Shown here in pieces: positions 1-25,022 of a stretch of 25,022 bases of DNA (the stretch's first letter is position 1; each line of letters opens with the position of its first letter). The position numbers and the translations under genes were made by a program. Source of the DNA: a virus; the IMG/VR virus record IMGVR_UViG_3300029267_003388, positions 1-25,022 of that record. One strand, 5' to 3'. Under the pieces are notes generated by a model, which was not told where the DNA came from, made no database searches, and saw only the letters and a list, made by a program, of their open reading frames with translations.

Positions 1-2
1 GC

Positions 3-287
3 ATCGGCAACGCCTTCAGTGAGTACATCGCCAGCATGTTCCTCTCGACTGGCCGCAACTTCGGATCAGTCACGAGCAACCCGGCGATGATCAAGCACCG
101 TGATCGTTCGCCGTTGTGGAAGCGGATCCGCAAGCACGGGTTTGTCGCAGCACAAGGCAACGAAGGAACGGTGACTGGTATGGGCAAGACTGACTCTCGC
201 GATCGCATGACCAGCGGGTTTCGGTACGTCGGTCCTGCGAACGCCGTCGACGCGCGAGGGTTCCGCATTCGGGAGTCGCTGCGGTGA
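3..287 (+). CDS. 3' end of an unidentified gene (partial)
   Basis: The frame is open from the window edge to the TGA at 285-287, giving 94 residues without a needed start, so the gene begins upstream of the window. The visible part is basic and Gly/Arg-rich (for example SPLWKRIRKHGF), with no motif I recognise. The stop overlaps the GTG start of the resolvase gene in a GTGA junction, which implies translational coupling and a shared role in phage DNA metabolism. I do not recognise the family; a DNA-processing protein is only a guess from its neighbour. Confidence 0.6.
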   Translation: MGNAFSEYIASMFLSTGRNFGSVTSNPAMIKHRDRSPLWKRIRKHGFVAAQGNEGTVTGMGKTDSRDRMTSGFRYVGPANAVDARGFRIRESLR

Positions 288-766
288 GAATCCTTTCCAT
301 CGATCCGTCACTGACGTGTTGCGGCTGGGCCATCTTCGATCGCCACCATGCGAAGCTGCTGCACGTCGGTCGGATCATTCCCGGTGATTCGAAGAAACCA
401 CTGGCGAAGCGGCTCGAACGAATCGCCGAAGGTCTGACCGATCTGCCGACCGATTCATTCGATCGCGTCGTCATTGAAGTGCCCAGCGGACACGTCGGCC
501 GCAACCGTCACGGAGGTGGCGGGGCCGGCCTGTCGCTGTACGGTCTCGCGGTCGGGTACGTCATCGGCGTCACCAAATCACTCGGCCCGCCCGCGCTGGT
601 CAAAGAGAACGACTGGACGAACGGCGTGCCGAAGAAAACCCGCACGCTGGTCATTCAGCGCACCGTGCCCCGCTACAAATCGATCCCGGATCCCGGTGGT
701 GACATCGCTGACGCGATCGGACTCGGCCAGTGGTGGCTGCAGAAGCACCGCACGCAGCTCGGCTGA
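284..766 (+). CDS. RuvC-like Holliday junction resolvase
   Basis: This 160-aa protein resembles the RuvC endonuclease, which resolves four-way DNA junctions in recombination or before packaging. The N-terminal strand RILSIDPSLTCCGWAI has the RuvC first aspartate at residue 7. The second acidic residue is E65 in RVVIEVP, and the C-terminal pair is D140 and D143 in GGDIADAIGLG. E. coli RuvC uses D7, E66, D138 and D141, so the spacing agrees closely and the length is near the usual 170. The start is GTG at 284, overlapping the previous stop. It ends 11 bases from the convergent ASCH gene. The fold is shared with other RNase-H-like nucleases, so exact substrate specificity is inferred. Confidence 0.88.
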   Translation: MRILSIDPSLTCCGWAIFDRHHAKLLHVGRIIPGDSKKPLAKRLERIAEGLTDLPTDSFDRVVIEVPSGHVGRNRHGGGGAGLSLYGLAVGYVIGVTKSLGPPALVKENDWTNGVPKKTRTLVIQRTVPRYKSIPDPGGDIADAIGLGQWWLQKHRTQLG

Positions 767-777
767 TCCGAAGTGCC

Positions 778-1197
778 TCAGTCAGTCAGCTGCTCCCGCA
801 CGCGAAGCTCCCAATCCGGCGAGAGAGTGAACAGGCCCATCTGGCCGACGCACTCGACCGGCTCAGTCAGCGGCCGGATGTTGTCCAGGTACCATGCCTT
901 CGGACCGAACGCCCACGGGTCATACTCTCGATCGAGCAGCGACGGCGTCGACACGTCAACCACGTCGACCAGATCGACCACCGCGATGATCGCTCCGCGT
1001 GGCAAGTCATTGGACGCCGGCGGGTCGACACCATGTTCCCGGCAGAACGCCATCGCGGACTTGAGCGACTTGCGGGAGCTGCCGGCGTGGATCGCCAGCT
1101 CGCCCCGGTGCTTCGTGGACCACGTCCGGTTCTCGACGCGCTTGTGACCGGCAGCGATCGCCCACGCCCACGGCTGATGAATCGTTACGGCTTTCAC
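778..1197 (-). CDS. ASCH-domain protein
   Basis: A 139-aa protein that looks like a single ASCH domain, a PUA-like fold that binds RNA or modified nucleosides. The opening VTIHQPWAWAIAAGHKRVENR is the usual ASCH start (hydrophobic strand, QPWA, a helix, K-x-hE-x-R), followed by HRGELAIHAG and a conserved central strand GAIIAVVDLVDV. The start is GTG at 1197; a GAAAGGAT ribosome site lies inside the 3' end of the preceding gene, so it is probably translated by coupling. It is the last gene of the minus-strand operon and converges on the RuvC-like gene. Whether it acts on RNA, tRNA or a modified base cannot be told from sequence. Confidence 0.8.
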   Translation of the reverse strand: MKAVTIHQPWAWAIAAGHKRVENRTWSTKHRGELAIHAGSSRKSLKSAMAFCREHGVDPPASNDLPRGAIIAVVDLVDVVDVSTPSLLDREYDPWAFGPKAWYLDNIRPLTEPVECVGQMGLFTLSPDWELRVREQLTD

Positions 1198-1200
1198 GGC

Positions 1201-1383
1201 TCAGAATCCTTTCGTGCCGAACAGATAGCCCTGTCCCGGTTCGTCGTCTTTCCCGATGAACAGCACACCCTGGCGGCTGCTCTCGTTGTTGTCGATCTGA
1301 CGCTCCGGCGCCGGCCGGCGTTCGGAGTCAGAACGGCTCGTCTGCTTCATCAGTTCCAGCAGTGACTGTTGCGAGTGGTCCAT
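1201..1383 (-). CDS. small hypothetical protein, 60 aa
   Basis: A small polar protein with no recognised domain (starts MDHSQQSLLELMKQTSRSD, ends GYLFGTKGF). It starts at ATG 1383, preceded by GGAGACGGAAG on the minus strand, a convincing ribosome site. The first 56 bases overlap the 3' end of the preceding gene in another frame, and its stop lies three bases before the ASCH start. The tight packing and good ribosome site argue that it is real; its function is unknown. Confidence 0.55.
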   Translation of the reverse strand: MDHSQQSLLELMKQTSRSDSERRPAPERQIDNNESSRQGVLFIGKDDEPGQGYLFGTKGF

Positions 1384-1765
1384 CTTCCGTCTCCAGTTGA
1401 TCGAAAATGTGTTGCCATGTCTCGGCCGCCGGCGGCAACCGCGAGTAATCGGCCGCGATGAAGTCGAACAGCTCCTGCGCGTCCCATCCCATTTCGTCGG
1501 CGGTCAGATCCCAGTCGGGAATCAAGTCCTGATCGCCCTCGCCGAAAGCGTCCGGGAATCGCACCCACATGCCATGCCGCCAGAAGTCGCGGCAGTCGGC
1601 CGTGTAGCAGTATCGCTCCCACACTTCCTGACGGATCGACCATTCGAACTCGACGCTGGCACGAGCCGTCTGTCGCAGTTCCCGGTACCAGTCGCGAAGC
1701 GTCGCGATCGGGATGCCCAGCTGAATTGCCCTCTGGCGGGCGTGGTGTTCCGGTGTTACAGTCAT
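1328..1765 (-). CDS. hypothetical acidic protein, 145 aa
   Basis: A 145-aa protein, strongly acidic in its second half and rich in Trp and Tyr (FRDFW-type and WDAQELFDFIAADY segments). The N-terminal 30 residues (HARQRAIQLGIPIATLRDWYRE) could be a small helix-turn-helix, but I cannot assign a family. I chose the ATG at 1765 over one 17 codons upstream because GGAAAGG sits 4-5 bases before it, as in neighbouring genes. A perfect 10-bp stem hairpin (1799-1830) and the shared 12-nt leader motif lie just upstream. Function unknown. Confidence 0.6.
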   Translation of the reverse strand: MTVTPEHHARQRAIQLGIPIATLRDWYRELRQTARASVEFEWSIRQEVWERYCYTADCRDFWRHGMWVRFPDAFGEGDQDLIPDWDLTADEMGWDAQELFDFIAADYSRLPPAAETWQHIFDQLETEDGPLATVTAGTDEADEPF

Positions 1766-1798
1766 CGAGCCTTTCCATTGTGGTGATGGTCGGCAACC

Positions 1799-1830
1799 GG
1801 CCGGCGACGTGGTCACTCATGTCGCCGGCC
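1799..1830 (-). promoter_or_regulatory. intergenic hairpin, 10-bp perfect stem
   Basis: The arms GGCCGGCGAC and GTCGCCGGCC are perfectly complementary around a 12-base loop. There is no T run behind it, so it is more likely an mRNA-stability or processing element or a leaky attenuator inside the operon than a full terminator. It is followed in the transcript by the shared GACCATCACCAC leader motif and the start of the 145-aa gene. Confidence 0.5.
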
Positions 1831-1843
1831 GTCTTCGTGCGCG

Positions 1844-2134
1844 TCAGTCCTCGCACAGCAGGTTGGCGTTCGCTAATTCTTCAGCGTGATCTCGCAGCTC
1901 GCCGTTCGGTAGTTCTTCCAGACGCTCCTGCAGGCGTGCAGGCATCGGGTCATCGCCGGCGATCGCCAGTTCGATCTGTTCGTCAGTCGCTCCGTGCTTC
2001 ACTGCAAGCTCGGCTAGCTTCTCGACGACGGTGACCATCCCGTTGGGCAGCCAGATCGTGTCGGTGATCGCAGGATCGATCGCGAGCTGGCAAATGCAGA
2101 TCAGCAGATTGTCGGCAGTGTACGTATCAGACAT
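1844..2134 (-). CDS. hypothetical protein, 96 aa
   Basis: A 96-aa protein with an acidic, helical C-terminal half (repeated ELxxH/EELA runs) and no recognised domain. The start at ATG 2134 has AAGGA 12 bases upstream, after a GC-rich hairpin (2158-2182) shared with two other junctions of this block. It lies in the middle of the minus-strand operon between two other small unknown genes. The composition suggests a small soluble phage accessory protein; no function can be assigned. Confidence 0.6.
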   Translation of the reverse strand: MSDTYTADNLLICICQLAIDPAITDTIWLPNGMVTVVEKLAELAVKHGATDEQIELAIAGDDPMPARLQERLEELPNGELRDHAEELANANLLCED

Positions 2135-2157
2135 CGTGGTGGTCCTTCTGATGAAAC

Positions 2158-2182
2158 GCCCCGCCGCGAAGTGCGACGGGGC
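2158..2182 (-). promoter_or_regulatory. GC-rich intergenic hairpin, copy 1
   Basis: The arms read GCCCCGCCGC and GCGACGGGGC around a 5-base loop (gaagt) on the + strand. On the minus-strand RNA nine pairs are Watson-Crick and one is G-U. The same arms recur at 2431-2455 and 5806-5830 with different loops, so it is a family of elements. No T run follows, so attenuation or mRNA end-stabilisation is more likely than full termination. Confidence 0.6.
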
Positions 2183-2200
2183 TGGGTGATGGTGCGACGA

Positions 2201-2404
2201 TCAGGCAGCGGCAGCCGCCGGCCGTTCGACGCCGGCGACTTCCAGAATCGCCTGCGTCAGTTCGTCGCGTTGCCGCTTCAGCTCGTCGATCACCTGTTGC
2301 TGCGTCTCGACGACCTGCAGCAGCTGCTCGTTCTCGCGAACGATCTCTGCCTTTGTGGCTCCGGTCGTGCTCAGAATCCGGTTGATGTTCGACTGGCGTA
2401 CCAT
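2201..2404 (-). CDS. small coiled-coil protein, 67 aa
   Basis: A 67-aa protein whose residues 17-55 (AEIVRENEQLLQVVETQQQ onwards) form a clear heptad-type coiled coil, followed by an Ala/Pro tail. It has no enzymatic motif and no membrane segment. The start at ATG 2404 has GAAAGGA seven to eight bases upstream and the GACCATCACCAC leader motif before that. It sits directly after the DUF1257-DUF2997 gene in transcription order, with a GC-rich hairpin on both sides. It may be an oligomerising partner of its neighbours, but this rests only on position. Confidence 0.55.
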   Translation of the reverse strand: MVRQSNINRILSTTGATKAEIVRENEQLLQVVETQQQVIDELKRQRDELTQAILEVAGVERPAAAAA

Positions 2405-2430
2405 GACAAAATCCTTTCGTGGTGATGGTC

Positions 2431-2455
2431 GCCCCGCCGCAACACGCGACGGGGC
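2431..2455 (-). promoter_or_regulatory. GC-rich intergenic hairpin, copy 2
   Basis: The same arms as copies 1 and 3 (GCCCCGCCGC and GCGACGGGGC) with loop aacac. It lies between the stop of the DUF1257-DUF2997 gene and the start of the 67-aa gene. In RNA sense it runs straight into the GACCATCACCAC leader motif with no spacer, exactly as copy 3 does before the AAA+ gene. Confidence 0.6.
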
Positions 2456-2476
2456 AGGGAAGAAACGGCAGGAGAC

Positions 2477-3148
2477 TCACTGCTCCTGCACGCGAATCTC
2501 GGCTTGTGCGGCGTAGTACGCCGGCTTCGCGGTCACGTCGGTCACGGTGCCCATCGCCTGACTGATCAGATCAGTCGGGTTGTGGCAGCCGGTCCCGGTG
2601 AATCCATTGGCGTCGACCGTGCCGTCAGCCGTCACGGTCAACGTCCCGCCCTGTGGGTGATAGACGACCACCGAACCATCGGCGGCGTCTTCGCAGTACC
2701 AGCCCTGAGCCTCAGCGGCCGATCGGGCGACCTCGACGGCGTAGTGAGACTTCAGCGTCTCGATGTCGGCCACGTTGCCCCATGCTCCTTCGTAGTCGTC
2801 GAACAGCAGCTGCCCGTCGTCGGACAGGATCAACGGGAAGGACCAGTCCGGCAGCCGGATGCCGTAGCCGTCATGGGCAGCGATCTCGCCCGACTCGTCG
2901 TCACGTTCGAAGAGTTCGTGCCGGCCGGGGCCGATCGCTTCGCCGCCCATTCGCTCGGCCGCCCGGCCGAACGCGTCACGGTCGCGGAACTCAACGTCGA
3001 CCTTCATCGTGTGAGAATTGACGACGACGCGGCCGATGCGTCGCATGACCGGCTGGAACCGGCACAGGTCGACGACTTCGAACAGTGGGCAGGTGCGATC
3101 GCAGCAGAAGCCGCTGGTGATGTTCGTGGTGGCGTTGTGAATGGTCAT
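2477..3148 (-). CDS. DUF1257-DUF2997 fusion protein (Ycf35-like)
   Basis: This 223-aa protein joins two families usually found as separate neighbouring genes. Residues about 45-166 match DUF1257 (plastid Ycf35): the SHTMKVDVEFRD start, a single-site loop IRLPDWSFP (97-105), FDDYEGAWG (116-124) and YAVEVARSAAEAQGW (136-150). Residues about 168-212 match DUF2997, with a TVTADGTVDANGFTG strand pair, a conserved Cys (C188) and ISQAMGTVT. A 44-residue N-terminal extension containing C15, C16, C20 and C29 precedes the point where DUF1257 proteins normally begin. I chose ATG 3148 because AGGAT precedes it; an ATG 18 codons upstream would translate the leader repeat. Neither domain has an established biochemical role. 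It lies in the operon after the 303-aa protein and near the Ycf46-like ATPase. Confidence 0.82.
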   Translation of the reverse strand: MTIHNATTNITSGFCCDRTCPLFEVVDLCRFQPVMRRIGRVVVNSHTMKVDVEFRDRDAFGRAAERMGGEAIGPGRHELFERDDESGEIAAHDGYGIRLPDWSFPLILSDDGQLLFDDYEGAWGNVADIETLKSHYAVEVARSAAEAQGWYCEDAADGSVVVYHPQGGTLTVTADGTVDANGFTGTGCHNPTDLISQAMGTVTDVTAKPAYYAAQAEIRVQEQ

Positions 3149-3198
3149 GGTTCTGATCCTGGTGGTGATGGTGGTGATGGTCGTGGTCGCTGCGTTCG

Positions 3199-4110
3199 TC
3201 ACTCAGCAGCGGCGGGTTCTGCCTTCGGAATACGGATGGTTCGAGCCGGCCGGCGTTCGAGCACGTCGTTGACGGCTTCACCCATCTCGCTCAGCGTGTT
3301 CGTCAGCTGCTGCTTCACGGCGTCGGCGTCGAGCGCGTCGCGGGTGATTCCGCCGGCGAGATCGTCGAACTGATCAACCAGTCGATCGAGATCACCATTG
3401 CTGCCGATCGACAGGTCACGAAAGCGGCCGACGAACTCCTGAATGTGCCGCAGCTTGCCTTCCGGGAATCGCATGTTCTCGGCCGTGATGCGATCGCGAA
3501 GCTCGCCGACCAGGGTGGCGAACTCCGTCGCAAACGTCGTCTCGGCCAGTTCGACGGTCTCACTGAACCGGGCCTTCATCTTCGCCAGTTCCTGCTCGTA
3601 CAACGCCGGGTTGATCTGCAGGAGATAATCCGGCGGGGCGAGCGACGGGAAATCCCACGACATCTGAAACTCAGACGCCGGATCGGCCGGATAGTCGGAC
3701 CCGTCGAACAGACTCCCGAGCCGTTCGCGGGCGTCGTCGACGATCTCGGCATAGGCGGCACTCAGCTCGGCGACGGCGTCGGCCAGTTCACGTTCGAACG
3801 CCTGCAGCTGCTCGTTGAACGCCGTGACTTTCTCCTGACGCACCAGGCGGATGCCCTGCTCAACGTACGGCAGAGAATTCTGGAACCACCAGTCGCGAAT
3901 CGTGCGACGCAACGCGTTCAGTCGCAGGACGGCCGGATGCTTGCGATCGAGAAGTGCCTTGCTGCTGTTGATCTGCTTCGGGTCGGCACCGACTGTCTCG
4001 GCGAAGCGGTCGACAACCTCGCGGCCGAGAGCACGACGGAAGGTCATCCATTCGAACTGCACCCGCAGCCCGGTGGAAATGCGTTGCAGATGGTCGCCGT
4101 GGTTTGTCAT
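3199..4110 (-). CDS. hypothetical helical protein, 303 aa (possibly DUF3150-like)
   Basis: A 303-aa, mostly alpha-helical, charged protein with long Ala/Glu-rich helices (about residues 95-135 and 175-255) and no signal peptide or membrane segment. It begins GLRVQFEWMTFRRALGREV, with a SKALLDRKHPAVLRLNALRRT segment at about 49-69. The layout (short N-terminal strand, Ser-Lys motif, long helices, FQMSWDFP strand at about 148) reminds me of DUF3150 proteins that accompany phage and plasmid AAA+ ATPases, but this is a weak, unverified resemblance. It is the first gene of the downstream minus operon: the start at 4110 has GAAAGGA 10 bases upstream and the regulatory repeat 27 bases upstream. It may be a partner of the AAA+ ATPase. 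Confidence 0.72.
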   Translation of the reverse strand: MTNHGDHLQRISTGLRVQFEWMTFRRALGREVVDRFAETVGADPKQINSSKALLDRKHPAVLRLNALRRTIRDWWFQNSLPYVEQGIRLVRQEKVTAFNEQLQAFERELADAVAELSAAYAEIVDDARERLGSLFDGSDYPADPASEFQMSWDFPSLAPPDYLLQINPALYEQELAKMKARFSETVELAETTFATEFATLVGELRDRITAENMRFPEGKLRHIQEFVGRFRDLSIGSNGDLDRLVDQFDDLAGGITRDALDADAVKQQLTNTLSEMGEAVNDVLERRPARTIRIPKAEPAAAE

Positions 4111-4136
4111 GGTCAGGGTTCCTTTCAGGTAGTGGT

Positions 4137-4236
4137 GTGTGTTAGTGCGTTTGCACTAGCCGCGAACGAATCATCCACACGGCTCGAAGCGTGGATAGAG
4201 CGGGAACGATCGAAACCGGAAAAAATCCCAAACCCG
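4137..4236 (-). promoter_or_regulatory. regulatory repeat, copy 1 (operator/promoter of downstream minus operon)
   Basis: This segment aligns without gaps to 6194-6293. Bases 4137-4198 match 57 of 62 there, and 4199-4236 match 24 of 38. It contains the palindrome TAGTGCGTTTGCACTA (4143-4158), a second inverted repeat ATCCAC-N12-GTGGAT (4173-4196) and an A-rich run (4219-4225). It lies just before the 303-aa gene on the minus strand, as its twin lies before the 101-aa gene. I see no convincing -35/-10 pair, so the promoter role is inferred from position and duplication. Its left end overlaps the T run of the ATPase terminator. Confidence 0.7.
4143..4158. promoter_or_regulatory. operator palindrome O1
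   Basis: TAGTGCGTTTGCACTA has perfect 6-base arms (TAGTGC and GCACTA). Closely related sites occur at 6200-6215 and 6311-6326. The size and symmetry suit a dimeric XRE repressor such as the product of the gene at 6337; binding itself is inferred. Confidence 0.65.
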
Positions 4237-4258
4237 CCCGGCCGAAGCCGGGACGGGT
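4219..4258 (-). terminator. rho-independent terminator after the AAA+ gene
   Basis: On the minus-strand RNA the stem ACCCGUCCCGGC pairs with GCCGGGCGGGU (one bulged U) across a C(UUCG)G tetraloop, and is followed by UUUGGGAUUUUUU. It lies 18 bases beyond the ATPase stop codon and before the regulatory repeat of the next operon. It therefore separates the two minus-strand transcription units. Confidence 0.85.
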
Positions 4259-4275
4259 CGGGACCACCACCATGA

Positions 4276-5772
4276 TCAGTTCAGACCGGCCGGCGACTGA
4301 CGCACGCGACGGGTCGCCCCGCCGGCGTCGGGCTGGCTGTTCGCCGATCGCAGAGAATCCTTCGCCCAATTCCGCAGGTTGCGAATCGTGTCGCGCTGCA
4401 CCGTGGCGATGGGCTTGATCTGCTTCGTCAGCTCCTGGCAGACATCGAACGTCGGCTGCCGGCCGGTGCGACGGGCGGCCGACTTCACCAGCTGTTCCAG
4501 TTCGGCACCCGTCCAGTCGTCAGTCAGACGCGACACGTTGCCGATCAGATCGTCATCGAACGTGCAGCCGAAGCGTTCCAGATGCACCTGCAGGATCGCA
4601 TCCCGTTCGGCCGGCGTCGGGCAGTCGGTGAAGAACCGTTCGTCGAAGCGGCCGGCCCGCGTCAGTTCGGGCGGCAGCTTGCTGAAGTCGTTGCAGGTCG
4701 CGACGGTCAGAATCGGCGACTGATGCTCCTGCAGCCAGGTCAGCAGATGTCCGACCATCCCCAGCGTCGTGCCGCCATCCGTCTGAGCCGACGACGCGAA
4801 GCCGCCGAGTCCCTTCTCGACTTCGTCGAGCCACAGGACGCAGGGTGCGACGGCTTCGGCCAGCTTCAATGCCGCCCGCATGTTCTGCTCTGACTGACCG
4901 ACCAGGCCGCCCTTCAGTGCGGCAACGTCGAGACGCAGGACGGGCCATCCCAGCAGACTGCCGGCCGCTCGGGCTGACAGCGACTTTCCGGTACCGGGAA
5001 CGCCCACCAGAAGGACGCCGCGAACCCGCAGCTGCGGATCGTCCTGCACCGGCAGCACTTCGTCGGTCACGTAGGACTTCAGCCCGTCGAGACCGCCGAC
5101 CTGATCGCCGTCGACGGCCGGCCAGTATTCCAGGTGTCCGGACTTCCGCACCAGCTGGATCTTTTCGCGTTCGACGATCGCGGGATCGAGCTGCCCGCAT
5201 TCGACGGCCGACAACGCGAAGGCCGATTCCGCTTCCTCAAGAGTCAGCCCGGTCGCGGCGTCGAGCAGTGCGTCGGGCTTCGACACGTTCAACCCGGTGG
5301 CACTGCAGACGACACTGAGTGCCTTCTGCAGATCGTCACGCGACGGCAGTGCCTGATCGATGATCGGGCAATCGTGGGCCATTTCGGCCGGCAGATTCCA
5401 GGACGGGGCCAGCAGCAGGACCAACGCGCCGCAACCCTTCAGTGCGGCGATGCGATCGAGCAGCGGCCGATACGCCGGCCCGTTCGCGACGATGTGCTGC
5501 CAGTCACGCACCACCAGAATCACGTTGTCGCGGGTCGTCGCCTGTTCGAAGGCACCCGCGAACTGGCAGCGACTGTCGACGGTGGCGCCCTGCTTCAGAT
5601 CGACGAGGCCGCCGGCGGCCGCGATGCCCAGCAGCTGGTAGTCGTTCGCGTCATCGCCGAAGTGCTCGATCACGTCGGCGATCAGCCGGCGTTCCTCGAC
5701 AGTCTCGACGGCGACGATCGGATAGCCGGCTGCGTGGTACTGAGCGATGGTGTTGATGGTTGAAGTCGTCAT
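4276..5772 (-). CDS. Ycf46-like AAA+ ATPase
   Basis: This 498-aa protein has the two-part layout of Ycf46-type AAA+ ATPases. An N-terminal degenerate P-loop-like domain (about 1-210) begins QYHAAGYPIVAVETVEERR. A complete AAA+ core follows: Walker A GVPGTGKS at 257-264, Walker B CVLWLDEVEK with D316 and E317, sensor-1 Asn in ATCN (N361), arginine fingers R372 and R375 in TRAGRFDERF, and a WTGAELEQLV lid helix. All catalytic residues are present, so it should hydrolyse ATP and remodel a partner. I chose ATG 5772 (GAAAGGA upstream); the upstream alternative would translate the leader hairpin. The gene follows the 101-aa protein in one operon and lies close to the DUF1257-DUF2997 gene, matching the Ycf46/Ycf35 association. 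The substrate is unknown. Confidence 0.88.
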   Translation of the reverse strand: MTTSTINTIAQYHAAGYPIVAVETVEERRLIADVIEHFGDDANDYQLLGIAAAGGLVDLKQGATVDSRCQFAGAFEQATTRDNVILVVRDWQHIVANGPAYRPLLDRIAALKGCGALVLLLAPSWNLPAEMAHDCPIIDQALPSRDDLQKALSVVCSATGLNVSKPDALLDAATGLTLEEAESAFALSAVECGQLDPAIVEREKIQLVRKSGHLEYWPAVDGDQVGGLDGLKSYVTDEVLPVQDDPQLRVRGVLLVGVPGTGKSLSARAAGSLLGWPVLRLDVAALKGGLVGQSEQNMRAALKLAEAVAPCVLWLDEVEKGLGGFASSAQTDGGTTLGMVGHLLTWLQEHQSPILTVATCNDFSKLPPELTRAGRFDERFFTDCPTPAERDAILQVHLERFGCTFDDDLIGNVSRLTDDWTGAELEQLVKSAARRTGRQPTFDVCQELTKQIKPIATVQRDTIRNLRNWAKDSLRSANSQPDAGGATRRVRQSPAGLN

Positions 5773-5805
5773 GGTCGTGGTTCCTTTCGGAAGGTGGTGA
5801 TGGTC

Positions 5806-5830
5806 GCCCCGCCGCGACATGCGACGGGGC
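5806..5830 (-). promoter_or_regulatory. GC-rich intergenic hairpin, copy 3
   Basis: The arms GCCCCGCCGC and GCGACGGGGC with loop gacat, as at 2158-2182 and 2431-2455. In RNA sense it is followed directly by the GACCATCACCAC motif and then by GAAAGGA and the ATPase start. It may adjust expression of the ATPase relative to the 101-aa protein. Confidence 0.6.
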
Positions 5831-5850
5831 ACGGGGTGAAGTTCGTTGCT

Positions 5851-6156
5851 CTATTCGGTCACGTTCTGCAGGGACTTCAGACGGGCGAGCATGTCGCGAC
5901 GCAGGCGAATCTCGCCGCACAGACGATCGATGTCCGTGCCGTAGCCCTGAACCTCGCCGCAGCTGTTGATCGACGCCTGCGTGCCGTTCGTTTCGTCGTC
6001 GATCTCGCGGCGGCATTCTGCGGCCGTCCGGGTCAACGATCGGGCAAGGTTTTCGCATTTGTAGGCGAGGTTCTGCAGGGCGTCTTCGATGTCGCGCTCG
6101 GCCGTTTGAATGTCGAAGGTGAGGTGGTCAGTCAGGTTGTCGAGGAATGAAGCCAT
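5851..6156 (-). CDS. hypothetical helical protein, 101 aa
   Basis: A 101-aa soluble protein, nearly all helical and charged (FDIQTAERDIEDALQNLAYK, then heptad-like runs through LCGEIRLRRDMLARL). Three Cys residues occur, with no obvious metal motif. It is the first gene of the upstream minus operon; the regulatory repeat copy 2 starts 38 bases before its ATG, and it is followed by the AAA+ ATPase. The ribosome site is weak (GAAAGATC). It is the best candidate for an adaptor or regulator of the ATPase, but only by position. Confidence 0.6.
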   Translation of the reverse strand: MASFLDNLTDHLTFDIQTAERDIEDALQNLAYKCENLARSLTRTAAECRREIDDETNGTQASINSCGEVQGYGTDIDRLCGEIRLRRDMLARLKSLQNVTE

Positions 6157-6193
6157 TGTCGTGATCTTTCGGGCTGGTGGTGGTGATTGTCGC

Positions 6194-6293
6194 GTGTGTT
6201 AGTGCGTTCGCACTTGCCACGAACGAATCATCCACACGGCACGAACCGTGGATAGTTATGGATCAAAGAAATCTGAAAAAAATCAGAAACCCG
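6194..6293 (-). promoter_or_regulatory. regulatory repeat, copy 2 (divergent control region)
   Basis: This is the twin of 4137-4236 (81 of 100 positions identical by my hand alignment, no gaps). It contains palindrome O2 TAGTGCGTTCGCACTT (6200-6215), the inverted repeat ATCCAC-N12-GTGGAT (6230-6253) and an A7 tract flanked by TCTGA/TCAGA arms. It occupies the 180-base divergent gap between the 101-aa gene on the minus strand and the XRE regulator on the plus strand. That is the expected place for a genetic switch. Confidence 0.7.
6200..6215. promoter_or_regulatory. operator palindrome O2
   Basis: TAGTGCGTTCGCACTT is an imperfect palindrome with a perfect AGTGCG/CGCACT core. It differs from O1 at two positions and lies at the equivalent place in the duplicated control region. 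Confidence 0.65.
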
Positions 6294-6310
6294 TTCCCGC
6301 GTGGAAAACG

Positions 6311-6326
6311 TATCGCGAACGCACTA
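6311..6326. promoter_or_regulatory. operator palindrome O3, next to the regulator start
   Basis: TATCGCGAACGCACTA keeps one full half-site (CGCACTA) and a degenerate other half, centred on GCGAACGC. It ends 10 bases before the ATG of the XRE gene. That leaves little room for a ribosome site, so a bound repressor would block transcription or the transcript may be nearly leaderless. Autoregulation is inferred. Confidence 0.55.
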
Positions 6327-6336
6327 GGCTGCCCGC

Positions 6337-6576
6337 ATGGCGAAGAAACGAAACAACCCGGAAGATCTGGCCGATCAGATTCGTGAAGGCGTCGAAGCGG
6401 CCGTTGCGAAGGGCTGGTCCGTTAATGCGATCGCACACGCGGCCGGCGTGTCGCAGTCATCGCTCGCACACTGGTTGTCGGGTCGTCGTGCCGATATCTC
6501 GCTGCAGACGGCGTCGAAGCTGTGTATCTTCCTTCGCTGCCATCTGACGAAGCCACGCCCACGCCGGCCCGAATGA
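6337..6576 (+). CDS. XRE/Cro-type helix-turn-helix regulator, 79 aa
   Basis: A 79-aa protein dominated by one helix-turn-helix at about residues 27-62: WSVNAIAHAAGVSQSSLAHW, then LSGRRADISLQTASKLCIFL, with a basic C terminus. The size and single domain fit Cro or XRE repressors that bind short palindromes as dimers. It sits beside operator O3 and opposite the minus-strand operons whose control regions contain O1 and O2, so it is the natural candidate to govern them. It directly precedes the terminase gene. A small-terminase role is possible from that position, but the HTH type favours a transcription regulator. Confidence 0.82.
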   Translation: MAKKRNNPEDLADQIREGVEAAVAKGWSVNAIAHAAGVSQSSLAHWLSGRRADISLQTASKLCIFLRCHLTKPRPRRPE

Positions 6577-6604
6577 CCCGTCTGCGTCTCTGAGCGAGTC
6601 ATGG

Positions 6605-8587
6605 ATGACGATCGCGATATCGGCACTGCTGCCCGACGAAGTTCTGGCGTGCATTCGGCCACGCCCGGACATCAGCACGATCGATTGGGCGACACGCAAC
6701 GTGCGAATGCCGCACGATTCAAAAGTCCGGGGCGGATTCCGCATCGACCTGTTCCCGTACATGCGGGAACCGTTCGCCGTCTATGACGACCCGTACTATG
6801 AGCGCCTGACCATTCAGACGGCTTCGCAGGTCGGGAAAACAACCTTCGCACAGGTCTGCGTTGCGAAGACGGCCGACACGAACCCGCACCCGATGGCATG
6901 GGGCGAACCTGACGAACGATCGTGCAAGCGTGTCATCAGACGAACGTGGCGACTGTTCGATCGCACGCTGGAACTGCAGGACAAGCTGCCGCCGAAGCAT
7001 CAACGCGGCAGCGATCGCATCGAGTCGAGCACGTTCGTGGTGCATGGTGCATGGGCCGGCAGTGCGGCGTCGGCCGCCGACTTCGGTGCGTTGGTCGTCG
7101 TGCTCAATGAAACCGACAAGATGGCACCCAAGTCAAACGATCCGGAAGCTGACTTCCGGTATCTCCTGCAGGAGCGAACGAAAGGCTATGCCCACAGCAA
7201 GGTCATCGAACTGAGCACGCCGACGCTGATGCACGGTTCGTACATCGAGAAGCAACGGAAGCTCGGTGACAATCGATCGTGGCAGGTGCCGTGCCCGCGC
7301 TGCGGCCAGTTCGACGAGCTGCGAACCGGCGACGGCAAGGAACCCGGCGGCATCATCTTCGACAAGCTCAACGGCAAGCTGGATCCGCACACGGCCGAAG
7401 AGACTGCCCGGTACCAGTGTGCGAAGTGCAAAGGCGAATGGTTCGAGCACGAACGGTTCGACGTGATGCAGGCCGGCCGTTATGTGCCGGAGGGCTGCTG
7501 GATCGATCCCGATTCACACGAGCTGTGCGGCACGCAGCTGCGTCGCGGGAAGCACGCCAGCTTCGGCCCGTTGCCGACACTGGTGTCACTGCTGCCCGGT
7601 ATCACGCTCGGGAAGATCGCATCGCAGTGGGTGTCTGCACTGACCAGCGAGGACCGAGCCGGCCAGGTGCGGAACTACATCAACAGCTGGGACGGCCGCA
7701 CGTTCGATCCGCGGCCGATCAAGGTCGAAGTCGAAGACGTGGCGAAGCGTCTTGCCGTCCCGCAACCGGAACTCTACACGTGCCCCGAGTCGTCACGCTT
7801 TGTCACGGCCGGCGTCGACACCGGCCGCATCGGCGAAACCATGCTGTTCTACTGGACGCTGGTGGCCTGGTCCTACATTCGTCGCGGTCACGTGATTGCG
7901 AAAGGTGTGACGCATGGAGAGGATGAATTCCGGAAATTGATCGGCGAATGGTTTCGGGACGGTTTCGATCACGAAGACGGGCTGGGACCGTGTCCAATCA
8001 AGCGAGTCGGTATCGACGCTGGCTACGGTGTGGATTCCAATCGCGTCTACGACTTCTGCGACGGGCTGAAGAACGTGTGGCCGATCAAAGGCGGTGCCAA
8101 GGAGTTTCAGGACTGGTTCCAGCTGGGCTTTCAGCGTTCTAACGCACCGCGTCAGGTACTGGCTCGAAAACGCAAGCTCGGAATGGGTGACCTGATCATC
8201 GTCAACTCAGACCGCACACAGCAGTGGCGGCTTGATCTCACCACCGGCGTCATCAAGCCAGGTGCTCCGCAGTTTGTCACGATTCCGCAAGAGCTGGCGG
8301 ATGACACTGAATGGTTGTCTGAACTGATTGCCGACTATCCCGACGACACCGGGCCACGCCTGAAGTGGGAACGCAGCGGACCGAATGAAGGCGGCGACAC
8401 GCTGCGATATGCGCTGGTCATGGCCGAACACTTCGGCAATCGAAACGGCTACAAGTGGCGCAAGCTGCCGGCCAGAACGAAGGAAGAAATGTTGCAGCGG
8501 AATCCACAAACACCCGCTACACTGCCGGCCCCTTCGCGGGGTTTCCAGACGCCGGGCGGCCAGAACTTCCTTGCATCGCAACGCTGA
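6605..8587 (+). CDS. terminase large subunit, GpA family
   Basis: The 660-aa DNA-packaging motor and nuclease, close in size to lambda gpA. The ATPase part has the family's QTASQVGKT motif (71-79) and a Walker B-like strand ALVVVLNETDK (162-172), in which the usual first Asp is Asn168 while the catalytic Glu169 remains. A Cys-rich insert (CPRCGQ and CAKCKGEW) probably binds zinc, as in other GpA proteins. The RNase-H-like nuclease follows, with FVTAGVDTGRIGE, VGIDAGYGVDS and a C-terminal GGDTLRYALV acidic site. The ribosome site before ATG 6605 is weak. It opens the structural gene cluster and should act at the portal vertex. Confidence 0.93.
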   Translation: MTIAISALLPDEVLACIRPRPDISTIDWATRNVRMPHDSKVRGGFRIDLFPYMREPFAVYDDPYYERLTIQTASQVGKTTFAQVCVAKTADTNPHPMAWGEPDERSCKRVIRRTWRLFDRTLELQDKLPPKHQRGSDRIESSTFVVHGAWAGSAASAADFGALVVVLNETDKMAPKSNDPEADFRYLLQERTKGYAHSKVIELSTPTLMHGSYIEKQRKLGDNRSWQVPCPRCGQFDELRTGDGKEPGGIIFDKLNGKLDPHTAEETARYQCAKCKGEWFEHERFDVMQAGRYVPEGCWIDPDSHELCGTQLRRGKHASFGPLPTLVSLLPGITLGKIASQWVSALTSEDRAGQVRNYINSWDGRTFDPRPIKVEVEDVAKRLAVPQPELYTCPESSRFVTAGVDTGRIGETMLFYWTLVAWSYIRRGHVIAKGVTHGEDEFRKLIGEWFRDGFDHEDGLGPCPIKRVGIDAGYGVDSNRVYDFCDGLKNVWPIKGGAKEFQDWFQLGFQRSNAPRQVLARKRKLGMGDLIIVNSDRTQQWRLDLTTGVIKPGAPQFVTIPQELADDTEWLSELIADYPDDTGPRLKWERSGPNEGGDTLRYALVMAEHFGNRNGYKWRKLPARTKEEMLQRNPQTPATLPAPSRGFQTPGGQNFLASQR

Positions 8588-8620
8588 ACGCGATGCGCCG
8601 TTCACGTATGGAGACAGTGA

Positions 8621-9193
8621 ATGTCAGACGACACGGCAACCGCCACAGATGAAGTGACGCACATTGCGGACAACAAAGAAGCCGCAGCAGCGTGCGACCT
8701 GAGCATCAAGCAGTTTGCAGCGTTAAAGAAGGAGCCGGGTTTTCCGCAGAAAGAGCCCGACGGCTGGCCGATTCTGCGAATTCTGGATTGGCTTGTCGCC
8801 CGGCAGCAGGAAGACGACGACGAAGGCACCGAAGATCTCACAGGTCAGGGTGACTCAGCAGCGAACAGTTCAGCGAACAGTTCAGCGAACAGTTCAGCGG
8901 TGCAGTGGGTGCAGATCATGGTGCCTGTCTGCACGCCGAGTGAGCCGCGAATCGCCACGCAACAGTTTCGGCCGAATATGTTTCGCGGCCGCGTCGACAC
9001 CCGTGTGACTGATGAAAAACAGCTGCTCGGGTTGCGGAACTCGCACGCCGGCTGTCGCAACGCTCACGTGCAGTTTCCGAATGAATCGCACGTCGATCGC
9101 GTCAGCGATCTCATTAAGTGGCTGTGTCACCAGATTGGCGAAGAAATCGAAGCCGGCCGTTTCGTTGCTGCTCCGACTGTGAATCAGGCCTGA
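8621..9193 (+). CDS. hypothetical protein with possible HTH and Ser/Ala/Asn repeats, 190 aa
   Basis: The first ~65 residues (NKEAAAACDLSIKQFAALKK to ILRILDWLVARQQ) resemble the excisionase or Nu1-type winged HTH used to choose a wing-bound site, so this could be a terminase small subunit placed after the large one; that is tentative. An acidic linker and three tandem NSSA units (encoded by a 12-bp repeat at 8859-8894) join it to a C-terminal domain of about 100 residues that I do not recognise. The start at ATG 8621 has GGAGAC upstream. It follows the terminase within 33 bases. Confidence 0.65.
   Translation: MSDDTATATDEVTHIADNKEAAAACDLSIKQFAALKKEPGFPQKEPDGWPILRILDWLVARQQEDDDEGTEDLTGQGDSAANSSANSSANSSAVQWVQIMVPVCTPSEPRIATQQFRPNMFRGRVDTRVTDEKQLLGLRNSHAGCRNAHVQFPNESHVDRVSDLIKWLCHQIGEEIEAGRFVAAPTVNQA
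8859..8896 (+). repeat. 12-bp tandem repeat, three units
   Basis: The unit cagcgaacagtt is repeated three times with no change and a fourth begins. It encodes NSSA repeats in the linker of the 190-aa protein. The units are in frame, so copy number can change without breaking the gene. Confidence 0.85.
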
Positions 9194-9252
9194 TTTCCGC
9201 AGTCGCGGTCAACCCGTGAGTGACCGAAAGAACCGCGGGCACACGCTCCGTG

Positions 9253-9284
9253 CGGCCGGTATCCGTCAGGGTGCCGGCCGTTTT
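9253..9284 (+). terminator. probable rho-independent terminator
   Basis: The arms CGGCCGG and CCGGCCG are perfectly complementary, with a possible inner CC/GG extension, and TTTT follows. It lies in the 112-base gap between the 190-aa gene and the DUF1353 gene. The T run is short, so it may be leaky. Confidence 0.5.
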
Positions 9285-9305
9285 CATGCTAGAAAGAACA
9301 GCCGT

Positions 9306-9659
9306 ATGAGCAGTTTCACGACGCCGCTGGTCGTTTCCCCGATCGACGATCGCCGCTGGCGACTGGTCGAATCATTTGAGTACCACGTTGGTCAGTATCC
9401 GAGCACAGACGTGGTCTGCGTGCCGGCCGGGTACATCACCGACTTTGCGAGTGTGCCGCGTCCGTTCTGGGTATTGTTTCCCCCCTGGGGCACGTATGGC
9501 AAAGCCGCTGTAGTTCATGACTGGTTATGCGATCGCAAAGACAGACCGAGCCGCGAAGTGCATGCCATCTTCAATGAGGCAATGCAGGTGCTGCGAGTAC
9601 CAGGGTGGAAACGGTGGAGTATGTATCGCGCGGTGTGCTGGTTTGGACCGCGATTCTGA
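9306..9659 (+). CDS. DUF1353 family protein, 117 aa
   Basis: A 117-aa protein matching DUF1353, a small family common in phages and prophages. The core is PAGYITDFASVPRPFW followed by FPPWGTYGKAAVVHDWLCD, with an invariant His-Asp (HDWL), and a C-terminal RxxDRxFxEAM-like helix (REVHAIFNEAM). The conserved Asp/His residues suggest a metal or enzymatic site, but no activity is established. The start at ATG 9306 has AGAAAGAA upstream; an upstream GTG at 9216 would read through the hairpin. It lies among head genes. Confidence 0.82.
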   Translation: MSSFTTPLVVSPIDDRRWRLVESFEYHVGQYPSTDVVCVPAGYITDFASVPRPFWVLFPPWGTYGKAAVVHDWLCDRKDRPSREVHAIFNEAMQVLRVPGWKRWSMYRAVCWFGPRF

Positions 9660-9678
9660 CCGCTTAACCCGATCCGAA

Positions 9679-9697
9679 AGATCCGCCGCCCGGATCT
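9679..9697 (+). promoter_or_regulatory. short hairpin, 7-bp stem
   Basis: AGATCCG and CGGATCT pair across a 5-base loop in the 85-base gap before the next gene. No T run follows. It may be an mRNA-stability element; its function is not known. Confidence 0.35.
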
Positions 9698-9744
9698 GTC
9701 GGAAACAGTTGGTCCTTCTGTTTTGCGGCTTACCGTTCGCCGCC

Positions 9745-10047
9745 ATGACGACGCCAACGCTCACCAGTGCCAGCTCATTCGATGACGTGGTCGCCGAATT
9801 TAAGGACACGATGTCCTACCGGCAGCAGGCATCGACTGCACTTGCTGAGCGATTCGTCGTTGCCTGCACGTATCTGATCGGTTTGCGGCCGACTGCCACG
9901 CAGAAAGGCCGCCAGGGATGGAACTACGACGCTTCGGAACTCAAGGAATTGAGAAACGAAGCCCGCCGCTATGTCGCGGCGCGAAGCTCTACAGCGACTG
10001 ATCAGAAACGAGTTCTGCAGGCGAGCTGTAAGAACTTTCGGACATGA
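9745..10047 (+). CDS. small helical protein at the gpW (head-completion) position, 100 aa
   Basis: A 100-aa helical protein between the terminase region and the portal gene, where lambda encodes gpW, the head-completion protein that stabilises packaged DNA. The C-terminal segment ASELKELRNEARRYVAARS resembles the second gpW helix in character, but no strong signature is visible, so the role is a positional guess. The ATG at 9745 lacks a clear ribosome site; a TTG at 9709 with GGAAAC upstream is an alternative. Its stop codon is followed at once by the tRNA gene with no spacer. Confidence 0.6.
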   Translation: MTTPTLTSASSFDDVVAEFKDTMSYRQQASTALAERFVVACTYLIGLRPTATQKGRQGWNYDASELKELRNEARRYVAARSSTATDQKRVLQASCKNFRT

Positions 10048-10120
10048 CGTGGCGTGGAGCAGACGGCAGCTCGCCGGGTTCATACCCCGGAGGTCGCGGG
10101 TTCGAATCCCGCCGCCACTA
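10048..10120 (+). tRNA. tRNA-Met(CAU), initiator type (tRNA-fMet)
   Basis: A complete 73-nt cloverleaf folds by hand: acceptor CGTGGCG/CGCCACT, D arm GAGC/GCTC with an 8-base loop containing GG, anticodon arm CCGGG-TTCATAC-CCCGG, variable loop AGGTC, T arm GCGGG-TTCGAAT-CCCGC, discriminator A. The anticodon is CAU. Initiator hallmarks are present: position 1 (C) does not pair with position 72 (U), three G-C pairs close the anticodon stem (GGG/CCC), and A11-U24 lies in the D stem. The T loop and variable loop also match bacterial tRNA-fMet. CCA is not encoded. It begins right after the stop of the upstream gene and ends 46 bases before the portal start, so it is probably co-transcribed with the head genes. 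Confidence 0.93.
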
Positions 10121-10166
10121 CTCGCACGTGTGAACGACGGCCGGCGTTTGAGACGGGAGACGCAGA

Positions 10167-11849
10167 TTGTCAAGGACTTCGACAACAAAGCGGAATGGAT
10201 TCCGCTCTGCGTCACCGTCGATGCGTCGGCTGATCAGGTCGAAGAACCCGCAGTCGGTCGCGGAAGCGTTTGACGAACTGCGCAGCGAATACCGTTTGGC
10301 ACAGCCCTCACGGTTTCGCAGCGTCGCTTTAGGTGGTGCCTCGTCTGGTGTGGACGCTGACTGGCACAGTCGCAGCGATCAGAAACTCATGAGCATGATC
10401 GAGTACGCGCGGCACATAGCCGCCAACGATCGGCTCGTGGGTGTCGCGCTGCGGCGACTCTGCACCAACGTGCTGCGCAAAGGCGGCTTGCAATATCAAC
10501 CACAGACCGGCAGTCGCGAACTGGATGCTGTGCTTAAAGCCAAATGGCTGGCCTGGTCAACCTCACCGCTGCAGACGGACATTCGCCGGCGGCTGTCGTT
10601 TCGGCGACTCGCACGCAATGTGTTGCGAGCAATCATCGTAGACGGTGACATGCTGGTGGTGCCGCGCCGGGAAGGATTCCTGCAGGCGATTGAAGCACAC
10701 CGGATTCGGCAACCATACACGATTCGCAACAGCGATCGAAAAAATCCGGTGATCAACGGCGTTGAGATCTCACAGGCGACCGGTCGGGCCCGTCGTTTCT
10801 TTGTCGCGAAACCCGACGTGCCGCTGCACACGGTCGTTAAGCGAGTTAACGAAACCGAACCGCTGCCGGCGTTTAACAGCGATGGAACGCCTCATGTTTT
10901 TCATTGTGCGTTTCCCGAACGAGTCTCACAGACACGCGGCATCACGGCGTTCAATCGTTTCGGCGATGACAGCGGTCAGCTTGACGATGTCATGTTTGCC
11001 TGGCTGGTGCGCGAGCAGGTCACCAGCTGCATCACGTTTATCGAAGAAGAAAACCCCGACGTGCCAGCCGACGGCGATGACGACGATCGGGAACTCGGTG
11101 ACTGGACGCAGGTAGCGACAGCTGACAGCACGCTCGGCGATGAAGTTGACATGAAGCCGGGCAAGATTCTGCGGCCTCGCAAGGGAAAAACGATCAGCGG
11201 CTTTGGCCCGAATCTGCCCGGTGCCAATTCGCTCGAGCACGCCATGCTGCACGTCGCAATCATGGCTGTGAATCTTGACCTGCCAATGCAGGTGCTGATG
11301 CTCGATCCGACCAGCACGAACTTCAGCGGCTGGAAAGGCTCAACGAACGAAGCGGAAGAACGCTGGCGGGAAATCGGCCAGGACCTTTCCGAGTGCCTGC
11401 ATCGACCAACAATCGAATGGTTGGTGGAACGCTGGATCATTGAAGACGGCGTGATTGCCGCGCTGGCTCAGGAACCGGGCGTCGATCCGAAGCGGCACAC
11501 CTGGAACACGCCACGCAAAGAATCGATCCAGCCTGTCGAAGACGCGACCGCTGACACAATGCGCCTGAACGGCGGCCAGACTTCGCATCGGCGCTTTACA
11601 CAGGAGCGATACGGCTGCGAATGGGCGGACCTTTATAGCGAGATCATTGACGACCGTGCCGACGGCATCGAAGCCGCGATCGAACGGGCAAACAAACTCA
11701 ATGAGCACATCGAGGATCCGGCCGAACGCATCAGCTGGCGTGATCTGCTGCCGCTGGCCATGCCGGAAGGAACGAAGCTGTCGATCAGCACGAACGCCGG
11801 AAGCTCAAACGATGCCACCGAGCCTGCCACCAGGGGAGCTGCCGACTGA
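10167..11849 (+). CDS. portal protein, lambda (gpB) family
   Basis: The 560-aa portal forms the ring through which DNA enters the head. It matches lambda-family portals by length and by the middle segments RLVGVALRRLCTNVLRKGG, SFRRLARNVLRAIIVDGDML, a PERVSQTRGI loop and the C-terminal AVNLDLPMQVLMLDPTSTNF plus GWKGSTNEAEERW, the stretch where these portals have S-x-R. I chose TTG 10167 because GGGAGAC lies 6 bases upstream; an ATG at 10221 would remove 18 residues. The stop overlaps the protease start (TGATG), typical of coupled head genes. Confidence 0.9.
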   Translation: MSRTSTTKRNGFRSASPSMRRLIRSKNPQSVAEAFDELRSEYRLAQPSRFRSVALGGASSGVDADWHSRSDQKLMSMIEYARHIAANDRLVGVALRRLCTNVLRKGGLQYQPQTGSRELDAVLKAKWLAWSTSPLQTDIRRRLSFRRLARNVLRAIIVDGDMLVVPRREGFLQAIEAHRIRQPYTIRNSDRKNPVINGVEISQATGRARRFFVAKPDVPLHTVVKRVNETEPLPAFNSDGTPHVFHCAFPERVSQTRGITAFNRFGDDSGQLDDVMFAWLVREQVTSCITFIEEENPDVPADGDDDDRELGDWTQVATADSTLGDEVDMKPGKILRPRKGKTISGFGPNLPGANSLEHAMLHVAIMAVNLDLPMQVLMLDPTSTNFSGWKGSTNEAEERWREIGQDLSECLHRPTIEWLVERWIIEDGVIAALAQEPGVDPKRHTWNTPRKESIQPVEDATADTMRLNGGQTSHRRFTQERYGCEWADLYSEIIDDRADGIEAAIERANKLNEHIEDPAERISWRDLLPLAMPEGTKLSISTNAGSSNDATEPATRGAAD

Positions 11850-13063
11850 TGCCGGACATCATTCCATTCAACGCCGAAAACAATCTAACCGTGACCGGCA
11901 GCACAGCGGTCATCGAGATTGATTCACGTATCGACTCGTCGCCGCTGATGTCGGAATGGGCAGGGTTCGTAACGCTCAAGGCCTTTCGGCAGATCGTCAG
12001 GGCCGCCGGCGACGGCATCGAAAGATGGGAACTGCGAATTCTGTCGCCCGGTGGAAACGCTGTCGTCGGCAATGCGATCGCTCAGGAGATCAAACGGCTG
12101 GGCAAAGACGCCGAAACTGTCGCAGTGGTTGATGCGGCCGGCAGTGCAGCGACGATCGTTGCGCTGGCCTGTCAGCGCGTCGTGATTGCTCAGAACGGTC
12201 AGTGGTTTATCCATCAGGCACGCGGGTCAGTCTGGGATGCCAACGGCGAAAAGCTGCAGTCTTACGGCCAGATGGTGCTGGATGCTGACACCGAAATGGT
12301 ACGGGTTTACGCCGACAAAACTGGCGAAACCGAGCAGCAGATTCGCAACTGGATGAAAGTGGAAACCTGGTTCACCGCAGCCCGTGCTCTGGAAGTCGGG
12401 TTTGCAGATGAGCTGACCGATGCCGTCGACGGTCTCGAAGCGTTCAGTCCCGACGGCCTTGAAGACTTTGACTCTGTGCTGCATGCGTTTTCTGAGCTGC
12501 GTGCTCAGTTTCGTGGCAAACGCTCAGCAACTCCACCGGCAGACACTCCTGCCACAGACACTGAGGAACCAGAAATGGAAGCCGCAACTCTCAAGGAACT
12601 GAAAGCCGCTCTGCCGAAAGCCGACAGCGATTTTCTGGTCGAGCAGCTGGAAGCCGATGCAACAGTCGCTGATGCGACGGTGGCGTGGGCGGACCACCTG
12701 CAGGCAAAACTGGAAGCAGCAGAAACCGCCAGGACAGCTGCAGAAACTGCTCAGGCACAAGCCGAACAGAAGGCTGCCGAAGCAGCGGCAACGCCACCCA
12801 AACCAGGCAGCAAAGGTGTCGCGGAAGCCGGCGACGATCCGCACGCTGATGGTGACGACGACGGTGCCGGTGGCAAGAAATTTGACAACGCTGAAGCGGA
12901 ATGGAAACGACAGCTCAAGAAAAAACACGATGCCGGCGAAACACGTGCCGACGCCGTGTTTGAGCTGATGAACGAGCAGCCCGAACTTTACGAGGCATAT
13001 CTTCGTCAGCGCGAAAGCCGCATCGATCGCCGTGGCCGGCGACCGCAGGCCAGCGCGTCCTGA
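11849..13063 (+). CDS. prohead protease (ClpP-like) fused to scaffold domain
   Basis: A 404-aa protein with an N-terminal ClpP-type serine protease (about 1-215) and a C-terminal scaffold. Catalytic Ser99 lies in DAAGSAATIVA and His122 in FIHQARG; the third position falls in KVETWFTAARALEVGFADE. The scaffold begins after a Pro/Thr linker and runs through an Ala/Glu-rich coiled coil (about 275-310) to a basic helical tail. This is the gpC/Nu3 arrangement: the protease cleaves the scaffold and itself during head maturation. AGGGGAG precedes the ATG, which overlaps the portal stop. A nested in-frame start is listed separately. Confidence 0.9.
   Translation: MPDIIPFNAENNLTVTGSTAVIEIDSRIDSSPLMSEWAGFVTLKAFRQIVRAAGDGIERWELRILSPGGNAVVGNAIAQEIKRLGKDAETVAVVDAAGSAATIVALACQRVVIAQNGQWFIHQARGSVWDANGEKLQSYGQMVLDADTEMVRVYADKTGETEQQIRNWMKVETWFTAARALEVGFADELTDAVDGLEAFSPDGLEDFDSVLHAFSELRAQFRGKRSATPPADTPATDTEEPEMEAATLKELKAALPKADSDFLVEQLEADATVADATVAWADHLQAKLEAAETARTAAETAQAQAEQKAAEAAATPPKPGSKGVAEAGDDPHADGDDDGAGGKKFDNAEAEWKRQLKKKHDAGETRADAVFELMNEQPELYEAYLRQRESRIDRRGRRPQASAS
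12575..13063 (+). CDS. nested scaffold protein from internal start (Nu3-like), 162 aa
   Basis: An in-frame ATG at 12575 (residue 243 of the protease-scaffold protein) has GAGGA 7 bases upstream, better than most starts in this cluster. The product would be MEAATLKELKAALPK onwards: the coiled-coil scaffold alone, without protease. Lambda makes Nu3 from within gene C in the same way. That a separate product is made here is inferred from the ribosome site and the domain boundary. Confidence 0.6.
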   Translation: MEAATLKELKAALPKADSDFLVEQLEADATVADATVAWADHLQAKLEAAETARTAAETAQAQAEQKAAEAAATPPKPGSKGVAEAGDDPHADGDDDGAGGKKFDNAEAEWKRQLKKKHDAGETRADAVFELMNEQPELYEAYLRQRESRIDRRGRRPQASAS

Positions 13064-13125
13064 TCGCCTGACACAACCGGTCGACAACTGATCGTCGACA
13101 TTCCGACCTAACACAAAACCAAACC

Positions 13126-13141
13126 TGCCGGCAAGCCGGCA
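13126..13141 (+). promoter_or_regulatory. short hairpin before the decoration gene
   Basis: TGCCGG and CCGGCA pair across a 4-base loop 20 bases before the next ATG. A second inverted repeat (GTCGAC, 13080-13099) lies just upstream. Together they fill most of the 98-base gap. They may protect or insulate the mRNA; no T run follows. Confidence 0.35.
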
Positions 13142-13161
13142 ACTTTCAGAAAGGACCAGTC

Positions 13162-13866
13162 ATGGCGAATGCCTGTCCAAACCCTGGCCCGACCCGCACG
13201 TTCATCGTCGGCGGGACCGCAATCGGTCAATTTCTGCGCGCCAAGCTCAGTGCCGGTGTGCTTGTCGTCGCCGGCATCACTGATCGCGAGGAAGTCGGCA
13301 TTCTGCAGTTCGACGGGTCGGCATCGTCGCCGGTCAGTGTCGTGTTGCCAAACTCACCGGGCTCGCGAGCGGGCATTTGTTCGGAAGCCATCGCTGTCGG
13401 CGATGTGGTCTACACGGCTGCTGCCGGCAAACTGTCGGGCACCGCCGGCGATGGTGCGATTCGTCGCGGCATCGCAGTTACCGCCACGACAGCCGATGGC
13501 GATGTGTTCGAGTACCTGCCGGACAACCCACGCAAGTTGCTGCCGGAAGATAACCCGATCACCGATCCGGGCGATGCTGGCGCAATTCCGGTCACCGACA
13601 GTGGCTACTGCAACATTGTTTCCGCAGGTGCAGAGACACGCACGATCGCAGCTCCGACGTTTGTCGGGCAAAAGCTGATTCTGAATCTGCACACCGATGG
13701 CGGCAATGTCACGGTCACTGTGGCCACGACAGTCAACCAGACCGGCAACAACACGCTGGTCTTTGGCGACGCTGGCGACTGCGTGATTCTCGAAGCCAAG
13801 CAAAACGGTGCCAACATTCGCTGGACGGTTGCCACTGCCGACGGTGTGACACCGACAACTGTCTGA
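13162..13866 (+). CDS. head decoration-type protein (DUF2190-like N terminus), 234 aa
   Basis: A 234-aa beta-rich protein at the lambda gpD position between scaffold and capsid. The N-terminal half has the DUF2190-like pattern of small capsid stabilisers (AIAVGDVVYTAAAGKLSGT, then AIRRGIAVTATTADGDVFE). The second half (from about 150) is an extra beta domain: AGAETRTIAAPTFVGQKLIL, then LVFGDAGDCVILEAKQNG. Such domains often project from capsids and bind surfaces. GAAAGGA precedes the ATG. The decoration role is inferred from position and family resemblance. Confidence 0.72.
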   Translation: MANACPNPGPTRTFIVGGTAIGQFLRAKLSAGVLVVAGITDREEVGILQFDGSASSPVSVVLPNSPGSRAGICSEAIAVGDVVYTAAAGKLSGTAGDGAIRRGIAVTATTADGDVFEYLPDNPRKLLPEDNPITDPGDAGAIPVTDSGYCNIVSAGAETRTIAAPTFVGQKLILNLHTDGGNVTVTVATTVNQTGNNTLVFGDAGDCVILEAKQNGANIRWTVATADGVTPTTV

Positions 13867-13885
13867 TCAAAACAACCTTAGGACC

Positions 13886-13917
13886 GCTGGCGAGCCGTTC
13901 TCGGGCGGCTCGCCAGC
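13886..13917 (+). promoter_or_regulatory. strong hairpin between decoration and capsid genes
   Basis: The arms GCTGGCGAGCCG and CGGCTCGCCAGC form a perfect 12-bp stem with an 8-base loop. No T run follows, so it is not a standard terminator. It lies 67 bases before the capsid start and could stabilise the 5' end of a processed capsid mRNA or act as an attenuator. Confidence 0.6.
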
Positions 13918-13984
13918 ACGATCATCACCACAGCACTCACACTTACTCGCGGCCTGACGCCGCTTGCCATCAAGGAGGACAAGG

Positions 13985-14947
13985 ATGTCCCTGCAACCCT
14001 CTGCTGCACTCGGCCAGGCTCGTCCCGATCTGGCCGACGGTCTTGAAGAGTTTGATCTCGAAGCAAACCGCGCCGGCTACGTCGGCATGGAAATCTGCCC
14101 GGTGATTGAAGTGCCGCACCAGAACGGCGTATTCCCGAAACGTACGCTGGCTCAGATTCTCAAGTCGTCTGAAGACACGCGTCGCGCGTCCGGGTCCGCT
14201 TATCGTCGCGGCGGCGGTGAATTCACGAAGGACAATTGGAACACGGAAGAACGCGGCTTCGAAGAACCGGTCGACGCCCGCGAAAACGCGATCAACCGTG
14301 ACTGGTTTGATGCCGAGCTGATCGCTGCCGATGAATGTCGACAGCAGGTGCTCGAAGACATCGAAGAACAGGTGATCGCGCTGGTCAACGCGGTGAGCAA
14401 TACAACCGGGGCTGGCACCGCGTGGAGCACTCACGCGACTGCAGATCCGACAGCAAACGTGCTGGCCGGCAAGGTTGCCATGCGAAACCGCTGTGGCATC
14501 GTGCCGAACGCCATGTGCGTTGAGTGGTCGGCTTTTCAGGATCTGCTCGAATGCGATGCGATTCTGGACCGCATCAAGCATTGGGGCGGCGACGACCCAA
14601 AGAAGGCGGCCATGAACAATCTGTCGCTGATGGCGGCCGTGTTTGATGTCGAACGATTCGTCGTTGCGGGTGCGATTAAGAACACCGCCAACGAAATGGC
14701 CGCTGCGTCGATTTCGACCGTCTTTCCGGAAGACAAAGTGCTGCTGTACCGGCACAGCGACAACCGCAACATGAAGCGGCCACGCTGGGCGAACACGCTG
14801 CACTGGGGCGAAGACGGCAGCCGCATCGGCTGTGCTCTGGAGACCTATGACGATCCTGCCGTGCGATCAGAGATCGTGCGAGCCCGGTCTGAGATCCAGA
14901 TTAAGGAAATCTACGCCGATTGTGCTCAGGTCATCACCGGCGTGTGA
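13985..14947 (+). CDS. major capsid protein
   Basis: A 320-aa protein in the lambda gpE slot directly after the decoration gene. It has the features of this capsid group: an N-terminal arm (LADGLEEFDLEANRAGYVG), an insertion loop with GSAYRRGGGEF, a spine-helix region (DWFDAELIAADECRQQVLED), and an A-domain ending in RARSEIQIKEIYADCAQVI. The start is ATG 13985, preceded by AAGGAGG, the strongest ribosome site in the window, as expected for the most abundant protein. Hairpins flank it on both sides. The family call is from order and general pattern, not from a diagnostic motif. Confidence 0.85.
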   Translation: MSLQPSAALGQARPDLADGLEEFDLEANRAGYVGMEICPVIEVPHQNGVFPKRTLAQILKSSEDTRRASGSAYRRGGGEFTKDNWNTEERGFEEPVDARENAINRDWFDAELIAADECRQQVLEDIEEQVIALVNAVSNTTGAGTAWSTHATADPTANVLAGKVAMRNRCGIVPNAMCVEWSAFQDLLECDAILDRIKHWGGDDPKKAAMNNLSLMAAVFDVERFVVAGAIKNTANEMAAASISTVFPEDKVLLYRHSDNRNMKRPRWANTLHWGEDGSRIGCALETYDDPAVRSEIVRARSEIQIKEIYADCAQVITGV

Positions 14948-14958
14948 TATCGCGACAC

Positions 14959-15027
14959 ACCGCCGGGACGTTTTGCTGCTGGAATATGTTTGCCCCTCTC
15001 AGTAGTTCACTTCCGCGTCCCGGCGGT
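14959..15027 (+). promoter_or_regulatory. long-loop inverted repeat after the capsid gene
   Basis: ACCGCCGGGACG (14959-14970) and CGTCCCGGCGGT (15016-15027) are perfectly complementary 12-base arms separated by 45 bases. The 3' arm is followed by TGCTTTC, a poor T run. It occupies most of the 146-base gap after the capsid gene and may be a terminator, an mRNA 3'-end barrier or a processing site; no small ORF is convincing in the loop. Confidence 0.5.
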
Positions 15028-15093
15028 TGCTTTCACGGGCAGCAGATCATCACCACGTGCGATTGTCCTTCTCACCTCAAACCGGATTCGATC

Positions 15094-15513
15094 ATGTCAG
15101 AAGACACAATGAACGGCCAGACGGCCGACGACCAGACGGTGGCAACGCCGGCCGCAGCTGCGAGTAGCGACCAGCAAGCCGAGACCGAACAGCAAGCCGA
15201 GACCGACCAGCAAGCCGAGACCGACCAGCAAGCCGAGACCGAACAGCCAGCAGTCGCACCACAGGATGCGTCGGCCGATTACGGGCACGTGAACGAAGTG
15301 GTCTGTGAGCTTAAAGAAGCTCCCATCGCTTTGTTTTTCGACACCGGCACCGGCATGCGAATCAACCTGGATCAGATTTCGCACATTCACGTCACCGATC
15401 CGCAGCATGTAGACCTGGTCTACATGATCGGCAATCCGAAGGGCGTGCCGATCCACAGCGAACGCACGGCGTTGCTGTTTGAAATCTGCCCGATGCTCGA
15501 AGGGCGTGCCTGA
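15094..15513 (+). CDS. hypothetical head protein with tandem repeats, 139 aa
   Basis: The N-terminal half is a low-complexity acidic arm: TVATPAAAASS, then four copies of QQAETE/D (from 15172). The C-terminal ~75 residues form a compact domain (VNEVVCELKEAPIALFFDTG, IHVTDPQHVDLVYMIGN) that I do not recognise. The ribosome site before ATG 15094 is poor (ggatt); an ATG five codons later is possible. Its place after the capsid and before connector genes suggests a head-tail joining or head accessory protein, with the repeat arm as a flexible linker. Confidence 0.65.
   Translation: MSEDTMNGQTADDQTVATPAAAASSDQQAETEQQAETDQQAETDQQAETEQPAVAPQDASADYGHVNEVVCELKEAPIALFFDTGTGMRINLDQISHIHVTDPQHVDLVYMIGNPKGVPIHSERTALLFEICPMLEGRA
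15172..15243 (+). repeat. 18-bp tandem repeat, four units
   Basis: Four consecutive copies of cagcaagccgagaccga plus a or c, differing only at the last base, encode QQAETE/D. The unit is a multiple of three, so slippage would change linker length without a frameshift. Confidence 0.88.
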
Positions 15514-15516
15514 TCC

Positions 15517-15885
15517 ATGTTCGATTCGGTGATGAGAGAATCGGGAGCACCGGACCTGTTCCGCATTTATGGCGGTTCAGGTTCGGTGCAGCTGGCCGCC
15601 GGCGGCGATCCCATCACCGACTACGTGCTCGATGAACTTGACGAACTGCGTGAGTTCGATGTGAACGGCCAGCGCATCGAAGCCGACGCGATCATCACAT
15701 TGCCCAGCACTGTGACATTCGATCTGAAAACCAAACTCTCACGCCTGACGGTGGAGTCAAAGACATGGGATGTCATCGGGAAGCTGGAGTCAGACGCGTC
15801 GACGACCGTCTGGGCACTGCGTCGATCGACAGCCCGTACCGTCACGGCGATCCCTCCTCCCTCTACTCGAAGGCGTACCCAATGA
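15517..15885 (+). CDS. probable head-tail connector protein, 122 aa
   Basis: A 122-aa protein starting MFDSVMRESGAPDLFRIYGG, with GDPITDYVLDELDELREFDV in the middle and a basic, Pro-rich end. Its place between capsid accessory and tail-completion genes, and the strand-rich VQLAAGGDPI-type layout, fit the small connectors of the lambda FII group, but I see no diagnostic motif. The start lies 3 bases after the previous stop and the end overlaps the next start (ATGA), so it is coupled on both sides. Confidence 0.6.
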   Translation: MFDSVMRESGAPDLFRIYGGSGSVQLAAGGDPITDYVLDELDELREFDVNGQRIEADAIITLPSTVTFDLKTKLSRLTVESKTWDVIGKLESDASTTVWALRRSTARTVTAIPPPSTRRRTQ

Positions 15886-16664
15886 GATCACGACCATTTC
15901 TGCTGCTGATTCTGTTCGCTGTCGCGAGCTTCTTCTGCACTGGCTGCATTGTCACCGCGAAGCCCGGCCCCGGCTGTTACGTGCCGTCTGGATGTGCCGT
16001 CCAGCCGCCCGTTCGAGTGCCCTGCTTTCCGCCGGCCAACTGCCCGCCGATTCAGATCGTCACACCGCCGGGGACGACGACGACGACGACACCGCCGGCG
16101 ACCCTCAAGACGACCGCACTGGAGACCGTTATGCCACTGATCGTCGAACCGACCGAGCGCACCGCCCTGATCTATCGCCGAATCGCCGAGCTGGTTTGTG
16201 CCACGGATCAGTTCCAGGACGAGACCGGACAGAACGCAGCCAACTCGCTCGATCAGTTCGCACACTGGCCGCGAATCGACGAGCAAAACGAAGACGGCAA
16301 CGGCGATCAGTTCCTGACGGCACCGCTCGCCCTCGTGACGCAGGAACCCGAGCTGCTGATCGTCAAGGACGATTACGAAACAGGACACGGCGAGACATTC
16401 CTGCAGCTCGCCCTCGTCCGCGCCTCAGCGATCACCGATGTGCGTGATCGATGGACTGACGTAGCGAATCGTGCCGGTGCGATCGTCCGGGAGATGCTCG
16501 ACCTGGCACGCGAGGACAGTGCCGCGAACTACTGGCAGGTCAAAGGCTACACGGTGCATCAAGGCTCAATGATGAATGACCTGGTGGAATACGACTTCCG
16601 CGACAGCGGCGGCACGGAAGTCGAAGTCGAAGTCTTCCCGTTCGTCCTGCAGTGGGTGGGCTGA
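15882..16664 (+). CDS. lipoprotein N terminus fused in frame to a tail-completion-type domain, 260 aa
   Basis: Residues 1-22 are a lipoprotein signal (RSRPFLLLILFAVASFF, then CTGC, with C22 as the lipidated Cys). Residues 23-83 are Pro/Thr/Cys-rich, with six tandem Thr (TTTTTT) from an ACG run. The rest, from M84 (PLIVEPTERTALIYRRIAEL) to FPFVLQWVG, is a soluble alpha/beta domain of 177 residues at the neck position, followed directly by another tail-completion gene. A lipoprotein signal on a structural protein is unexpected. The start overlaps the previous stop (ATGA), with GAAGG upstream. An internal start at 16131 is listed separately. Confidence 0.65.
   Translation: MRSRPFLLLILFAVASFFCTGCIVTAKPGPGCYVPSGCAVQPPVRVPCFPPANCPPIQIVTPPGTTTTTTPPATLKTTALETVMPLIVEPTERTALIYRRIAELVCATDQFQDETGQNAANSLDQFAHWPRIDEQNEDGNGDQFLTAPLALVTQEPELLIVKDDYETGHGETFLQLALVRASAITDVRDRWTDVANRAGAIVREMLDLAREDSAANYWQVKGYTVHQGSMMNDLVEYDFRDSGGTEVEVEVFPFVLQWVG
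16131..16664 (+). CDS. nested soluble neck/tail protein from internal start, 177 aa
   Basis: ATG 16131 is in frame within the preceding gene and has GGAG 6 bases upstream. It would make the soluble domain alone (177 aa), similar in size to lambda neck and tail-completion proteins. This would resolve the odd lipoprotein fusion: two products from one frame. Use of the start is inferred from the ribosome site. Confidence 0.45.
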   Translation: MPLIVEPTERTALIYRRIAELVCATDQFQDETGQNAANSLDQFAHWPRIDEQNEDGNGDQFLTAPLALVTQEPELLIVKDDYETGHGETFLQLALVRASAITDVRDRWTDVANRAGAIVREMLDLAREDSAANYWQVKGYTVHQGSMMNDLVEYDFRDSGGTEVEVEVFPFVLQWVG

Positions 16665-17164
16665 TGGAAACGACGGTCGGTGTCAGCGGCCAGCTCCCCG
16701 CGAATCCATCCCGCAAGCAGCGCGTGTGGATTCGCGAGGCTGTCACTGCGGCCGCTGACTACCACCACCGTCACCACATCCCGAAGCACTTCAAGACACA
16801 GGCGGCAACACAGTACGGCTACAAGCGGCGATCGCGGCGGTGGCAGGACACGAAAAAGAAACTCGGCCGGCCGGCAATGCCGCTTGTGTTTACCGGTAAG
16901 ACCAAACAGGAAATCACCAGCAGCCGCGAGATCAGAGCAACATCAACCCGTGGGGCACGGCTCGTTATGCGAGCCAGTCTGCGTGGCCTGACTTCTGGCC
17001 GATTTCGCATCAAAGTCGGCCAGTTCCGACTCAGTGAACGCCAGGAACAGATCGAGATGCGACGGCAGGAAATCGTCGCCATGACGCCGGACGAGATCAC
17101 AACGCTTGCCCGGATCGAAGAACAAGCCTACCAGCAGCAGGTGGATAAGCACCTGACTCAATAA
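16664..17164 (+). CDS. probable tail-completion protein, 166 aa
   Basis: A basic 166-aa protein. The central PAMPLVFTGKTKQEITSSRE segment resembles the 'PL-x-x-TG-x-L' stretch of phage gp10-type and Z-type neck and tail terminator proteins, and the helix RKQRVWIREAVTAAADYHHRH fits too. The ATG overlaps the previous stop (TGATG). It lies directly before the tail-tube gene, the usual position for a tail terminator. The family is a tentative call; expression with the neck genes is well supported by the overlap. Confidence 0.6.
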   Translation: METTVGVSGQLPANPSRKQRVWIREAVTAAADYHHRHHIPKHFKTQAATQYGYKRRSRRWQDTKKKLGRPAMPLVFTGKTKQEITSSREIRATSTRGARLVMRASLRGLTSGRFRIKVGQFRLSERQEQIEMRRQEIVAMTPDEITTLARIEEQAYQQQVDKHLTQ

Positions 17165-17187
17165 CGCCACTTGGAAAGGATTCCGTC

Positions 17188-18123
17188 ATGGCTCTCACCG
17201 ACCGCAAACTGCTTCGCACGTATCCGATCGTTCTGGCGGGTACATCGTTTGCTGTTATGGAAAACATTCAGCCAAACGAAGGACTGCGGCAGATCGAGCA
17301 TCGTGCCGCCGGCGAACTCGGCCCGGTTGACTTCGCGATCGCTCACCATGAGCCGTCGGTACAGTTTCAGACTCCGGATCTGGGCAAGCTGCTGACGCTC
17401 GACAGCGCAATTCTGACCGAAGGTGTTGCACTGACGGGCAATACCGACATTCAGTGGCGTGCTGAGAAAAACGCCGGCGGGCTGGAAGCCGTCACAGCGT
17501 CAAGCAACGTGCGAGCGAGATCACCGGAAGCGTTTCTGCAGGTTGATAGCTTTCGAGTGAGTACCAACGACCCGCAGCCGGTCATGGCGACCTGCACGCT
17601 GTTTCTACTTAAAAATTCAGGCGGAACGCCGCCGAGCGTCGTCACCGCATCGACAGCTCTGACGGCACGTGCCGCATTTAGCGACTCCTGGCAGCTCGGT
17701 GAACTGGTCGTCGACAGCACGAAGTGGGGTGGCCTGATGTCGATCGAGTACACGTCAGGAATCAACTCCGAACCACGCTACGAAAAGGGGTTGCAACAAC
17801 CGTTCGGTCGCCGCATCACCGATCGCAAACCGATGTTTCGAGCGATGCTGAAGAATGAGGACATTCTGACAACGCACGGCTTCGGCGAAGTGAAGTTCAA
17901 CAGTAGCGAAACGGTCGACATTTACTGCCGACACATTGACGAAGACAACGGCGGCCGCACGCCCGAAACGGGAGTCGGCAACGAAAAGCACTTCAAGGTA
18001 AGTCTGACCGAACCCGTGCTGTTCGTAAATCAGCCAGGCGACGACGGGATGGTGCCGGTCGATATTTACCACCGCGAAGGCAAGACCGTCACCGCCGTTT
18101 CGAATGCCGAATTTCCAGCCTGA
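17188..18123 (+). CDS. major tail tube protein candidate, 311 aa
   Basis: A 311-aa beta-rich protein with a good ribosome site (GGAAAGGATT before ATG 17188). It opens ALTDRKLLRTYPIVLAGTSF and repeatedly alternates short strands with Gly/Thr turns, as tail-tube proteins do. Its place after the tail-completion gene and ahead of chaperone-type and tape-measure genes fits gpV. No sheath gene follows, which favours a siphovirus tail. I see no diagnostic motif, so the call is from order, size and composition. Confidence 0.62.
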   Translation: MALTDRKLLRTYPIVLAGTSFAVMENIQPNEGLRQIEHRAAGELGPVDFAIAHHEPSVQFQTPDLGKLLTLDSAILTEGVALTGNTDIQWRAEKNAGGLEAVTASSNVRARSPEAFLQVDSFRVSTNDPQPVMATCTLFLLKNSGGTPPSVVTASTALTARAAFSDSWQLGELVVDSTKWGGLMSIEYTSGINSEPRYEKGLQQPFGRRITDRKPMFRAMLKNEDILTTHGFGEVKFNSSETVDIYCRHIDEDNGGRTPETGVGNEKHFKVSLTEPVLFVNQPGDDGMVPVDIYHREGKTVTAVSNAEFPA

Positions 18124-18179
18124 TCCGTGAGTTGATCATCAGGCCGCTTCATTTCCTGCTGTAACGGAAACACTGCACC

Positions 18180-18608
18180 ATGCACCATCACGATCACCAG
18201 GTCGGTGTCACGTCAACGGACGACCGCAACCCTCGCGGAATCGGATCCACGCAGATGCGGGTCAGCAGTCCGCATGACGAGATTCGCATCTGTAAGGAGC
18301 TGGCGCCGGGCGAATCGTTCGATGTCTCGTGCGAGCAGCTCGATGCGATTCAGTCGATCGCCCTGGAAGCTCGCGAGATCGGCGACCCGTCCAACGTGAC
18401 GCCGCACGTCGAATTCGAACTCGGCGGTGCCGCGTTTGACTTTCGATCCGGCCCGTTTCAGTGGTTCGCAGGCGGGCACTTTCAGTCGCCGTTCGGTGCC
18501 GATGTGACCGACCTGATGTTAGTCAACCACGCCAGCGTCTCCGTGATTGTACGCGGGTCGATTTTGCCTGAGTCCCTGAAGGACGCCGACGCCGGCGACG
18601 ACGAATAA
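18180..18608 (+). CDS. hypothetical tail-assembly protein, 142 aa
   Basis: A 142-aa acidic protein with a His-rich N terminus (MHHHDHQVG) and a beta-rich core (HVEFELGGAAFDFRSGPFQW, then VTDLMLVNHASVSVIVRGS). The His cluster could bind metal. It occupies the lambda gpG-like position between tube and tape measure, but I see no slippery heptamer near its end. Four bases separate it from the next gene, so the two are co-translated. The ribosome site is weak (ACGGAAAC). Function unknown. Confidence 0.6.
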   Translation: MHHHDHQVGVTSTDDRNPRGIGSTQMRVSSPHDEIRICKELAPGESFDVSCEQLDAIQSIALEAREIGDPSNVTPHVEFELGGAAFDFRSGPFQWFAGGHFQSPFGADVTDLMLVNHASVSVIVRGSILPESLKDADAGDDE

Positions 18609-18612
18609 CCGC

Positions 18613-19359
18613 ATGCTGCTGTTTCATACCATCAACGACACTCCCACCGAGCTGCGGCAGATAGTCCGTAGTGAAGGCCTGCCACTCGGCGAGTTTACCA
18701 CCACGGTTGCCGGTCCGTCTGGAGAGCGTGGTCACTACTGGTATGTGGACCTGCCCGACGATCCAGTCAGTCTGCCACGCACGGTTTATGACCCAAGCAC
18801 GCAGACGTGGCGCCGCGTCGGCCAGATGCAGCTGTGGATCGGCTGGAACAACGATCAGCCACCGACTCCGGAAACGCTCGCGCGATCCGAACAGTTCGAA
18901 GGCCCGAAAGCAATGCTGGCCGACGGGCACTGGTGGCAGATTCCGAACGGAATGCGGCTGCCATACACGTTCGACCGCGACGAAAACGGCGAGGTGATAA
19001 AGCGTCGGCAGGCAAAAATTCAGGACATCTATGAACGCACGGTCTGGGCCTTTGGCGAGTGTCGCGAGTTAGCGTCGGTCGACGTGCCAATCACCGAGAA
19101 GAACGCCGGACCACTCGGCGATTACTGCGGCTGGCTGTTGAGTCTGAATTATCGAATCACGCCGGCGATGGTCTGGGCTTTGGATCTACTCGACCAGGAA
19201 ACCATATGGAACACGATGGTGGCCAGCACGGACATTCAAGCAATCAACCGGCTGATCGATTCGCTTTCCGGGCAGTCGGGTAATCAAGGAGCGACGGAGG
19301 ACGGTCAGCCGGTCCCTTTCGATGGTGGGCTGACTTCTGCCGCTGGCGGCGGGGCTTAG
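18613..19359 (+). CDS. hypothetical tail-assembly protein, 248 aa
   Basis: A 248-aa protein rich in Trp (WIGWNN, HWWQIPNGM, YCGWLL), with a helical C terminus (MVWALDLLDQETIWNTMVAS) and a Gly/Ala-rich tail. The region of about residues 140-215 (VWAFGECRELASVDVPITEK onwards) reads like a small helical domain of the kind seen in tape-measure chaperones. It may be the gpGT or gpT equivalent, but no signature confirms this. It follows the 142-aa gene by four bases and precedes the membrane protein by 60. Confidence 0.58.
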   Translation: MLLFHTINDTPTELRQIVRSEGLPLGEFTTTVAGPSGERGHYWYVDLPDDPVSLPRTVYDPSTQTWRRVGQMQLWIGWNNDQPPTPETLARSEQFEGPKAMLADGHWWQIPNGMRLPYTFDRDENGEVIKRRQAKIQDIYERTVWAFGECRELASVDVPITEKNAGPLGDYCGWLLSLNYRITPAMVWALDLLDQETIWNTMVASTDIQAINRLIDSLSGQSGNQGATEDGQPVPFDGGLTSAAGGGA

Positions 19360-19419
19360 CGCCGCCGGAATATCGGCCCACTGTGTTTGATCTCTGGTGG
19401 CTTTCACGATTGGAACAGC

Positions 19420-19809
19420 ATGAACACCGCGACCGGTTCAAAACCCTTCCGTCTCGATGCGACTGATCTGCAGAAGATCGGGAACAGTGCGATGCTCGCG
19501 ATCGCCGGTGTCGCCGTTGGCGCACTCGTGCTGCTCAACGAACGCATGGCAGACCATTCACCGGACAGCCTGATGGCCGTGCTGGTCGCCACGATCACGC
19601 CGACAGCCATCAACATTCTGCGGAAATGGGCCAGCGACAATCGCAAACAGGTTTTGCCGCCGGTTGATCTCGACGCCCCCGCAGAAGACCCGGCCTTCGA
19701 CCCCGCGCTGGTCGAGTTCGTAGTCAAGACGCTGCAGCAGGGCAGGCAACAGGAACTGACGGACCGAGCGGCATCGACCGCTCGCAGCGACCTGCCAGCG
19801 ACACCATAA
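19420..19809 (+). CDS. two-helix membrane protein, holin-like, 129 aa
   Basis: A 129-aa protein with two predicted membrane helices: about 20-39 (IGNSAMLAIAGVAVGALVLL) and 50-67 (SLMAVLVATITPTAINIL), then a charged tail (FVVKTLQQGRQQEL). Two helices and a short hydrophilic hairpin suit a class II holin, which would permeabilise the inner membrane for lysis. Many phage membrane proteins look like this, so the call is tentative. The start is ATG 19420 with GGAAC upstream. It leads a small cassette with the two next genes. Confidence 0.6.
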   Translation: MNTATGSKPFRLDATDLQKIGNSAMLAIAGVAVGALVLLNERMADHSPDSLMAVLVATITPTAINILRKWASDNRKQVLPPVDLDAPAEDPAFDPALVEFVVKTLQQGRQQELTDRAASTARSDLPATP

Positions 19810-19820
19810 GGAGCAACGGC

Positions 19821-20006
19821 ATGGGCGACGCCGGCGAAGTCGCAAAGGCAGTCATCAAACTGATCGAAACAGGCGAGAAGATCGCGGAGGAAATCGATGA
19901 TCACAGCGAAAAGGAGCGTCAGCAGCGGTTCCGGCAGGAGTGGGAGCGGGCGTGTGCCGAAGGCGACACGGATGCTCTTAATCGCCTGCTGCATCAGCTG
20001 CGTTAG
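19821..20006 (+). CDS. small charged helical protein, 61 aa
   Basis: A 61-aa protein, all helix and highly charged (VAKAVIKLIETGEKIAEEID, then HSEKERQQRFRQEWERA). It has no membrane segment. AAGGAGC precedes ATG 19821, an excellent ribosome site. Its last 12 codons overlap, in another frame, the start of the lipoprotein gene. The arrangement resembles Rz/Rz1 spanin pairs, but the missing membrane anchor argues against a classical i-spanin. Confidence 0.6.
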   Translation: MGDAGEVAKAVIKLIETGEKIAEEIDDHSEKERQQRFRQEWERACAEGDTDALNRLLHQLR

Positions 20007-20415
20007 TGGCTGCAAGCTGTTTGAAAAAGCCGTGGCCTACATACCTGGCACACGTCGCATCGTCAGTCTCGATGAAGGCGACCCGGCACCATTTGACGGG
20101 CAGTTGCTCAGTCCCGCACTGATGGCGGAACTCGGGCCGTGCCTGGCTCAAACCCTTAAGGATGGAGGTTTCAGGGATGCGGCCGCAACGAATGCAACCA
20201 CACCGATTACGCCGTCCGTGGAACTCGACACACCACGACTCGAATTCGAACCGCCCATTGTCGACACCGAAGCGTTCCGCCTCATGCCAATCCCGGATCC
20301 CATGTTCGGAGCCGATCGACCCCGTGACCCGCCCGCCGCTGCCTCCATTCTGGAAGATCTGCCTGATGATGATCTGGCTGATCTGCTTCGCAATCTGCGT
20401 CACCCAAATGATTGA
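19972..20415 (+). CDS. lipoprotein, 147 aa
   Basis: A compact lipoprotein signal: MLLIACCISC followed by VSGC, a standard lipobox with Cys14 as the lipidated residue. The mature part is acidic and Pro-rich, with TTPITPSVELDTPRLEFEPP and a C-terminal DDDLADLLRNLRHP. It starts inside the 61-aa gene in another reading frame. A Pro-rich outer-membrane lipoprotein overlapping its upstream gene is typical of o-spanins (Rz1), although 147 aa is long for one. It could instead be a surface-exclusion lipoprotein. The ATG at 19972 is preceded by GAAGG. Confidence 0.65.
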   Translation: MLLIACCISCVSGCKLFEKAVAYIPGTRRIVSLDEGDPAPFDGQLLSPALMAELGPCLAQTLKDGGFRDAAATNATTPITPSVELDTPRLEFEPPIVDTEAFRLMPIPDPMFGADRPRDPPAAASILEDLPDDDLADLLRNLRHPND

Positions 20416-20460
20416 GCAGATATTCTGACTCGCAGCACGTGAAGCCAGGGACGGCAAACG

Positions 20461-22740
20461 ATGGCGGCAAAGGTTGAAGTCGATTTCAATGCACGCGGAC
20501 AGGATCGCGTCGTCAAGGCGTACGAAGCCTGGGAGCAATCCATTGCGCGCACGAATCGCCGTCTGGTCGAATCAGAGGGCACAGTGCAGCAGCAGAACGC
20601 CGCACTGCGTCGCCTGCGTCAGGCTCAGCGAGCCGAAGTCGAAGCTCAGAAAGACGCCGCCCGCATTCGCCGCGCCGGCGTGTCGGCTCAACAGCAGTTT
20701 CTGGACGGGGCGAAAAAGCTGCGGGAGCAACTTGCCGCCGGCCGCATTACCGAAGACGAATACCGAGCGGCTCGGGATCGACTGCGCAAGGAAACCATTG
20801 GACTGACGCAGGCGGAACGAGACCAGCAGGCGGCGTCAGCGAAGCAGCTGGCCGACCAGAAGGCCGGCGAATCTATCACACGCCGCAACGCCACGGCCGT
20901 TGAACGCTACCGGGAAGAACTCCGCGAGTTACGACGACTGTATCGGGCGGGCGCGATTGACGAACAGACGATGCGTCGCGAACGAGCACGTCTGCGAACG
21001 GAAACCGAACGCACGACAGGTGCCGAAGACCGCCGCAATCGTGAACTGCGGGAATCACAAGCGATCATTGCACGCACACGCACAGCCAATGAACGCTACG
21101 AATCAGAATTGCGGGATCTGCGGCGGATGCTGCACGGTGGCCGCATTGATCAGGAAACCTTCAATCGGGCTGTCGGACAGGCACGCACCAACCTGCTGGG
21201 AGCGACGACGGCGAATACCTCGTTGATCGGATCGCTTGGTCGCACAGCTGTTGCTGTGACCGGTGTCGGATCTGCTGTCGGTGGCGTGTTAACGATTGCC
21301 CGAACACTGCGAGCTGAGTACGACAACCTGCTCGAGCGTCAGGGCAAAGCTGCTGATGTGCAGGAGTTTATCGATCGTGCGGTGCTGGCGGCATCAAAGA
21401 ACACCATCGGCCTGATGACACCAGAGGAACTCCGTCAGGAAGCGGTGCAGATCAACGCCGACACGGATGTGCCAATCGCGTCAGCCGCTCATCTCATCGG
21501 TGCGGCTGTGACCAGCACCGGTGTGCAAAACGCAGCTGAACTGGAAACGGCAAAGCAGGCAGCTGCAGCTGCGGCTGCGTATGCACCGGAAGCAGATGTC
21601 GAAACGCAGTCAGCCGTTGCTGGTGTCGGTGCATCACTTGCCAAACGGCTTGGTGTGTCGCCCGAAGAGGCGATCGGATTCATGGGCAAGGTCGGGCTGC
21701 AGTCAAAAGTCAGAATTCTACAGTTTCAGGTGCAGAATCTTGCGCCGGCATTGCTCAGTCTGGTGGCGTCCGGCATGGATGCGCAGTCGTCGGCCGCGTT
21801 GATCACGTCCATGACGCAGGAAGGTGACTTTACGGGCGAGACGACGGCGACTGCCGTGCAGAACGTCGTCGGCGAACTGAAAGAGCGATTCGGCGATCGC
21901 TTCACCGATGCGGACGGCAACTTCGATGCTCGTGCCGCACTTGATCTGCTGCGGTCCGACGAGGACATGCGTGAGATCTTCATGCGTGGTGGTGAGATCA
22001 ACGGGCAGAAATTCGGTGCCGCGTCGATTGGGCGGGCAAAAAGCCGCATGGCGTTTGAGCGACTGATCACGCCGGGCACGATGGCGTTTCAGCAGTTTGA
22101 TGCCGACGCTGCAAACATTGACACTGTAGGAGCAGGTGGCGACCTGTTCGAGCAGATGGTTGATCGCAACCGTCAAACAGCGCAGGCGTTCAATCTGAAG
22201 CGATCGTTTCGCGGTGCGACAGAACGACTGCGAGAACAGGACGGCAGCGCACTCAGCGGCATCTTCCGCGAGGGTATGGCAGACATCGCAGCAGCGTCGG
22301 GCCGGTCGGTGTTCGGCCGCCGACTGGCATCGCTGCGACGTGAAGCTATGACAGATGCGGGAACGAATCAGCAAAAGTTTGCCAGCATCGCCATCGAACA
22401 GCTTCGCAGCGAAGCTGCCGATCTGCGGGATGGCGAAAAAGCAAGAGTGTATGGCACGCAGGCCGGTGTGGTGTCCATACCTGGGCGAGCGGCAACGGAA
22501 CAGCAACTGTCGGTCGCAAAGGAACTGACCAGCCTTGCGGACCGCCTGCAGCAACTGCTCGATGTGCAGCGAGCACAACTGCAGGAACACCAACAGCAGC
22601 GCCGCGAGCAGCGGGAAGCGGCGGAGAGGAATGAACGGGCCGTGCGAGGGGTTGGCGCCGCCGTCCGTGAGCGGCCGCGTCCGTTGCCGATCGCAACTCC
22701 CGGCAACCAGCCGCCACGGGCGGCGCGGCTCGGGAGTTGA
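20461..22740 (+). CDS. tape measure protein
   Basis: The 759-aa tape measure sets tail length and is injected ahead of DNA. It begins AAKVEVDFNARGQDRVVKAY, the usual tape-measure opening, then has long coiled-coil stretches, a small hydrophobic segment (about 261-283) and an Ala-rich central domain (about 345-400). Three imperfect ~34-residue repeats lie at about 80-113, 149-181 and 212-245, each shaped L-x-x-L-x-x-G-x-I-x-x-x-x-Y/F. The C terminus is Gln/Arg-rich. Length and gene order fit well. The ribosome site is AGGGA, 12 bases before the ATG. Confidence 0.88.
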   Translation: MAAKVEVDFNARGQDRVVKAYEAWEQSIARTNRRLVESEGTVQQQNAALRRLRQAQRAEVEAQKDAARIRRAGVSAQQQFLDGAKKLREQLAAGRITEDEYRAARDRLRKETIGLTQAERDQQAASAKQLADQKAGESITRRNATAVERYREELRELRRLYRAGAIDEQTMRRERARLRTETERTTGAEDRRNRELRESQAIIARTRTANERYESELRDLRRMLHGGRIDQETFNRAVGQARTNLLGATTANTSLIGSLGRTAVAVTGVGSAVGGVLTIARTLRAEYDNLLERQGKAADVQEFIDRAVLAASKNTIGLMTPEELRQEAVQINADTDVPIASAAHLIGAAVTSTGVQNAAELETAKQAAAAAAAYAPEADVETQSAVAGVGASLAKRLGVSPEEAIGFMGKVGLQSKVRILQFQVQNLAPALLSLVASGMDAQSSAALITSMTQEGDFTGETTATAVQNVVGELKERFGDRFTDADGNFDARAALDLLRSDEDMREIFMRGGEINGQKFGAASIGRAKSRMAFERLITPGTMAFQQFDADAANIDTVGAGGDLFEQMVDRNRQTAQAFNLKRSFRGATERLREQDGSALSGIFREGMADIAAASGRSVFGRRLASLRREAMTDAGTNQQKFASIAIEQLRSEAADLRDGEKARVYGTQAGVVSIPGRAATEQQLSVAKELTSLADRLQQLLDVQRAQLQEHQQQRREQREAAERNERAVRGVGAAVRERPRPLPIATPGNQPPRAARLGS

Positions 22741-22743
22741 TAC

Positions 22744-23154
22744 ATGGCACAGGGCACTGGTACAGCCGCCACCTTTCGCGGCACTCAACTGACAGGGCAC
22801 GTCGAAGACATCATTTTCGGTCCGTCTGAGTGCGTTGTCGATGAGGCGGGCTTGTTCGGACTGACAGGTGTCAACGAGATCGTCGCACCAGTGCAGGGTC
22901 GGTGGATCACGCTGTTGATGCACCTGGGACCGTTTGCGAATGCTGCGGCACTCGACAGCTACATCACGCTGCTTGAGCAGACACTGACGATGAATGGCGC
23001 GTTGGTAATCGGCTCGCCGCTGTCCTGGACCTTTAACGATTGCACTTTGCGGCAGGTGCTGCGGGAGCCCGGAGACCAGCAGGGGCCGAAACAGAACCAG
23101 CCCGCAAACCAATGGGGAGAATTCTGCCGGCTCGTATTTCGGCGGTTGAGTTAA
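22744..23154 (+). CDS. hypothetical distal tail protein, 136 aa
   Basis: A 136-aa soluble protein directly after the tape measure (3-base gap) and so probably part of the tail tip or baseplate. It contains VEDIIFGPSECVVDEAGLFG, GRWITLLMHLGPFANAAALD and a C-terminal polar tail (EPGDQQGPKQNQPANQWGEF). I do not recognise the family. Position and compact mixed structure suit a distal-tail or hub adaptor, which is inference only. Confidence 0.6.
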   Translation: MAQGTGTAATFRGTQLTGHVEDIIFGPSECVVDEAGLFGLTGVNEIVAPVQGRWITLLMHLGPFANAAALDSYITLLEQTLTMNGALVIGSPLSWTFNDCTLRQVLREPGDQQGPKQNQPANQWGEFCRLVFRRLS

Positions 23155-23180
23155 CCATCAGCACATAGAAAGCAAGAACC

Positions 23181-23483
23181 GTGGCCACCGTTTCTGATTC
23201 GTCAACAACTCAAAGCCTGCAGCAGATCGCCAGCCGTTGGCTGGCGTCGCAGCCGTTTGCCAATGTGATGCTCGTTCTGCAGACCAGTGGAATTGCCTGG
23301 CTGGCGTGGTACTGCGTCACGACTGCTATGCCGGCAACGGTGCAGCAGATTCAGAACGGTCACAACGAACAGACGCAACAGTACATCGAAGACTCGAAAC
23401 TGCAGCGAGAACAAAACCGCGAGGATCTGAAACTGGTGATTGAATCCTACAAGGACACGCTTGACCGCGTGCAACGCGACTGA
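23181..23483 (+). CDS. membrane-anchored coiled-coil protein, 100 aa
   Basis: A 100-aa protein with one membrane helix at about 26-47 (FANVMLVLQTSGIAWLAWYCV) and a following coiled coil (QQYIEDSKLQREQNREDLKL to the C terminus). This is the layout of an i-spanin (Rz), whose coiled coil crosses the periplasm to an outer-membrane lipoprotein. The start is GTG 23181, with AGAAAGC upstream. It lies among tail-tip genes rather than in a lysis block, so the spanin role is a hypothesis. It could pair with the lipoprotein encoded at 19972. Confidence 0.6.
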   Translation: MATVSDSSTTQSLQQIASRWLASQPFANVMLVLQTSGIAWLAWYCVTTAMPATVQQIQNGHNEQTQQYIEDSKLQREQNREDLKLVIESYKDTLDRVQRD

Positions 23484-23486
23484 CCA

Positions 23487-24128
23487 ATGCCGGCTCCGTA
23501 TCTGGGGGGATTCCGAATTCTGAGCGTCAACTGGATCGGCCTGACGGCGATTGAGTTGGCGTTTCAGGCGACGGAGTACTCCGACAAGTTGTTCCAGCTC
23601 TACGCCGGGCGGCGGCTGATCGGTGTGACCGAAGCCGTCACCGATCGCATCGTGCGTGGAGCTGTGCCGCCGGGGCCGCGAGCAACGCCGCTCAGTCTGA
23701 TCGTCGTCGACAAAGCTGACCGGCTGGTCGACTATGGCGATTTGCTCGGATGGAAGCCGTACAACCTCTACTGCGTGCGGTGGCAGGCACCGGCAGTGAT
23801 CGGTGATTTGTCGCACTTCGATGTCGTGATGTCCAATAACGCGGGCGAAGCGTACGACGCCACCAACATCGTTGGACGCGTCGAGTACAACAGTCAGATC
23901 AGCACCTACACGTTTGAATTGCCCAGCATTGCGACATCTGGCAACTGGCAGGTGGCGGTCATTCCGCGCGACGACGCCGAGCCGTCGGGCAACGCGGGCA
24001 CGATTGATACCGTGACGATCGCGGCCGTGGTCTATCCGCTGGATCTGGCACTCGACGAAAACGGCCAGCGATTCACCGTGGCCGCGACCGCCGGCGAGCT
24101 GACCGCCTCATTTGCATACGGGAGCTGA
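23487..24128 (+). CDS. hypothetical tail-tip protein, 213 aa
   Basis: A 213-aa beta-rich protein ahead of the tail fibre. The layout is that of two beta-sandwich domains (FRILSVNWIGLTAIELAFQA, then STYTFELPSIATSGNWQVAV, then VVYPLDLALDENGQRFTVAA). This fits a baseplate or fibre-base protein. It starts 3 bases after the previous stop and the next gene follows within 8. No motif identifies a family; the role is from position. Confidence 0.6.
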   Translation: MPAPYLGGFRILSVNWIGLTAIELAFQATEYSDKLFQLYAGRRLIGVTEAVTDRIVRGAVPPGPRATPLSLIVVDKADRLVDYGDLLGWKPYNLYCVRWQAPAVIGDLSHFDVVMSNNAGEAYDATNIVGRVEYNSQISTYTFELPSIATSGNWQVAVIPRDDAEPSGNAGTIDTVTIAAVVYPLDLALDENGQRFTVAATAGELTASFAYGS

Positions 24129-24136
24129 GCGACGAC

Positions 24137-24838
24137 ATGGAACACGTCCAGACACAAATTCTGTACCCCGGCCAGATCAGCGGTCGCCCGGAAGAAGCCA
24201 GCCCCGCCGCCGCTGATTTGGTGCTTATTGTCGACATCAGCAGCGGTCAGCTTAAACGGGCAACAGTGGCCAATCTGTCGGCCGGTGTGGATCACGGTGG
24301 GATCGGCGGGCTCGCTGACGACGATCACACCCAATACAGCCTGGCAGACGGTACACGCTGGACGGCTACTCCGACGGCCAGCCGCGCCGTCGAATCCGAC
24401 GGCAGCGGCAACCTGGTTGTGAGTGCTGTGACCAGCACCGAACTCGGGTATCTGTCGGGAGTCACTTCGGGTATTCAAACTCAGATTGACGGCAAAGCCG
24501 CCAGTAGTCACTCACATTCGGCGAGCGACATCACGTCGGGGACACTGGCACACGAGCAGGGCGGGCTTGAGGCGGACATCAGCGGAATCAGCACCGGTGA
24601 TGTGATCGCCGGTACGGGAGCTGGCACGCTGGGTCTGGTGACGGCGAGCGGACACAGTGACGGCGATGTGCGGCGATGTGCTGACGTTGCAGGCCGACGG
24701 CACTGCGGACTGGGAGACGCCCGCCGGCGGCGGATCGACTGCACTGAACGATCTCACCGATGTGACGATCACGACGGTTGGTACCGGCGAAGTGCTGGTC
24801 TACACGGGCGCAGGGTGGGAGAATCAGACACTGACTGA
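24137..24838 (+). CDS. tail fibre, N-terminal part, frame broken at 24671
   Basis: The first 178 residues are a clear phage fibre: MEHVQTQILYPGQISGRP, then GGLADDDHTQYSLADGTRWT, a common fibre motif, then ELGYLSGVTSGIQTQIDGKA and SHSHSASDITSGTLAHEQGG. From base 24671 the frame changes character and codes an Arg/Cys-rich, unfibre-like run to a stop at 24836-24838. The cause is a 10-bp tandem duplication (24661-24680) that shifts the frame by one. Without it the fibre would read on in the frame of the next entry. Either the gene is truncated or the duplication is an assembly error. Confidence 0.85.
   Translation: MEHVQTQILYPGQISGRPEEASPAAADLVLIVDISSGQLKRATVANLSAGVDHGGIGGLADDDHTQYSLADGTRWTATPTASRAVESDGSGNLVVSAVTSTELGYLSGVTSGIQTQIDGKAASSHSHSASDITSGTLAHEQGGLEADISGISTGDVIAGTGAGTLGLVTASGHSDGDVRRCADVAGRRHCGLGDARRRRIDCTERSHRCDDHDGWYRRSAGLHGRRVGESDTD
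24527..24670 (+). repeat. 144-bp direct repeat in the fibre gene, copy 1
   Basis: This segment recurs with no mismatch at 24879-25022, an offset of 352 bases. It encodes DITSGTLAHEQGG through GHSDGDV of the fibre repeat. Copy 1 ends exactly where the 10-bp duplication begins its second unit; copy 2 ends exactly at the window edge. Confidence 0.95.
24661..24680 (+). repeat. 10-bp tandem duplication causing a frameshift
   Basis: The unit cggcgatgtg occurs twice in direct succession. Removing one copy restores a continuous fibre reading frame through GDVLTLQADGTADWETPAGG and on to the window end. Confidence 0.95.
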
Positions 24839-25022
24839 GGCCGGCATCGCCGCAGCCAGTCACATGCATTCGGCAATGGACATCACGTCGGGGACACTGG
24901 CACACGAGCAGGGCGGGCTTGAGGCGGACATCAGCGGAATCAGCACCGGTGATGTGATCGCCGGTACGGGAGCTGGCACGCTGGGTCTGGTGACGGCGAG
25001 CGGACACAGTGACGGCGATGTG
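24672..25022 (+). CDS. tail fibre, downstream fragment (partial, +1 frame)
   Basis: In the frame starting at 24672 the sequence is open to the window end and plainly continues the fibre: GDVLTLQADGTADWETPAGG, LNDLTDVTITTVGTGEVLVY, TGAGWENQTLTEAGIAAASH, then the second copy of the 144-bp repeat. The joint LNDLTDV-T motif and GEVLVYTGAGWEN are typical of bacteriophage collagen-like and fibre proteins. It has no start of its own; it belongs to the gene at 24137 and runs past the window. Confidence 0.85.
24879..25022 (+). repeat. 144-bp direct repeat in the fibre gene, copy 2
   Basis: Identical to 24527-24670. The window ends at its last base, in the middle of the fibre gene. Confidence 0.95.

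Follow-up and report, generated by a model that had tools for sequence, protein, structure and literature searches.

Cyanobacteria and red plastids have retained the AAA+ ATPase Ycf46 and the DUF1257 protein Ycf35 for more than 1 billion years, and we know of no agreed function for either. Ycf46 has been tied to stress and CO2 use (PMC7496141), and in cyanobacteria the genes for DUF2997 and Ycf35 adjoin the ferredoxin gene fed7 (PMC4284462). The literature that we found on DUF1257, DUF2997, Ycf35 and Ycf46 concerns plastids and cyanobacteria.

We analysed a 25,022-base virus record, hereafter the window, which has no completeness estimate attached and whose source is probably a phage of bacteria. 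The plus strand carries head and packaging genes, starting with a terminase at 6605. The minus strand, read downwards from 6156, encodes a 101-aa protein, an ATPase, a 303-aa protein and a 223-aa protein, followed by smaller genes, the last of which encodes an ASCH protein (781-1197, minus strand). A sequence-only reading of this DNA had described these four genes as a minus-strand module opposite the structural genes, and both the placement and the descriptions of the genes hold. None of the window's own replication genes is in view within the 25-kb fragment. A near copy of the locus, L002, is 94-95% identical, and the dN/dS of 0.10-0.16 for the module genes between the two indicates that they are under purifying selection. 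In a sample of planctomycete genomes, one encoded a 45% identical terminase; the region upstream of it differs from the window, and in a tblastx comparison of two prophage regions the terminase was the only credible match, scattered summed hits being disregarded. The terminase match is consistent with a planctomycete host, short of proof.

The ATPase (P0001; 498 aa; 4279..5772, minus strand, likely ATG start) was identified by Pfam, PHROG and its motifs. It comprises an N-terminal domain without a P-loop, an active-type AAA+ domain and a C-terminal tail, TRRVRQSPAGLN. The Walker A (GVPGTGKS, residues 257-264) and Walker B (LWLDEVEK, residues 313-320) motifs are intact and in the normal order, sensor 1 is N361, and R372/R375 are candidate arginine fingers. 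The intact motifs and the P-loop-less N-terminal domain bear out the claim of a complete AAA+ ATPase of the Ycf46 layout. Pfam matched AAA at 2e-24 and the top PHROG was 8638, of function not known, at 2e-86; the clamp loader family reached only 0.02. The best family match is therefore neither a loader of helicases or clamps nor a packaging ATPase, and the assignment to an ordinary replication-loader or packaging family that the sequence-only reading had named as refuting did not occur. Identity to phage and cellular Ycf46-type ATPases was 24-42%, residues 15-479 aligned with the proteins of two cyanobacterial loci (L153, L154), and the N-terminal domain matched that of other family members. 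Among solved structures, the AAA+ core was nearest to VCP/Cdc48 by sequence comparison (E 2e-41). In a phylogenetic tree, the window ATPase grouped with Verrucomicrobia loci in a branch that is mostly viral, though its own branch is long and its placement is unsure and has modest support; it did not group with the cyanobacterial proteins, as orthology to cyanobacterial or plastid Ycf46 would have it.

The 223-aa protein (P0003; 2480..3148, minus strand, likely ATG start) is a fusion of DUF1257 and DUF2997. According to Pfam alone, it matched DUF2997 (PF11211) at 1.2e-4 and 22.3 bits, just below the cut-off of 24.1, and did not match DUF1257 (PF06868). We therefore relied on leave-out profiles, rebuilt without the window and L002 to avoid circularity and run on the 389 open reading frames of the window. 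The DUF1257 profile (4.3e-14) and the DUF2997 profile (2.6e-9) each retrieved this gene alone, which substantiates the earlier assignment. GTGC at residues 185-188 corresponds to the invariant G-x-C of DUF2997, which was kept in 125/125 DUF2997 domains, these having been selected by profile. In relatives, DUF1257 and DUF2997 are encoded by two adjacent separate genes; fusions occur in the window, in L002 and in two Clostridia loci (L098, L131). These natural fusions suggest that the two domains touch directly. The AlphaFold2 model of P0003 was confident (mean pLDDT 85.6), and its comparison with folds in the PDB gave nothing at E <= 0.001; TBP-like and spermine-synthase-like folds, at E 0.04 and worse, were set aside. 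No solved relative of DUF1257 or DUF2997 showing an adaptor fold was found.

The 303-aa protein (P0002; 3202..4110, minus strand) is predicted to consist of long helices and ends in the tail ARTIRIPKAEPAAAE. Direct searches of Pfam and PHROG named neither it nor the 101-aa protein, yielding chance-level matches only, and P0002 had no direct match to DUF3150 (PF11348) in the Pfam scan. A single-sequence scan with P0002 likewise found its near copy only; wider relatives emerged through the neighbourhoods of the ATPase. Ten of 16 tested relatives matched PF11348 (best 2.4e-24), and a leave-out DUF3150 profile retrieved P0002 at 3.9e-52 and no other of the 389 open reading frames. The bridging relatives and the profile together place the 303-aa protein in DUF3150, as the sequence-only reading had guessed. 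Its nearest DUF3150 proteins, at 33-35% identity, belong to a clade with permuted ATPases described below. SM1 gp028 and Ryadel gp98 were considered as further DUF3150 relatives and rejected, BLAST similarity being absent; the Ryadel-type partner family C4 and DUF3150 are weakly alike (hhalign probability 37, E 3.5e-4). The AlphaFold2 model of P0002 was also confident (mean pLDDT 85.7), and fold comparison with the PDB again gave nothing at E <= 0.001, so that the folds of P0002 and P0003 yield no function. The 101-aa helical protein (5854..6156, minus strand) is encoded by the first gene of the operon. It had been counted as part of the set; its only relative was found in L002, and it is therefore placed outside the conserved core.

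To evaluate the recurrence of the gene set, we grouped viral loci and phage records into 68 ATPase clusters at 70% identity; 80 viral loci had been fetched starting from the ATPase. DUF1257 was present in 35 clusters, DUF2997 in 33 and DUF3150 in 25. Partners lay on the ATPase strand in every case, as compared with 76% of all genes of at least 100 aa. About one third of the clusters had none of the three partners, indicating that the ATPase can also work otherwise. In the opposite direction, the DUF3150 clade of the window led to 16 viral loci; the ATPase, DUF1257 and DUF2997 were each present in 15 of them, on one strand. L275 and L266 each miss some partners, and both loci are truncated by the end of their contig. 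A survey of cellular genomes, for which a Planctomycetaceae contig was the entry point, covered 199 members of a single phylum. In these genomes, DUF1257 lay within 1.5 kb of DUF2997 in 17/17 cases and of the ATPase in 16/17, and DUF2997 lay within 1.5 kb of the ATPase in 31/36, all on one strand. These counts indicate that the core is an operon of general occurrence in bacteria and is carried by phages as well. Overall, the searches from the ATPase, from DUF3150 and across the 199 genomes support the claim of a portable set, comprising the ATPase, DUF1257, DUF2997 and 303-aa genes, that recurs in unrelated phages and cells. A failure to co-occur elsewhere, which the sequence-only reading had named as refuting, was thus not observed.

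In phages, the core has one of three extra partners: DUF3150, or a beta-rich protein of ~210 aa, or a family of ~284 aa. One phage clade almost always includes DUF3150, which occurred in 77/80 of its loci. The ATPases of Tunturi_3 (gp103) and related viral proteins are permuted: Walker A is preceded at a distance of ~40 residues by the Walker B block, and sensor 1 follows. Among the 80 loci found with this permuted clade, 75 had the Walker B-first order, none the normal order, and five were unclassified. An assembly error is unlikely, as the order was observed in several independent contigs and in one isolated phage. For the DUF1257-DUF2997 pair of a cyanophage, PSSM2_177, annotated 'Nol', was considered as the ATPase and proved to be a carbamoyltransferase.

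ATPases, DUF3150 proteins and unrelated neighbours frequently end in R-x-hydrophobic-x-hydrophobic; in L109, for example, the ATPase ends in RGGRTLDF and its neighbours in TERNIDL or ERKIDL. A strict form of the motif, R-x-hydrophobic-[DENQSTKG]-hydrophobic no more than 6 residues from the end, was present in 66/171 canonical ATPase tails, 35/75 permuted ATPase tails and 57/110 DUF3150 tails, as compared with at most 8, 4 and 10, respectively, when tails were shuffled. It was absent from DUF1257 tails and nearly so from DUF2997 tails. Moreover, the tails of ATPase and DUF3150 were more alike within than between loci at each redundancy cut (P 0 of 5000 at 70%, 0.0008 at 50% and 0.0044 at 45%, the last with 8 pairs). 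In cells, 19/76 neighbours within 1.5 kb had the exact tail if the ATPase has it, versus 3/129 if it does not (Fisher P 7e-7). The motif was picked by eye on the same data and relatedness was controlled only in part; the shared tails, a statistical signal across the family, are thus a strong lead that falls short of complete proof. In the window, neither the ATPase nor the DUF3150 protein has the strict motif. Their tails contain the loose core only, further from the end (RRVRQ and RTIRI, then 7-10 residues), and TRRVRQSPAGLN and ARTIRIPKAEPAAAE are a divergent, extended variant, degenerate in the case of the ATPase.

The locus also contains candidate regulatory elements. Two copies of a 105-nt direct repeat, 80% identical, precede the DUF3150 gene (4132..4236) and the 101-aa gene (6189..6293). 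The first copy, conserved in L002, contains the palindrome TAGTGCGTTTGCACTA at 4143-4158; the second, between the divergent 101-aa and HTH genes, contains an operator-like site at 6200-6215. A third operator-like site, with two mismatches, lies at 6311..6326, just upstream of the HTH gene, the start of which is 10 bases away. A search with the palindrome TAGTGCGTTYGCACTA gave five matches versus 0.19 expected; two of the five repeat a site already counted on the opposite strand, leaving three sites, all of which are conserved in L002. The HTH gene (6337..6576, plus strand), divergent from the module, encodes a small transcriptional regulator of 79 aa (PHROG transcriptional regulator, 3e-8), which probably binds the three predicted operator-like sites. 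Of the 'promoter-like repeats' noted earlier, the 105-nt repeat with its palindrome is real as repeated sequence; no sigma-70 consensus was found at either copy. The divergent HTH regulator and the shared predicted sites are compatible with early and lysogenic control alike.

We tentatively read the module, at close to even confidence, as a phage version of an old AAA+ protein-remodelling complex that acts early and whose partners dock by C-terminal peptides. The ATPase would form a ring in which the N-terminal domain is non-hydrolysing and the AAA+ domain active. DUF1257 and DUF2997, fused here, may together constitute a small adaptor or regulatory subunit, and DUF3150 would be a long-helix partner or client added by phages. 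The similar C-terminal peptides of the ATPase and DUF3150 suggest that both, and in other lineages unrelated partners, probably bind a single shared receptor. By elimination, this receptor may be either the DUF1257-DUF2997 unit or the ring. The machine would work early in infection, under the local HTH regulator, and may remodel either a host protein complex or one that serves phage DNA metabolism. A broader formulation, which we consider possible but hold with distinctly less confidence, is that phages and cells share an AAA+ remodelling system in which a common C-terminal peptide marks clients and partners and is read by DUF1257-DUF2997 or by the ring, with the phage branch adding DUF3150 and the permuted clade.

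Four other readings were weighed against this remodelling machine. Among 138 sampled neighbours in viral loci, the commonest were DnaB helicase, primase/helicase, ParB, DNA methyltransferase, RecE/RecT and HNH nucleases, and DNA polymerase also occurs beside the module in phages. These neighbours, together with the RuvC-like resolvase identified by Pfam and PHROG at 284-763 of the window, would suit a replication or recombination accessory, in which the ATPase would load, unload or recycle proteins that process phage DNA, with DUF3150 as its nucleoprotein partner. We nevertheless regard this as unlikely: the resemblance to helicase and clamp loaders is that of the generic AAA+ fold only, and in the cellular loci seen the module shows no link to replication genes. 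The same predominance of replication and recombination genes fits an early-infection remodelling machine better than a lysogenic defence cassette, and it counts against the earlier claim of expression in lysogeny. A role as a cassette for defence or superinfection exclusion, switched on in the lysogen, is the least probable of the readings and, in our view, highly improbable. It accommodates the position opposite the head genes and the operator-like sites shared with the divergent HTH regulator, but the early-region neighbours in other phages argue against it, no integrase was seen in the 25-kb fragment, and PADLOC returned generic AAA+ matches only (IetA, TRIP13) and no specific defence component in the window. 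The defence role proposed by the sequence-only reading thus finds nothing beyond generic matches such as that to IetA.

The machine might instead serve counter-defence or host takeover, extracting or unfolding a protein of the host, possibly a tail-bearing client of the cellular version of the machine. Cells do carry a homologous operon, sometimes joined by an SF1 helicase whose domains resemble those of MkoA, and the C-terminal tails are similar in phage and cellular copies. As it is linked to none of the known anti-defence families and the PADLOC matches reflect shared domains, we judge this reading quite unlikely. It and the replication accessory are special cases of the question of what the machine acts on. 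A connection to Fe-S or radical-SAM chemistry would have the invariant cysteine of DUF2997 modified or bearing a cluster, with the ATPase delivering or recycling DUF2997. A radical-SAM gene joins the core in 33/80 cellular loci and two viral loci (Pfam Fer4_12, 1.6e-32 in L100), and both the cyanobacterial DUF2997-ycf35-fed7 cluster and the G-x-C of the profile-chosen domains point in the same direction. However, the module has no radical-SAM or ferredoxin gene next to it in the window, nor in most phages, and we consider this connection very unlikely.

The families concerned are known by name, and Ycf46 and Ycf35 by gene. In a literature search that left much subscription literature outside its reach, we found no mention of DUF3150, no permuted AAA+ and no description of the four-part set. 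The large phage clade with Walker B before Walker A and the shared C-terminal tail, of which the literature searched gave no description either, appear to be undescribed. The permuted clade would be evidence that an AAA+ fold can accommodate a swap of its two nucleotide-binding blocks. With its fixed partners, near-obligate DUF3150 and shared tails, the compact phage version makes the function of Ycf46 and Ycf35 biochemically testable; which protein reads the tail and what the ring acts on can now be addressed with a gene set that lends itself to deletion and assay more readily than a plastid gene does.

Compared with described systems, the window ATPase shares with Ycf46/Slr0374 of cyanobacteria and red plastids the P-loop-less N-terminal domain and the C-terminal AAA+ domain, and in six cyanobacterial loci (L146, L153, L154, L156, L161 and L166) DUF1257 directly follows the ATPase, a pairing that the phage set shares. 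The window ATPase differs in being 33-36% identical to Ycf46/Slr0374, in its mostly viral branch and in its DUF3150 partners. DUF1257 and DUF2997 are likewise neighbours in the DUF2997-ycf35-fed7 cluster, but the third gene there encodes ferredoxin rather than DUF3150, and the two domains are fused in the window. VCP/Cdc48-type unfoldases have the nearest solved AAA+ domains by sequence and, similarly, two AAA-like layers; by contrast, the first layer of the window protein lacks a P-loop, there is no Cdc48 N-domain and the partners are different. Tunturiibacter phage Tunturi_3 (gp103-gp96) encodes the ATPase in a single region together with DUF1257, DUF2997 and a relative of DUF3150 (23% identity over 97%), and differs in that the Walker B block of its ATPase precedes Walker A. 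Its gp96 is annotated as an HNH endonuclease, an annotation without support here. Finally, phages RHph_I4, L338C, HJ05, RcMenchie and SM1 have the same gene order as the window, ATPase, one extra protein, DUF1257 and DUF2997, but in these phages the extra protein is beta-rich and ~210 aa in length, and DUF1257 and DUF2997 are separate.

In the permuted clade, a large group of phage AAA+ ATPases, the Walker B block preceded the Walker A block at 75 of 80 loci, and the normal order was found at none of the 80. Such permuted ATPases included gp103 of Tunturiibacter phage Tunturi_3 (L012:3252-4844) and were further encoded at the compared loci L083, L084, L085, L088 and L095, and at most of L182-L261.

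Across L010-L176, a C-terminal tail, R-x-hydrophobic-[DE]-hydrophobic, was common to the ATPase and unrelated adjoining proteins, being carried by the ATPase, the DUF3150 protein and the products of neighbouring genes, helix-hairpin-helix proteins among them (examples: L109:3812-9578, L103, L119 and L147).

Small DUF2997-like proteins lacking the otherwise invariant cysteine formed protein cluster C28 (L071, L074, L084 and L085); these four loci contained the ATPase and DUF3150, and no DUF1257 was found in them. In Prochlorococcus phage P-SSM2, overlapping DUF2997 and DUF1257 genes (L015:4010-4589) had a carbamoyltransferase gene on one side and the gene for DNA polymerase gp43 on the other; the 8-kb stretch inspected here contained no Ycf46-type ATPase.

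Within the window, the minus-strand operon ended with an ASCH-domain gene (781-1197; PHROG 3193, 2e-45), whose product also had relatives in L017, L033 and L042. Close to the left end lay a plus-strand gene for a RuvC-like Holliday junction resolvase (284-763; PHROG 159, 9e-19), and a plus-strand tRNA-Met (CAT) gene (10048-10121) directly preceded the portal gene.

Several cellular operons (L100:4917-13464, L102, L104, L108 and L113) combined a Ycf46-type ATPase with a radical-SAM protein, DUF2997, a divergent form of DUF1257 and a large SF1 helicase whose domains resemble those of MkoA. These operons represent a candidate undescribed system.
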